NCBI RefSeq assembly: GCF_900499075.1
Contig: NZ_UIHC01000004.1
Location: 1-64,000 of the forward strand
DNA from: Roseinatronobacter ekhonensis
Lineage (GTDB): Bacteria; Pseudomonadota; Alphaproteobacteria; Rhodobacterales; Rhodobacteraceae
Length of the DNA stretch: 64,000 nucleotides
Direction: 5' to 3'
In this document: one piece after another, positions 1 to 64,000 of the stretch
Layout of the letters: every line of letters starts with the position of its first letter
Position numbering within the stretch: position 1 is the first letter of the stretch
The notes under the pieces: generated by a model
What the model saw: the letters and a program-made list of their open reading frames with translations, nothing else
The model's database searches: none
Told to the model about the DNA's origin: nothing
Program-made: the position numbers and the translations under genes

Positions 1-137
1 TCAATCGTAGCCGGATCAAAGCCGACCGGCGTGTAGTAGATCGAGGAACGGCTGATTTTGAGCAGCTTGCACTGGCGCGTAAGGCTCAAGCCAGTGTTCT
101 CTTTACGGATCATCTTTCGGCGTTCAGACGGGCTCAT
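1..137 (-). CDS. IS3-family transposase OrfB, N-terminal part only
   Basis: This is the first 45 codons of the second IS3 reading frame (starts MSPSERRKMI). In IS3 elements OrfB carries the DDE integrase core and is made as an OrfAB fusion by frameshifting. Only the N-terminal part, with the basic helix-turn-helix-like segment (LTRQCKLLKISRSSIYY), is inside the window; the DDE residues would lie beyond base 1. Its ATG overlaps the orfA stop as ATGA. Whether the gene is intact cannot be told here. Confidence 0.75.
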   Translation of the reverse strand, partial: MSPSERRKMIRKENTGLSLTRQCKLLKISRSSIYYTPVGFDPATI

Positions 138-412
138 CGCTTCAGCCCTTGTGACAAAAAATCGTTTTCCACCGCAAGCTTGCCGATCTTGGCGTGAAGC
201 TCTTTGATCTCGCCATCCTTGTTCTCAGCCTTCTTGACCTTGTCTGAGAAAACGCCTGCCATGCCTTCAATCGCTTGCCGTTTCCATGTGCTCACCTGCG
301 TCGGATGCAATTGCCGCTTGGCCGCGATCTCCTGCACCGTCTTGTCACCGCGCAGCGCCTCAAGCGCCACAGCAGCTTTAAACTTGTCTGAAAAGTTCCG
401 TCGCTTTGTCAT
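134..412 (-). CDS. IS3-family transposase OrfA (HTH protein)
   Basis: A 92-residue protein starting MTKRRNFSDKFK, with the typical OrfA layout: an N-terminal helix-turn-helix (residues about 5-50, containing VQEIAAKRQLHPTQVSTWK) and a C-terminal leucine-zipper-like coiled coil (IKELHAKIGKLAVENDFL). It binds the IS ends and supplies the N-terminal part of the transposase. The start at 412 is preferred over upstream in-frame ATGs (424, 460) because those would begin inside or next to the terminal repeat. The frame ends in ATGA overlap with orfB. Confidence 0.85.
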   Translation of the reverse strand: MTKRRNFSDKFKAAVALEALRGDKTVQEIAAKRQLHPTQVSTWKRQAIEGMAGVFSDKVKKAENKDGEIKELHAKIGKLAVENDFLSQGLKR

Positions 413-481
413 TCTCGTATCCATTCGTGCGCGTTGGATACATCTTAGCACGCTGTCCAAATTTGCCGGACCACTTCAATA

Positions 482-901
482 ATGCCGATCGAGGAACTCT
501 GCGCACGCGCAATTCAGGAACTGAGAGAGGTTGCCGACGGGCTACGGACCGCCGATATCGCCGCCAATGCGACCGACCGCCGTATGATGCTTCGCTCTTT
601 CGCTTTGCTTTCGGACGGCAAGGCGATCGGAACGGACGGATACCTGCAGCTCGATCCGGTCATTCGCATGCTCGAAGAGCAATTCGATGCTGAGCCAATC
701 GATATCTTTCAAACTTTCGATGGACATAACGATCCCGAAGAAGGTGCGGTCGGAACTGTCGTGACTCACCGTATCATGAGTGATCTCGGCGAGGAAATTG
801 CCATCTGGCTTCGGCGTCTACGCGCTCTGTGTAAGATGTTGCAAGTTGCGGAGTCCCGCATTTCGGCGGAGCGGCTGATCAACCGCCGCATGCAGTTCTG
901 A
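482..901 (+). pseudogene. Unknown open frame, probably 5'-truncated by the IS3 element
   Basis: A 139-codon frame beginning three bases outside the IS3 terminus. There is no Shine-Dalgarno sequence, because everything upstream is insertion sequence, and the frame stays open through the IS end to a TAG at 446. The product is acidic and soluble, with no signal peptide, membrane segment or motif that I recognise. The simplest reading is that the ATG at 482 is an internal codon of a longer gene whose 5' end was removed by the insertion. Its 3' part overlaps, antisense, the end of the integrase remnant. Confidence 0.35.
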
Positions 902-1354
902 TCGGCAATACTGAGAATTGGCATGGTCGGCGCAACATCGGCGCGCGGTCCGTGCCATTTTTATGAACGAGCGCTGCGCACTGTGTCCGGGGCCCGAGGC
1001 ATCAACCTTCCGCCCAAGTCTTGCGATGATCCGACGGATGCATGACGCTCTTAGTGTTTGACGTCCCGAACGGTGACGCAGTGCGATGCAGGGCACATCA
1101 TCGATGATCTGGATGTCGCTGACGTAGAGCTGAAGAATTTCTTCGCTCCGAAGTCCCATGCGCACTGAAATAAGCGATGCCCAAAACATCGGATCACCGG
1201 CTTCATCGAGCTGCTCCTGGAAGATCGGTGAGCGAAACAGTCCGTCGAGCTTGCCAGACCACGTCAGGCGCTCATTGTCCTGGGCTAATCCTTCAAAGCA
1301 CGAACAGCGTGATGAGCCAGGCAGGCCCGAAGCATGAAGCCATTGGTAGAGCAT
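818..1354 (-). pseudogene. Tyrosine recombinase/integrase remnant
   Basis: Residues about 28-105 of this frame resemble the start of the catalytic domain of tyrosine site-specific recombinases: RLTWSGKLDGLFRSPIF, then FWASLISVRMGLRSEEILQL, in which the R of GLRSEEI would be the first catalytic arginine, then a beta-strand segment ending near RQTLR. The frame then runs into unrelated sequence. The core-binding domain and the C-terminal H-x-x-R and tyrosine motifs are absent, so it cannot be functional. It is distinct from the complete integrase at 3242-4552. Confidence 0.55.
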
Positions 1355-1420
1355 GGACGCTGTTCAGAAATTAGTCATGCAGGGCGAACAGGAAGTCGCG
1401 CCAGCAAGAGGGCGTGCCGG

Positions 1421-2356
1421 TCAGTCTATGAGACCGAGCGTGCGGGCCCGGGTGACTGCCTCGGCGCGGCTGTGGACCCCGAGCTTCTTGTAGGCGCGCT
1501 CTGCTCGTTGCTTCGCGGCTGCCCGTGAGATGCCGAGTTTCTCGGCGATGACCGCGAAGGTCAACGGGGTAGGGAGGTAGCGCAGGACCAGTGCCTGAGC
1601 CATGGTAATCGATGCCGCCTTGATGGTGGCGGCACCGTCTGCAACAGCCTCGGCGGCTGCTTCGTGGGCAGCGGTAGCGATGAGGTCGGCCGCGATCAAG
1701 GCGTCGACGGCCTCGTTGGCGGCTGCTTCCTCCACAAGCCCTGCAGTGATCAGCGCTTGTATGGCGCGTGCGGCGGCAGCACCGCCGATTGCTTCGGAGG
1801 CTGCGATAGACTCAGCTGCATGGGTCTGTGCCGCCAAGGCAAGGAGCAATGCGCGGGCTTCGGCGGCCTGTGCTGCAGCAATCTCCGTCGCTGCCTGCTC
1901 CATCGCAGCGACCTCAGCGCCGACCAACAGCCCGGTTTCGGGCGTGAGGAATCCGTCTCCCAACAATGTGCCACCGGTCTCGGCGATCACGTTGAACAGT
2001 GGCTGAGCCCAACTGTGCTCAATGAGCAGGAATGCGAGTGCCGTACCTGGCGCAAGGGACTCGGTCAGTGCCCAGGCGCCCGCCGCATCGAAGCCCGAGA
2101 AGCCATCGCTCTCGTCGGTTTTCACGTGATTGGCACCGTCAAGTGGGATAATGCTCGCCAGGAGAACGCCGAAGTCCTCGTTGTCGCCGATGACGAGGCA
2201 CTGGATCGTGCCGTCCTCGTCCCTACCAAGGAAGAGCATGTCGATGAGGCGCAACATTCCTCAACCTTGCAGTCGATCAACCTCGGCCAAGACCCGGACT
2301 TCGCCGTCGGCGCCGGGACCGAAACCCACCGCGATCACTTGCAACGGACCAGACAT
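1421..2356 (-). pseudogene. DUF6325-type protein with C-terminal LuxR-like HTH, interrupted by an in-frame TGA
   Basis: Read from the ATG at 2356, which has a good GGAG ribosome site, this frame encodes 31 residues and then meets TGA at 2261-2263. The same frame continues for 278 codons to 1421. The two parts join into one DUF6325-like N-terminal domain (MSGPLQVIAVGFGPG, then LRLIDMLFLGRDEDG), so the stop lies inside a domain. The middle (residues about 140-250) is alanine-rich helix. The last 55 residues form a LuxR/GerE-like helix-turn-helix (AEKLGISRAAAKQRAERAYKKLG) ending in RARTLGLID. A CGA-to-TGA transition would explain the stop. Restart at the ATG at 2257 is possible but its GAGG lies only 1-2 bases away. 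Function unknown. Confidence 0.6.
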
Positions 2357-2421
2357 TATCAAACTCCACAGCGTGATTGCCGGATATTGCTGGCTGCCCT
2401 CTCCGCTCGCCTTGATGCAGA

Positions 2422-2742
2422 TCAGCCTGGGCGCGACGAAACTGAAAGAATGTTTCTATAGACGACTGGCAGTATCATGGGCTGGGAGCACAGCGCCGCC
2501 CCGGTCTCGAGATCGCGCTCCAGGGCGATCTTGAAACAGGGATCATGGCGCAGGTCAGCAGCGTCATTGCCGTCTTGATAGCCAGCCGCCATCATCATGA
2601 TCCGGAAGAGAATGATAGCCTGATTGCTGTGCTGCACCTTGCTTGGATCGCGTGGGTCGTCCATGCAAGAGGCCATCAAGCCCGCCAGACCTTGTCGGCG
2701 CTCGATTTGGCAGCCCTTCTTTTCCCGCCATAGGGACCGCAA
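2422..2742 (-). pseudogene. IS1380-family transposase fragment
   Basis: Residues about 15-90 match the conserved N-terminal part of IS1380 transposases (DDPRDPSKVQHS, then AAGYQDGNDAADLRHDP, then ALCSQP). The rest of the roughly 440-residue DDE transposase is missing, and the frame runs into unrelated sequence after ALCSQP. It is a dead remnant and supports repeated insertion and loss in this island. It sits just upstream of the DUF6325/LuxR gene on the same strand. Confidence 0.7.
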
Positions 2743-2831
2743 TTTTTGAGGCAGACTTTCAAATTTCCACGTATGCCCTGCTGATGCGAGGAAGTTTGGC
2801 CTCGCTATTGCGTAGCATATCTACCTGTTCC

Positions 2832-3095
2832 TCAATTACTCCTTTCCCGCTTGTCTGCAAATGTTCTGCACGCTGCGCGGTGGCGCTCTTCAATGATGGC
2901 GGCAATATCCGAAAGCATCATGAGCCGCGTAGCTTTCTGGCTTTCGTCGAGTCGAAAATACGGTATCCGGACGTCACCAGCGTCAGCTTTCTTGGCCAGT
3001 GTATCGGCCTCATATCCCCAGTATTGTGCTGCGGCCTCAAGGGGGATCACAGGGACACCGCCGAAGTGAGCCAAGAGCATTTCGAGTGTTGTCAT
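2832..3095 (-). CDS. PrtN-family (pyocin activator-like) small regulator
   Basis: An 87-residue protein resembling the pyocin activator PrtN family: an N-terminal MTTLEMLLAHFGG, then VIPLEAAAQYWGYEADTLAKK (a helix-turn-helix-like DNA-reading segment), then IPYFRLDESQKATRLMMLSDIAAIIEERRR-type C-terminus. Family members are small activators carried by phages and islands. The ATG at 3095 has GGAGG seven bases upstream. It lies 146 bases downstream of the integrase on the same strand, so it could control genes of the element; its target is not visible here. Confidence 0.7.
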   Translation of the reverse strand: MTTLEMLLAHFGGVPVIPLEAAAQYWGYEADTLAKKADAGDVRIPYFRLDESQKATRLMMLSDIAAIIEERHRAACRTFADKRERSN

Positions 3096-3241
3096 CGTTG
3101 CCTCCGAATGTCTGCTACGGAGGAAGTGGGATCACCCGGATTGACGCGGAAAGGTTTTTCTGGCTTCGGTAGGTAACGTGACGTCACAAGAAGGTATTGT
3201 CGGAGCGCCAGGCGCACCGACCTTCGTTGTATTACAAGCAA

Positions 3242-4552
3242 TCAAATGGCAGCCCAGTATTCCAGAACCCAGTCCAGCCAGACCCAATTCTTGAATTTGT
3301 CACCCTTCTTTTCGACGTTCACGTAGCGATCCAAGCAGTCGCGCGACTGATGCCCGGAGGTTTTCATGACGAAATGGTCCCGTTTCCCCTTCTCGAACAG
3401 GCGGCTGATACCTTCGTGCCGGAGATCATGAAAACGGAGATCGTCGATCTCGGCACGCTGCCGGTGGCGGCGAAAAGCGGTTCCCACCGACCGCGGATTG
3501 TAAGGGAAGATGAACTCTGATGTCCTGGGCATGGACAAAATAATTTTCAACGCCTGCGGAGTGAGTTTCACCCAAACATTGTTGACCTTCTTCTTGCGAG
3601 GGTGCTTCATCTCCCGAACCAAGATCTTTCGGTCAGTGACGTTGAGGTCGCTCCAGCGAAGACGGCAAATTTCACTGAGGCGGCGACAGGAGAAGATGGC
3701 GAACACACTTATGGTGATGACGGGTATTTTTTGCCTCTTGTTCGCGAGGACTGCATCAAAGATCCGGTCAAGCTCTTCGAGCGAGGGACGCCGTTCACGT
3801 GCTTCGGACCGTGCCAAGATTTCGTCATGCCACAAGACCTTCATGGCGCGAACGACGGCACCGTAGGGGACATCCTCGTCGCGTTCAGCTGCCCACTTCA
3901 ACGATGAGGCCAGCATTGTCATGTAGGTCGCGGCGGTTTGCGGCAACATCTCCAACTTGAGCAGGTCCTCTGCGACGTCTTGGAACCATTTTAGGTCAAT
4001 CGTTGACGCAGGTACCTTGCAGCGTTCGTGATTGATGAGGAAATTGAGATTCTGAGTTGCGCTCGATTCGACGCTTCGCCCCTTGTCCTTCCTCTTCTGG
4101 ATGAGATCGCAAACAAGGGGTCCCGTTTTCGCACCGTCCTCTTGCGAGGGAGCGAGCAGACCCAGTTGTATCTGGGCCAACGTGTCATCTCGCCACTTCT
4201 TGGCGTCCTCAAGGCTTGAGAACGTCTTGCTTACATTGATTGGCCCCTCTTCGGTCCTACGACGAATTTGCGCGCAGTATCTTGGCAGACCGTCCTTCGG
4301 ATCTCGGGCCGAAATGAAGGGCTCGTCCGAGCAGTCTTCTGCCGCGGGCAGGCTATGCCCTTTCTTCGAAGTTTGAGCCCGCTTGGTCTTATTCGAACTC
4401 CGCGATGCACTCTTGTTGCTCTGCCCGGACCTCTCAACAGGTGGCGTTTGGGCGGGCACTCCTACATGTGAGGAAAATGGAGAGCCCGCCGCGCGGCCAC
4501 GGGAGATTTGCTGGAGCAGAGTTGCGGAGCTAACTTGGGTCGTATGAGACAT
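3242..4552 (-). CDS. Tyrosine site-specific integrase of the dusA-linked island
   Basis: A 436-residue recombinase. It has a basic, low-complexity N-terminus (residues 1-80), an arm-binding-like segment near 90-130, a core-binding domain near 150-240 and a catalytic domain near 250-430. Visible catalytic elements are the first arginine in SCRRLSEICRLRW, a lysine region (MKHPRKKK), HDLRHEGISRL (H-x-x-R), a later histidine in KTSGHQS, and the nucleophile tyrosine in CLDRYVNVEKK. The start at 4552 is chosen for its AGAGGG site; the upstream ATG at 4579 has none. Its 5' end faces dusA, 264 bases away, the arrangement expected for an integrase using a site at the dusA 5' end. Confidence 0.85.
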   Translation of the reverse strand: MSHTTQVSSATLLQQISRGRAAGSPFSSHVGVPAQTPPVERSGQSNKSASRSSNKTKRAQTSKKGHSLPAAEDCSDEPFISARDPKDGLPRYCAQIRRRTEEGPINVSKTFSSLEDAKKWRDDTLAQIQLGLLAPSQEDGAKTGPLVCDLIQKRKDKGRSVESSATQNLNFLINHERCKVPASTIDLKWFQDVAEDLLKLEMLPQTAATYMTMLASSLKWAAERDEDVPYGAVVRAMKVLWHDEILARSEARERRPSLEELDRIFDAVLANKRQKIPVITISVFAIFSCRRLSEICRLRWSDLNVTDRKILVREMKHPRKKKVNNVWVKLTPQALKIILSMPRTSEFIFPYNPRSVGTAFRRHRQRAEIDDLRFHDLRHEGISRLFEKGKRDHFVMKTSGHQSRDCLDRYVNVEKKGDKFKNWVWLDWVLEYWAAI

Positions 4553-4870
4553 AGTTGTCCCTCTCTTGTTGATCATCAAGAATTTGGTGTCATTCCGATC
4601 TGGCCGAAAACTGCGGGATTAGGGTAAGTTCATGCGCCGCCAGATTCGGACGGTCAGCTTGTCCGTGGCGGGGCTCTGGTTCGGACGTGACGGGCGCGGC
4701 GGATGTTGCTACTGGGTAGCAAGCGATGTTGGAAAACCCAGAGAAACCGAGGGAAACCTCCGGGAATCACAAGAAATGCCAGTAGGTGGATGCAAGTCGA
4801 GGTGTTGTTTAAGAATATGAAATTAAACGCAAAATCCGCTTCACGGCTTGCCGTGGCACCCATGATGGAC
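4553..4870. other. Probable island/chromosome junction (att region) at the dusA 5' end
   Basis: Between the integrase and the conserved start of DusA the sequence changes from island composition to GC-rich core sequence. The first codons of dusA (4817-4845) are A-rich while the following ones are not. Integrases are known to use an attachment site inside the 5' end of dusA and to leave the gene intact, which fits. The exact crossover cannot be fixed because the second copy of the core repeat lies outside the window. The rest of 4553-4816 holds no gene that I can support. Confidence 0.45.
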
Positions 4871-5809
4871 TGGACTGACCGGCATTGCCGGTTTTTTCAC
4901 CGTCAGCTCAGCCGCCATACGCTTTTATACACCGAGATGGTGACTGCGCCGGCGCTGGTGCGCGGGGGGGCGCTGCATTTGCTTGCGCATGACGTGGCAG
5001 AGAATCCGGTCGCGTTGCAGCTTGGCGGCAGCGATCCCACCGAGCTGGCGCAGGCAGCGCGGTTGGGGTGGGACGCGGGCTACCCGGAGGTCAACCTGAA
5101 TTGCGGCTGTCCGTCCGACCGCGTGCAATCGGGCAGTTTCGGCGCGGTGCTGATGGAAAACCCCGCGCTTGTGGCGGAAATCTGCGCCGCCATGATCGCC
5201 GCCGGTCCGGCCGAAGTGACGGTCAAATGCCGCATCGGGGTGGATGACCAGACGCCGGAAGAGGTATTGCCGCGCTTTCTGGACGCAATACGCGCGGCCG
5301 GTGTGACCCGTGTCACGATCCATGCGCGCAAAGCGTGGTTGCAGGGCCTGAGCCCCAAGGAAAACCGCGATATTCCGCCACTGGATTACGCGCTGGTCAC
5401 GCATATGAAGGCGACGTTTCCCGACATGCACATTGCCGTCAATGGCGGGGTCGAAGATCTGGACGCCGCGTCCGGTTTTCTGGATGCGGGACTGGACGGC
5501 GTGATGGTGGGTCGTGCCGCCTATCACCGGCCATGGGACATTCTGGCCCGCGCCGATAGCCGCATTTTCGGGCAACCCGATCCGGTGCAGACCCGTGCCG
5601 ACGCTGTGGCCCGGATGCTGCCTTATATCGAGCGGCAGATGGGGCAGGGCACACGTCTGGCACAGGTGACGCGGCATATGCTGGGGCTGTTCGCGGGCCA
5701 GCCGGGCGCTCGGCAGTGGCGGCGGGTTCTGTCGGAGAACGCGCACAAGCCCGGCGCGGGGCCGGAGCTGTTGGAAACCGCGCTCGAAGCCGTTGCGCAA
5801 ACCGTCTAG
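4817..5809 (+). CDS. dusA: tRNA-dihydrouridine(20/20a) synthase DusA
   Basis: FMN-dependent reductase that makes dihydrouridine in the tRNA D-loop. At 330 residues it has the normal length, with the FMN-barrel start RLAVAPMMDWTDRHCRFFHR at residues 10-29 and the active-site cysteine in NLNCGCPSDRVQSGSFGAVL. The substrate and FMN barrel continues through VKCRIGVDD, ITIHARK-like and AVNGGV segments. The start at 4817 is chosen because the DusA family begins here; the frame is open further upstream (to 4703), but that part is island-derived. Only a distant GAGG (4799-4802) precedes the start. Its stop overlaps the stop of the convergent transglycosylase gene. Confidence 0.95.
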   Translation: MKLNAKSASRLAVAPMMDWTDRHCRFFHRQLSRHTLLYTEMVTAPALVRGGALHLLAHDVAENPVALQLGGSDPTELAQAARLGWDAGYPEVNLNCGCPSDRVQSGSFGAVLMENPALVAEICAAMIAAGPAEVTVKCRIGVDDQTPEEVLPRFLDAIRAAGVTRVTIHARKAWLQGLSPKENRDIPPLDYALVTHMKATFPDMHIAVNGGVEDLDAASGFLDAGLDGVMVGRAAYHRPWDILARADSRIFGQPDPVQTRADAVARMLPYIERQMGQGTRLAQVTRHMLGLFAGQPGARQWRRVLSENAHKPGAGPELLETALEAVAQTV

Positions 5810-7014
5810 CGGCGCAGCCGCGCCAGCAAAGCCGCGTTGATATACCCATCGGGCGGCAGACCATTGGCGCGCTGCCACGCTTGCACGGCGGCGACGGTGG
5901 CAGGGCCGTGCCGACCGTCTATTCCAGCCGTATCATAGCCTTGCGCGTTCAATATGCGCTGAACTTCGGTGCGTTCGGCCAGCGACAGGGCACGGTCCCC
6001 GCGCGGCCATTGGCCTTGAAGCGCGCCGCCGCCCGCCAGCCTGTCGGACAGGTGCCCCAAGGCCAGTACATAGGCGTCGGAAATGTTGTATTCTTTCAGC
6101 ACGTCGTAATTGCCATAGGCCAGAAAGGCGGGACCGTCTGCGCCGCCGGGCAGGACAAGCCGCGCAGGTGCTTGGGGCAGGCGGTCTTGCACCGGCGCAA
6201 GCCCCTGCACGGCCCAGTCGGTGCGGCGCTGGCCGGTCAGCCCAAGGTCAAACCCTTGAGGCAGTTTCACTTCCACCGCCCAAGGCTGGCCACGGGTCCA
6301 GCCGCGTTTGGCAAGGTAATTGGCAGCCGAGGCAAGCGCATCGGCCGGGTCATCGGCCCAGACATCGGCGGGGCCAGTGCCATTGGCCGCAACCGCATAG
6401 GTCAGGTAGCTTGATGGCATGAATTGCGTATGCCCGAACGCCCCGGCCCAAGACCCGATAAACCGCGCAGGCGTGACCTTGCCCATCTGCACCATACGCA
6501 AGGCCGCAATCAACTCCTCCTCGAAGAAATCTGCGCGGCGCCCGTCCTTGGCCAGCGTGGCCAGCGAGGCCAGAATCGGTGTGCCGCCGCGGTTCGCACC
6601 ATAAGAGGTTTCGATACCCCATATGGCGGTGACAATTTCGGGGGGCACGCCGTAGCGCTGCTCTATCCGGGCCAGCGTGGCCGCATGTCGGGCCATCGCC
6701 GCGCGCCCCGCGCTGATCCGCCGGGCGGTCACGGCACCGTCCATATAGTCCCAGACCCGCGCGCCAAACTCGCTTTGGCGGCGGTCCAGCGCGACTGTCT
6801 GGGGCAGGTGGCGCAGATAGGGGCGGGCTGTGGCCAGCGTGGCAGGCGTGATCCCTGCGGCTTGCGCGCGCGCCTCCAACCCGGCGCGCCAAGTGCCGAA
6901 ATCGCCGCTGACGGGCGCGTCTGGCCGCGCTTGCGGGCGCGCCGACCGCTCGACATTGGCGGCGACGCAAGCTGGCAACAAGGCCAGAACAAGGACAGGG
7001 AGCAGGGCGCGCAT
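5806..7014 (-). CDS. Lytic murein transglycosylase, MltB-like, with peptidoglycan-binding domain (copy 1)
   Basis: A 402-residue exported enzyme predicted to cleave peptidoglycan glycan strands to 1,6-anhydro-muropeptides. It has a signal peptide (MRALLPVLVLALLPAC; the cysteine at 16 is lipobox-like but has proline at -2). The SLT_2/MltB domain spans about 40-330, with the catalytic glutamate in IWGIETSYGANRGG and the substrate motif GHTQFMPSSYL. A peptidoglycan-binding_1 domain follows at 345-400 (GYDTAGIDGRHGPATVAAVQ). The start at 7014 has GGAGG five bases upstream; the frame continues to 7080 but without a ribosome site. It is divergent from a paralogue 117 bases away. Confidence 0.9.
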   Translation of the reverse strand: MRALLPVLVLALLPACVAANVERSARPQARPDAPVSGDFGTWRAGLEARAQAAGITPATLATARPYLRHLPQTVALDRRQSEFGARVWDYMDGAVTARRISAGRAAMARHAATLARIEQRYGVPPEIVTAIWGIETSYGANRGGTPILASLATLAKDGRRADFFEEELIAALRMVQMGKVTPARFIGSWAGAFGHTQFMPSSYLTYAVAANGTGPADVWADDPADALASAANYLAKRGWTRGQPWAVEVKLPQGFDLGLTGQRRTDWAVQGLAPVQDRLPQAPARLVLPGGADGPAFLAYGNYDVLKEYNISDAYVLALGHLSDRLAGGGALQGQWPRGDRALSLAERTEVQRILNAQGYDTAGIDGRHGPATVAAVQAWQRANGLPPDGYINAALLARLRR

Positions 7015-7131
7015 AAAACCTCCGTTCAGATGGCAGAACGATAGCGATATACCGCCGATTAACCAAGGATCGCTTAACACTCCTGCGGTTTTCCGCTACA
7101 TTGTTTCAAAACATAAACATAGAGCAGCCCA

Positions 7132-8367
7132 ATGATCGTTTCCCGCCGTGTCTTTGTTGCCGGTGCCGCCAGCCTGTCGCTTTCCGCCTGCATGGGCGGT
7201 GGTATTCGGGCCACCACGCCGCGCGCCACCAGCCCTATGCGCCCGCAGCCCAATGCCGCTTTTGACGCGTGGCTGAACGCTTATGCAGGCCGCGCACGCA
7301 GTGCCGGAATTGCGCCGCAAGTGGTGGACCGCGCTTTGGCAGGCGCGGGGTTTCTGCCCGATGTCATTGCGCGTGACCGCCGCCAGACGGAATTCACCCG
7401 CACGCTGGAGGATTATCTGGCCATAGCCGCATCGCCCGAACGGATCGCGGGCGGGCGCGCGGCTTTGGCGCGCCACAGCGCTACCTTGCGCGCCATCGAG
7501 GGACGTTACGGCGTACCCGCCGAAGTGTTGACCGCCATCTGGGGGTTGGAATCGCGCTATGGCACTGAAAAGGGTGATATTCCGGCGGTTTCTGCACTGG
7601 CCACACTGGCCTTTGACGGGCGGCGCGGTGAGTTCTTCGAAAGCCAGCTCACCGCCGCGCTGCGCATTCTGGAACGCGGTGACACGACTTATGCCAATTT
7701 GCGCGGGTCATGGGCGGGGGCAATGGGGCACACCCAGTTCATCCCGACCACATATCAGGCCTATGCGGTGGATTTCACCGGCGACGGGCGGCGCGACATC
7801 TGGGCCGATGATCCGACCGATGCGCTGGCATCCGCCGCCAACTACCTGTCGCGCATGGGTTGGCAGACGGGACAGCCTTGGGGGCAAGAGGTGCGCCTGC
7901 CGGACGGGTTCAACACCGGGCTGGCCGGGCGTGGCGCCACCCGCGGCGATTGGGCCGCACTTGGCGTGCGCGCGGTCAGCGGCACTTTGGCCAATGCGCC
8001 TGCATCGCTTATCCTGCCCGACGGGCCACGTGGGCCGGCTTTTCTGGTCTACCGCAATTTCAGCGTGATCCTGCGCTATAACAATTCCGAGCTTTATGGC
8101 ATCGGGATTGGCCATCTGTCCGACCGCTTGCGCGGGGGTGGGCCAATTCAGGGTGATTTTCAGCCGGATGCAAACGGGTTGCGCTTGGGCGACCGGCAGG
8201 AATTGCAACGCCTGCTGACCCGCGCGGGGTTCGACACCCAAGGCGCGGATGGCGTGATCGGTCCCAATTCCGAAGCCGCGATTCGGGCCTACCAGCGCGC
8301 GCGGGGAATGCCGGTCACGGGCCAGCCCTCGCGGGCGCTGCTGGAAGGGTTGCGGCGCGGCGCCTAA
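7132..8367 (+). CDS. Lytic murein transglycosylase, MltB-like lipoprotein (copy 2)
   Basis: A 411-residue paralogue of the divergent neighbour. It begins with an RR-containing signal peptide and a clear lipobox (LSLSAC, cysteine 20), so it is probably a lipoprotein. The SLT_2/MltB domain (about 40-335) carries the catalytic glutamate in IWGLESRYGTEKGD and the GHTQFIPTTYQAY motif. The C-terminal peptidoglycan-binding_1 domain is at 355-408 (GFDTQGADGVIGPNSEAAI). Its stop overlaps by four bases the stop of the convergent DUF3592 gene. The 117-base gap to copy 1 must hold both promoters. Confidence 0.9.
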   Translation: MIVSRRVFVAGAASLSLSACMGGGIRATTPRATSPMRPQPNAAFDAWLNAYAGRARSAGIAPQVVDRALAGAGFLPDVIARDRRQTEFTRTLEDYLAIAASPERIAGGRAALARHSATLRAIEGRYGVPAEVLTAIWGLESRYGTEKGDIPAVSALATLAFDGRRGEFFESQLTAALRILERGDTTYANLRGSWAGAMGHTQFIPTTYQAYAVDFTGDGRRDIWADDPTDALASAANYLSRMGWQTGQPWGQEVRLPDGFNTGLAGRGATRGDWAALGVRAVSGTLANAPASLILPDGPRGPAFLVYRNFSVILRYNNSELYGIGIGHLSDRLRGGGPIQGDFQPDANGLRLGDRQELQRLLTRAGFDTQGADGVIGPNSEAAIRAYQRARGMPVTGQPSRALLEGLRRGA

Positions 8368-9083
8368 ATCTGCTTTTGCCACCAGCCGCGCCCGCCGCGC
8401 GGGTCCACATAGATCACGATCACGTCGCCCACCGTGTGGGCCAGCGCCAGATCGGGGCGCGAAATCAGGGATTTGCCCGCCAAGCCTGTCGCATCCTGCC
8501 ATGCCACGCGGTAGCGCGCGCGCCCGTTCACCCGCAGCGGCAGTTTGCGGATTTGCGTGACGCGTGCCTCGCGCACCTCGCCATGCAAAAGCGCGCGCCG
8601 GGCAGAGCCGACGCGCCCCCAGCCCCAAACCAGCCCCCCCAGCGCGACCAGATCCAAAACGCCGCCCGCCAGCCCGAAAAACACCACACCCAACATGTCG
8701 TGCTTGGGGTCGAGCGTGTTCCGCTCCGGCTGGTTCCAGATATAGGTGACGGGCAGATAATCGCCCTCTTGCGTGGCAAGATACACCCCGCGCCCAACTG
8801 ACTGGCGCGTGGTGATGACATCGCTATAGCCCTCGGGACGAAAGCTGTGGGTTAGGTAGTAGGTGAGCGTCTGATCCCCGTCGGAATCGCGCCGCCGCAC
8901 GATCTCGCGCGCGATCACCTCGGTTTCGCCGACCACGCCGTCGCGCTGCAATGCCCGGTAATCGGTCCATGACACCCAGGCGACCACCGTGAACGCCAGC
9001 CCCAACACCAGCGGCACCGCCAGCCAAACAAGGCCAAGCCGCCAGAACAGGCGCGGGTAGGAAAGGGGTTTGCGATCCATCAT
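8364..9083 (-). CDS. DUF3592-like membrane protein
   Basis: A 239-residue protein with a transmembrane helix near residues 12-36 ([21 protein letters not shown]) and a second near 125-150 ([20 protein letters not shown]). Two extramembrane beta-rich segments flank the second helix, the repeated half-domain layout of DUF3592. No catalytic motif is visible and the function is unknown. The start at 9083 (MMDRKPLSY) is the first ATG before the first membrane segment; the ribosome site is weak. The frame stays open to 10118 antisense to valS, but that part is not coding. Confidence 0.7.
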
Positions 9084-9185
9084 GACGCATATCTTGCCCA
9101 TACGCGCGCAAAAGCCAAGCGGGGCTTTTCCTTGGCGGCATCGGGCGCTAAACACAGGGCCGAACCGACAGGCAAGGGCGCACCC

Positions 9186-12100
9186 ATGGGCATGGACAAA
9201 ACATTCGACGCGGCATCGGCAGAGCAACGCATCGCAGCACTTTGGGACCGCGAAGGCGCGTTCAAAGCGGGTGCGAACAAGCGCCGCGACGACAGCTTTT
9301 GCGTGATGATCCCGCCGCCCAATGTGACCGGCAGCCTGCATATGGGGCACGCGTTCAACAACACGTTGCAGGATATTCTGGTGCGCTGGCACCGGATGCG
9401 CGGGTTCGACACGCTCTGGCAGCCGGGGCAGGACCACGCGGGCATCGCCACGCAAATGGTCGTGGAACGCGGTCTGGCCGCCGAGGGCAAAAAGCGCACC
9501 GATTTCACCCGCGAGGCGTTTCTGGCCAAGGTCTGGGAGTGGAAAGCGCAGTCGGGCGGCACCATCATCAACCAGTTGCAACGGCTTGGCGCAAGCTGCG
9601 ACTGGTCGCGCAATGCCTTTACCATGTCGGGCGCTCCGGGTGCTCCGGCTGGTGAAGACGGCAATTTCCACGATGCCGTCATCAAGGTGTTCGTGGAAAT
9701 GTACAACAAGGGCCTGATCTATCGGGGCAAGCGGCTGGTCAACTGGGACCCGCATTTCGAGACCGCGATTTCCGATCTGGAAGTCGAGAATATCGAGACT
9801 GATGGTCATATGTGGCACTTCAAATACCCGCTCGCGGGCGGGGTCACGTATCGCTATGTCGAGAAGGACGAGGATGGCACGGTCGTGGTTGACGAAGACC
9901 GCGATTATATCTCCATCGCCACCACTCGGCCCGAAACCATGCTGGGTGACGGCGCGGTGGCGGTTCATCCGTCGGATGAACGCTATGCGCCAATTGTCGG
10001 GAAACTCTGTGAAATTCCGGTTGGGCCGAAAGAGCACCGCCGCCTGATCCCGATCATCACCGATGAGTATCCGGACCCCGAGTTTGGCTCTGGTGCGGTC
10101 AAGATCACGGGGGCGCATGACGCCAATGACTATGGCGTCGCCAAGCGCGCGGGCATTCCGATGTACCGGTTGATGGACACGCGCGCGCAGATGCGCAGCG
10201 ACGGCGCGCCCTATGCCGAGGCGGCGGCAATTGCGGGCGCTGTGGCGCGCGGAGAGCGGGATGTGTCAGAGGCAGAGGCGGATGCGCTCAACCTTGTCCC
10301 CGACCACTTGCGCGGATTGGACCGGTATGAGGCCCGCAAGGCGGTTGTTGCGGAAATCACCTCCGAAGGACTGGCGGTGATGACCACGCCCGACGACCCG
10401 CGCTTGGGGTCGGCCGCCGCGAAACCCGCCCCGGCCGCAGAGCCGGGGCCTCCGGGGGCTGACCAAGAGGTCCCGGATCAGGTCCGGGACGCGCTGGTGC
10501 CTTTGGTCGAGGCGAAGAAGATCATGCAACCCTTTGGGGATCGTTCGAAAACCGTGATCGAGCCGATGCTGACCGACCAGTGGTTTGTCGATGCAGCAGA
10601 TGATCGTCTTGTAGGCCGTGCGCTGGACGCAGTGCGCGACGGGCGTGTCAAAATCATGCCCGAGAGCGGCGAGAAGACTTATTTTCATTGGCTGGAGAAT
10701 ATCGAACCGTGGTGTATTTCCCGCCAGTTGTGGTGGGGGCACCAGATTCCGGTTTGGTATGGGCCGAAGGTTTCCGATGAGGGCGAACTCATCCGAGATG
10801 AGTCCGAGATTTTCTGCGGTGTAGATTTCGAAGAAGTTAAGCTAAATGCAATAGCCTTTTACAAGGATCGTCTCGGCTGGATTGACGAGATTGAGGAGTT
10901 TGACAGGGATAAACATCCACACATGTCAGAAGCGTCTACAGCCAATCTATGGAACTTTCTTAAAGTTCCTGAAACTGCGCCAAGACCGCAGCCGAAAAAC
11001 TGGGCCTTCGCATGGCAAGAAAGGAAGCTTAGGATCGGTCGCGACCCCGACGTCCTCGACACTTGGTTCTCCTCCGGCCTCTGGCCCATCGGCACGCTGG
11101 GTTGGCCCGATCAAACCGATGAACTGAAACGTTTTTTCCCCACATCCGTGCTCGTCACCGGCCAAGACATCCTGTTCTTCTGGGTCGCGCGCATGATGAT
11201 GATGCAGCTTGCCGTAGTGGGCGAGGTGCCGTTCCGCGATGTCTACCTGCACGGGCTGGTCCGCGACGCCAAGGGCAAGAAGATGTCCAAGTCCTTGGGC
11301 AATGTCGTCGACCCGCTCGAGATTATCGACGATTACGGCGCCGATGCCCTGCGCTTCACCAATGCCGCCATGGCCAGCCTTGGTGGCGTGCTGAAGCTGG
11401 ATACGCAGCGCATTGCGGGCTACCGCAACTTTACCACCAAGCTGTGGAACGCCTGCCGCTTTGCCGAGATGAACGGGGTTTGGGAGGGGCATAGCACCCA
11501 AGCCGCCGCCCCGCAGGCGCAGGCGACCGTCAACCGCTGGATCATATCCGAGACCGCGAAGGTCCGTGAAACGGTGGATGCCGCGCTGGACGACTACCGC
11601 TTCAACGATGCCGCCAGCGCACTATACGGCTTTGTCTGGGGCAAGGTCTGCGACTGGTATGTCGAATTCGCCAAACCGCTCTTCGATGGCGAGGACGCCG
11701 CCGAGACGCGCGCGACCATGGCTTGGGTTCTTGACCAATGCATGATCCTGCTGCATCCGATGATGCCGTTTATCACCGAAGAGCTTTGGGGCCTGACCGG
11801 CGCGCGCCAGAAGCTGTGCGCCCATGCCGACTGGCCGGAATACGGCGCGGACCTTGTCGATGATGCGGCGCTGCGCGAGATGACATGGGTGATCTCGCTG
11901 ATTGACGCGATACGCTCTGCGCGGGCGCAGTTGCGGGTGCCGGTCGGGCTGAAGCTGAACATGGTGCAGCTTGATCTGGACGACGCGGGCCGCGCGGCGC
12001 TGTCGCGCAACATGGCGCTGGTGATGAAACTGGCGCGCATCGCCTCGCTGGAAGAGGTCGCGGACCTGCCCAAAGGCTCGATCACAGTTGCGGTGGAAGG

Positions 12101-12344
12101 CGGTAGTTTCGGCCTGCCGCTGGACGGCGTGATCGACATTGCGGCAGAGCGTGCACGGCTTGAAAAGTCGCTCGCCAAGGCCGAGAAAGAGCGCGGAGGG
12201 ATCGAGGGACGGTTGAAGAACCCGAAATTCGTGGCCTCTGCGCCCGAAGAGGTCGTGACCGAGGCCCGCGAGAATGCGGCGCTGCTGGCGGATGAAATCG
12301 CGCGGCTGTCCGAGGCTGTCAGCCGTCTGCGCGAATTGGGCTAG
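9186..12344 (+). CDS. valS: Valyl-tRNA synthetase with two unusual insertions
   Basis: Class I aminoacyl-tRNA synthetase that charges tRNA-Val and edits mischarged threonine. At 1052 residues it is longer than usual (about 950-1000). The HIGH-type motif is [15 protein letters not shown] (near 42), the editing domain lies at about 200-400, [13 protein letters not shown] precedes [11 protein letters not shown] (near 700), and the tail has the ValS coiled coil ([16 protein letters not shown]). Two extra segments stand out: a proline/alanine-rich stretch near 410-440 encoded by two hairpins, and about 60 additional residues between PVWYGP and DVLDTWF encoded by low-GC DNA. The start at 9186 has AAGGG eight bases upstream. 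Confidence 0.95.
10428..10490. repeat. Two adjacent palindromic repeat units inside valS
   Basis: Two perfect inverted repeats lie in frame in the coding sequence. The first is GCCCCGGC (10428-10435) with GCCGGGGC (10442-10449), loop of 6. The second is GTCCCGGA (10470-10477) with TCCGGGAC (10483-10490), loop of 5. They encode a proline/alanine-rich linker ([19 protein letters not shown]) not expected in ValS. They look like a dispersed intergenic palindrome that has landed inside a gene without breaking the frame. Confidence 0.6.
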
Positions 12345-12910
12345 GGTTTGGCCGCCCGGCTTGCCGGGCGGAAGTCGACACAGAAAGCGGCCATGTCGGG
12401 CGCAGCCAGCAAGGTTTGCGTGCAGTGGCAATAGGCCTGCGCGCCGCCAGGTTCGCAATGGTCGCAATCCGAACAGGTCCCGAATGTCGGTACGCCGCGC
12501 TGCCCCGCGATCTCTGTCACGGCATGGCGCACGGCCTTTGCAAGGCTGTCTTGTTGGTCTGGCGGCAGGCCCGCCAGCACCTTGCGCAACCCACCCAACG
12601 GGTCACTGGCCAGCATGGATTGGCCAGCATCCGTCACCTCTATCAGCGCGCTGCGCCCGTCGCTGCCATGGGTTTTGCGTGCCAGCAGCCCCATGCCGAC
12701 CAGCGCCTTGACGGTTTGCGACGCGGTCCCGCGCGTGGTGGCGTGGAATTCGGAAAACGCAGAGGGCGTGCGCGAGAACGGATTGGCACGCGCGAAATAG
12801 CGCAGCGCGGTCCATTGCGCGGCCGTTAATGGGCTGTTGGCCGCGCTTTGGGCGAGGCGGGCCAGATGCACCAGCAGATCAGCCAGATCGTCGGGGGGCG
12901 TGTGTGTCAT
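12341..12910 (-). CDS. MarR-family regulator with C-terminal cysteine cluster
   Basis: A 189-residue winged-helix regulator. The MarR domain covers about 5-115, with the recognition helix near [21 protein letters not shown] and the wing near [13 protein letters not shown]. The last 45 residues carry a cysteine-rich motif (CSDCDHC, then YCHC and FC), which suggests metal or Fe-S binding or thiol sensing. It is divergent from rpoH with 99 bases between, and a 15-base palindrome there is a likely operator. The stop overlaps the valS stop by four bases. No Shine-Dalgarno sequence precedes the ATG, and the upstream bases are anti-SD-like (CCTCCTT). Confidence 0.85.
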
Positions 12911-12961
12911 GGCAAGGAGGTAATCCGCAGGCAGGGCGTTGACAAGATCCGCCCGTAACTG

Positions 12962-12976
12962 ATAGCGATACGCTAT
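12962..12976. promoter_or_regulatory. Palindromic operator candidate between marR and rpoH
   Basis: ATAGCG-ATA-CGCTAT is a perfect 15-base palindrome that overlaps TATAAT (12974-12979), a possible -10 element for rpoH. MarR proteins bind such inverted repeats and often control their own gene and a divergent neighbour. The assignment to this MarR protein is inferred from position only. Confidence 0.5.
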
Positions 12977-13009
12977 AATATCGAAACGCTACTACATGGA
13001 GCTGCCGCC

Positions 13010-13879
13010 ATGACCGCCGCAAAATCTGCCCGTGACCCGCATACCAGCCGCTATATCCGCACTGCCATGGCAGAAGATATGCTTGACGCAGATACGGAAC
13101 ACGCTTTGGCAATCGCGTGGCGGGACAATCGCGACGAGGCTGCGCTGCACCGCCTGATCACCGCGTATACGCGGCTTGCGGTGTCGGTGGCTGGGCGGTT
13201 CCGGCGCTATGGCTTTCCGCTGGATGACCTGATCCAGCAGGGTAATCTTGGGCTGATGCGCGCGGCAGAGAAATACGACCCCGAAAACGGCGCGCGGTTT
13301 TCGACCTATGCAGCATGGTGGATCAGGGCGTCGATGCAGGAATATGTCATGCGCAACTGGTCGGTGGTGCGCACCGCCACGAATGCTGCACAGAAAAAAC
13401 TGTTTTTCCACCTGCGCAAAACGCTCGCCAAGATGGATGATGGCGAAGTGCGGCGCGAAGAGGTGTCTGCCACGGTGGCGCGCGCGCTTGATGTGCCAGA
13501 GGAACAGGTGCAGATCATGCTGGGGCGGATGTCGGGCCATGACCTGTCGCTGAACACGCCCCAATCGGGCGAGGATGACGGGCGCGACTGGATGGACACC
13601 ATTGTCGATGACACCGCACCCACCGAGGACCGTGTGCTGGACGATCTGGAAGGCCGCCGTCGCCGCAAGCTGCTTTACGGCGCGGTCGAGCGTTTGCCTG
13701 CGCGCGAACAGCGCATCGTGCTCGAACGACACCTGAGCGATAGCCCACGCACGTTGGCCGAAATCGGTGCGGACATGGGCATATCCAAGGAACGCGTCCG
13801 CCAATTGGAAGAGCGCGCCTTGGAACGTGTGACACGGCAGGTCCGGGCCGACAGCACGCCAACAGGGCTTTTTGCTTGA
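13010..13879 (+). CDS. rpoH: RpoH-type (sigma-32) RNA polymerase sigma factor, RpoHII-like
   Basis: A 289-residue group 3 sigma factor for stress promoters. Region 1.2/2.1 starts near 50, region 2.2-2.4 is LDDLIQQGNLGLMRAAEKYDP followed by FSTYAAWWIRASMQEYVMRNW and SVVRTATNAAQKKLFFHLRK (the last segment is typical of RpoH). Region 4.2 is AEIGADMGISKERVRQLEERAL. In Rhodobacter relatives a second RpoH (RpoHII) serves photooxidative stress; I assign the subtype only by family context. The ATG at 13010 has GGAG eight bases upstream. The gene shares its upstream region with a cysteine-rich MarR protein, which may link it to redox or metal signals. Confidence 0.9.
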   Translation: MTAAKSARDPHTSRYIRTAMAEDMLDADTEHALAIAWRDNRDEAALHRLITAYTRLAVSVAGRFRRYGFPLDDLIQQGNLGLMRAAEKYDPENGARFSTYAAWWIRASMQEYVMRNWSVVRTATNAAQKKLFFHLRKTLAKMDDGEVRREEVSATVARALDVPEEQVQIMLGRMSGHDLSLNTPQSGEDDGRDWMDTIVDDTAPTEDRVLDDLEGRRRRKLLYGAVERLPAREQRIVLERHLSDSPRTLAEIGADMGISKERVRQLEERALERVTRQVRADSTPTGLFA

Positions 13880-13909
13880 CGCGCGTGCCGTATGGCGTAA
13901 CTGCCGCCT

Positions 13910-14308
13910 ATGAATTTCAGCCATAGCCGAAATAAATGGGTTGGGTTTGCGGCATCTGTGCTGTTGGCGGGGCTTGTGACCGCGTTGCTGCTGATGCCGG
14001 TTTCGGGGGGCAAACCCTGGCCGGTGCCCCATGTCGACAAGGCAATCCATGCGGGTTTGTTTTTCGCCGTGGCGCTTCCGGCCATGCTTGTCGCCGTGCC
14101 GCGGTTGCACTGGGCGCTGTGGGCTTTGGTCGTTGGCTATAGCGGCGTGACAGAAATTATGCAGCCGTGGTTCGGACGGGGCGCGGACCCGATGGATCTG
14201 GCGGCAAACGCGACTGGTGCAGCTTTGGCGCTGGGGGTCGCGCGCTGGCGTTTTCGCTCAAAAGCGGCCAAGGTCGAACAGAACCAGCGGGCCAAGGCTG
14301 AGCACTGA
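13910..14308 (+). CDS. VanZ-like small membrane protein
   Basis: A 132-residue protein with four hydrophobic segments (about 12-30, 45-65, 68-85 and 98-115). It has the VanZ-like pattern: HVDKAIHAGLFFAVALPAML, then a helix ending in GVTEIMQPWFGRGADPMDLAANATGA. The biochemical role of this family is not established. It follows rpoH by 30 bases on the same strand and could be co-transcribed. Its last 51 bases overlap, tail to tail, the end of the DUF2125 gene. Confidence 0.75.
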   Translation: MNFSHSRNKWVGFAASVLLAGLVTALLLMPVSGGKPWPVPHVDKAIHAGLFFAVALPAMLVAVPRLHWALWALVVGYSGVTEIMQPWFGRGADPMDLAANATGAALALGVARWRFRSKAAKVEQNQRAKAEH

Positions 14309-15148
14309 GGCATCCATCGCCAGTGGCAAGATCAGGTCATCGCCGTTGCTCATACTGGCTGCCATCATTTGTACCATAGGGGCCTGATCGGGCGGGATCA
14401 GCCCTGTTGCTTGCATCTGTGCCAGCATCGTGCGCCATCCCGTCACGGTCAGGGTGATCTGGCCGTCCAGCCGCCTGTCGTCGCGCAGGGTCGCGGTGCC
14501 GTCCAGACCAATGCGCGCGCCGTCCCACTCCAGAAAACTGTCTTGCAATGTGATCGTGGCAAGCTGGGCTGTGCCGCGCAAATCCGGGGCGTGGTCAAAC
14601 TCGAGCATCGCGTCCAGCGTGGCGCGGCGCAAGGGCTGGGGCAGGGCGCTTGAGGTCACGTCTTGCAGCGACAGGGTCAGGTTCCGGCGCGATGGTATGT
14701 CAGCGGGTGAGAGCGTCATTTCGAACTGGTCCACCGCGAGTGTTGCGCCGGGTCCGGTCAAACGCAGCGCATCCCCCCGGAGCTGTGCCGCATTCAGACG
14801 CAAGGCCGGATCGCTGTTTAGCGAGAAAGGCATGTCGCCCCCGCTGACCTGCCATTCGGTCCCCCGCTGCATCAGCGTCTGGGTGCCGGACAAAACGCCC
14901 TCGGCCCGAAACGGCCAATAGCTGGGCAGCGTTGCGCGCAGCCAAGCGGCTGACCAGCCAAGCGCAGGCAGCGCCGGGCGCGCCGCCGTCAGATCAAACC
15001 TTAGCGGGAACCCCGTCACCGCCACGTCGGACACCTGCACATCTTTGGCCGCCAAGCGCCCATGTTCGTGGCGCAGCACATAGGACGCGCCGCCCCAATA
15101 GGCGCAGAACATCGCACCGATGATGATCAATCCCAGAACGAAGCGCAT
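14258..15148 (-). CDS. DUF2125 family protein, membrane-anchored
   Basis: A 296-residue protein with one N-terminal membrane anchor or uncleaved signal (MRFVLGLIIIGAMFCAYWGG) and a long beta-rich periplasmic domain, characteristic of the alphaproteobacterial DUF2125 family. Conserved-looking parts are VSDVAVTGFPLRFDLTAARP and the repeated antiparallel strands that follow. The function is unknown; the beta-rich, AsmA-like appearance is my own comparison. The 3' end overlaps the VanZ gene by 51 bases on the opposite strand. Confidence 0.75.
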   Translation of the reverse strand: MRFVLGLIIIGAMFCAYWGGASYVLRHEHGRLAAKDVQVSDVAVTGFPLRFDLTAARPALPALGWSAAWLRATLPSYWPFRAEGVLSGTQTLMQRGTEWQVSGGDMPFSLNSDPALRLNAAQLRGDALRLTGPGATLAVDQFEMTLSPADIPSRRNLTLSLQDVTSSALPQPLRRATLDAMLEFDHAPDLRGTAQLATITLQDSFLEWDGARIGLDGTATLRDDRRLDGQITLTVTGWRTMLAQMQATGLIPPDQAPMVQMMAASMSNGDDLILPLAMDASVLSLGPLVLFDLGRF

Positions 15149-15213
15149 TGTGCATCCTTTTGACCTTGCCGCGATTCCTGTCTACACCGCGACCCTAGAC
15201 AGGAGCCAGCCTC

Positions 15214-15747
15214 ATGCCCGACAAGATTTGGATTTTCGGATACGGATCGCTGATCTGGAACCCCGGTTTTGCCCATGGCCAGACCCGCATCGCGCGGCTG
15301 GAAGGGTATGAGCGGTCCTTCTGCATGCGCTCCATCCATCATCGGGGCACACCCGCGCACCCCGGACTTGTGCTGGCGCTGGACGCGGGGACGGGCGGGT
15401 GCGAGGGGCTGGCCTTCGAAGTGGATGGCCGCATCGGAGAGGAAACGCTGGAATACTTGCGCGCGCGTGAACTGATTTCCGCCGCTTATCTGGAACGCAC
15501 GGTGCCGGTGGTGTTGCAGGATGGGCCGGTCGTGCAGGCGGTAACCTATGTCATTGACCGCGCGCATGGTCAGTATTGCGGCGGGCTGCCACTGGAAGAA
15601 CAGGCGCAGATCATCGCGCAAGCTAAGGGCGGGCGCGGCCCCAACCGCGACTACCTTGTAAACACCGCGCGCCATCTGGCCGATCTGGGCCTGCGCGACC
15701 CCGATCTGGACTGGCTATCCGCACGGGTGGAAGAGCTTTGCGCCTAG
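15214..15747 (+). CDS. ChaC-like gamma-glutamylcyclotransferase
   Basis: A 177-residue cytoplasmic enzyme of the ChaC type, which releases 5-oxoproline from glutathione. The substrate-loop motif is IFGYGSLIWNPGF at residues 7-19, followed by RSFCMRSIHHRGTPAHPGLVL. The catalytic acid is expected in the YLRARELISAAYLERTV region, and GPNRDYLVNTARHL is typical of the C-terminus. AGGAG precedes the ATG at 15214. A different cyclotransferase-fold protein is found at 57923-58483. Confidence 0.88.
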   Translation: MPDKIWIFGYGSLIWNPGFAHGQTRIARLEGYERSFCMRSIHHRGTPAHPGLVLALDAGTGGCEGLAFEVDGRIGEETLEYLRARELISAAYLERTVPVVLQDGPVVQAVTYVIDRAHGQYCGGLPLEEQAQIIAQAKGGRGPNRDYLVNTARHLADLGLRDPDLDWLSARVEELCA

Positions 15748-15751
15748 CACT

Positions 15752-15779
15752 GCCAAAGCCCGCCTTTGGGCGGCTTGGC
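15752..15779 (+). terminator. Hairpin behind the ChaC-like gene
   Basis: GCCAAAGCCCGCC pairs with GGGCGGCTTGGC across a short loop, directly after the stop at 15747. There is no U tract, so it may act as a processing or weak termination signal. The remainder of 15780-15934 holds no gene that I can support, only the promoter and ribosome site of the next gene. Confidence 0.4.
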
Positions 15780-15934
15780 GAATGGTGGGTTGGGCAGATT
15801 CGCCCTGCGGCACAAAAGAATTGACCGCGCTCGCACGCGCTCCCGTAGCGCCGCCCGCCGGGTCGATTTGCGTCCCCCCACTTTCGAACACCGCGATGCC
15901 TTCTTATCTGTCGGGAAAGTGAAGGAGGACCGCA

Positions 15935-16951
15935 ATGAGCACAGAGTCAGCAAAACTTCCGCCCGTAGACCCCACCCACGCCGCGATACTGGAAAGGTTT
16001 GGTGCCGAAATCAGCGCGCTTGATCCGATCGGTGCGCAGGTTACCGGGGTAGACTTTTCGTCGGCGGACACCTTTCCCGAAGACCTGCGCGAGGTGCTTG
16101 AACACGAAATGGCGCTGCGCGGCTTTGTTGTGTTCAAACACGACAAGCCGCTTGATGCCGAAGATTTCCTGCGCGCAAGCTGCCTGTGGGGTGGCCGGGA
16201 ACTGCACAGCACCCACGGCGTCCACCCGCAGACACCGGGCGGCAATCCGCATATTTTCAGGCTGTCCAATGACAGGGCGCATGGCATTCCCGATGTCGGG
16301 CCGCAATGGCACAATGACGGCAGTTTCCTGCCTGCCACGTTCTCGCATTCCGGCTACCAGATCATCCGACCCGCCGAAAAGGGCGGTGGCACGCATTTCG
16401 CGCATCAAGGGCTGGCGTTCGAGGCGCTTTCCGAGGATCGCCGCGAACGTTGGCGCCGCCTGTCATCTGTGAATTCTGCATCCGGCGTGGTGCATCCGTT
16501 GGTGCACCAGCACCCCGTGACTGGACAAAGCTGTATCTGGCTGCATCTGGGCATGACCGGTGCCGTTATCGAGAAACTTCCCGACCAAGACGGATTCAGT
16601 CTGCTGGGTGCGGAGGAAATGCGCGAGCTTTGCCGGGAATACAACGCCATCCTGAATGCCGGGCTGACGGATGGGTATGCCAAGGCTTATGAATATCACG
16701 CGAATGATTGCGTCTTTATCGACAATCTAGCGGTCGCGCATCGCGCGGCGCCTGAAGCGCATATGCCGGCTGAACAGCAAGGCTTGCGGATCATGCACCG
16801 CACCACCGTAAAAGGAGTGCAGGATCTTGCGCCCGATTTCGGATTGCCGCTGCATGTGAATATCGACGGCCCCAACCCGATCGGAGAGGGCGTCTGGCAA
16901 GGCGGCGGTGTGGGCTTTCGCTGGGAAGAAGGCATCCCGATGCGAAACTGA
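15935..16951 (+). CDS. TauD/TfdA-family Fe(II)/2-oxoglutarate-dependent dioxygenase
   Basis: A 338-residue non-haem iron oxygenase. The iron-binding H-x-D is in PQWHNDGSF (near residue 126), the distal histidine is in IDNLAVAHRAAPE (near 268), and the 2-oxoglutarate-binding arginine is probably in QGLRIMHRTTV. The jelly-roll core fits the TauD family, but the substrate (taurine, sulfonate or other) cannot be told. No transporter or sulfur gene lies next to it. GGAGG lies upstream of the ATG at 15935. It converges with the protease-like gene. Confidence 0.85.
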   Translation: MSTESAKLPPVDPTHAAILERFGAEISALDPIGAQVTGVDFSSADTFPEDLREVLEHEMALRGFVVFKHDKPLDAEDFLRASCLWGGRELHSTHGVHPQTPGGNPHIFRLSNDRAHGIPDVGPQWHNDGSFLPATFSHSGYQIIRPAEKGGGTHFAHQGLAFEALSEDRRERWRRLSSVNSASGVVHPLVHQHPVTGQSCIWLHLGMTGAVIEKLPDQDGFSLLGAEEMRELCREYNAILNAGLTDGYAKAYEYHANDCVFIDNLAVAHRAAPEAHMPAEQQGLRIMHRTTVKGVQDLAPDFGLPLHVNIDGPNPIGEGVWQGGGVGFRWEEGIPMRN

Positions 16952-16977
16952 TCCGCCCTGCCAGGCTTAGTGTTGCG

Positions 16978-18729
16978 TTAGTTCCAGCACGACACCAGAA
17001 CCGTCAGATCACCCGCTATGCGTGTCAGATGCTCTGGCGGCACGGTGACGCCTGCGCGCAGCGTGCCGCTGGACACGCCGTTTGCGCCCAGAAATTCGCG
17101 GATCGCCTGCGCAGAGGCCGCGAAATTAACCTCTGGTGGCAGCTGGCGGTTCGCAAGCTCCGGCTGGCCCGACAGTAGCCCCAGCACCGCGCCATTCGCG
17201 CCAAAGACAGGCCCGCCCAAATCACCCTGTTCGACAGTGGCGTTCAGGCGCAGGACACCGTCTTCGCCGTTCAGCCCGCCGGTGGCGTCCAGCCGCCCGA
17301 AGGTCAGGACGGGACGGGTCAGCATATCCTCGAACGAAAAGCCAGAGATCGTGATTTCCTGCCCCAAGGGCGCGTCCCCTTCGGCAAATTGCGCGAAAGC
17401 CAGCGGCACAAGCGGCGTTTCGGGCTCCAGAACCGCAAGGTTCAAGGCCTCGTCCACTGCGCGCACGCGGGCGGTATACGCTTCGTCAATGGTGACACGG
17501 TCGCATTGCGCGACGGCCTGCGCGGTGGTCAGCGTGGTGCCCGTGGCGTCGATGTAGAACCCGGAGCGTGAATATTCGGGGCGGCGCACACTCAGCCCTG
17601 CCAGCAAGGCACTGCGCGCGACCTGACTGGCCTGCCCAGTGCTTTCGGGCAGGGTGCCGCCGAACGTGCTGAAGCTGTCTTCCATCATCGGCAGAACGCG
17701 CGCCATCTGGTCGTCGCGGTCCGGCGTCCAGACAAGCGTATACCCCTTGATCTGCCCGTTGCGGAACTGCGCAAATGTGTGCGAGCGCAATTCGTCATTC
17801 TGACCAGTCAGTGTGAAGGAATTCGAGCGGCGTTCGCGCGCGCCTTCCAGCGGAACAATCTCCAGCGTCTGCATGATCTCATACAGGCCGAACAACGTGG
17901 CCTGATTGCCCGGCTGCGACAAAAGCAAGACCTGCACCCCGCTGTCATCCTTGGACGGGAAGTGCGAGAAGGGCGCTTCGTGGCGGTCGAATTCGACCAT
18001 GGCCAAAGGCAGTGCGATCTCGATGCCCGCATCTTCGTCGCGGATGGTCTGCATCCCCAAAGCCGCCAATTCGCCCTGATACTCGGCCAGCAACTCGGCG
18101 CGCTGCCGCGTTGTCAGAACGCCGGTGTCGTCATACCCCTTGTCGGCCTGCCATCCGGCCATGGACCGGCGGGTGCCGCCGCCGAATGCGGCGTCGATGC
18201 GCTGGGTGTAATACCCGAACCATTGCAATGCGATTTGCAGATCTGCCCGTTGGTCACGGTCAAGCAAGCGTTCGGACGCGCGCGCCTCGCCCAAGGTTTC
18301 CTCGGGTTCGGGCTCGGGTTCTGCCACGACCAGTGGTTCGGGTTCCGGCGCAGGGTCTGCATCGGGCAGGGCTTGCGGCGCGACCGCCGTGCCAGCGGTG
18401 GGAAAAAACCGTGCACCATAATTTTCGCCATTCGAAACGAACGCATCCGCAGGGATCGTGCGTTCAGCACGCAACTGGCGGCGCACTGCAAACGCGTCGG
18501 TATCGGTTTCGAACGGGCCAAGGGCCAGCGCATACCAGTCCGACGGCAGTTGGAACCCGCTGACATTGCCAATGCTCTGCTGGTATTCCTGCGCGCGCTC
18601 CAGCGCATCGTCGAACTCTCTATGCGCCTCAAGCTGCACCCAGCGTGCGTCCTGGGCCAAGGCCGGCCCGAATGCCAGTCCCGAAACAGTTGCGACCAGA
18701 AATGCTGCCGTGCTGAAATGCCGTGTCAT
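16978..18729 (-). CDS. Secreted trypsin/HtrA-fold protein, apparently catalytically dead, with peptidoglycan-binding domain
   Basis: A 583-residue exported protein: signal peptide (ends PALAQ), an SPOR-like segment near 30-100, an acidic proline-rich linker (repeats of PEPE), a peptidoglycan-binding_1 domain near 155-215, a middle domain, and a chymotrypsin-fold domain from about 370. In that domain the expected catalytic positions do not match: TTAQAVAQC where a histidine is expected, LNLAVLEP where an aspartate is expected, and QGDLGGPV with leucine in place of the catalytic serine. It is therefore read as a pseudo-protease, perhaps a wall-binding scaffold. The ATG at 18729 is preferred over a TTG nine bases upstream because AAGGA then has normal spacing. 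Confidence 0.75.
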
Positions 18730-18857
18730 CTTGTCCAATTCCTTCCCCGTGGTTCCATCCCGCGCGCGTCGACCCGGTTTCGGCGTTGACCCTTGTCGGT
18801 TGCTTGCCTATGCAGACGCAGCTTTACGAGATTGCGCTGACATGGCAAGGGGCCGAC

Positions 18858-19790
18858 ATGGCGGAAGCTGCTGAAAACCGTTCACAAAAGCCACAGAGCT
18901 TTCAGGAAATCATCCTGAGGTTGCAAAACTACTGGGCGGCCAAGGGCTGCGCGGTGCTGCAGCCCTATGACATGGAAGTGGGCGCGGGCACGTTTCACCC
19001 CGCCACAACGCTGCGCGCGTTGGGGCCGCGCGCTTGGGCGGCGGCCTATGTCCAGCCGTCGCGCCGCCCCACAGACGGGCGCTACGGGGAAAACCCGAAC
19101 CGATTGCAGCATTATTACCAATATCAGGTCATCATCAAACCCTCGCCGCCCGATCTGCAGGAGCTTTATCTGGGCAGCCTGCGCGCCATCGGCATCGACG
19201 ATGCGCTGCACGACATCCGCTTTGTCGAGGATGACTGGGAATCCCCCACGCTCGGCGCTTGGGGGCTGGGCTGGGAAGTGTGGTGCGACGGGATGGAAGT
19301 GTCGCAATTCACCTATTTCCAGCAGGTCGGCGGGCATGATTGCAAGCCGGTCTCTGGCGAGCTGACCTACGGCTTGGAACGTCTGGCCATGTATGTGCTG
19401 GGTGTGGACCATGTCATGGACATGCCGTTCAACGCGCCCGACGCCATGATCCCGCTGAGCTATGGCGATGTCTTCCGCCAGACCGAGCAGGAATATTCGC
19501 GTTGGAATTTCGATCAGGCCGACACGGACACCCTCTTGCAGCATTTCAAGGATGCCGAGGCCGAATGCCAGCGCATCATATCCGCAGATGCCACCGACAG
19601 CGCAGGCCGCAGCATCATCATGGCGCACCCCGCCTATGACCAATGCATCAAGGCCAGCCATCTCTTTAACCTGCTCGACGCGCGCGGCGTCATTTCCGTG
19701 ACCGAACGCCAAGCCTATATCGGGCGCGTGCGTGCGCTGGCCAAGATGTGCGCGGATGCTTTTGTGCAGACCGCTGCGGGCAGCGCGTGA
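18858..19790 (+). CDS. glyQ: Glycyl-tRNA synthetase alpha subunit
   Basis: Catalytic subunit of the bacterial alpha2beta2 glycyl-tRNA synthetase, 310 residues. The family signature begins [25 protein letters not shown] and continues with [20 protein letters not shown] and the class II core [15 protein letters not shown]-like segment. The start at 18858 has AAGGGG seven bases upstream; an upstream in-frame extension is not family-like. The stop overlaps the start of the next gene (TGATG), and glyS follows, forming a glyQ-DUF6446-glyS operon. Confidence 0.95.
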
Positions 19791-20299
19791 TGGGGCGGTT
19801 TCTGGTGGTCCTGCTGCTGGCCTGTGCCGCGCTTGGCGGCGCTGGCATGTGGTATTTGCAGGTTTACGGCTATTATGATGTGTTGCCCGAGCAAGACAGC
19901 ATCGCGCTGACCTACGCAGGGGAAACAACGCCGGCCGAAGTGCCTGTGACCGCGTTCGAAGGGATTGACGCGATCAGCTCTCCCATCCGGTTTCGCGCCT
20001 GTTTCACGCTGGCAGACCCCGCGTCTGACTTCGCGCCCTATGAGGGTGCCACGCCCCTGAACGCCCCCGGCTGGTTTGACTGCTTCGATGCAGCGGCCAT
20101 CGGCGCTGCCCTGCGCGCGCGCGAGGCACAGGCGATCACCGCGCAGGCCAATATCACCTACGGCATCGACCGCATTGCTGCCGTCTTCCCCGATGGCCGC
20201 GCCTATGCGTGGCACCAGATCAACGCCTGCGGCACCGCCCATTTCGATGGTGATCCGGTGCCGCCGGGCTGCCCCCCTCCGCCGCAACGGACCGAATGA
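19790..20299 (+). CDS. DUF6446-like small membrane-anchored protein
   Basis: A 169-residue protein with an N-terminal membrane anchor (FLVVLLLACAALGGAGMWYL) and a periplasmic domain of about 140 residues that includes paired cysteines (RACFTLAD and FDCFDAA, then NACGTAH and PPGCPPP). It fits DUF6446, a family I associate with this position between glyQ and glyS in Rhodobacteraceae. The function is unknown. It overlaps glyQ by one base and ends three bases before glyS, so it is co-translated with both. Confidence 0.65.
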   Translation: MGRFLVVLLLACAALGGAGMWYLQVYGYYDVLPEQDSIALTYAGETTPAEVPVTAFEGIDAISSPIRFRACFTLADPASDFAPYEGATPLNAPGWFDCFDAAAIGAALRAREAQAITAQANITYGIDRIAAVFPDGRAYAWHQINACGTAHFDGDPVPPGCPPPPQRTE

Positions 20300-20302
20300 C
20301 CC

Positions 20303-22543
20303 ATGGCTGACCTACTGATCGAACTCTTCTCCGAGGAAATTCCGGCGCGGATGCAGGCGGGCGCGTCGGATGCGCTGAAAAAGCTTGTCACCGACGGGCT
20401 GGTCGACGCCGGGCTGACCTATGCCCATGCCACCGCCTTCGCCACGCCGCGCCGTCTGGCGCTGGCGGTGCAGGGCCTGTCCGACCATAGCCCGACCCTG
20501 TGCGAAGAACGGCGCGGGCCCAAGGTGGGCGCGCCCGAAAAGGCGATTGAAGGCTTCCTGCGCTCGACCGGTTTGAGCATGGACGACCTGAGCATTCAGG
20601 ACGACAAGAAGGGGCAGGTCTATATTGCCCATGTCACGACCGAAGGGCGCGCAGCACCCGTGATCGTGGCCGAAGTGCTGGAACGCACGATCCGCAATTT
20701 CCCATGGCCGAAGTCGATGCGCTGGGGCACCGGGTCTTTGCGTTGGGTGCGGCCATTGCATTCGATCCTTTGCATCCTGTCGCAAGAGGATGGCGCGCAG
20801 GTGGTGCCGCTGGACGTGGACGGGATCGTCTCGGGCGACACCACGCGCGGGCATCGCTTCATGGTGCCGGATACGTTTTCCGTTGCGAATTTCGAGGATT
20901 ACGCGGCAAAGCTAAAGCGCGCGAAGGTGATTCTGGACCCGGCGGAACGCGCGGGCCATATCTGGAACGAAGCGAGCCAGTTGGCCTTCGCCCAAGGGCT
21001 GGAACTGGTCGAGGACAAGGGCCTGCTGGCAGAAGTCGCGGGGCTGGTCGAATGGCCTGTTGTTCTGATGGGGCGGATCGAGGAGCAGTTTCTGGACCTG
21101 CCACCCGAGGTGCTGCAAACCTCTATGAAGGAACACCAGAAGTTCTTTTCCGTGCGCGACCCGAAAGCTGGGCAGATCGTAGGGTTCGTGACGGTCGCGA
21201 ACCGCGACACGGCGGATCAGGGCGCGACCATTCTGGCGGGGAACCAGAAGGTTCTGGCAGCGCGGCTGTCGGATGCGAAGTTCTTTTGGGACAATGACTT
21301 GCGGCTGGTTTCTGATGTGAAGCTGGAAGGCATGGGGGCAGGGCTGTCTGACGTGACCTTCCACAACAAACTTGGCTCGCAGGCCGACCGGATTGAGCGT
21401 ATCGCGGCACTGGCGCGCGAGATTGCGCCGTTGCTGGGCGCGGATGCCGAAATGGCAGAGCAAGCCGCGCGCGTGGCGAAGGCTGATCTGCGCTCTGGTA
21501 TGGTCGGCGAATTCCCGGAACTTCAAGGGGTTATGGGGCGCTATTACGCGCTGAAAGGCGGCTACGCGCCAGAGGTGGCCGATGCCTGCCGCGACCATTA
21601 TTCGCCCCTCGGCCCTTCCGACGACGTGCCCACCGCGCCCGTCACGGTCGCCGTGGCGCTGGCCGACAAGCTGGACACGCTGACCGGGTTCTGGGCGATT
21701 GACGAAAAGCCCACCGGCTCGAAAGACCCCTTTGCCCTGCGCCGTGCGGCGTTGGGGGTAATTCGGTTGGTGTTGGGGAATAAAGTGCGCGGTGGCATCA
21801 CTAGTATGCTAATGAAGCCTATTGTTAATCACATCGTCGATCTGGCGATGAAAAGTAACGAGTATTTTGCCCTAAGTTCGCAAATTCCTGAGTCACAAGA
21901 TCCTCAGATTCGCCAGATCCTGCTTGAAGCAAAAATGCAGGCAACGAAGGTCGGTATCGAAGCAATAGAGGCGTTAAGGGATGAGAAAACCCTCCAAAAT
22001 AAGTCCGAGTTTGCAATAAATGATCTTACAAACTTCTTCCACGACCGTCTCAAGGTCTACCTACGTGATCAGGGCGTCCGGCATGACGTGATCGACGCCT
22101 GCCTTGCCATGCCCAACAATGACGACCTGACGCTACTGGTCAAACGTGCCGAGGCGTTGTCGGACCTGCTGAAAACCGACGATGGCGAGAACCTGCTGCA
22201 AGGGTTCAAGAGGGCGAACAACATCCTGACCCAAGCGGAAGAAAAGGACGGGGTGGAATACAGCTTCGGCCCCGAGCCGAAACTGGCAGAAACCGACGCA
22301 GAACGCGCGCTGTTCGCGGCGCTCGACCACGCCGAGGCCGCAATCACCCCCGCCATGGCATCCGAGGATTTCGCCACCGCCATGCACGCCATGGCCGGTC
22401 TGCGCGCGCCGATTGATGCGTTTTTTGACGCCGTGCAGATCAATGCCGAGAACCAGATCCTGCGCCGCAACCGCCTGAACCTGCTGCACCGCATTCGCGC
22501 GACCTGCTTGCAGGTGGCGGATCTGACCAAGGTGAACGGGTAG
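20303..22543 (+). CDS. glyS: Glycyl-tRNA synthetase beta subunit, with a low-GC insertion
   Basis: tRNA-binding subunit of glycyl-tRNA synthetase, 746 residues. Family motifs are ADLLIELFSEEIPARM at the start, FPKSMRW-type (NFPWPKSMRWGTGSLRW) near 130, and the tail with ALSDLL and FFDAVQIN. Residues about 493-586 are unusual: DNA of 21781-22020 is 44% GC by direct count against the GC-rich rest, and it encodes a charged helical segment between LGVIRLVLGNKVRGG and LTNFFHDRLKVYL. The reading frame is unbroken. A similar patch is found in valS. Confidence 0.93.
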   Translation: MADLLIELFSEEIPARMQAGASDALKKLVTDGLVDAGLTYAHATAFATPRRLALAVQGLSDHSPTLCEERRGPKVGAPEKAIEGFLRSTGLSMDDLSIQDDKKGQVYIAHVTTEGRAAPVIVAEVLERTIRNFPWPKSMRWGTGSLRWVRPLHSILCILSQEDGAQVVPLDVDGIVSGDTTRGHRFMVPDTFSVANFEDYAAKLKRAKVILDPAERAGHIWNEASQLAFAQGLELVEDKGLLAEVAGLVEWPVVLMGRIEEQFLDLPPEVLQTSMKEHQKFFSVRDPKAGQIVGFVTVANRDTADQGATILAGNQKVLAARLSDAKFFWDNDLRLVSDVKLEGMGAGLSDVTFHNKLGSQADRIERIAALAREIAPLLGADAEMAEQAARVAKADLRSGMVGEFPELQGVMGRYYALKGGYAPEVADACRDHYSPLGPSDDVPTAPVTVAVALADKLDTLTGFWAIDEKPTGSKDPFALRRAALGVIRLVLGNKVRGGITSMLMKPIVNHIVDLAMKSNEYFALSSQIPESQDPQIRQILLEAKMQATKVGIEAIEALRDEKTLQNKSEFAINDLTNFFHDRLKVYLRDQGVRHDVIDACLAMPNNDDLTLLVKRAEALSDLLKTDDGENLLQGFKRANNILTQAEEKDGVEYSFGPEPKLAETDAERALFAALDHAEAAITPAMASEDFATAMHAMAGLRAPIDAFFDAVQINAENQILRRNRLNLLHRIRATCLQVADLTKVNG

Positions 22544-22590
22544 GGCCGGCTCAGCCCCTGCGGCACCGCTGATCACCGCCGGCAAACCCC

Positions 22591-22617
22591 GTTACGCGTT
22601 GTAAACGCGCGCGTAAC
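22591..22617. terminator. Inverted repeat at the glyS/alr convergent junction
   Basis: GTTACGCG (22591-22598) is exactly complementary to CGCGTAAC (22610-22617) and spans the last codons of alr. Its position between two convergent genes suggests a bidirectional terminator, but no U tract follows. Confidence 0.4.
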
Positions 22618-23626
22618 GTGGCCCCAGCCCGGTCAATATCTCATACCCGATGGTGTCGATGATATCGGCCACCGCATCGACCCCCTGATGCGGGCCAAGC
22701 AGGTCCAGCCGTTCCACCGGCCCGTCCACCGCGCTGACATCTATGGTCAGCAGGTCCATCGACACGCGCCCGACCAGCGGGCAGGGCACATCGCCCGCCC
22801 AGAGCGTGACACGCCCCGACAGCGCGCGCTGGATGCCATCTGCGTAGCCCGCGGCAATGGTGGCCACGGTCATGTCACGCGGGGCGGTAAAGCTGTTGCC
22901 ATAGCCCACGCTTTCGCCTGCGGCCACGATCCGCGTCTGGATCACCGGGATCGACAGGCGCACGACCGGTTGCGCATCGGCAAAGGGCAAGCCGCCATAC
23001 AGGCCGATGCCCGGACGTGTCAGGTCGAAATGGTAGTCGCGCCCCAGCAACACCCCGCCAGTGGCCGAGAGCGAGCGCGGCACGCCCGCGCCATCGGTCA
23101 GGTCGCGAAAGGTCGCGAGTTGTTGCGCGTTCATCGCGTGGCCCGGGTCGTCCGAACAGGCCAGATGCGACATGATCAGGCTGGGCCCTTCGCCAAGGGC
23201 GATTTCGGCGACGCTGGCCCATTCGGCAGGCTCCATCCCCAGCCGGTTCATGCCGGTGTCAAGCTGGATGCCAAAGGGCGCGCCGGGCAGGTTTTCGAAC
23301 TGCCGCGTCAGTTGCTCGACCGAGTTGAGCATCGGGATCAGCCCTGCATCGCGGATCAGGCCCGCATCGCCCGGCATATGCCCGCCATAGACATGGATCG
23401 GCAAGTCGGGGCCAATGGCCGCGCGCACGGCCGCGCCCTCTTCGGCCACAGCCACGAAGAAACGCCTCGCACCGGCATCTGCCAGCGCGCGGGCCACGCG
23501 ACCGGCGCCCAGCCCGTAGCCATTGGCCTTGACCGTCGCGGCGGTTTCCACCGTTGTCAGTGCATCCAGCGCGCGCCAGTTCGCTTGCAATGCGCCAAGG
23601 TCGATCTGTAATTCTGCCTGTGCCAT
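22592..23626 (-). CDS. alr: Alanine racemase
   Basis: PLP enzyme that converts L- to D-alanine for peptidoglycan, 344 residues. The PLP lysine is in [11 protein letters not shown] (near 33), followed by the barrel motif [13 protein letters not shown]. The C-terminal domain has the catalytic tyrosine region ([13 protein letters not shown]) and [14 protein letters not shown]. It lies downstream of ksgA-like genes on the same strand with a 31-base gap to the ksgA stop, so it may be read with them. Confidence 0.93.
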
Positions 23627-23657
23627 ATCTGCCCCTTGCCTGCGCCAGCCGCCCCCG

Positions 23658-24494
23658 TCAAGCGCCTTTCACGGCCCGCGCCAAAGCGCAGAATTGCTCC
23701 AGCCCGATTTCCTCGGCCCGCGCGGTGGGCGCGATGCCGACAGAGTGCAACAGCGGCTCTATCTGCGGGTGCAGCCCCTTCAGCGCCGCGCGCAGCATCT
23801 TGCGCCGCTGGTTGAACGCCATGGCCACCACGCGTTCCAGAACGCGTGCGTCGGCGGGAAAGCGCGGTGTGTCCAGCCGCGTGATATGCACCACGGCAGA
23901 GCTGACCTTGGGCGGCGGGGTGAACGCCTCTGGCGGCAGGTGCAGCACGATCTTGGCCTCGGCCCGCCATTGCACCATCAGCGCCAGCCGCCCATAGGCT
24001 TTGGCCCCCGGCTTCGCGACAATGCGTTCGGCCACTTCGCGCTGAAACATCAGTGTCAGGCTGTCCCAGAAGGGCGGCCATGTTTGCGGCGTCATCCAGC
24101 GGATCAGCAATTCGGTGCCGACGTTGTAGGGCAGGTTGGCCACCACCTTCACCGGCGGCGTCAGATGCGCGAGCGGGTCTACCGCCAGTGCATCGCCCGC
24201 GATAACGGTCAAGCGGTCGGGATAAGCTTCGCCAATTTCGGCCAGCGCGGGCAGGCACCGCGCGTCTTTTTCAATCGCCAGCACCCGCCGCGCGCCTTCG
24301 CTCAGCAAGCCGCGCGTCAGCCCGCCGGGGCCGGGGCCAACCTCCAGCACATCCGACCCCGCCAAGTCCCCCGCCGCCCGCGCAATCCGCGCCGTCAGGT
24401 TCAGGTCCAGCAGGAAATTCTGGCCAAAGCTCTTTTTCGCGCGCAGCTCATGCGTGCGGATCACGTCGCGTAGGGGCGGCAGGGTGTCGATCAT
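23658..24494 (-). CDS. rsmA: 16S rRNA dimethyladenosine transferase (KsgA/RsmA)
   Basis: SAM-dependent methyltransferase that dimethylates two adjacent adenines near the 3' end of 16S rRNA. Family motifs are [13 protein letters not shown] near 22, [13 protein letters not shown] (SAM binding), and [14 protein letters not shown] with the catalytic NLPY. The start at 24494 (MIDTLPPLR) overlaps the pdxA stop as ATGA, which argues for coupling and against the upstream ATG at 24509. Confidence 0.95.
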
Positions 24495-25444
24495 GCGCCC
24501 ATGTTCCATGCCATGCGTAGGGCCGCGATCAGGCTGTCGGGCCGCGCCACGCCTTGGCCCGCGATGTCATAGGCCGTGCCATGATCGGGTGACGTTCGCA
24601 CAAAAGGTAGCCCCAGCGTGACATTCACCCCCTCATCAAAGGCCAGCGTCTTGATCGGGATCAGCGCCTGATCGTGATACATACACACCGCCGCGTCATA
24701 GCGCGCGCGGGCGGGCGCGTGGAACATGGTGTCGGCGGGCAGCGGGCCGCGCAGGTCAATCCCTTCGGCGCGCAGCCGCTCCAGCACGGGCGCGATCAGG
24801 GTGCCATCCTCATGCCCCATCGTGCCATCCTCGCCCGCATGGGGGTTCAGCCCCGCCACGGCAATGCGCGGGTGCGCGATCTCGAAATCTCGGATAAGGG
24901 CGGCATGGGTGATGCGGATGGTGTCTTCCAGCGCATCGGCTGTCAGGGCGCGCGGCACGTCAGATAACGGAATATGGATGGTCACCGGCACCACGCGCAA
25001 GGTGTCGCTGGCCAGCATCATCACGACTCGTTTCATCCCGGCCAGATGCGCAAGGTACTCGGTATGGCCAGGAAACCCGAAGCCTGCCCCCGCTTTCAGC
25101 GCGGCCTTGTGGATGGGGCAGGTCACAAGCCCCCGCGCGGCACCCGATTGCACCAGCTCTACCCCGCGTCGGACCGCCTCTATCACGCCCGCCGCGTTGG
25201 CCGGGTCGGGCTGGCCCGCATGGGCTGCTGCCGCAAATGAGACCGGCAGCACCGGCAGTGCACCACTCGCAGGCGCAGTCAGGTCCGGCACCACCCGGAA
25301 ATCGCACCCGTCCGGCAGATGTTTGGGATCGCCCAGCCACACAAAGGGGCACTCGCGCCCGATGGCTTCCCACGCCTTCACCGCAATCTCTGGCCCGATC
25401 CCGGACGGGTCGCCGCAGGACATCACAAGCGGTCGTTCACCCAT
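24491..25444 (-). CDS. pdxA: 4-hydroxythreonine-4-phosphate dehydrogenase
   Basis: NAD-dependent enzyme of the deoxyxylulose-5-phosphate-dependent vitamin B6 pathway, about 317 residues. Motifs are [18 protein letters not shown] at the N-terminus, the GHTEYLAHL and [19 protein letters not shown] segments with metal-binding histidine and aspartate, and [14 protein letters not shown] near the end. The ATG at 25444 is chosen over a GTG nine bases upstream because AAGGAG then has a spacing of eight. It sits between mnmA and ksgA; a dispersed hairpin repeat occupies the leader. Confidence 0.93.
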
Positions 25445-25456
25445 GCGCAGCACTCC

Positions 25457-25537
25457 TTTTCATCTTGCCGGAAATACTCCGCAAGGGGGTGAATGGGCGC
25501 GAAAGCGCACAGAGGGGGGCGGCGCACGCCCCCCTTA
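25457..25537. repeat. Dispersed two-hairpin repeat, copy 1
   Basis: On the minus strand the unit reads as a G/C hairpin (GGGGGGCG with CGCCCCCC), a second hairpin (GTGCGC with GCGC), then the core TATTTCCGGCAAGATGAA just ahead of the pdxA ribosome site. It lies between mnmA and pdxA. The core recurs at 35586, 42310 and 47592. Confidence 0.7.
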
Positions 25538-26674
25538 GCGCCCTTTCCATATCCAGCCGCCGCCGAAAACCCGCGTGCCCTCACCGTCATAAAACACACA
25601 GGCTTGTCCGGGGCTGATCCCTTCTTCGGGCGTCAGAAGCTCCACCTCGGCCTCGACCGCCGACAGGGGCCGGATGATCGCGGGCGCGGGCGGTCGGGTC
25701 GAGCGCAGCTTGACCGACAGGTGCCATTCCTTCTGGCTCTCGAATGGCGCATCGCCCAGCCAGTTCACCTCGCGCACGGGCACCGTGCGGGTGGCTAAAG
25801 CCTCTTTCGGGCCGACGACCACGCGGCGCATGTCAGGGTCAAGCTTGACCACATACAATGGCTCCGTCAGCCCACCGATACCAAGCCCGCGCCGCTGCCC
25901 GATCGTGTAATGGATCACGCCCTCATGCGTGCCCAGACAATGGCCGTCCATATCGACAATCTCGCCCGGCTCGCCCGCGCCGGGGCGCAGTTTCTCGATC
26001 ACGGCGGCATAATTGCCATCGGGCACAAAGCAGATATCCTGGCTGTCGGGCTTGTCGGCCACGGCCAACCTGTGCCTGGCGGCCAGCGCCCGTGTCTCTG
26101 CCTTGGTCGCCAGATGGCCCAGCGGGAAGCGCAGGTAGTCCAGTTGCTCTTGCGTGGTCGAGAACAGGAAATAGCTCTGGTCGCGCACGGGGTCTGCGGC
26201 GCGGTGCAATTCTGCGCCCAAATCCCCGGCTTTGCGCTGAATGTAATGTCCCGTCGCCATGCAATCCGCGCCCAAGTCCTTGGCGGTTTCCAGCAGGTCG
26301 CGGAACTTCACGCGCTCGTTGCAGCGAATGCAGGGCACCGGCGTCGCGCCGCCCAGGTAAGCATCTGCGAATTCGTCGATCACCGCGTCGCGGAATTTCG
26401 ATTCGTAATCCAGCACATAATGCGGAAAGCCCATTTCCTCGGCGACGCGGCGCGCATCGTGAATGTCGCGGCCCGCGCAGCAGGCACCTTTTTTCGCCAG
26501 CGCCGCGCCGTGATCGTAAAGCTGCAAGGTCACGCCGACCACATCATATCCTTCGGCCGCCAATTCGGCAGCCACGACAGAGCTGTCTACCCCGCCCGAC
26601 ATGGCCACGACCACGCGGGTTTCGGCCACCGGCTTGGGCAGCCCGAGCGAATTCAGCGGCGGGTCATAGGGCAT
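25535..26674 (-). CDS. mnmA: tRNA-specific 2-thiouridylase MnmA
   Basis: Enzyme that thiolates U34 of tRNA-Lys, Glu and Gln, 379 residues. The PP-loop is [17 protein letters not shown] (near 22), the catalytic cysteine pair is [11 protein letters not shown] (near 115) and [12 protein letters not shown] (near 212), and the central part has GHYIQRKAG. The C-terminal beta-barrel contains the RST-type segment [13 protein letters not shown]. The gene precedes pdxA and ksgA on the same strand, with the hairpin repeat between. The start is the first family-like ATG. Confidence 0.95.
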
Positions 26675-26737
26675 TTTACGTCACTCCGGGCGAACAAGCG
26701 CGAAATATAAGAAAATGCTGTCTATTCTCAACCCCTC

Positions 26738-26756
26738 GATTCAACCTCTGCTTAAC
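26738..26756 (+). promoter_or_regulatory. CtrA-box-like site with overlapping GANTC ahead of sciP
   Basis: TCAA-N7-TTAAC at 26741-26756 has one mismatch to the CtrA full site TTAA-N7-TTAA. GATTC at 26738-26742 is a CcrM-type GANTC site that overlaps it. The site lies 52 bases before the sciP start. In Caulobacter, CtrA and CcrM methylation both time such promoters; that this holds here is inferred. Confidence 0.5.
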
Positions 26757-26808
26757 CCTCCCGCGTAATTCTGGGTCCATACGGGCGATGAACCAAGGAG
26801 GGTGCCTT

Positions 26809-27087
26809 ATGTATATCAAGAAAGTGGACGGGCCGCGCGCGGTCAGCCTTGCGGACGGGACGGTTCTGACACTGGCCGATCTGCCACCAACGGACACGCG
26901 CCGTTGGGTGGCCAGCCGCAAGGCGGTGGTGGTGCAGGCGGTGGGTGCAGGGCTGTTGTCGCGCAAGGCCGCGCTGGAACGCTACGGTCTGTCAGACGAA
27001 GAGTTCGATCTTTGGGCCAATGCGGTGGAAAGCCACGGGATCGAGGCTTTGAAAGTCACGGCATTGCAAAGGTATAGACAACCATAG
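26809..27087 (+). CDS. sciP: SciP, small CtrA inhibitory protein (DUF1153)
   Basis: A 92-residue DUF1153 protein (MYIKKVDGPRAVSLADGTVL), the family of Caulobacter SciP, which binds CtrA and blocks its activation of transcription in G1. The C-terminal half holds a helix-turn-helix (GLLSRKAALERYGLSDEEFDLW). The ATG at 26809 has AAGGAGGG nearby. It lies directly upstream of ctrA with an 88-base gap, so inhibitor and target are genetically linked. A CtrA-like box precedes it. Confidence 0.9.
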   Translation: MYIKKVDGPRAVSLADGTVLTLADLPPTDTRRWVASRKAVVVQAVGAGLLSRKAALERYGLSDEEFDLWANAVESHGIEALKVTALQRYRQP

Positions 27088-27114
27088 GGCGAGTATGATC
27101 TTTATTGACGCACG

Positions 27115-27130
27115 GTAACCTAGAATTAAC
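27115..27130 (+). promoter_or_regulatory. CtrA-box-like site ahead of ctrA
   Basis: GTAA-N7-TTAAC at 27115-27130, with one mismatch to TTAA-N7-TTAA, lies 45 bases upstream of the ctrA start. It would suit autoregulation of ctrA, which is known in Caulobacter. No GANTC was found in this gap. Confidence 0.45.
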
Positions 27131-27175
27131 GCTTTTATTCGAAGCTTGGGTCATCGGCGATAATGGAGAACCCAA

Positions 27176-30107
<2,932 letters not shown>

Positions 30108-30108
30108 C

Positions 30109-32199
30109 ATGGCCACGCGGCCCGAAACGTTATTTCCGCTTTTTGGGGCGCTGGACGGGCTGGACGGGATCGGCCCCAAGACCGCGCGCAATTTCGAAGC
30201 GCTGGACATCGCAACCCCGCGCGATCTTTTGTTCCACTTGCCGCAGGGCGTGATCGACCGGCGCAGGCGCAACACACTGATGGGATTAGATTTTCCGGCT
30301 ATTGCCACGGTAGAGGTGCAGGTCGGCACACATCATGCGCCACGCACGCGCGGGCGGCCCTACCGCATATTTGTGCGCGACGCAGAGATGGAATTCCAAC
30401 TCGTGTTCTTTCACGCGCGCGGCGACTACCTGCAAAAGTTGCTGCCCACAGGTCAGCGGCGCGTGGTGTCGGGCAAGGTCGAACTGTTCGACGGGATCGC
30501 ACAGATGGTGCATCCCGACCATGTCTTGCGCGCGCAAGAGGCCGAGGCCCTGCCGCAATTTGAAGCGGTGCACGCGCTCTGCGCGGGTGTGTCGCAAAAG
30601 CTGATCTCGCGCGCTATTGGCAGTGCGCTCGAACGGCTGCCCGCGCTGGAGGATTGGATCGACCCCGCGCTGAAGGCCCGAAAGGGCTGGCCAGATTGGG
30701 CGGATGCAGTGCGCACGGCCCATGCGCCGCAAGGTCTGGGTGATCTTGCGTCAGAAGCGCCTGCGCGCGCCCGGCTGGCCTATGACGAGGTCTTCGCTCA
30801 TCAACTGACGCTGGCGCTAGCGCGGGCGACAGCGCGCCGCAAACCCGGACGGGTGACGCAGGGCACAGGGGTTTTGCAGCGGCAGGTGCTGGCATCTTTG
30901 GGGTTTGCACCCACTGGCGCGCAAACCCGCGCGGTGCAAGAGATTGCCGCCGATATGGCCAGCCCGCGCCGCATGAACCGGCTGTTGCAGGGCGATGTGG
31001 GCGCGGGCAAAACGCTGGTCGCAATGCTTTCGCTGCTGATCGCCAACGAGGCGGCCGGGCAGGGCGTGTTGATGGCCCCGACTGAGATCCTTGCGCGTCA
31101 GCATCTGGAAAGCCTGACGCCCCTGGCGCAGGCGGCGGGCGTGCGGCTGGAGCTGTTGACCGGTCGCGACAAAGGCGGCGAGCGGGCGACAAAACTGGCC
31201 GATCTGGCGGCGGGGCGGATCGACATTCTTGTCGGCACCCATGCAGTGTTCCAGAAAGGCGTCGAGTTTGCCGATCTGCGGCTTGCGGTAGTGGATGAGC
31301 AGCACCGTTTCGGCGTCGCGCAGCGCGCCGCATTGGCAGCGAAAGGCGAGGGGGCGGATGTGCTGGTCATGACCGCCACTCCCATTCCGCGGTCGCTATC
31401 CTTGGCGCAATACGGCGATATGGATGTGGCGGTGCTGGACGAAAAACCGCCCGGTCGCAAGCCGATCACCACCGCGCTTGTGGCATCGGCGCGGCTGGAC
31501 GAGGTGGTGGCCAAACTGCGCCACGCCATTGCAGAGGGGCGGCAGGCCTATTGGGTCTGCCCGCTGGTCGAGGATAGCGAGGTCAGCACCCTGACCGCTG
31601 CGCAAACCCGCTTCGAACACCTGCGCGCGGCATTCGGTGAAAATGCGGTCGGGCTGGTGCATGGGCAACTGCCGCCCGCCGAGAAAGACGCCGCAATGGC
31701 GCGCTTTGCCGCCGGGCAGACGCAGCTTCTGGTCGCCACAACGGTCATCGAAGTGGGCGTGAACGTGCCCAATGCGACCATCATGGTGATCGAGCGCGCC
31801 GAGAGTTTCGGGCTGGCGCAATTGCACCAGTTGCGGGGGCGCGTGGGGCGCGGGGGGGATGCCTCGACCTGTTTGCTGATTTATGAGCCGCCGCTGGGAG
31901 AGACCGCCGCGCGCCGCTTGAAACTATTGCGCGACACTGAAGACGGGTTTCGCATTGCCGAAGAAGACATGGCCATTCGCGGCGCGGGCGACCTGATCGG
32001 CACGGCGCAATCGGGACTTCCGCGCTTTCGCGTGGCCGATCTGGAACGACAGGCCGCGCTGATGGCGCTGGCCCAGTCGGATGCGCGCAAGCTGCTGCAT
32101 GACGACCCGCAACTGGAAACCCCGCGCGGTCGTGCCGCCCGTGTTGCGCTCTGGCTGATGGAGCAGGACAAGGCGATCCAATATCTGTCAATCGGCTAA
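30109..32199 (+). CDS. recG: ATP-dependent DNA helicase RecG
   Basis: Branch-migration helicase that remodels stalled forks and Holliday junctions, 696 residues. The N-terminal wedge/OB domain is at about 1-180 (LDGLDGIGPKTARNFEALDI). The helicase core has Walker A in LLQGDVGAGKTLVAML, motif II DEQH in VVDEQHRFGVAQ, motif III in VMTATPIPRSL and motif VI in QLRGRVGRGGDAS. It follows ligA by one base, an operon of two repair genes. Right behind its stop lies a LexA box. Confidence 0.95.
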   Translation: MATRPETLFPLFGALDGLDGIGPKTARNFEALDIATPRDLLFHLPQGVIDRRRRNTLMGLDFPAIATVEVQVGTHHAPRTRGRPYRIFVRDAEMEFQLVFFHARGDYLQKLLPTGQRRVVSGKVELFDGIAQMVHPDHVLRAQEAEALPQFEAVHALCAGVSQKLISRAIGSALERLPALEDWIDPALKARKGWPDWADAVRTAHAPQGLGDLASEAPARARLAYDEVFAHQLTLALARATARRKPGRVTQGTGVLQRQVLASLGFAPTGAQTRAVQEIAADMASPRRMNRLLQGDVGAGKTLVAMLSLLIANEAAGQGVLMAPTEILARQHLESLTPLAQAAGVRLELLTGRDKGGERATKLADLAAGRIDILVGTHAVFQKGVEFADLRLAVVDEQHRFGVAQRAALAAKGEGADVLVMTATPIPRSLSLAQYGDMDVAVLDEKPPGRKPITTALVASARLDEVVAKLRHAIAEGRQAYWVCPLVEDSEVSTLTAAQTRFEHLRAAFGENAVGLVHGQLPPAEKDAAMARFAAGQTQLLVATTVIEVGVNVPNATIMVIERAESFGLAQLHQLRGRVGRGGDASTCLLIYEPPLGETAARRLKLLRDTEDGFRIAEEDMAIRGAGDLIGTAQSGLPRFRVADLERQAALMALAQSDARKLLHDDPQLETPRGRAARVALWLMEQDKAIQYLSIG

Positions 32200-32200
32200 T

Positions 32201-32215
32201 GTTCCAATTTGGTTC
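32201..32215 (+). promoter_or_regulatory. LexA (SOS) box, perfect alphaproteobacterial consensus
   Basis: GTTC-N7-GTTC at 32201-32215, one base after the recG stop. This is the LexA site known from Rhodobacter, Caulobacter and rhizobia. TTGACT at 32216-32221 directly follows it and could be a -35 element, so LexA binding would block the promoter. The downstream gene encodes a 37-residue membrane peptide. Confidence 0.7.
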
Positions 32216-32272
32216 TTGACTAAAAGTGGAACAAATGTGAACATAAGGTTAACAGAGCAAAGGAGGTAGCCC

Positions 32273-32386
32273 ATGTCATCCCTGCAAAGCAAAGCCGGAC
32301 GCGCGATGTTTCTGCAAGACCTGTGCGGCGGCGTGTCGCTTGTCGTGCTGGTGGTTGCCGCCTTTCATCTGCCGCTCATTGCCTGA
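32273..32386 (+). CDS. SOS-box-controlled small membrane peptide (37 residues), candidate SidA-like division inhibitor
   Basis: A peptide of 37 residues, with a polar N-terminus (MSSLQSKAGRAMFLQDLCGG) and one hydrophobic helix (residues about 20-37, VSLVVLVVAAFHLPLIA). AGGAGG lies seven bases before the ATG, a strong ribosome site. A LexA box with a -35-like element is 57 bases upstream, and a hairpin with a T tract follows the stop. In Caulobacter, the 29-residue SOS-induced inner-membrane peptide SidA blocks division. The layout here is similar, but no sequence match is claimed; the product could have another SOS role. Confidence 0.6.
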   Translation: MSSLQSKAGRAMFLQDLCGGVSLVVLVVAAFHLPLIA

Positions 32387-32428
32387 GCCTGAGGGCGTCT
32401 GACTGCGCGCCCGACCTGACCTGACTTT

Positions 32429-32468
32429 CGCCGCCATGCGCCCCCACGCATGCGCGGCGATTTTTTAT
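32429..32468 (+). terminator. Rho-independent-type terminator behind the small peptide gene
   Basis: CGCCGCCATGCG pairs with CGCATGCGCGGCG across a short C-rich loop (one bulge) and is followed by ATTTTTTA. It ends the SOS peptide transcript before trmFO. Confidence 0.65.
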
Positions 32469-32529
32469 CCGGCCATTTGCCAAAGCTCTTTGCTGTGGTT
32501 ATCTGGGGCGAAGCAGGAAAGGGTAGCGC

Positions 32530-33885
32530 ATGGACAAGGTTCTGAACATCGTCGGTGGTGGCATGGCGGGCGCAGAGGCCGCGTGGCAGGCTGCCAATCT
32601 GGGTGTGGACGTGGTCATCCACGAAATGCGCCCCGATGTGGGCACGTTCGCGCATCAGACGCAGCATTTGGCGGAGATGGTCTGTTCCAACTCTTTCCGC
32701 TCGGATGATGACGAGAATAATGCGGTTGGGCTGCTGCATTGGGAAATGCGCGCCGCTGGCGGGTTGATCATGGAAATGGCCGACGCGCATGCCCTGCCTG
32801 CGGGCGGGGCTTTGGCCGTCGACCGCGACGCATTTGCAGCCGATGTAACTGCGCGCCTGCTGGCCCATCCGCGCATTCGCGTACAGCGCGGCGAAGTTAC
32901 AGCGCTGCCCGATCAGGGTCAGTGGATTTTCGCCACCGGGCCGCTGACATCGGGCGCCTTGGGGCAGGCCATCGCGGCGGAAACCGGCGCAGAGGCGCTC
33001 GCGTTCTTCGACGCCATCGCTCCCATCGTTTATTTCGACAGCATCGACATGTCGAAAGCGTGGTTCCAGTCACGCTACGACAAGGGAGAGACCGAGGAAC
33101 AACGCCGCGCCTATCTGAACTGTCCGATGGACCGTGATCAGTATGAGGCGTTTATCGACGCGCTGCTTGCGGCGGAAAAGACTGAATTCCACGAGGGTGA
33201 AACCGCCGGTTATTTCGACGGCTGCCTGCCGATCGAGGTCATGGCCGAACGGGGCCGCGAGACATTGCGCCATGGTCCGATGAAACCCGTCGGGCTAACC
33301 AACCCGCATATGCCGGACGTGAAACCCTACGCCGTGGTGCAATTGCGCCGCGACAATGCGCTTGGCACCTTGTACAATATCGTGGGGTTCCAGACCAAGA
33401 TGAAGTATGGCGCGCAAGCCTCTGTTTTCAAGTCAATTCCGGGTCTAGAAGAGGCGTCTTTTGCGCGCCTTGGCGGCATTCACCGCAACACATTTCTGAA
33501 TTCACCGACCCTGCTGGATGACCAGTTGCGCTTGCGCAAGCGTCCGAACCTACGGTTTGCGGGGCAGATAACGGGGGTCGAAGGATATGTCGAATCTGCC
33601 GCGATGGGCCTGCTTGCCGGGCGCATGGCGGCGGCGGACTTGCTGGGCAGCCATGTGCCCGCCCCGCCCGGTGACACCGCGATGGGGGCGCTGATCCACC
33701 ACATTACCGGGGGCGCAGAGGCCAAGACTTTTCAGCCGATGAACGTGAATTTCGGGCTGTTCCCTCCGATAGAGGCGCGCGGTGGGCGGCGCGGACGGCG
33801 CGAACGCTACAAGGCGTATACTGACCGGGCCAAGGCCACGTTCCGCAACTGGCTGGCCGCGCAGGCGCGCCCCGATGCCGCCTGA
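32530..33885 (+). CDS. trmFO: Folate-dependent tRNA (uracil-54-C5) methyltransferase TrmFO
   Basis: FAD and methylene-tetrahydrofolate enzyme that makes ribothymidine at position 54 of tRNA, 451 residues. The FAD-binding N-terminus is [21 protein letters not shown], followed by [14 protein letters not shown] and [23 protein letters not shown]. The C-terminal family segment is [21 protein letters not shown]. The gene overlaps gluQ by eleven bases. Confidence 0.95.
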
Positions 33886-34738
33886 GGGCGCGGTCACACG
33901 CTTCGCCCCGTCGCCCACTGGCCCGCTGCATCTGGGCCATGCCTATGCCGCGCTTGTCGCCGCGGGACGGGCAGGGCCATCGGGCAAGTTCTTGTTGCGT
34001 ATAGAGGACATCGACCGCGAAAGGTGCCGCGAAAGTTATATTCGCGCGATTGTTGATGATCTGACATGGCTTGGTCTGACTTGGCACGGGCCCGTCTGGC
34101 GGCAATCCGACCATCTGGCCGCCCATCGCGCGGCGCTGAAACGGTTGGCGGCGGACGGGCTTTTGTATCCCTGTCGCTGCACGCGCGGCGATATTCGCGC
34201 GGCACTTTCGGCGCCGCAAGAGGGGGCGCCGGTGATCGGGCCTGACGGTTTCGTCTATCCCGGGGCCTGTCGCGGTCGCACCATGGCCGAAGCCGGCGCG
34301 CAAGATGCCCTGCGTCTGGACATGCGCCGCGCGCTGGCCCGCGTCGGGCAACTCTCTTTCACAGAAAACGGCCCGCTAAGGGGTGGGCATCATCGGATCG
34401 ACCCGGATTGGATGATCGCCAATGTCGGCGATGTGGTTCTGTCGCGCCGTGATATGGGGACTAGCTACCACCTGTCGGTGGTCATGGATGATGCGGCCCA
34501 AGGCATAACCGAAATCACCCGTGGCGTCGATCTGTTCGATGCCACCGGAATCCATGTTCTGCTTCAGGCATTGCTGGAGCTTCCGTCCGTAACTTATTGG
34601 CATCATGACCTTATACGTGATGATGCGGGCAAGCGACTGGCCAAGCGCGATGATGCGCGCGCGCTGTCGACACTGCGCGACCAAGGCGCGACACCCGCGG
34701 GCATTCGCGCTAATCTGGGTCTGCCACCGGCGCCATGA
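33875..34738 (+). CDS. gluQ: Glutamyl-Q tRNA(Asp) synthetase GluQRS
   Basis: A paralogue of the GluRS catalytic core that attaches glutamate to the queuosine base of tRNA-Asp, 287 residues. It has HIGH-type [14 protein letters not shown] (near 15), the zinc-site cysteines in [11 protein letters not shown] and YPGACRGRT, and a KMSKS-type KRLAKRDDA. The GluRS anticodon-binding domain is absent, as expected. The start at 33875 lies inside the trmFO end, so the two are coupled. The 3' end overlaps the end of hisI by 29 bases. Confidence 0.9.
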
Positions 34739-35078
34739 TTTCCACTTCGGCCCCGTCCCGCAGGGCGGTGTAAAAGCACGATCGCCGGTTGGTATGGCAG
34801 GCCGGTCCGGTCTGGTCCACCAGCACCAGCAGGCAGTCGCGGTCGCAATCCACGCGCATGTCGACCAGATGCTGCACATGGCCCGAACTTTCGCCCTTGA
34901 CCCAGAACGCCTGCCGCGACCGGGACCAATAGGTTACACGGCGCGTCTGAAGTGTGCGCGCGACCGCGTCGGCGTTCATCCACGCCATCATCAGCACATC
35001 GCCGTTCTCGGCGTCCTGCGCGATGGCCGGAATCAGCCCGCGCTCATCATATCGTAGGGTTTGCGGATCGAAATTCAT
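34710..35078 (-). CDS. hisI: Phosphoribosyl-AMP cyclohydrolase
   Basis: Third-step enzyme of histidine synthesis, zinc and magnesium dependent, 122 residues. The family core is LMMAWMNADAVARTL, then YWSRSRQAFWVKGESSGH, VDCDRDCLLVLVDQTG and ACHTNRRSCFYTAL, containing the conserved metal ligands. It is the cyclohydrolase only, not fused to HisE. It stands alone here; hisB and hisH lie 13 kb away and other his genes are not in the window. Confidence 0.95.
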   Translation of the reverse strand: MNFDPQTLRYDERGLIPAIAQDAENGDVLMMAWMNADAVARTLQTRRVTYWSRSRQAFWVKGESSGHVQHLVDMRVDCDRDCLLVLVDQTGPACHTNRRSCFYTALRDGAEVEIMAPVADPD

Positions 35079-35132
35079 GGGCTATGTCCTCTTGCAGACA
35101 GCAATACCCTGCCACGCCGCCAAGGAAAAGCC

Positions 35133-35585
35133 ATGAGCGACAACGCCGAGATGATGAAGCTCTATTCCGCCCGCATTCTGGCGCTTGCGGCCGATATTCC
35201 CCATCAGGGGCGGATGGATGCCCCGCAGACCAGCGTCAAGCGCCGTTCGCCGCTATGCGGGTCGACCGTCACTGTCGATCTGGACATGGCGGGTGGTCGG
35301 ATATCCGGTTTTGCGCAAGAGGTGAAAGCCTGTGCGCTGGGGCAGGCTGCCGCCGCGATCCTAGGGCAGGTCGTGATCGGGCGCAGTGCGGAGGAACTTG
35401 CGACCGCGCGCGCGCAACTCCACAGCATGCTGACAGCCGATGGTCCCGTGCCCGATGCCCCGTTCGACGGGTATGAAGTGCTTTTGCCCGCGCGCGAGTA
35501 TCGCAACCGCCACGCGTCGATCCTGCTCGCGCTGGATGCGACGCTGGAGGCCAGCCAGACCCTGACCCAAGACGCCCCGACCTGA
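35133..35585 (+). CDS. Iron-sulfur cluster assembly scaffold (SufU/IscU N-domain type)
   Basis: A 150-residue NifU/IscU-fold protein. The first ligand-type cysteine is in SPLCGSTVTVDLD (near 44), the second in VKACALGQAAAAILG (near 73). At the usual third cysteine position the sequence is NRHASILLALDA, with histidine in place of cysteine. Cluster-building proteins of this type hold transient Fe-S clusters. The ATG at 35133 has AAGGA eleven bases upstream. It is divergent from hisI and convergent with pgm, with a hairpin repeat between. Confidence 0.75.
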   Translation: MSDNAEMMKLYSARILALAADIPHQGRMDAPQTSVKRRSPLCGSTVTVDLDMAGGRISGFAQEVKACALGQAAAAILGQVVIGRSAEELATARAQLHSMLTADGPVPDAPFDGYEVLLPAREYRNRHASILLALDATLEASQTLTQDAPT

Positions 35586-35648
35586 TTTCATCCTTGCCCA
35601 AATATCCTGGGGTGAATGGGGCCAAAGGCCCCAGAGGGGCAACGCCCC

Positions 35649-35650
<2 letters not shown>
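35586..35650. repeat. Dispersed two-hairpin repeat, copy 2
   Basis: This copy lies between the convergent scaffold gene and pgm, and matches copy 4 (47592) base for base except at one position over about 63 bases. On the minus strand it has two G/C hairpins (AGGGGC with GCCCCT, GGGGCC with GGCCCC) followed by GGATATTTGGGCAAGGATGAA. Here it can serve as a terminator for both genes. Confidence 0.75.
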
Positions 35651-37322
<1,672 letters not shown>

Positions 37323-37384
37323 TCAAATTGTTGAAGTCTTCTTGCAATATTGGGGCGCAAAGACTTGGCAATGAAGGGCATATT

Positions 37385-39181
37385 ATGCGGATACTGGTGT
37401 TTAACGCGGGCAGTTCGTCGCTGAAATTCGGGGTGTTCGACCTGTCGGGCCAGTCTTTGGCGGGGGCGCAGGAACGGTTGCGCGGCACGCTGGACAGGTT
37501 TTCGTCCGAAGGGTGCGATCTGAAACTGGCAGACATGGCCAAGACCCGCGCCACGCCGCGCGATCTGGCGCAGGCCACCGCGTATGTGCCAAAGCTGCTG
37601 GCCCAAGCGGGGCTGGACGGTTTTGACGCGATTGCCCACCGCATTGCCCATGGTGGCGACCGGTTTGACCGCGCGACACGTCTGGACCCCGCCACGCTGG
37701 ACCAGATTCGCGCCCTGACTCCGCTGGCGCCTTTGCACAACCCCGCCAACCTGTCCGGTGTAGAGATGGCGCAAACCCTCTGGCCCGATGTGGCGCAATG
37801 GGGTGTGTTCGATACGGCCTTTCACCTGAGCAACCCCGCCCGCGCGACCACATATGCCGTGCCACAGTCGTGGCGCGATGCGGGGCTGCGGCGCTACGGG
37901 TTTCACGGCACGTCGCATAAATATGTGGCGCACCGCGCGGCGGATGCGTTGCAAACCCCGCTGCGCGCGTTGCGGCTGGTCAGCCTGCATCTGGGCAACG
38001 GGGCTAGCGCCTGCGCCATTGCGGGCGGGCAATCCGTTGACAGCTCGATGGGGCTGACGCCGCTCGAAGGGTTGGTCATGGGCACCCGGTCGGGCGATGT
38101 GGACCCCGGTCTGTTCGGGTTCCTGCACAGAGAGATGGAGTTGAGCGCGCCGCAGGTCGAGGACGCGCTCTATCGCGACAGTGGCCTGAAGGCGCTGGCG
38201 GGCGTCGCCGATATGCGCGAGGTGGAGGCCCGCGCAGCGGCAGGCGATGCTGCGGCGCAACTGGCGATCAACCTGTATGCCTACCGCGCGCGCAAATATG
38301 TCGGCGCCTATGCGGCGGCGATGGGGGGCCTGGATGCGCTGGTCTTTACCGGCGGCATTGGTGAAAACTCGGCCTCTATGCGGCGGCGCATTTGTGACGG
38401 GCTGGAATTTCTGGGGCTGCGTCTGGATGACGACCGCAATGCGACCGTGGCGCTAGGGCATCGCGCCGCGCCGCAAATTCAGGCGTACGGTGCGCGGGTA
38501 AATGTGCTGGTCACGCAGACTGCTGAGCAGTTGATGATCGCGCAAGAGGTGGCGTCTGCCCTGCGCGTGGCGCGTCCTGCGCCCGCGCGGCGCTTGCCGG
38601 TTGCGGTGTCGGCGCGGCATGTGCATCTGGACCGCGTGGCGGTCGATGCGTTGTTCGGGGCCGGATACGACCTGACCCCCGCGCGCCCCTTGCGCCAGAA
38701 AGGGCATTGGTCCGCGGAAGAACGGGTTTCGCTGGAAGGGCCGAAAGGGCGGCTGGAACATGTCGCCATTCTTGGCCCCTTGCGCTCGCATACTCAGGCC
38801 GAGATTTCGCGCACCGACAGTTTCGCGCTGGGGGTGGATGCGCCGGTGCGACAGTCGGGCGATCTGTCGGGCGCAGCGCGTATCCGGCTGCACGGGCCTG
38901 CTGGAACTTATGACACGAACGGCCTGATCGTTGCTGCGCGTCATATCCATATGTCCAGCGACGATGCGCAGGCATGGGGGCTGTCGGATGGTGATATGGT
39001 CGATGTCAGTCTGGACGGGGCCGCGCGCGGGCTGACCTTTACCCATGTTCTGCTGCGTGTGTCCGACAAGGCCACGACCGAAATGCACATAGATACCGAC
39101 GAGGCAAATGCCGCGGGCATTCGCGGCGCGGTCGAGGGAGAGATCATGGGCGATGTGCAGATCACCCAGCGGCATGGCTGA
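37385..39181 (+). CDS. Fused acetate kinase (AckA) - phosphotransacylase (PduL) enzyme
   Basis: A 598-residue fusion. Residues 1-395 are acetate kinase: NAGSSSLKFGVF at the start, FDTAFHLSN, HGTSHKYVAHRA, LHLGNGASACAI, MGTRSGDVDPGL and FTGGIGENSASMRRRI. Residues about 405-598 are a PduL-type phosphotransacylase with two zinc motifs, VSARHVHLDRVAVDALFG (near 410) and VAARHIHMSSDDA (near 518), and RKGHWSAEERV-type core. Together they convert acetyl-CoA and phosphate to acetate and ATP, or the reverse. The two domains use the usual separate genes elsewhere. GAAGGG precedes the ATG at 37385. No frameshift is needed to join them. Confidence 0.9.
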   Translation: MRILVFNAGSSSLKFGVFDLSGQSLAGAQERLRGTLDRFSSEGCDLKLADMAKTRATPRDLAQATAYVPKLLAQAGLDGFDAIAHRIAHGGDRFDRATRLDPATLDQIRALTPLAPLHNPANLSGVEMAQTLWPDVAQWGVFDTAFHLSNPARATTYAVPQSWRDAGLRRYGFHGTSHKYVAHRAADALQTPLRALRLVSLHLGNGASACAIAGGQSVDSSMGLTPLEGLVMGTRSGDVDPGLFGFLHREMELSAPQVEDALYRDSGLKALAGVADMREVEARAAAGDAAAQLAINLYAYRARKYVGAYAAAMGGLDALVFTGGIGENSASMRRRICDGLEFLGLRLDDDRNATVALGHRAAPQIQAYGARVNVLVTQTAEQLMIAQEVASALRVARPAPARRLPVAVSARHVHLDRVAVDALFGAGYDLTPARPLRQKGHWSAEERVSLEGPKGRLEHVAILGPLRSHTQAEISRTDSFALGVDAPVRQSGDLSGAARIRLHGPAGTYDTNGLIVAARHIHMSSDDAQAWGLSDGDMVDVSLDGAARGLTFTHVLLRVSDKATTEMHIDTDEANAAGIRGAVEGEIMGDVQITQRHG

Positions 39182-39199
39182 CTGGCTGGCGCAAGCCGG

Positions 39200-39691
39200 T
39201 TAGGCCGCGGCAACCGTGCCATGCATGGATTGCACAGAGACGGACGCGGAACTGACCGTCCCGCCCTGATTGGCCATGACCTGTTCGACCGCATACATAT
39301 GGTCGACCATCAAGCCGGCAATGCGGGTATTGCCTTGGTCCAGATATCTTTGCGCTGCCCGCGCATAATTATCATAGTTGTTTTGAAGCTGGGCGTTCGT
39401 GTGGTTCCAGTTGGAGATCTGTTCTACAAGACCGCCCGGCCCCTCGATCCATTCCCGCGTTGTGAACAAGCCGGTGAATTCCCAGCCGCCTCCAAGACCG
39501 CCAAGTTCGCCGAGTGAGGCAACTTCCACACCGCTCAGCGCGGCTTGTGTGTCCGCGCCAAGATCATTCGTGCCGGTGCGAACAGAGATAACGCTGGCCA
39601 TCCCGATCCCGACAATAGCGGCCCCAAGTATGACCCAATCAACGGTAACAGCACCGGATTGGTCGTGGATGAAATTGTTTTTCCGTTTCAT
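39200..39691 (-). CDS. Pilin-like membrane peptide of Flp/TadE type (hypothetical)
   Basis: A 163-residue protein beginning MKRKNNFIHDQSGAVTVDW, a short basic leader followed by one hydrophobic helix (VDWVILGAAIVGIGMASVISV, residues about 17-37), the layout of type IVb prepilins and TadE-like pseudopilins (GAVTVDWV resembles GA-TVEWV). The rest (40-163) is polar and helical, with no other motif. No tad genes are in the window, so it may be an orphan. The ATG at 39691 is chosen over one seven codons upstream as it starts the leader. Confidence 0.5.
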   Translation of the reverse strand: MKRKNNFIHDQSGAVTVDWVILGAAIVGIGMASVISVRTGTNDLGADTQAALSGVEVASLGELGGLGGGWEFTGLFTTREWIEGPGGLVEQISNWNHTNAQLQNNYDNYARAAQRYLDQGNTRIAGLMVDHMYAVEQVMANQGGTVSSASVSVQSMHGTVAAA

Positions 39692-39776
39692 GGCAAAAAT
39701 CCCGCACCGCAATCACGATGCAAGATCATCCTTAAAAATGGCAAAATTCGATCAGAAATCAGTTTTTTTGGCTAAA

Positions 39777-40223
39777 TCAGGGGGCTGCGCTGTCCAGCCA
39801 GATCGTGACCGGCCCGTCATTGACCAGATGCACGGCCATCTCTGCCCCGAATTCTCCGGTTTCCACGGCCACGCCCAACCCGCGCAGGGTTTGCGCGAAA
39901 TGCAGATACAGGCGTTCCGCCTCGGCGGGCGGCGCGGCGGTGGAAAAGCCGGGGCGGTTGCCGCTGCGCGTATCGGCGGCCAGCGTGAACTGGCTGACCA
40001 CCAATGCGCCGCCGCCGGTGTCTTTCAGCGCAAGGTTCATTTTGCCAGCACCGTCGCGGAACATGCGCAGCTTATGGATTTTCGCGGCCATCTTTTCGGC
40101 ATCGACGACCGTGTCGCCCTGCATGGCACAGATCAGTATCAGGGCACCGGGGCCGGTCTGGCCAATAAGGCTGCCATCAACCTCGACCCGCGCCTGTGCG
40201 ACCCGCTGGATCAGCGCGCGCAT
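39777..40223 (-). CDS. dtd: D-aminoacyl-tRNA deacylase
   Basis: Removes D-amino acids from mischarged tRNA, 148 residues. The N-terminus [17 protein letters not shown] and the active-site segments [21 protein letters not shown] (SQFTL) and [22 protein letters not shown] (NDGPVT-like) are diagnostic. It is the last gene of the minus-strand operon, three bases behind the sugar kinase. Confidence 0.95.
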
Positions 40224-40226
40224 GGG

Positions 40227-41144
40227 TTACAATTCTGCCCGTGTCGGCGGGTTAGCGCCCGCCCGCGCGACCGTCACGGCGGCCGCTTTTGCCCCAAGGG
40301 CAAGGGCGGTCTGAAGCGCCTCTGCGTCCAGCGTCGCCACGGCATCGCGGGTCAAAAGCCCTGCGTCGTCCAGTGCAGCCAGAAAGCCCGCATTGAACGT
40401 GTCGCCCGCGCCGACGGTGTCGACCACCTCGACCCGGTTTGCCGCGGCATGCGCCACGCCGCCCGCGTGGAACGCGCGCGCGCCACTGGCCCCTTCGGTC
40501 ACGATGACCACGCGCGGGCCGCGCGTGCGCAGCCCTTCGGCCAGATCGGCAATCTCGCCCGTGCCCATCAGCCAGTGCAGGTCTTCGTCGGATACTTTGA
40601 CAATATCGGCCCGCGCCAGCATCGCATCCAATCGCGCGCGATAGCCGCTTTCGTCCCGGATAAAGCCGGGGCGGATGTTGGGGTCCATCATCACGACACG
40701 GTCGCCCGCATGCGCGCACAACGTCGCAAAGCCGGTGCCACAAGGGTCGCTGACCAATGAAATACCGCCAAAGAACAGCGCCTGCACGCTGTCATCCAGC
40801 ACCGGCAATTCGGCCAGCGCCATCTCGCGCAGTGCTGTGCCGGTGTCGTAGAAAGCGTATTGCGCCTGTCCGTTGGTCAACGTCACGAAGGCCAGCGTGC
40901 AGGGCCGGTCCACAGCGGGGGAGAGCGCATGCGCCACGCCCGCCCCATCCAGTGCCGCGCGCAGGCGCTGGCCGAACATGTCATCCGACATCGGGCAGAA
41001 GAACCCCGTGCGCACCCCCAGCCGTCCCAGCGCAATGGCCGTGTTGAACACCGCGCCACCGGGGTAGGGGGTGAAAGCATCCTCGCCCGCACCGGTTTCG
41101 CGCGGTAGCATGTCAATCAATGCTTCGCCGCAACACAGGATCAT
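40227..41144 (-). CDS. PfkB-family carbohydrate kinase (fructokinase-like)
   Basis: A 305-residue PfkB/ribokinase-family kinase. The N-terminal CCGEALIDMLPRETG and YPGGAVFNTAIALGRLG are the family signature 1 region, and VDTVGAGDTFNAGFLAAL is signature 2 with the catalytic aspartate. The first signature is typical of fructokinase, but the substrate is inferred. AAGGGG is nine bases before the ATG at 41144. It lies in an operon with the zinc-ribbon membrane protein (14-base gap) and dtd (three-base gap). Confidence 0.85.
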   Translation of the reverse strand: MILCCGEALIDMLPRETGAGEDAFTPYPGGAVFNTAIALGRLGVRTGFFCPMSDDMFGQRLRAALDGAGVAHALSPAVDRPCTLAFVTLTNGQAQYAFYDTGTALREMALAELPVLDDSVQALFFGGISLVSDPCGTGFATLCAHAGDRVVMMDPNIRPGFIRDESGYRARLDAMLARADIVKVSDEDLHWLMGTGEIADLAEGLRTRGPRVVIVTEGASGARAFHAGGVAHAAANRVEVVDTVGAGDTFNAGFLAALDDAGLLTRDAVATLDAEALQTALALGAKAAAVTVARAGANPPTRAEL

Positions 41145-41158
41145 GGCTTGGCCCCTTT

Positions 41159-42250
41159 TCAAAATCCGCCCATCTCTGCGACATAAAAGGCGCCCGCCAC
41201 GAAAACTAGCCCCAATGTTACCGCAAACGCAATCTTCCATGCCGAATAAGGCCGTTCGCCCTGCACGCGACCTGACTGGCCATTGACGATGAAACGGTAA
41301 CTTTTGTCTTTGTAGCGATACGCGGCCATCCAGATCGGCAACAGCACATGCTTGAACCGCTCATCGGCATAATCGGTGTCAACGCTGTCGATGCGCTGCT
41401 CGTCGCCGCCAATGTCGCGTCGGATATCCGCCGCAATCACATCGGCCATACGTTCCTTTCCGATCTCAAAACCGGGGGCCAGATCGACGGTGTAGCCCTC
41501 GGCGCGAAAGCCCGACAGGTAGTCGGTGGCATAGGGGGCCAGCTCGCCCAGTGTCCAAGGTTCCAGCGCGCGCAGGTTCTTGCGCGGAAGTGACTCGCTC
41601 GCGACCACCAGAACATCGCTGAACTGCCGGGCCACGCGGCCAGAGGCGCGTGTCCAACGGGTCCGCCGCACGGTGCGTTTGTCCTTGCCGCTGCCCACGG
41701 TCACATAATAATGCGTTCCGCGCTGGCCGCTGTAGCGGGTGTGGGTGTCGGCATCAAAAGCCCAATAGGGCAGGTATAGCCCGTTCAACTTTCCGGTCTG
41801 CCGAGCGTATTGCGCCAGCCCGTTGGGGGCGAACCACAGGCTTTTCAGCCATTTGGTCATCTTGGCATGGGCGTCATCCTGGCCCAATTTGAACGGCAGC
41901 AGCGCCTGCGGCTTGATATGTCGGTGCGCGCCGGTATCAGCCACCACGGGGCTGGCGCAGAACGGGCATTCGGTGGAATGGATATTTGGGTCGAACTGCA
42001 CTTCGGCCCCACATGTATCGCAATGCGACACACGGGTTTCTTCCATCGCATCCGGGGCCAGTTTTTCAGCCAGCGCCGCGTGCAGATCCAGCGTTTGCAA
42101 CGCGTCGGCGCGCGCATCCTCGGACACTTCCGGTACGGGCTGGGCAAAACCGCAATATTCGCAGGTCAGGCTGCCTTGTCCCGGTGTGAACCGCAACGAT
42201 GCCCCACATTGCCCGCAGGGGAAGCGATGTTCTGTCGTCGCGTCCGTCAT
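41159..42250 (-). CDS. Zinc-ribbon membrane protein
   Basis: A 363-residue protein with two zinc-ribbon pairs: C12/C15 with C30/C33, then CDTC and CPFC near residues 75-100. A long middle part follows (WLKSLWFAPNGLAQYARQTGKLNGLYLPYWAFDADTHTRYSGQRG begins it), and the C-terminus has one membrane helix (FAVTLGLVFVAGAFYVAEM). The family is found next to SPFH and TelA genes. The function is unknown. The start at 42250 (MTDATTEHRFPCGQC) is chosen as the first codon before the ribbon; the open frame upstream reaches into the repeat. Confidence 0.75.
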   Translation of the reverse strand: MTDATTEHRFPCGQCGASLRFTPGQGSLTCEYCGFAQPVPEVSEDARADALQTLDLHAALAEKLAPDAMEETRVSHCDTCGAEVQFDPNIHSTECPFCASPVVADTGAHRHIKPQALLPFKLGQDDAHAKMTKWLKSLWFAPNGLAQYARQTGKLNGLYLPYWAFDADTHTRYSGQRGTHYYVTVGSGKDKRTVRRTRWTRASGRVARQFSDVLVVASESLPRKNLRALEPWTLGELAPYATDYLSGFRAEGYTVDLAPGFEIGKERMADVIAADIRRDIGGDEQRIDSVDTDYADERFKHVLLPIWMAAYRYKDKSYRFIVNGQSGRVQGERPYSAWKIAFAVTLGLVFVAGAFYVAEMGGF

Positions 42251-42309
42251 CGGCCCCGCTCTAGCTGCGTGCGTCGCGAACGGGAACGGTTTCGCCAACC
42301 GGCCGCGAC

Positions 42310-42345
42310 TTCATCTTGCCCGAAATACTCAAAAACCGGACATCT
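42310..42345. repeat. Dispersed repeat core, copy 3 (degenerate)
   Basis: The minus strand reads GAGTATTTCGGGCAAGATGAA upstream of the zinc-ribbon gene, the same core as copies 1, 2 and 4 but without clear hairpins. It lies in the 96-base gap between the SPFH and zinc-ribbon genes. Confidence 0.55.
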
Positions 42346-42346
42346 C

Positions 42347-43438
42347 TCACATCGTGACCGGCGGGGGTGGGGGCGGCATGGCCGAAAACAGGCTGCGCAA
42401 CGCCGGCACATCGCCCGCCTTGGCCCAGCCGCTTTGCCCTTCGGTCCAGACCAGCGTGTCGCGCGTGATCTGGGCTGCAAGCTGGCTCTGCGGGATGGGC
42501 CCACGGGTCTGTCCGTTCTCGGCGATATGCCACATGGTTTCCGACGGGGGCGGCGGCGGTGGGGGCGGCGCGGCAGCCTGTGCGGGCTGGCCAAAGCCCT
42601 GCGCCATCCCCATGCCCATCGCCATGCCCATCCCGGCGCCCAAGCCCTGACCCATGCCGCTATCGCCCGCCTCTGCGGCCTTGGACATCGCTTGTGCGGC
42701 GGAAAACTGGCTGTATTTGTTCAGATCGCCGACGATTCCCATGCCGGTGCGCTGGTCCAGAACCTTTTCCACCTCTGACGGCAGAGAGATGTTCTCGATG
42801 TACAGCTCCGGCATCTCCAGCCCGTAGGCGCTGATCGTGGGGGCGACGGCTTCGGCCACCACGCGCGACAGGTCCATGGTGTTTGCCGCCATGTCCAGCG
42901 CGGGAATACCGCTGGCCGCCAGCACGCGGCTGACCTTTTGCACCACGATATTGCGAATCTGGCCCGCGATCTCATCTTGGGTAAACTCGCCATCGGTGCC
43001 GACGATCTCTGTCATGAAGCGCGGCGCATCCGTCACCCGCATGGTGTACGACCCGAACGCGCGCAGCCGCAATGGCCCGAATTCAGGATCGCGCAGCATC
43101 ACGGGGTTCTGCGTGCCCCATTTCAGGCCCGGAAAACGCCGCGTGTTGACGAAATAGATTTCCGACTTGAACGGCGAAGAAAAGCCGTGATCCCAATGCT
43201 GCAAGCTGGTCAGGATCGGCATGTTGTTGGTTTCCAACATATACAGGCCCGGCCCGAACACATCGGCCAACTGCCCTTCATGCACGAACACCGCGACCTG
43301 CCCCTCGCGCACCGTCAGCTTCGCGCCATACTTGATCTCGTTGCCATAACGCTCGAAGCGATACACCATCGTGTCGCGGGACTCGTCGGTCCAGTCGATC
43401 ACGTCGATGAACTGACCCTTCAGGAAACTGAAAACCAT
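42347..43438 (-). CDS. SPFH-domain protein with C-terminal GYF-type domain
   Basis: A 363-residue protein. An SPFH/band 7-like domain covers about 20-245 (LTVREGQVAVFVHEGQLADVFGPGLYMLETNNMPI), followed by a GM-rich stretch (MGQGLGAGMGMAMGMGMAQG), a proline run and a GYF_2-like module (WHIAENGQTRGPIPQSQLAAQ, then WTEGQSGWAKAGDV). Related proteins organise membrane or stress complexes. It is downstream of TelA and a DUF2927 lipoprotein. AAGGAG precedes the ATG. Confidence 0.8.
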   Translation of the reverse strand: MVFSFLKGQFIDVIDWTDESRDTMVYRFERYGNEIKYGAKLTVREGQVAVFVHEGQLADVFGPGLYMLETNNMPILTSLQHWDHGFSSPFKSEIYFVNTRRFPGLKWGTQNPVMLRDPEFGPLRLRAFGSYTMRVTDAPRFMTEIVGTDGEFTQDEIAGQIRNIVVQKVSRVLAASGIPALDMAANTMDLSRVVAEAVAPTISAYGLEMPELYIENISLPSEVEKVLDQRTGMGIVGDLNKYSQFSAAQAMSKAAEAGDSGMGQGLGAGMGMAMGMGMAQGFGQPAQAAAPPPPPPPPSETMWHIAENGQTRGPIPQSQLAAQITRDTLVWTEGQSGWAKAGDVPALRSLFSAMPPPPPPVTM

Positions 43439-43477
43439 GTCTTTGCTCCTTGGCCCCGATGTTGGGGCAAATATTGC

Positions 43478-44425
43478 CTAACTCTGCCCGCCGATCAACT
43501 CTGCCGCGATGCGCCGGACGATGGGGCGGGCCTGTTCGGCGGTCATGCCGGGGCGCAGGCGCGGGTCATAGAGCACGCGCAGAAGCTGCTCGTCCAGCAC
43601 CGTCAGCACGGCGAATTCTGCGCTGTCATTGAACAGCGACGGGCGCGCGACGGGGCTGTCATTGGCTAGCCCCAGCCCTTGGGCGATCTCCTCAGAGTAG
43701 CACATGTCGCGGGTCCGGTCCGGCAGTTCGGCGCGGATGATCGCCACCGCGTCGGAATAGACATTGGTGCCGCTGCGCGAGAAGGCCAACACAAGGCAGG
43801 ATACACTCAGCGGCAGATCCTGCACCAGCGTCTGACTGGCCCGGTCTATCCCCGGCACCAAAGCACGCAGACGCGGCGCAATGGCGCGGCGCTCGCCTTC
43901 ATCCAGCACCAGAACCGTGAAATTCCCGCGCTCATCCGTGGTCGTGACGGGATGGTCGGCCACGCGCGACAGCCGCGCCGCAAGCTGTCTGACAACGCGG
44001 GTATCGCGCTGGCGCTGCGGGGCAGCGGTGGTGTCGCCAAATTCCAGTGCGATCCGCACCGGTGCATCCCAGCGGCGCAAGGGCGCTTGATCGCTGCGCT
44101 GCACAATGCTGTCGCGCTCAAACTGGTATTCATCGCGCAAGGCGACTTCGGCAAAGGCGCGCTCTATCAGGCGGGCATTGACCGGCAGGTCGCGGGGCGC
44201 ACGCTCCAGTCGCAACAAGCCCTGCGTGATCCGGCGTTGCTGTTCATTTGCGAAATACGTGGCCACCGCGCTTTGCGGCGTCTGCGATTGCTCTGCCTGG
44301 GCCGATGTGTCGGGGGGTGGAGCAGGCGCGGTTGCAAGGGGCGCTTGCAGCGCACACCCCGCAACCGCCATGACGGCCGCGCAGGCCAGCCCGGTCACAC
44401 CCTTCTTGCTGGCCCTCGCCTGCAT
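43478..44425 (-). CDS. DUF2927 family lipoprotein
   Basis: A 315-residue exported protein. The signal has a lipobox (MAVAGCAL, cysteine 25), so it is lipid-anchored. A short proline-rich linker is followed by the DUF2927 domain (ATYFANEQQRRITQGLLRLERAP, then ALEFGDTTA-type and NVYSDAVAIIRAELPDRTRDMCYSEEIAQGLGL). The last segment has similarity to metal-peptidase-like proteins, but I see no HExxH. It lies six bases behind telA and 39 before the SPFH gene, in one operon. Confidence 0.75.
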   Translation of the reverse strand: MQARASKKGVTGLACAAVMAVAGCALQAPLATAPAPPPDTSAQAEQSQTPQSAVATYFANEQQRRITQGLLRLERAPRDLPVNARLIERAFAEVALRDEYQFERDSIVQRSDQAPLRRWDAPVRIALEFGDTTAAPQRQRDTRVVRQLAARLSRVADHPVTTTDERGNFTVLVLDEGERRAIAPRLRALVPGIDRASQTLVQDLPLSVSCLVLAFSRSGTNVYSDAVAIIRAELPDRTRDMCYSEEIAQGLGLANDSPVARPSLFNDSAEFAVLTVLDEQLLRVLYDPRLRPGMTAEQARPIVRRIAAELIGGQS

Positions 44426-44431
44426 CCGACG

Positions 44432-45610
44432 TTACCCTTGCTCTGCGACGTCCCCGGACTTGGCGCGCGCCGTCGCAGAGGATAGCGATTTGCGCAGCTC
44501 CACTTCCATCTTGCCCAATTCTTCTTCTGCAGCCGCTCGTTTGGCGCGGCCCGCATCGGCAATTTGCAGACTGTCTTCGATGGTGGCGATCAGTGTCTCG
44601 TTGGCCTTCTTGACCGCCTCGATATCGAACACGCCGCGCTCTATTTCCTCGCGCACTTCGCGGTTGGCTTCGCGCAGGTTGTCGGCATTGGCGTTCAGCA
44701 GGTCGTTGGTCAGGTCGTTGGCTGCCCGCACCGAAGCCGCTGCCTCGCGCGACCGCTGGATTGTCAGTGCCTGCGCAAGCTGGGTTTCCCATAGCGGTAC
44801 GGTGTTGACGAGCGTCGAGTTGATCTTGGTGACCAGCGATTTGTCGTTTTCCTGCACCAACCGGATCGACGGTAGCGATTGCATTGTCACCTGACGCGTC
44901 AGTTTCAGGTCATGCACGCGGCGTTCTAGATCATCCCGCGCGGCGCGCAGATCACGCAATTCCTGCGCCTTCAGGATCTTGTCGGCGTCTGGTGCTGCCT
45001 CGACCTCGGCTTCCTTGGCCGGAATATCGGTCGCGTCCAGTTCCTTCAGCTTGGCTTCGCCCGCGGCAATGTACAGCGCAAGCTCGTGATAGAAATCGAG
45101 CGTCTTCTCGTACAGTTTGTCGAGCGACTTGATGTCTTTCAGCAGCGTCGTCTCATGCTCCAGCAGGTTATCGCTGATGCGGTCGATCTGGTCCTGAACG
45201 TTATTGTAACGTTCCTGGAATTTCACGATGGGCGCGGCGCGGCCCAACAGTTTTTCCCACCAGCTGCGCTTGCGGCGGGTGTCCAGCTCGCTGACCGAAA
45301 AGCCGCGCAGCGTTGTCACCATGCTGCGCAGCCCGTCGCCGGCCGGGCCCAGGTCCTTGTTTTTCACATCCGCCAGCATGGACTGGCTGATCTGCTGCAA
45401 TTCCATCTGCGCGCGAGAGCCGAACCCGATAATGCTGGATGTCTCGCCCATGTCGATTTCACTCATCCGCGTGCGGATTGCGGCGACCTCTGGCTCCGGG
45501 GCTTCGTCGATCGTGACCACCGCATTCGCGGGCTCGACAAGCGGGCGGGCCACGATCTCGTCTATTTCCTTGGTCAGCCCTTCGGCCTTGGTACGAATAG
45601 TCTGTGACAT
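44432..45610 (-). CDS. TelA/toxic anion resistance family protein
   Basis: A 392-residue helical, charged protein of the TelA family (tellurite-resistance-associated). It has the long coiled-coil body (residues about 80-360) with the conserved parts IIGFGSRAQMELQQISQSMLADVKNKDLGPAG and VTKINSTLVNTVPLWETQLAQALTIQRSREA. TelA proteins act at the membrane or cytoplasm in stress against oxyanions and wall damage; the mechanism is not settled. It is 42 bases behind the XpaC-like gene and 6 before DUF2927. GAAAGGG precedes the ATG at 45610. Confidence 0.88.
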   Translation of the reverse strand: MSQTIRTKAEGLTKEIDEIVARPLVEPANAVVTIDEAPEPEVAAIRTRMSEIDMGETSSIIGFGSRAQMELQQISQSMLADVKNKDLGPAGDGLRSMVTTLRGFSVSELDTRRKRSWWEKLLGRAAPIVKFQERYNNVQDQIDRISDNLLEHETTLLKDIKSLDKLYEKTLDFYHELALYIAAGEAKLKELDATDIPAKEAEVEAAPDADKILKAQELRDLRAARDDLERRVHDLKLTRQVTMQSLPSIRLVQENDKSLVTKINSTLVNTVPLWETQLAQALTIQRSREAAASVRAANDLTNDLLNANADNLREANREVREEIERGVFDIEAVKKANETLIATIEDSLQIADAGRAKRAAAEEELGKMEVELRKSLSSATARAKSGDVAEQG

Positions 45611-45652
45611 GGGTTCCCTTTCCCCGATGTTAATCTCTACATACCGTGGCCC

Positions 45653-46537
45653 TCAGGCCTCGCGGCGCAATCCTTCGCGGTCCAGCCTTTCGCGCAAAAC
45701 CTCGATTTCAATTTCCAGATCGGTGCGGTTGTCTTCCAGCAGCGCCTCGCGCCGCAGGGCGAACTGGCTTTCCAGATCGTCCAGCAGTGCCTCATACTCG
45801 TCGCGCGCCTGCGGGTCGCGCCCGCGCGCATAGAAATCTGCAAATTTCACCGTCGCGTCGCGCGCGCCGGTCAGATACACGCCCAGATAACGGCGGGCGG
45901 CGTTCAACTGGCGCGGATCGTCCTGCACAGTGCGAAACAGCGGGCGGATATTTCCGGCAAAGACAGCGACACGGTCGACCAACTGCCGGTCGCCTGCGCG
46001 GCGGATCGCATCGGCCATCTCTGAAAGCGTTTCTTCGGCATCTTCTACGGCGCGCGCGGCGCGGTCGGTCTGGTGGGCGTCGATCCCCTCCATCCCCTTG
46101 TTGCGCAGCGGGTCCGCGCCAAAGGCGGCAAAATGCAGCCCCGCGCCCAGAACGCCAAAGATCACGGCCTCGACCATGCCACCGGCAAGCCCGGCCAGCC
46201 CAAGCCCCGCGCCCGTCAGCACAGACCCGAATATCTTGCGTGGAATGGCCGGACGGCGCGCGACCTTTCGGGCGTCATATGCCGCCTGCGCCAGCATCCC
46301 CTCGCGCGTCAGCCAAGCCGCCAGCATCAGAACTGCAAAGGCAGCCAGGTTCAACGCCAGCCCGACCGGGTCGTTGAAAAACGCGCGCAGGGCAAAGGCG
46401 AAGGGCAGCACGAATAACAGGTTCACACGCGCGCCCACAGGGTGCTTGCGGGCCATTGCAGGCGTGACTGCCGGAATGTCAGCGGCATGTGCGCCCGCCG
46501 CGCCGGGGCTGTAGCGCCCGCCAAACCGTTGCCCCAT
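45653..46537 (-). CDS. XpaC-like membrane protein (5-bromo-4-chloroindolyl phosphate hydrolysis family)
   Basis: A 294-residue protein. Two hydrophobic segments (LLFVLPFAFALRAFFN and GLALNLAAFAVLMLAAWL) and a third near 110-130 (SVLTGAGLGLAGLAGGMVEAVIFGVLGAGLHFAAF) are followed by a cytoplasmic helical domain (ARRYLGVYLTGARDATVKFADFYARG). XpaC proteins are regularly next to TelA. The start at 46537 lies four bases after a 26-residue peptide gene whose end supplies GGAGG, so coupling is likely. Confidence 0.7.
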   Translation of the reverse strand: MGQRFGGRYSPGAAGAHAADIPAVTPAMARKHPVGARVNLLFVLPFAFALRAFFNDPVGLALNLAAFAVLMLAAWLTREGMLAQAAYDARKVARRPAIPRKIFGSVLTGAGLGLAGLAGGMVEAVIFGVLGAGLHFAAFGADPLRNKGMEGIDAHQTDRAARAVEDAEETLSEMADAIRRAGDRQLVDRVAVFAGNIRPLFRTVQDDPRQLNAARRYLGVYLTGARDATVKFADFYARGRDPQARDEYEALLDDLESQFALRREALLEDNRTDLEIEIEVLRERLDREGLRREA

Positions 46538-46541
46538 GCCC

Positions 46542-46622
46542 TCAGCCTCCGATGATCGCGACGTATAGCATCAGGGCCACCAGCAGCGCATAAGAGGTTT
46601 TCTGCAACCCTGTCGATGTCAT
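46542..46622 (-). CDS. Small membrane peptide (26 residues) at the head of the TelA operon
   Basis: MTSTGLQKTSYALLVALMLYVAIIGG encoded on the minus strand, with one hydrophobic helix from about residue 11 to 24. The stop is four bases before the xpaC-like ATG, and GGAGG near its end can serve as the ribosome site of that gene. Its own ribosome site is weak (GGGG only three bases away). It may be a real peptide or a leader that couples translation. Confidence 0.4.
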   Translation of the reverse strand: MTSTGLQKTSYALLVALMLYVAIIGG

Positions 46623-46730
46623 GACCCCAACGCCTTCTCACCATCTAATACCTTCGTAGATATATGGGATCGCCGCGCATATTAAAAGACAAAGCCCGGC
46701 CCAGCTCTCGAAAAAGCTGTGGGGGCAGTG

Positions 46731-47579
46731 CTAGCTGGTGCGGCGCGGCGGTTTGCGTGGTGTCGTCTGGGCGGGGCGCGGGCCTTTCGGTTTGCCGCGC
46801 GGGGCTGCGGGTTTCGCAGATCCGGTGCGCTTTGCCTCCCCGTCGGGTGCGTCCTCTCCCAGTTGCTCGCGCAGAACCTTGGGTTTGACCTGCTCTACCG
46901 CGCCGCGTTTCAGGGTGCCAAGCTGGAACGGGCCGTAACTCACGCGAATCAGCCGGTTCACACTCAGCCCCACATGGTCCAGCGCGCGGCGGATTTCGCG
47001 GTTGCGGCCCTCGCGGATGCCGATGGTCAGCCACGCATTGGCGCCTTGCTGGCGGTCGATGGACACCTCCATCGGCTGGAACCGCTCGCCCTCGACAGTT
47101 GCGCCGTTGCGCAGCGGCGCCAGAACAGCGTCGGTCGGCGTGCCATTCACCCGCGCCCGGTAGCGCCGCAGCCAGCCGGTGCTGGGCAGTTCCAGCCGCC
47201 GCTTCAACGCGCCGTCATTGGTCAGCAGCAGCAAGCCTTCGGAATTGAGGTCCAGCCGCCCCACCGACATCACCCGCCCCAATTCGGGCGGCAAAGCGTC
47301 AAATACCGTGGGCCGTCCCTGCTCGTCGCTGGCGGTTGTCACCAGCCCCAATGGTTTGTGATACATCCACAGCTTGGTGGGGTCTGCCTGGGGCAGGGGT
47401 TTTCCATCCACCATCACACGGTCGCGTGGCCCGACATTCAGCGCAGGGCTGTCGATCACCTGGCCATTAACCTTAACGCGCCCCTCGACGATCATAATCT
47501 CGGCGCCGCGCCGCGATGCAACACCGGCCCGCGCCAGAACCTTGGCAATCCGCTCTCCCGGCCTCACATCATCTGCCAT
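46731..47579 (-). CDS. Ribosomal large-subunit pseudouridine synthase, RluB/RluE type
   Basis: A 282-residue enzyme. The N-terminal S4 RNA-binding domain (ERIAKVLARAGVASRRGAEIMIVEGRVKVNG) is followed by the catalytic domain with GRLDLNSEGLLLLTNDG (catalytic aspartate) and HPRNREIRRALDHVGL-type end. The C-terminal tail (about 235-282) is basic and rich in proline and lysine. RluB is likeliest, but RluE/RluF cannot be excluded. It follows the dispersed repeat; hisH lies upstream on the same strand. Confidence 0.88.
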   Translation of the reverse strand: MADDVRPGERIAKVLARAGVASRRGAEIMIVEGRVKVNGQVIDSPALNVGPRDRVMVDGKPLPQADPTKLWMYHKPLGLVTTASDEQGRPTVFDALPPELGRVMSVGRLDLNSEGLLLLTNDGALKRRLELPSTGWLRRYRARVNGTPTDAVLAPLRNGATVEGERFQPMEVSIDRQQGANAWLTIGIREGRNREIRRALDHVGLSVNRLIRVSYGPFQLGTLKRGAVEQVKPKVLREQLGEDAPDGEAKRTGSAKPAAPRGKPKGPRPAQTTPRKPPRRTS

Positions 47580-47591
47580 GATACAACCTGT

Positions 47592-47656
47592 CTTTCATCC
47601 TTGCCCAAATATCCTGGGGTGAATGGGGCCAAAGGCCCCAGAGGGGCAAAGCCCCT
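47592..47656. repeat. Dispersed two-hairpin repeat, copy 4
   Basis: It is identical to copy 2 except at one base over about 63 bases. On the minus strand two hairpins precede GGATATTTGGGCAAGGATGAA, which lies 13 bases ahead of the rluB-type start. It sits between hisH and this gene, so it can end the his transcript and also form the leader of the next gene. Confidence 0.75.
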
Positions 47657-47669
47657 GAAACTGGCCCAA

Positions 47670-48308
47670 TCAGGGCCGCCAGCGCAGGAAATTCGCGATG
47701 ATCCGCAAGCCCGTTGCCTGCGATTTCTCGGGGTGGAACTGCGTGCCCAGGACATTGCCGCGCGCCACGATGGCCGTGACCGTGCCGCCATAGGCGACAT
47801 GCGCCAAACGGTCATTCGTGTCTGTGACATCGAACTGGTAGCTATGCACGAAATAGGCGTGATCGCCCGTGCTCACGCCGTCCAGCACCGGGTGCGGGCG
47901 CGCGACCACCAGGTCGTTCCAGCCCATATGCGGCACTTTCAGTGTCGTATCTTCGGGCGCGATCCGCACGACCTCGCCGCCAATCCAGTCCAGCCCCGCG
48001 ACATCCTCGTATTCGCGGCCCCGCGTGGCCAGCATCTGCATGCCGACACAAATGCCCATGAAGGGCACGGCACGGGTCTGCACGGCCTCGCTCAGCGCCT
48101 CGACCATTCCGTCCACAGCGCCCAAGGCCCGGCGGCAGGCCGGAAACGCGCCATCGCCCGGCAGCACAACGCGGTCGGCGCGCGCCACATCTTCGGGGCG
48201 CGAGGACACGATCACAGCGCCGCCATCCACCTCGGCGGCCATGCGCTCGAACGCCTTTTGCGCGGAATGCAGGTTGCCGCTGTCGTAATCGACCAGAACC
48301 GTCAGCAT
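47670..48308 (-). CDS. hisH: Imidazole glycerol phosphate synthase, glutaminase subunit
   Basis: Glutamine amidotransferase that feeds ammonia to HisF, 212 residues. VDYDSGNLHSAQKAFERM starts it, with PGDGAFPACRRAL and the nucleophile cysteine in FMGICVGMQML (near 84). The triad His-Glu lies in GTQFHPEKSQATGL. It follows hisB by seven bases; hisA and hisF are not in the window. Confidence 0.95.
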   Translation of the reverse strand: MLTVLVDYDSGNLHSAQKAFERMAAEVDGGAVIVSSRPEDVARADRVVLPGDGAFPACRRALGAVDGMVEALSEAVQTRAVPFMGICVGMQMLATRGREYEDVAGLDWIGGEVVRIAPEDTTLKVPHMGWNDLVVARPHPVLDGVSTGDHAYFVHSYQFDVTDTNDRLAHVAYGGTVTAIVARGNVLGTQFHPEKSQATGLRIIANFLRWRP

Positions 48309-48315
48309 GCCGGCC

Positions 48316-48903
48316 TCACAACGCGCCCTTGGTGGACGGGATCGCATCCGCCTGCCGTGGGTCGGGCTCCACCGCCATGCGCAGCGCCCGCGCCAGCGCC
48401 TTGTAGGCCGCTTCGGCAATGTGGTGGCTGTTGATCCCGTGTACGCGGTCCATATGCAGGGTTATGCCGCCATGCGTGCTGATCGCCTGAAAGAACTCGC
48501 GGACCAATTCGGTATCGAACGTGCCGATCTTCTGTGTCGGGAACTCGACATTCCACACCAGATAGGGCCGCCCCGACAGGTCCAGCGCGCAAAGCAGTTG
48601 CGCGTCATCCATCGCCAGCCGGCATTCGCCGTAGCGCCGGATACCGCGCTTGGTCGCCAAAGCCTGCGCCAGCGCCTGACCAAGGGCGATGCCCACATCC
48701 TCGACCGTGTGGTGGTCGTCGATATGCAGATCGCCCTTGGCGCGCACGGTGATATCAATCATCGAATGCCGCGCCAATTGATCCAGCATATGGTCAAAGA
48801 AGCCGACGCCGGTCTGGCAGTCGTAGATGCCGGTGCCATCCAGATTTACGCTCACCGAAATCTCGGTTTCTGCGGTTTTGCGGGAAATCTCTGCCTTGCG
48901 CAT
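48316..48903 (-). CDS. hisB: Imidazoleglycerol-phosphate dehydratase
   Basis: Manganese enzyme of histidine synthesis, 195 residues, dehydratase only (no phosphatase domain). Metal-binding histidine motifs are [33 protein letters not shown] and [28 protein letters not shown]. It lies 91 bases from the divergent deoD start and precedes hisH. Confidence 0.95.
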
Positions 48904-48994
48904 GCTGTCACCTGTCTGTCGCTTGGGGCAGGGTATAGGCGCTTGCGTGCGGCGGGGGAAGGGGGCAATCATGCGCCCAAAGAAGGAGTGTTTC

Positions 48995-49702
48995 ATGACC
49001 ATCCATATCGGGGCCGAGCCGGGCCAGATTGCCGAAACCGTCCTGATGCCGGGCGATCCCCTGCGCGCGAAATGGGCGGCCCAGACGTTTCTCGACGCGC
49101 CCGAATGCGTCAACGAGGTGCGCGGCATGCTGGGCTATACCGGCACATGGCGGGGCAACCGGGTCACGATCCACGGCTCTGGCATGGGCATGCCGTCGCT
49201 GTCGATCTATGCCAATGAGTTGATCCGCGACTATGGGGCCAAGCGGCTGATCCGTGTCGGCTCGGCGGGTGCGATGCAGCCGGATGTCGCGGTGCGCGAC
49301 ATCGTACTGGCGCAGGGCTGCACGGCGATCTCCACCCCCTCACGCGGGATATTGCGCGAAGTGAACCTTGCACCGCTGGCCGATTTCGACCTGCTGCTGG
49401 CCGCGCACAAGGCCGCCAAGGATACCGGCGCACAAGTGCATGTCGGCAACATCTATTCCTCGGACGTGTTCTATGACGAACGGCCCGATCTGAACGAGAT
49501 CATGCAGCGCCATGGCGTTCTGTGTGTCGAGATGGAAGCCGCAGAGCTTTACACCCTCGCCGCGCGCCACGGCGTACAGGCGCTGGCGGTCCTGACAATC
49601 TCCGATCACCTGCTGACCGGCGACGCATTGCCTGCCTCGGAGCGCGAACAAAGCTTCGGCCAGATGATCGAAATCGCGCTGAAGGCGGCGTTCGAGGAGT
49701 AG
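48995..49702 (+). CDS. deoD: Purine-nucleoside phosphorylase (DeoD type)
   Basis: Hexameric enzyme that splits purine (deoxy)nucleosides with phosphate, 235 residues. Motifs are [41 protein letters not shown] and [11 protein letters not shown], and the substrate segment [35 protein letters not shown] with the catalytic aspartate. GAAGGAG precedes the ATG at 48995; an upstream ATG at 48971 (MRPKKECF) is less likely. Confidence 0.93.
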
Positions 49703-49849
49703 GCGCGCTTGGGTGGCCTAGGTGGCACATTCGCCACAGGGCGCGGGTGCCGGGAAAGGCAGGGGCGTTCGGCGCTGGATCAATCTGTCGGATTCGCGGT
49801 ATCCACGGCTTGAGGCAGGCAAAAACAGGCAACCACAATAGGTTGCACC

Positions 49850-50557
49850 ATGAACTTCATCTCTCGGCGCGGGTTTATCGCGTCTGCGACATCCGCGATT
49901 GCACTGGCCGGTTGCCAGAGCACCACGCAATCCGGCACCACCACGCGCACCACGGCGGACGGTCGCCCCATCGCCACAACCCGGGCTGAGCCGTTGAACG
50001 CGGTTGCGGCGCGCTTCGGGATAGAGCCGGTCAATTACGCCGCCCGCCCAGATGGCCCGCACGAGATGCAGGCGGCAGGTGTCAGCATGCTTGCGCCCGA
50101 ACATCACCGCCAGGTCGTGCCTTACAGTGGTCCTTACAAGCAGGGCACCCTTGTCATCGACAACGGCAAGCGGCAGTTGTTCCTGATCCTGAGCGAGGGC
50201 CACGCGCTGCGCTACGGCATTTCCGTGGGGCGCGAAGGGTTCACATGGCGCGGCAGGGGCACGATCTACCGCCGGGCGCACTGGCCCACATGGACACCCA
50301 CGGCGAACATGATCCGCCGCACCCCGGCGCTGCGCGAATATGCGGGCGGTTATCCGGGCGGGCCAAGTAACCCGCTGGGCGCGCGCGCGCTGTATTTGCT
50401 GACGGGCGGTGCGGATCGCGGCTACCGTATTCACGGCACGCCGGAATGGTGGCTGATCGGGCAATATGTGTCCTCTGGTTGCATTCGCATGATCAATCAG
50501 GACGTCGCGGATCTGTATGAACGCGTGCCCAACGGCGCGCGGGTCATCACGATCTGA
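49850..50557 (+). CDS. L,D-transpeptidase (YkuD family) lipoprotein
   Basis: A 235-residue wall enzyme making L,D-crosslinks or attaching proteins. The signal SRRGFIASATSAIALAGCQ has a twin-arginine-like start and a lipobox (cysteine 22). The YkuD domain covers about 95-235, with the active-site HGTPEWWLIGQYVSSGCIRM (histidine, then S-x-G-C). The 147 bases before it hold nothing that I can support beyond the leader. Confidence 0.9.
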   Translation: MNFISRRGFIASATSAIALAGCQSTTQSGTTTRTTADGRPIATTRAEPLNAVAARFGIEPVNYAARPDGPHEMQAAGVSMLAPEHHRQVVPYSGPYKQGTLVIDNGKRQLFLILSEGHALRYGISVGREGFTWRGRGTIYRRAHWPTWTPTANMIRRTPALREYAGGYPGGPSNPLGARALYLLTGGADRGYRIHGTPEWWLIGQYVSSGCIRMINQDVADLYERVPNGARVITI

Positions 50558-50781
50558 CACACGCAACGGTCCCGAAAGGGTTTGGTGCAAGATGGCTGCC
50601 GGGGTCGGGATCGCGCACGGGCGCGGCACCGCTTTCTGTTGAAATCTACGGAACAGACGGTGGTGCTCCCTGCGACGTCGGGTGTCGCAACGGCTAAAGC
50701 GCGGGCGTGACGCTGCCGTAACATTCGCTTGAGTTCCTTGCCCGAGCGCCTATCCTGCGGCGCAGCATCAAAGGGGCTAGA

Positions 50782-53319
50782 ATGCCGAAATACCTCACCC
50801 TCACCGATTATGCCTTGATCACCAATTCCGCCCCGATCAAGCGACAGACGCATGGCTGGCGGGCCAAGTGCCTGCAACGGCTTGTCCGGCTGGACATGCC
50901 GGTGCCGCTGACCATTGCGCTGTCATTCGGTGTGGTGCGCGAGATCGCAACTGGCGCACAGATGAACCTGCGGCATTTGCTGGGGCATTTTCCCGAAGGA
51001 CAGCTTTTGTCGGTGCGTCCGAGCGCCGAACTGCCCCAATGGGGCGGGCCGGCGGCAGTGCTGAATATCGGGATGAATGACGCGATGCACGAAAAGCTGT
51101 CGGCCAGCCATGGTGAAGATGTGGCGACCGCGCTTTACCTGCGTTTTGTGCAGTCCTTTGCGCAGCATGTCGCCCGTCTGGACCCGGACATGTTCGATGT
51201 CGATGTCCCGACGCGTGCGGCGCTCGATGCGGCGCTGCGGGCCTACGAGGATGAGATGGAAGACCCGTTTCCGCAATCGGTTGCGCAACAACTGGCCGAT
51301 GTCCTGCGCTCCATGGCGCGCGCGTGGGAAGGGACATCTGCGCGGCTGTTGCGGCAGGCCAAGGGCGCCCCGGTCGATGCGGGGCTGGGGCTTGTCGTGC
51401 AGGCCATGGCCGGTGGTATGGGCGTGGGCTACGGCACGACGGATGAGTGTGGCGTGGGCATGATCCGTTTCATCGACACCACGACAGGTGCTCCGCAGGT
51501 GATGGGCCGGTTTCGGCCTGACCGCGAGCGCCAGGACGACGAGGTATTGTTCCTGACCAAGGATGCGCGTGGCCCATCGCTGGAAGAGCGAAGCCCCGAT
51601 GCTTTCGCGCAATTGCTGGAATACGGCGCGAATGCTCGCAAGCGCCTGCGCGAGGAGATGGAGATCGAATTCACGCTGGAAGATGGCAAGCTGTGGATAC
51701 TCGACGCGGTCACGGTGCCGCGGTCGTCGCGCGCCGCGGTCCGCGTGGTGGTCGATCTGGCCAATGACGGTGTTATCCTGAGAGACGAGGCGCTGAGCCG
51801 GATCGCGCCGAAGGCATTGGGCGAATTGCTGCATCGTCAGGTCGATACCAAGGCCCGCCCGACCGTTCTGGGGCGCGGGATTGCCGCCAGCCCCGGTGCG
51901 GCTGTGGGGCGTCTGGTATTCACCTCTGCCGCAGCCCAGGCGAGTGCGGCGCGGGACGAGCCCTGCATTCTGGCCCGGCGCGAGACCACGCCGGAAGATA
52001 TTCGCGGCATGCATGCCGCCAGTGCCGTGCTGACCGAACGCGGCGGCATGACCAGCCACGCCGCCGTTATCGGGCGCGGATTGGGCGTGCCGTGTGTGGT
52101 GGGCGCATCGCAAATCACCATTGATGCGCGGCGCAAGATCCTGCGCTCCAACGGGCATACCTTGGCAGAGGGCGATCTGATCACCATTGACGGCACGAAC
52201 GGGCTGGCACTGGCAGGCGAGGTGGCGCTGCTTGAACCCGCGCTGGATGACCGCTTCACCACATTGCTGGACTGGGCGGATGCGCGGCGCGATATCGGCA
52301 TCCGTGCCAATGCCGACACCCCCGCCGACGCGCGGATCGCGCGCGAGTTCCGCGCCCAAGGCATCGGGCTGTGCCGGACAGAGCACATGTTCTTCGAGGA
52401 AGACCGCCTGACGCTGATGCGCGAGATGATCTTTGCGGATACGTCAGAGGACCGACGCGACGCGCTGGACCGCTTGTTGCCCATGCAGCGTGCCGATTTC
52501 ATCGACCTGTTCGAGATTATGCAAGGCCAGCCTGTCTGCATCCGGCTGTTCGATCCGCCCTTGCACGAATTCCTGCCGCATTCGCGCGAGGGGATGCGCT
52601 TTCTGGCCGATGCGCTGGACAAACCCTTGTCCGAAATCACCCGGCGGGCCGAGGCGCTGGCCGAATTCAACCCCATGCTGGGCATGCGCGGGGTGCGGCT
52701 TGGAATTACCATCCCAGAGATCTACGAAATGCAGGCCCGCGCCATATTCGAGGCCACGATCGAGGTGACGCGCCGGGGCGCGCCTATCGTGCCAGAGATC
52801 ATGATCCCGCTGGTATCTGCCATGCGCGAGGTCGAACTTGTTAAATCGCGCATTGACGCCTGTGCCGCGCAGGTGCGCGGGCGCGCAGGTGTTGATTTTG
52901 ATTACAAACTGGGCGTTATGGTCGAAACTCCGCGTGCGGCGCTGCGCGCCGATGACATCGCCCAACACGCGGCGTTTTTATCCTTTGGCACCAACGACCT
53001 GACGCAGATGACCTATGGTCTGTCGCGCGATGATGCGGGGCGTTTCATGTCGGATTATGTGCAACAGGGCGTGTTTGCCGAAGATCCGTTCCATACCCTA
53101 GACGAGGACGGGGTCGGCGAGCTGCTGCGCTTGGGTGCCGCGCGCGGTCGCAAGTCGCGTGACGATCTGACGCTGTCCATCTGTGGCGAGCATGGCGGAA
53201 GCCCCGAAGCGATCCGTTTTTGCCGTGATCTGGGCTTTGATTACGTCTCTTGTTCACCGTTCCGGGTGCCGGTGGCACGACTGGCGGCGGCACAGCTTGT
53301 CATCGCAGAGCAGGGCTAG
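50782..53319 (+). CDS. PPDK-like phosphoenolpyruvate-binding protein with diverged ATP-grasp domain
   Basis: An 845-residue relative of pyruvate, phosphate dikinase. The phosphohistidine domain is clear (LTERGGMTSHAAVIGRGLGVPCVVG, near 420-440), and so is the PEP domain (GLCRTEHMFF near 532, MLGMRGVRLG, and ICGEHGGSPEAIRF with the catalytic cysteine near 805). The N-terminal nucleotide domain (1-320) is diverged: where PPDK has a VRSGA-type segment it has LLSVRPSAELPQW, and the glycine-rich loops GAGLGLVVQAMAGGMGVGYG are changed. It may transfer phosphate with partners or act as a regulator. Proper PPDK is usually 870-900 residues. Confidence 0.8.
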   Translation: MPKYLTLTDYALITNSAPIKRQTHGWRAKCLQRLVRLDMPVPLTIALSFGVVREIATGAQMNLRHLLGHFPEGQLLSVRPSAELPQWGGPAAVLNIGMNDAMHEKLSASHGEDVATALYLRFVQSFAQHVARLDPDMFDVDVPTRAALDAALRAYEDEMEDPFPQSVAQQLADVLRSMARAWEGTSARLLRQAKGAPVDAGLGLVVQAMAGGMGVGYGTTDECGVGMIRFIDTTTGAPQVMGRFRPDRERQDDEVLFLTKDARGPSLEERSPDAFAQLLEYGANARKRLREEMEIEFTLEDGKLWILDAVTVPRSSRAAVRVVVDLANDGVILRDEALSRIAPKALGELLHRQVDTKARPTVLGRGIAASPGAAVGRLVFTSAAAQASAARDEPCILARRETTPEDIRGMHAASAVLTERGGMTSHAAVIGRGLGVPCVVGASQITIDARRKILRSNGHTLAEGDLITIDGTNGLALAGEVALLEPALDDRFTTLLDWADARRDIGIRANADTPADARIAREFRAQGIGLCRTEHMFFEEDRLTLMREMIFADTSEDRRDALDRLLPMQRADFIDLFEIMQGQPVCIRLFDPPLHEFLPHSREGMRFLADALDKPLSEITRRAEALAEFNPMLGMRGVRLGITIPEIYEMQARAIFEATIEVTRRGAPIVPEIMIPLVSAMREVELVKSRIDACAAQVRGRAGVDFDYKLGVMVETPRAALRADDIAQHAAFLSFGTNDLTQMTYGLSRDDAGRFMSDYVQQGVFAEDPFHTLDEDGVGELLRLGAARGRKSRDDLTLSICGEHGGSPEAIRFCRDLGFDYVSCSPFRVPVARLAAAQLVIAEQG

Positions 53320-53424
53320 GCCACCGGGCTGGACTTTTCCCGCGTTTTTCGGTATCCCTCAACATAATGTGATGCTGCAAACAAAATGGGCGGGACGCGC
53401 ACATCCGGTGCGCCATGATGATGT

Positions 53425-54489
53425 ATGGGTTTTCGACTGCTGAACAATCTGCACTCCGAGCGTTTACGCGCAGTTTTCGGGGCGGCACCTTTGGGTGCGG
53501 TCAAGGGGCGTGACGCGGCACGGGCGTTGGCGGCGCGGCGCTGGTATCGGACCCCGACTCTGATCGGCGTCTGGACGATTTCGCTTTTAGCGGCAATGCC
53601 CGGCATGGGATCATCTGTTGCGGATGCCACGTTGAACGACCGTGCGCGCAGTGCGCTTGTATTGGCCTCTATGGCAAACACCAATCCGGCCACACGCGTC
53701 ATGACGCAGGTTGCCCCCGATGCAGCCCCGGTGGTGCGCATGGTGCGGCTGGACAGCCCCGATATTGGCTATACCGTCGGCGATGCCCCCGGCGCGCTGA
53801 TGTGGTTGCAAGACGACATGACGGCACCGTCCCCGAAAGAGGTTGATCTGAGCCGTTTGCACGCCGCGTGGCTCTCGGCCTTCGCGCCCGAAGGCACGCT
53901 GCGCCCCAAGGCCCGCCCCGAGCAGGCGGCGCCCAGCCTGTCCACCAGCGGTGTGATCGCGGCCCCGGATGCCGTGACACCGGATTTCGTCGCCTTGGAT
54001 AAAAGTCTGATGCCTGTAGCGCGCCCCGAGGGGCTGTCGCGCCGCGCGATAAAGTATTCGCGCGACTGGCTGCGCCGCGTCGCCCTGCGCGCTCCGTCCG
54101 AGCAAGAGGCTTGTCTTGCCACCGCGATTTACCACGAAGCGCGGGGCGAAACGCTGAAAGGTCAGTTTGCGGTGGCAGAAGTAATCCTGAACCGCGTCGG
54201 GTCGCGCAAGTTTCCAAACAGCATTTGCGGCGTCGTGTTTCAGGGCGTCAAAGCGGGCCGCTATGGCGGATGCCAGTTCAGCTTTGCCTGTGACCGCAAA
54301 ACCGACGCCTTGCGCAATGGGTCCGCCGCCGATCTGGCGAAACGCATCGCGCAGGTCATGGCCGATGGCGGGCATCGCGGTCTGACATCCGGCGCGCTTT
54401 ACTTCCACACCACGGCGGTCAGCCCGTCCTGGTCGCGCCGCTTTACCCAGACCACCCAAATCGGCGCGCATCTGTTCTATCGCGGCTGA
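53425..54489 (+). CDS. SleB/CwlJ-type cell wall hydrolase
   Basis: A 354-residue envelope protein: a membrane or signal segment near residue 50 (TLIGVWTISLLAAMPGMGS), a long spacer of about 150 residues, and a Hydrolase_2 (SleB) domain at about 225-354 with AIYHEARGETLKGQFAVAEVILNRV (catalytic glutamate in HEARGE), ICGVVFQGV and GALYFHTTAVSPSW. The family cleaves peptidoglycan. The gene lies 105 bases after the PPDK-like gene. Confidence 0.88.
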   Translation: MGFRLLNNLHSERLRAVFGAAPLGAVKGRDAARALAARRWYRTPTLIGVWTISLLAAMPGMGSSVADATLNDRARSALVLASMANTNPATRVMTQVAPDAAPVVRMVRLDSPDIGYTVGDAPGALMWLQDDMTAPSPKEVDLSRLHAAWLSAFAPEGTLRPKARPEQAAPSLSTSGVIAAPDAVTPDFVALDKSLMPVARPEGLSRRAIKYSRDWLRRVALRAPSEQEACLATAIYHEARGETLKGQFAVAEVILNRVGSRKFPNSICGVVFQGVKAGRYGGCQFSFACDRKTDALRNGSAADLAKRIAQVMADGGHRGLTSGALYFHTTAVSPSWSRRFTQTTQIGAHLFYRG

Positions 54490-54612
54490 AACGGTGTCAG
54501 CCCGGCGGGCGGCGGTGTCGCATTGGCGCACTCATGCGGCGTAATCACATGTTGCCGGTGCGGTCGTGGCGGTTAAGACTGCCGCTATGACAGATGCTGA
54601 AAGCCCGACCGC

Positions 54613-55527
54613 ATGAGCACCGATATCCGACTGGCCTTTGCCCATCCCGAAGCCCGCGCCGAGGCGTCTGCTCCTGCTGACCCGCGGGACCGCATTTCGC
54701 TGCGCGACCATCTGGCAGAGGTCGAGATCGGTGCGTTTCAGGCGGAACGCGGGGTGCGCCAGCGCCTGCGGTTCAATGTCGTGGTGGAATTGCGCCCGCA
54801 TCCCGAACCGCTGGAGGATGATGTCGACCGCATTCTGTCCTACGACCGGATAACAGAAGCGATTGCCGCCGCGCTGGCCGAAGAACGCCTGAACCTGCTG
54901 GAAACGCTGGCGGAGCGCGTTGCGGCGCGCATTCTTCATGAGCCGCAGGCCATGCGGGTCTTTGTGCGCGTTGAAAAACTGGATCGCGGTCCCGGTGCGC
55001 TTGGCGTGGAAATCGTGCGCACCCGCGCGGCGGTGCCGCTGCGAGAGGTGACGTCTTCGGGGCAAGAAGAGGCGGTGCATCCGCTTGTGGTTTATCTGGA
55101 CAACGCCACGATTGCGGGATCGGCGCTAGCGGCCACGCTGGACGGGCTGGAAGCACGCGGATTGCCGGTTATCCTGTGCGTGGGCATGCCGCCAGAGGGC
55201 GCGCCCGAAGTAGCGCTGCGCGCGGTGCAGCGCCGGATAGACCTGTTGGCAATAGAGCAGAATGCTTGGCGTCTGGCCGCGCTGGATGCGCGTTGCGTGG
55301 TCGTGGCCAGCCGCACCGAGATTGACTGGGCGATGAAGCAGGGCCAGACCATTGTCTGGGCGCCGTCGAAGCTGATCCTCGATTCGACAGACAGCCCCGA
55401 TTGCAGCCCACGCGACGGGGCGGCCCTTGCGCTCTGGCTGGCCGAGCATATGGCCGCCGACCGGTTTCTGGCCCCCAGCGGTCTGGCTGTGCCGCCGGGC
55501 AGCCATATGGTGCTTGAGCGCTTCTGA
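54613..55527 (+). CDS. Dihydroneopterin aldolase (FolB) fused to an amino-acid-kinase-like domain
   Basis: A 304-residue fusion. Residues about 24-145 are FolB: RISLRDHLAEVEIGAFQAERGVRQRLRFNV, then ILSYDRITEAI and LNLLETLAERVAARIL with the conserved glutamate, followed by VRVEKLDRGPGALGVEIVR. Residues 157-304 are a second alpha/beta domain with LVVYLDNATIAGSA and RIDLLAIEQNAWRLAALDARCVVV, and a STDSPDCSPRDGAALALWLA segment that recalls amino-acid kinase folds. The second assignment is tentative. folP follows 43 bases downstream, so both serve folate synthesis. Confidence 0.75.
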   Translation: MSTDIRLAFAHPEARAEASAPADPRDRISLRDHLAEVEIGAFQAERGVRQRLRFNVVVELRPHPEPLEDDVDRILSYDRITEAIAAALAEERLNLLETLAERVAARILHEPQAMRVFVRVEKLDRGPGALGVEIVRTRAAVPLREVTSSGQEEAVHPLVVYLDNATIAGSALAATLDGLEARGLPVILCVGMPPEGAPEVALRAVQRRIDLLAIEQNAWRLAALDARCVVVASRTEIDWAMKQGQTIVWAPSKLILDSTDSPDCSPRDGAALALWLAEHMAADRFLAPSGLAVPPGSHMVLERF

Positions 55528-55569
55528 GCGGGGTTGCGCCTGCGCCGCTGCTGCGGCAACAGATAACCT

Positions 55570-56586
55570 ATGACCTATACCCTGCCGATCTTGCGCCCCG
55601 CCGCAACAGCCCCCGATGATGCGCCCACCTTTCGGGGCCAGAGCGCGTTACGGCTGGTGGGGGTGCAAGACCTGTCGCGCGACGGCACGCTGACAGAGCG
55701 GGCGGTCGATGCAAATCGGGACGCTGTCTTTCTGGCCGCGCCTGCGCCGCTTGCCGGTCTGGCCATGACCCGCCCCGCGATCATGGGGATCGTGAATGTC
55801 ACACCCGACAGTTTTTCGGATGGCGGGCGTTATGCTAGCCATGACCGCGCGCTGGCCCATGCGCGGCTGTTGCTGCAAGAGGGGGCGGATATACTGGATA
55901 TCGGCGGCGAATCCACGCGCCCCGGCGCGGTCGAGGTCGCGGTAGAGGATGAAATAGCCCGCACAGCGCCTGTCATCGCGGCATTGCGGGCCAACGACGT
56001 GCGCGCCCCGATTTCGATCGACACGCGCAAAGCCGCCGTGGCGCGTGCGGCACTAAAGGCGGGCGCCGATATCGTGAACGATGTGTCAGCCCTGACATGG
56101 GATCGTGACATGGGCCCTCTGGTGGCGGATGCGGGCGTTCCGGTGTGCCTGATGCATGCCCAAGGCACCCCCCAGACTATGCAAAAAAACCCTAAATACA
56201 ATGATGTACGCTTTGATGTTCATGACCGGTTGATAGGTGCTTTGCGCCGCGCAGAGGCAGCGGGAATCGCGCGCGGGAATGTCATACTCGACCCCGGAAT
56301 CGGGTTTGGCAAAACCGTTGGGCATAATCTTGCGCTTCTGTCACATCTGGCAATGCTGCATTCTGCGGGCTGTGCTATACTTTTAGGCGCATCGCGCAAA
56401 AGATTCATCGGCACGATTTCCGGCGCGGATGATACCGACGCGCGTCTTGCCGGATCGCTGGCGGTCGCGTTACAGGGTGCGGCGCAGGGTGCGCAGATTT
56501 TGCGTGTGCATGATGTAATTGAAACACGGCAGGCATTGTCAGTATGGCAGGCCCTAAGTGAAAACCAAGAAAACGGCGGGACATGA
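55570..56586 (+). CDS. folP: Dihydropteroate synthase
   Basis: Target of sulfonamides: condenses pABA with dihydropterin pyrophosphate, 338 residues. An N-terminal extension of about 70 residues precedes the barrel start [18 protein letters not shown]. Further motifs are [50 protein letters not shown] and [11 protein letters not shown]. It overlaps glmM by ATGA, the folP-glmM pairing known in bacteria. Confidence 0.95.
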
Positions 56587-57926
56587 CGAAAAAACTGTTC
56601 GGAACCGATGGGGTGCGCGGCACCGCAAACACCTATCCGATGACGGCTGAAAACGCGTTGCGCATTGGCGCGGCGGCGGGGCGGTATTTTCGCCGCGATG
56701 GCAGCAATGGGCACAGGGTGGTCATTGGCAAGGACACGCGTCTGTCGGGCTATATGATCGAAAACGCGCTGACAGCGGGGCTGACCAGCACCGGGATGAA
56801 CGTGCTGCTGCTGGGACCGTTGCCGACACCTGCTGTCGGGTTCCTGACGCGGTCCATGCGGGCGGATCTGGGGATCATGATTTCAGCCAGCCATAATGGC
56901 CATCAGGACAACGGGATCAAGTTTTTCGGACCTGACGGGTTCAAACTGTCGGACGACGCCGAGGCCGAGATCGAGGCGATCATCGCCGGAGATATCGCGC
57001 TTGCGCAGCCGGCCAATATCGGGCGGGCCAAACGCATCGAGGACGCGCGCGGGCGCTATGTGGAATACGCCAAAACCACCTTGCCCAAGGGCAAATTGTT
57101 TTCCGGGATGAAGGTGGTGGTCGATTGCGCAAATGGCGCGGCCTACAGCGTTGCGCCGCAAGTGTTGTGGGAATTGGGCGCAGAGGTGGTCGAGATCGGG
57201 GTGCACCCCGACGGCAAGAATATCAACCTTGACTGCGGCTCCACCCATCCGCGTGTCTGTGCCGCCAAGGTGCTGGAAACCGGCGCCGATCTGGGGATCA
57301 CGCTGGATGGCGATGCCGACCGGTTGATCCTGATCGACGAGCGCGGCCAGATCGCTGATGGCGACCAGATCATGGCGCTTTTTGCGGACCGCTGGGCGCA
57401 GGAACAACGCCTGCTGGACGGTGTTCTGGTTGCTACCGTGATGAGCAATCTGGGGCTGGAGCGCTTTCTGGAAGGGCGCGGCCTGCGGCTGGAGCGCACT
57501 TCTGTCGGCGACCGCTACGTCGTGGAACGGATGCGTCAGGGCGGCTGGAACCTTGGCGGCGAGCAGTCGGGCCATATTGTCATGACCGATTACGCCACCA
57601 CCGGCGACGGGCTGATCGCGGCGCTGCAATTCATGGCGTTTCTGGCCGAAAGCGGCAAGCCCGCGTCCTTGTTGACCCGCAGCTTCGAGCCTGTGCCCCA
57701 ATTGCTGCGCAACCTGCGTTACGGCCCCGGTGTGGACCTGTTGGCAGAGGCCAAGGTCGTGGCCGCCATAGATGCCGGGCGCGACCGTCTGGCCGGGCAG
57801 GGGCGTTTGCTGATCCGCAAGTCGGGAACCGAACCCTTGGTCCGTGTCATGGCCGAATGCGAGGATGAAGGTCTGATGGTGCAGGTCGTGGGCGACATTA
57901 TTACAGAGATGGAATCTGTCGCCTAA
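56583..57926 (+). CDS. glmM: Phosphoglucosamine mutase
   Basis: Makes glucosamine-1-phosphate for peptidoglycan and lipopolysaccharide, 447 residues, the normal length. Motifs are [36 protein letters not shown] (phosphoserine in SASHN), the metal loop [12 protein letters not shown] and [10 protein letters not shown]. It overlaps folP by four bases and ends overlapping the convergent cyclotransferase-like gene by four. Confidence 0.95.
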
Positions 57927-58483
57927 AGGCTGATCCGCGCCACCCGCAGGTTTTGCAAATACCCGTCGACCACATCCCGCAAATGCGCGGCAACAGGCCG
58001 CGCGCGCGGGTAATGCGGCGCGGCGCGGTCGTCCAGAACAGGGGCCCATCCGGTGGTCGTGTCGAAAAATCGCGCGACCCCGTCCAGCCCGAATTCCAGC
58101 GCGAACCCTTCGACCACCACGTCCAGATAGCTCAGCTTGATCGGGGCGTCATGGCTGGCGGGGTGTCCGTCTTGCGGGGCGATGGCGTATATCTGCGCGG
58201 GCCGCACCGGCCCTTGCGCAAAGGCCCCCGCGCCAAGCGCATGGCGCTGGTAGCCGGTTTCGCGGATATCCAGCGCCGCCCAATCATTGCCCGGCACCCG
58301 TGCCACCAGCCCGTCGATCTGCGCGCCCGCATCAGGCACCACGCTCAAAAACGGTCGCCCCAACCCCCGCGCCATGCGCCATTCGCGACGCCAGCCGCGA
58401 ATCGTGACCTTGTCCGCATCGGGGTAGCTATGGGTATGGCGGTTGACCAACGACCCGTAACCAAAGAAAAAAGCATCTTCCAT
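57923..58483 (-). CDS. Gamma-glutamylcyclotransferase-like (AIG2/GGCT-fold) protein
   Basis: A 186-residue protein with the cyclotransferase loop [14 protein letters not shown] near residue 6 and a following barrel ([15 protein letters not shown] and [15 protein letters not shown]). The start at 58483 ([13 protein letters not shown]) places the motif at the N-terminus; the frame continues upstream into the riboswitch region but that is not coding. The substrate is unknown. It is unlike the ChaC-type protein at 15214. Confidence 0.75.
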
Positions 58484-58575
58484 GCCGCATATGTGTGCCA
58501 AGTGTCGGCCCAAGGCAAGGGGCTGCGAAAAAGCTTGCAAACCCGACATGCAATCCGCTACCAAACCCATGCAGA

Positions 58576-58730
58576 CACGGGAGACGTTGGACCCGCGCCA
58601 AGGCCGAAGGAGCAACCGCCCCGGTAAACTCTCAGGCAAAAGGACCGGTCTGCAAGAACACTCTGGAGAGTGGTGCCTCGCGCACCCGCCGACGGGATAA
58701 CGATCTCAGGCGCAAGGACAGAGGGGGTGG
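58576..58730 (+). ncRNA. Tandem glycine riboswitch
   Basis: Two aptamer-like units lie in the gcvT leader. Unit 1 (about 58576-58653) has GGGAGA, CCGAAGGAGCAA and CTCTCAGGCAAAAGGAC, the hallmark glycine aptamer core. Unit 2 (about 58660-58730) repeats the pattern with GGAGAG, GCCGACGGGATAACGATCTC and CAGGCGCAAGGACAGAGGG. Glycine binding normally switches on gcvTHP. The linker is short, as usual for tandem forms. Confidence 0.9.
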
Positions 58731-58765
58731 GCGCGCGTGTCGCGCAAACCTAGAAAGGGGCCGGA

Positions 58766-59881
58766 ATGCCTGAGAATTTGCGCCTGACGCCATTGTACGA
58801 CCTGCATGTCGCGCTTGGCGCCAAGATGGTTCCCTTCGCGGGCTATTCCATGCCTGTGCAATACCCGATGGGCGTGATGGGCGAGCATACCCACACGCGC
58901 AGCCATGCCGGCTTGTTCGATGTCAGCCATATGGGGCAGGTCATCTTGCGCGGGCCGAGTGGCGCGCTTGCCTTGGAACGGCTGGTGCCGGTCGATGTGG
59001 CAGGGCTGGCTGAGGGGCGGCAACGCTACGCCATGTTCACCAATGACAAGGGCGGCATTCTGGACGACCTGATGGTCGCCAATCGCGGCGATCACCTGTT
59101 TCTGGTGGTCAATGCTGCGTGCAAGGCCGCCGATCTGGCGCATCTGCGCGCCCATCTGCCAGAGCTGGAGGTGCGCGAGATCACCGACCGCGCGCTTCTG
59201 GCGCTGCAAGGGCCGGGGGCAGAGGCTGTGCTGAATGCCTTGGTGCCCGGTGTCGCCGCGATGCGCTTCATGGATGTGGCGACGTTCGACTGGCAGGGCC
59301 ACGCGCTCTGGATCTCTCGGTCAGGCTACACGGGCGAGGACGGGTATGAGATTTCTGTGCCCGACACGCAGGCCGAGCCCTTGGCCCGCGCACTTTTGGA
59401 CCAGCCCGATGTCGCCCCGATCGGTCTAGGCGCGCGCGACAGTTTGCGGCTGGAAGCGGGCCTGTGCCTGTATGGGCATGACATAGACGAACACACCTCG
59501 CCGGTCATGGCGGGCCTGTCCTGGGCCATCCAGAAAGCCCGTCGTGCGGGTGGTGCACGCGAAGGCGGTTTTCCCGGTGCCGACCGTGTCTTGCAGGAAC
59601 TGGCAGACGGGCCCTTGGCCCGCCGCGTTGGCCTGCGCCCAGAGGGCCGCGCACCCATGCGCGAGGGCACCGTGCTATGGGATGCGGCCGAAGGGGGACG
59701 AAATATCGGCGCAGTCACCTCTGGCGGGTTCGGTCCCAGCATTGGCGCGCCCATCGCCATGGGGTATGTTCCGGCTACCAGTGCCGAACCCGGCACCCGC
59801 CTTTGGGGCGAGGTGCGGGGCAAGCGTTTGCCGGTCATGATCTGTGACCTTCCGTTTCGAACATCCACCTACAAGCGCTGA
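58766..59881 (+). CDS. gcvT: Glycine cleavage system T protein (aminomethyltransferase)
   Basis: Releases ammonia and transfers the C1 unit of glycine to tetrahydrofolate, 371 residues. Motifs are MVPFAGYSMPVQYPMGVMGEHTHTR, FDVSHMGQV, GYTGEDGYEISVP and LEAGLCLYGHDIDE with the folate-binding and catalytic acid region. It is the first gene of gcvT-gcvH-gcvP and has the riboswitch in its leader; AAAGGGG precedes the ATG. Confidence 0.95.
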   Translation: MPENLRLTPLYDLHVALGAKMVPFAGYSMPVQYPMGVMGEHTHTRSHAGLFDVSHMGQVILRGPSGALALERLVPVDVAGLAEGRQRYAMFTNDKGGILDDLMVANRGDHLFLVVNAACKAADLAHLRAHLPELEVREITDRALLALQGPGAEAVLNALVPGVAAMRFMDVATFDWQGHALWISRSGYTGEDGYEISVPDTQAEPLARALLDQPDVAPIGLGARDSLRLEAGLCLYGHDIDEHTSPVMAGLSWAIQKARRAGGAREGGFPGADRVLQELADGPLARRVGLRPEGRAPMREGTVLWDAAEGGRNIGAVTSGGFGPSIGAPIAMGYVPATSAEPGTRLWGEVRGKRLPVMICDLPFRTSTYKR

Positions 59882-59893
59882 GGAGCGTTTCCC

Positions 59894-60253
59894 ATGAAAT
59901 ACACCGAAGAACATGAATGGCTGCGCGTCGAGGGCGATAGCGTGGTCGTGGGCATTACCGAACACGCCGCCGAACAACTGGGCGATGTGGTGTTCGTGGA
60001 ACTGCCAGAGGTCGAGGCCGTGGTCGCCAAAGGCGACGAGGTCTGCGTGATCGAATCGGTCAAGGCGGCCAGCGACATCCTTGCCCCCGTCGATGGCGAG
60101 ATCACAGAAGTAAACGACGCCCTCACCGACAATCCCGGTCTGGTCAACGAAGACCCGCAGGGCGATGCGTGGTTCTTCAAGATGAAGCTTGATGATCTGG
60201 CTGTGCTCGACGATCTGATGACCGAGGATGAATACAAGGAATTCCTTGGCTAG
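59894..60253 (+). CDS. gcvH: Glycine cleavage system H protein
   Basis: Lipoyl carrier shuttling aminomethyl between P, T and L proteins, 119 residues. It starts [22 protein letters not shown] and has the lipoylated lysine in [20 protein letters not shown] (ESVKAASD). It is 12 bases behind gcvT. Confidence 0.97.
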
Positions 60254-60280
60254 TTTTCCCAACCCAGAGGCCATACCCGC

Positions 60281-63121
60281 ATGACCTATACCCCCACCGA
60301 CTATGACCCTTACGACTTTGCCAACCGCCGCCATATCGGGCCAACCCCCGAAGAGATGGCGGCGATGTTGCAGGCGGTGGGGTGTGATACTCTGGAGCAG
60401 TTGATCGACCAGACCATCCCTGATGATCTGCGTCAGCCAGACCCTCTGACATGGCCCGCCCTGTCAGAGGGCGAATTGCTGGACCGGATGCGCGCGGTGG
60501 GGGCCAAGAACACGGTTATGACCAGCCTGATCGGGCAGGGCTATTACGGCACCGTCACGCCGCCCGCGATCCTGCGCAATATTTTTGAAAACCCTGCTTG
60601 GTATACTGCCTACACGCCCTACCAGCCAGAGATTGCGCAAGGGCGGCTGGAAGCGCTGTTGAACTTCCAGACCATGGTGTCGGACCTGACGGGGTTGCCG
60701 GTTGCGAATGCGTCGCTCCTGGACGAATCCACAGCCTGCGCCGAAGCGATGGTGATGGCGCAGCGCGTTGCGAAATCAAAGGCAATGGCGTTTTTCGTCG
60801 ATGAAAATTGCCACCCGCAGAATATTGCCGTGGTACAGACCCGCGCCGCGCCGCTGGGCATAGACGTGATCGTCGGCGCGCCAGAGGATTGCCCGGCCGA
60901 CAGCGTCTTTGCCGCCCTGTTCCAGTATCCCGGAACCCATGGCGACCTGCGCGATTTCCGCCCGCAGATCGAAACCTTGCACGCAAACAAGGCGCTGGCC
61001 ATTCTGGCGACTGACCTGTTGGCGCTGACCATGATCGTTGAACCCGGCGAACTTGGCGCAGATATCGCCGTGGGCAGCGCGCAGCGGTTCGGCGTGCCAA
61101 TGGGCTATGGCGGGCCGCATGCGGCGTTCATCTCCTGTCGCGACGCCTATAAACGCTCCATGCCGGGGCGGATTGTGGGCGTCAGTGTCGATGCGCGCGG
61201 CAATCAAGCCTACAGGCTGTCGCTGCAAACCCGCGAACAGCATATCCGGCGCGAGAAAGCGACCTCGAACGTCTGCACGGCGCAGGCGCTTCTGGCGGTC
61301 ATGGCGTCGATGTATGCGGTGTTCCACGGCCCCCAAGGGTTGCGCGCGATTGCAGAGCGGGTGCATGGGCTGACGGAGCGTCTTTACCGCGCGCTGCGCG
61401 CGGCGGGTGCGCAGGTCGTGGTCAAGGATTTCTTCGACACGATCACGGTAGAGGTTGGCGTGGGGCAGGCGGGCATTCTGGCCGCTGCGCGCGCAGAGGG
61501 ACTGAACCTGCGCAAAGTTGGCAGCACCCATGTCGGAATCTCTCTGGATGAAACCAGCGACGAGCGGGTGGTCATGCGGGTGCTGCGCGCCTTTGGCATT
61601 GATGGCGTGCCGCCGCATCGCGGGGCGCTTGGCTTTGCCGATACATTCCTGCGCCAGTCAGATTACCTGACGCACCCGATCTTCCACATGAACCGCGCCG
61701 AAACCGAGATGATGCGTTATATGCGCCGTCTGGCCGACCGCGATCTGGCGCTGGACCGCGCTATGATCCCGCTGGGGTCTTGCACGATGAAGCTGAACGC
61801 GGCGGCGGAAATGATCCCGCTGTCATGGCCTGAATTTTCCAGCCTGCACCCGTTCTGCCCGCCCGATCAGGCGCAGGGCTATGCCGAAGCGATTTTCGAC
61901 CTGAAGGCGAAATTGTGCGAGATTACCGGCTATGACGATATGTCGATGCAGCCCAATTCCGGCGCGCAGGGCGAATATGCGGGCCTGCTGACCATTCAAG
62001 CATATCACCGCGCGCGCGGGCAGGGCGACCGCGACATCTGCCTTATCCCGATGTCGGCACATGGCACCAACCCCGCCAGCGCGCAGATGTGCGGCATGCA
62101 GGTGGTCGTTGTGAAATCTGCCCCGAATGGCGATGTCGATCTGGATGATTTCCGCGAGAAGGCCGCCAAGGCAGGCGACCGTCTGGCGGCTTGCATGATC
62201 ACCTACCCGTCCACGCATGGCGTGTTCGAGGAAACCGTGCGCGAGGTGTGCAAGATCACGCATGACTACGGCGGGCAGGTCTATATTGACGGGGCGAACC
62301 TGAACGCAATGGTGGGGCTTGTGAAACCGGGCGAGGTTGGTGGCGATGTCAGCCACCTGAACCTGCACAAGACCTTCGCCATCCCGCATGGCGGCGGCGG
62401 TCCCGGCATGGGGCCGATCGGGGTGAAAGCGCATCTGGCGCCCTTCCTGCCCGGCCATCCGCAAACCGGTGGGGCAGAGGGGCCGGTTTCGGGCGCGCCC
62501 TACGGGTCTGCATCCATCTTGCTGATTTCATGGGCTTACTGCCTGATGATGGGCGGGCCGGGGCTGACACAAGCCACCCGTGTCGCCATCCTCAACGCCA
62601 ATTACATCGCCGCGCGCCTGCGTGGGGCCTATGATATCCTGTTCATGGGCAACAAGGGCCGGATCGCGCATGAGTGCATTCTGGACACGCGGCCTTTTGC
62701 CGATGTGGGCGTGACGGTCGATGACATTGCCAAGCGGCTGATCGACAACGGCTTTCATGCGCCGACGATGAGCTGGCCTGTTTCGGGCACGCTAATGGTG
62801 GAACCGACGGAATCGGAAACCAAGGCAGAGATCGACCGTTTCATTACAGCGCTTCTGGCGATCCGCGATGAAATCCGTGCGATCGAGGCGGGCGAGACTA
62901 CTTCCGATGCCAGCCCGCTGCGCCATGCGCCCCACACGGTCGAGGATCTGATCGCCGATTGGGACCGGGCCTATACCCGCGAACAGGGCTGCTTCCCGCC
63001 CGCCAGCTTCCGGGGCGACAAATACTGGCCGCCCGTGGGCCGCGTGGACAACGTGTTCGGTGACCGCAACCTTGTCTGCACCTGCCCACCCGTGGAAAGC
63101 TACGCGCAAGCGGCGGAATAG
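60281..63121 (+). CDS. gcvP: Glycine dehydrogenase (decarboxylating), P protein
   Basis: PLP enzyme that decarboxylates glycine and loads the H protein, a single chain of 946 residues with both half-domains. Motifs are [16 protein letters not shown] at the start, [13 protein letters not shown], and in the C-half [23 protein letters not shown] and the PLP lysine in [20 protein letters not shown]. It ends gcvT-gcvH-gcvP. The L protein is not in the window. Confidence 0.97.
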
Positions 63122-63166
63122 CGTCCCGATCCCGCCCGGCAGATGCCCCATTCTTGCCGGAATGTC

Positions 63167-64000
63167 ATGCGACCCATCGTGCCAAGTGAAATTGGTTCGG
63201 TGGTTAACATGTTCTTTCTTTATCGCGGTGAACGGTTCGGCGTTGGCATCATTCTTGCTGTCAGCGCGACCTTGGCGGTGCTTGTGGCCCAAGGGCAAAC
63301 GCAAATCGTCTGGGACGCGTTCATCAATCAGTTCGTGTTCTACGGCATCATCATGGTGTCGGGGCTGCTACTCCGTTGCCGGGGCTGGTTGCCGCGCACA
63401 TCTCTGACGCTGGTCGCGGTCGGGTTCTTCCCGATATTCTCATCCGTGACGGCCCTGACCGGCCACATGATGTTCCCGTTGCAACGCCCATTGGTTGATG
63501 AGACGCTTTTCGCGATTGACCATGCGCTTGGCTATGACTGGGTTGCCGCCGTCACTTGGCTTGCTGACTATCCGCAGCTTTCGACAATCATGAAATACGT
63601 CTATCTCAGTGCGCTGCCGCAATTGCTGATCCTGCTGATCGTGTTGGGTGTGCAGGGCCGCGTGATTGCGCTGCACCGGATGGTCGTGACGGGCATGGTT
63701 GCGGGCTGCCTGATAACACTGTTCTGGTCGATCTGGCCGTCCTTCGGCCCCTCTGCCTATCTGGACGTGCCCGACGAAGTGATCGCCCGCGCGGGCCTTC
63801 TGGTCACGCCAGACTACGGTGCGCAATTGATGGACCTTGCCCGCAACGGGATGGAGCGGATCGAGAAGCACCAGTTGCTGGGCACGATGGCCTTTCCGTC
63901 CTTCCATATCCTGATGGCAACGCTGGCGCTTTTCTTTGCTCGCGGCACATGGTTGTTCTGGCCCTACGTGATGGCCAATTCGCTGATGATACCCGCGACG
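63167..64000 (+). CDS. PAP2-superfamily membrane phosphatase/phosphotransferase, 3' end beyond the window
   Basis: A frame open for 278 codons to the end of the window. It has several membrane segments (for example FGVGIILAVSATLAVLVAQG and LPQLLILLIVLG) and a PAP2-like core motif PSFH in GTMAFPSFHILMATLALFFARG; the second histidine motif would follow beyond 64000. This arrangement resembles Aur1/inositol-phosphotransferase-like PAP2 proteins. The start at 63167 (MRPIVPS) is tentative; MFFLYRG at 63209 is an alternative. Confidence 0.7.
   Translation, partial: MRPIVPSEIGSVVNMFFLYRGERFGVGIILAVSATLAVLVAQGQTQIVWDAFINQFVFYGIIMVSGLLLRCRGWLPRTSLTLVAVGFFPIFSSVTALTGHMMFPLQRPLVDETLFAIDHALGYDWVAAVTWLADYPQLSTIMKYVYLSALPQLLILLIVLGVQGRVIALHRMVVTGMVAGCLITLFWSIWPSFGPSAYLDVPDEVIARAGLLVTPDYGAQLMDLARNGMERIEKHQLLGTMAFPSFHILMATLALFFARGTWLFWPYVMANSLMIPAT

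Follow-up and report, generated by a model that had tools for sequence, protein, structure and literature searches.

The window, by which is meant the whole stretch of DNA that was analysed (64 kb), carried a short reading frame between recG and a trmFO-like gene. The features of this locus were as follows:

30109..32199, forward strand: recG, the upstream neighbour, ending before the operator (from the list of open reading frames; Pfam DEAD, Helicase_C and RecG_dom3_C)
32201..32215, forward strand: LexA box 1, GTTCCAATTTGGTTC, a perfect GTTC-N7-GTTC that starts at the second base past the recG stop
32216..32221, forward strand: -35-like TTGACT adjoining box 1 (from the sequence; the family consensus has TTtAC directly after the box)
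32239..32253, reverse strand: second LexA-like box (box 2), in inverted orientation with one mismatch to the consensus, reading GAACATAAGGTTAAC on the forward strand, over the inferred -10
32239..32244, forward strand: putative -10, GAACAT, weak and 17 bp past the -35, placed by spacing only
32261..32266, forward strand: Shine-Dalgarno sequence AGGAGG (from the sequence)
32273..32386, forward strand: gene for a 37-residue peptide, ATG at 32273 and stop at 32384-32386, with one predicted transmembrane helix in a predicted N-in/C-out orientation
32428..32467, forward strand: intrinsic terminator, comprising a hairpin (32428-32460) and a T-run (T6, 32462-32467)
32530..33885, forward strand: trmFO-like (GidA family) gene, the downstream neighbour (from the list of open reading frames; Pfam)

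The first-pass annotation of this DNA had described a gene behind recG, with a GTTC-N7-GTTC box right behind the recG stop, an AGGAGG ahead of the ATG, a frame of 37 residues and a T-tract hairpin after it. All of these were recovered: Pfam identified RecG upstream, the last base of its TAA stop codon being at 32199; the box, the AGGAGG and the frame were present at the positions given above; and the hairpin folded at -23.7 kcal/mol (z = -5.9) ahead of six T residues, while being absent from the list produced by a simple terminator scan. One detail was corrected, in that TTGACT had been said to overlap the end of the box and in fact adjoins it. A simple promoter scan listed no sigma-70-like promoter near the peptide gene, and for this reason the -10 is treated as putative throughout.

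Taken alone, the box was rejected as evidence, because its frequency in the window was at chance level (1 match to GTTC-N7-GTTC against 1.66 expected). Across the 3.9-Mb genome there were 78 matches, compared with 172 for a reversed control pattern. It is conservation, and not the frequency of the box, that settles the reality of the observation.

Within the genus, a match to the peptide was found in 34 of 36 genomes, some of these being weak (E up to 0.12), while 1 of 24 genomes from other families of the class gave a match, also weak (E = 0.8). The 30 best loci from the same genus all had recG just upstream, a perfect box and the peptide, and trmFO followed the peptide in 28 of them. The peptide frame is under purifying selection. 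Over the last 32 codons, dN/dS was 0.225 in the clade of the window (10 pairs) and 0.294 in the rest of the genus (262 of 300 pairs, the 38 saturated or near-identical pairs being left out). Frame controls, for which all pairs were included, gave pS/pN of 0.352/0.100 (window clade) and 0.566/0.254 (rest of genus) in the true frame; the corresponding values in the two other forward frames were 0.195/0.162 and 0.018/0.222 (window clade), and 0.307/0.350 and 0.204/0.382 (rest of genus), such that pN was near or above pS in both. Given these dN/dS values, set against pN/pS in the other frames, the peptide frame is very probably translated.

A first look across the Rhodobacteraceae concerned 31 loci chosen by the peptide itself; recG was present in 29, and the box followed recG in each. 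Since loci should not be chosen by the peptide, the family survey was anchored on the C-terminus of RecG, which was searched for in 149 genomes from 149 genera, taking one locus from each. There was a recG match in 144 genomes and none in the other five; the recG stop was placed in 138 of the 144 loci and not located in six. One locus (L190) consisted of only 465 bases. In 121 of the 138 loci, no more than 200 bp separated the recG stop from a perfect GTTC-N7-GTTC, against 0.48 loci expected from single-letter shuffles. The peptide was found behind recG in 127 loci, box and peptide together in 118, and neither in eight. The three loci with a box and no profile-scored peptide (L230, L255 and L262) each had a divergent peptide by eye, that of L262 being also scored, as L379. 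Nine loci had the peptide without a perfect box within 200 bp; of these, two had a perfect box further out, three had a box one base off, two had half-sites with six-base spacing only and two had neither. Eight of the nine nonetheless had an inverted second box. Six-base spacing of the box 1 half-sites, with the second box kept, was seen in two Zongyanglinia loci (L326 and L328).

When the position of recG was ignored, 131 of 144 stretches contained a peptide scoring at least 15, and 10 of the remaining 13 contained no box at all. Two of the loci, L264 (G149) and L265 (G092), came from A+T-rich genomes with a poor match to the end of recG and no recognizable peptide; these genomes possibly represent misplaced or reduced lineages. 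Four copies of the peptide were situated away from recG (L033, L060, L375 and L376), and each had its own perfect box, 75-104 bp ahead of the matched residues. This retention of the box by relocated copies, and the co-occurrence seen in the survey, show that box and peptide behave as one unit. In L375 (G202) the peptide was about 4 kb from recG and the adjoining gene resembled, by eye, that at 35061-35585 of the window; the move in this genus may therefore have been a local rearrangement.

A profile (A3) was made from 90 members, i.e., 86 of the 95 non-redundant survey peptides plus four from the genus, leaving out nine survey peptides that were divergent or of odd length. It matched (E <= 0.001) 360 of 394 family genomes, among which are those that supplied the 86 survey members, and 320 of the 347 of good quality; 34 genomes had no match. 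A count by eye found a single match in all but 10 of the 360 genomes. Profile A1, built from the genus only, had proved too narrow for the family, matching 330 of the 394 genomes at E <= 1 and many of these only weakly, and was replaced by A3. Among 385 genomes sampled across the class, five matched at E <= 0.001 and all were Rhodobacteraceae; outside the family no match reached this threshold, the best having E = 0.005. The 24 weak matches outside the family (E = 0.005-0.05) were rejected as remote relatives, none having a perfect box within 300 bp. Titles were considered for the best 80 of 104 relatives, and these belonged to Ruegeria pomeroyi, Phaeobacter, Leisingera, Sulfitobacter, Roseovarius, Tritonibacter, other Rhodobacteraceae and a few bins whose names go no further than order or class; among these best 80 of 104, recG lay within 500 bp upstream in 79, a perfect box in 78 and the second box in all 80. 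Searches with one sequence, and then with two alignments, found no relatives on plasmids, phages or viral contigs, and a mobile origin of the peptide was rejected on this basis. The comparison with relatives that had been proposed in the first-pass annotation was thus carried out, with box and peptide jointly present in 118 of 138 family loci; a lack of conservation of the frame or the box, named there as the outcome that would count against the gene, was looked for, and both were found to be conserved.

The second, inverted LexA-like box is a new observation, made here from sequence alignments, and stands at a near-fixed distance over the putative -10. Aligned on box 1, 110 loci gave the family consensus ttGTTC.CaaATGTTCt.AaAAAGTTCTTtACa, followed by 14 less conserved bases and TGAGAACAAAggggCAACA. 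An inverted GAAC-N7-nAAC was present in 115 of the 118 family loci and was exactly 23 bp past box 1 in 101 of the 115, where single-letter shuffles led us to expect 1.2 loci. The second box was perfect in 12 of the 115 and one base off in the others, always at the same position. It was also present in all 30 genus loci, in 26 of them at 23 bp. In this genome, no second box was seen within about 90 bp of the boxes at the lexA, polymerase, uvrD-type and photolyase genes. In 91 of the 118 family loci (among L122-L265), box 1 was preceded at six-base spacing by an additional GTTC, which forms, with box 1, a run of three direct half-sites. LexA bound to both boxes would be expected to cover the -35 and the putative -10, and a double lock of this kind suits a product that is harmful to the growing cell. 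With two opposed LexA boxes kept almost constant, this SOS promoter offers a natural, clear-cut example of tight locking.

The lexA gene of this genome (PF01726, PF00717) has its start about 35 bp past a box, GTTCTAACTCTGTTC, that represents the same kind of operator. We examined 44 of the 78 genomic boxes (30 listed loci, plus 14 with A+T-rich spacers chosen by eye). Twelve were near the start of a reading frame of at least 70 codons, and four of these preceded DNA-repair or SOS genes, namely lexA, an impB/mucB/samB-family polymerase, a uvrD-type gene and a photolyase gene; the others near such starts may be due to chance. The perfect LexA-type boxes at the called starts of the photolyase gene (L387, G000:C135:24100-25200) and the UvrD-type helicase gene (L384, G000:C122:55400-56500) make both possible further members of the SOS response. 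An identical box, GTTCACTATATGTTC, occurred at two places (G000:C114:67039-67053 and G000:C135:24655-24669). GTTC-N7-GTTC is the published LexA motif of Caulobacter, according to excerpts of PMC12700426. A lexA gene was found in all 20 of the peptide-bearing genomes that we chose, and in 13 of 20 profile-negative genomes (the 20 listed of 34); among the seven lacking it, three had a completeness below 90%. Two profile-negative genomes that do carry lexA (G117 and G189) nevertheless showed, on inspection by eye, a box and a divergent peptide. LexA-type control, as had been proposed for the peptide gene, is strongly supported by a box that is conserved, that stays with the peptide and that is of the same kind as the one at lexA in this genome.

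The 127 survey peptides were 37-47 residues long (40 residues in 99) and all began with ATG, counts that lean on a start-codon score favouring ATG, a Shine-Dalgarno sequence and a length near 40. All 127 contained a 19-residue segment with KD of at least 1.6, i.e., a predicted helix, which agrees with the single hydrophobic helix claimed for, and predicted in, the peptide of the window. The general arrangement was a basic N-terminal stretch, a near-invariant Asp (89 of 90 members) and Gly (89 of 90), the hydrophobic helix and a C-terminal motif resembling His-Leu-Pro (His in 49, Leu in 76 and Pro in 79 of 90 members); the 37-residue member in the window is a shorter variant of the family. A test for a conserved face on the helix did not reach significance (p = 0.24). 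The positive-inside rule relates basic residues to the cytoplasmic side, and since Lys or Arg occurred in the last 22 residues of only one peptide in 127, the N-terminus is predicted to be cytoplasmic (N-in/C-out). The 37-residue product had no Pfam match at E <= 1, and membership of a Pfam or NCBIfam family was rejected because no model fitted, the 90 members giving one stray, weak match per library. The suggestion of a candidate new family was borne out in this respect, and the SOS peptide gene is considered real, family-wide and outside known families.

By analogy with Caulobacter SidA, it is moderately likely that the peptide is a family-wide SOS checkpoint, inhibiting division in the SidA manner. 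LexA on the two boxes, covering the -35 and -10, would keep the peptide gene tightly off. RecA stimulates LexA cleavage, and such cleavage would release the gene. The peptide would then insert into the membrane N-in/C-out, where its helix may act on late divisome membrane proteins (FtsW/FtsI/FtsN), as SidA does, and septal synthesis would be held back until LexA returns.

Several other roles could be envisaged for a locus of this kind. If the operator served a non-coding RNA or trmFO, the reading frame would be incidental, and the shortness of the frame, like the chance-level occurrence of the box alone in the window, would fit; this is made highly improbable by purifying selection in the frame, the similar length of the peptide throughout (37-47 residues), the terminator before trmFO and the relocated copies, which keep box and frame together. 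DinQ and TisB of Escherichia coli are also LexA-repressed membrane peptides with a single helix, and a peptide of their type would leave the divisome alone and instead lower membrane potential or alter membrane-bound DNA processes, leading to dormancy or slower growth. The two kinds are alike in size class, in having one helix, in LexA control and in carrying two operators at the promoter; excerpts of PMC3567139 describe two LexA operators over the dinQ promoter, so that a division inhibitor cannot be told from other products by tight repression. Antisense RNAs (agrA/agrB) and a processed leader belong to dinQ, whereas none were seen in the tested flanks of the present gene. There, the longest exact complementarity to the leader was 7 nt, direct or inverted repeats of at least 12 were absent from 32190-32540 and no Rfam match came near its gathering score, so that a cis antisense antitoxin was rejected for these flanks. 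The leader, taken from an inferred transcript start, was not specially structured (z = +0.95 against shuffles for 55 nt around the leader and start) and has a strong Shine-Dalgarno sequence. The gene also occupies a place that is mostly fixed and mostly single-copy, and no plasmid or phage relatives were found, unlike many mobile toxin genes. A DinQ/TisB-like role, although the chief alternative to division inhibition, is accordingly thought unlikely.

The apparent restriction of the peptide to Rhodobacteraceae would suit a regulator of some other SOS membrane machine, such as the CckA/CtrA phosphorelay or gene transfer agent (GTA) output. LexA links of this sort have been reported in Rhodobacter capsulatus and predicted in Dinoroseobacter shibae: excerpts of PMC6473078 cite a link of LexA to cckA in the former, and give in silico LexA sites at the GTA cluster of the latter. 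Nothing in the locus points to CckA/CtrA or GTA, however, and the neighbours of relocated copies look unrelated by eye, making this role quite improbable. We also regard it as distinctly unlikely that the new family is a family-wide SOS brake with a double-operator lock whose target is other than FtsW/FtsI/FtsN, for example CckA/CtrA-GTA. Of these readings, SidA-like inhibition of division is preferred.

The peptide would bear on the way in which division is halted after DNA damage in Rhodobacteraceae (Ruegeria, Phaeobacter, Sulfitobacter and other marine genera), a subject on which no paper was found in the open, non-subscription literature. The peptide was not mentioned in the excerpts of PMC4211646, PMC6473078, PMC13384398, PMC1839093, PMC12700426 and PMC3567139. 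With one short gene, below the usual annotation length and present in most of the genera sampled, mostly in one place, the question becomes testable.

Among known inhibitors of division, SulA of E. coli is LexA-controlled, as is predicted for the present gene, but it is soluble and targets FtsZ, in contrast to the present predicted membrane peptide. In this genome the best match to SulA (PF03846) reached 12.7 bits against a cut-off of 23.1 and had an internal stop; the peptide, which had no Pfam match of its own, was rejected as SulA, and the earlier statement that no SulA is evident holds for this genome. YneA and SosA of Firmicutes are also SOS-induced division inhibitors, YneA being reported to act on FtsW in excerpts of PMC13396833, but their hosts are Gram-positive and they are likened to the present peptide by description only. 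DidA of Caulobacter crescentus is, according to excerpts of PMC4211646, another small membrane inhibitor of division induced by DNA damage, but it is SOS-independent and induced by DriD, whereas the present peptide gene has LexA boxes. SidA, from the same species, differs in length (29 residues against about 40), and its likeness is one of description. Outside Rhodobacteraceae, the profile gave no match at E <= 0.001 in the 385 genomes of the class. The sidA gene, which we take to be CC1927, and the present gene are probably at different genomic places, since recG of Caulobacter is CC1437. The latter designation is from an excerpt of PMC1839093. Excerpts of PMC4211646 describe SidA as a 29-residue, SOS-induced inner-membrane protein acting on FtsW, and those of PMC12700426 and PMC13384398 state that delta-lexA cells form filaments in a sidA-dependent manner. 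As portrayed in such excerpts, SidA shares with the present peptide its very small size, SOS-type control, an inner-membrane location (here predicted), a GTTC-N7-GTTC operator and an alphaproteobacterial host.
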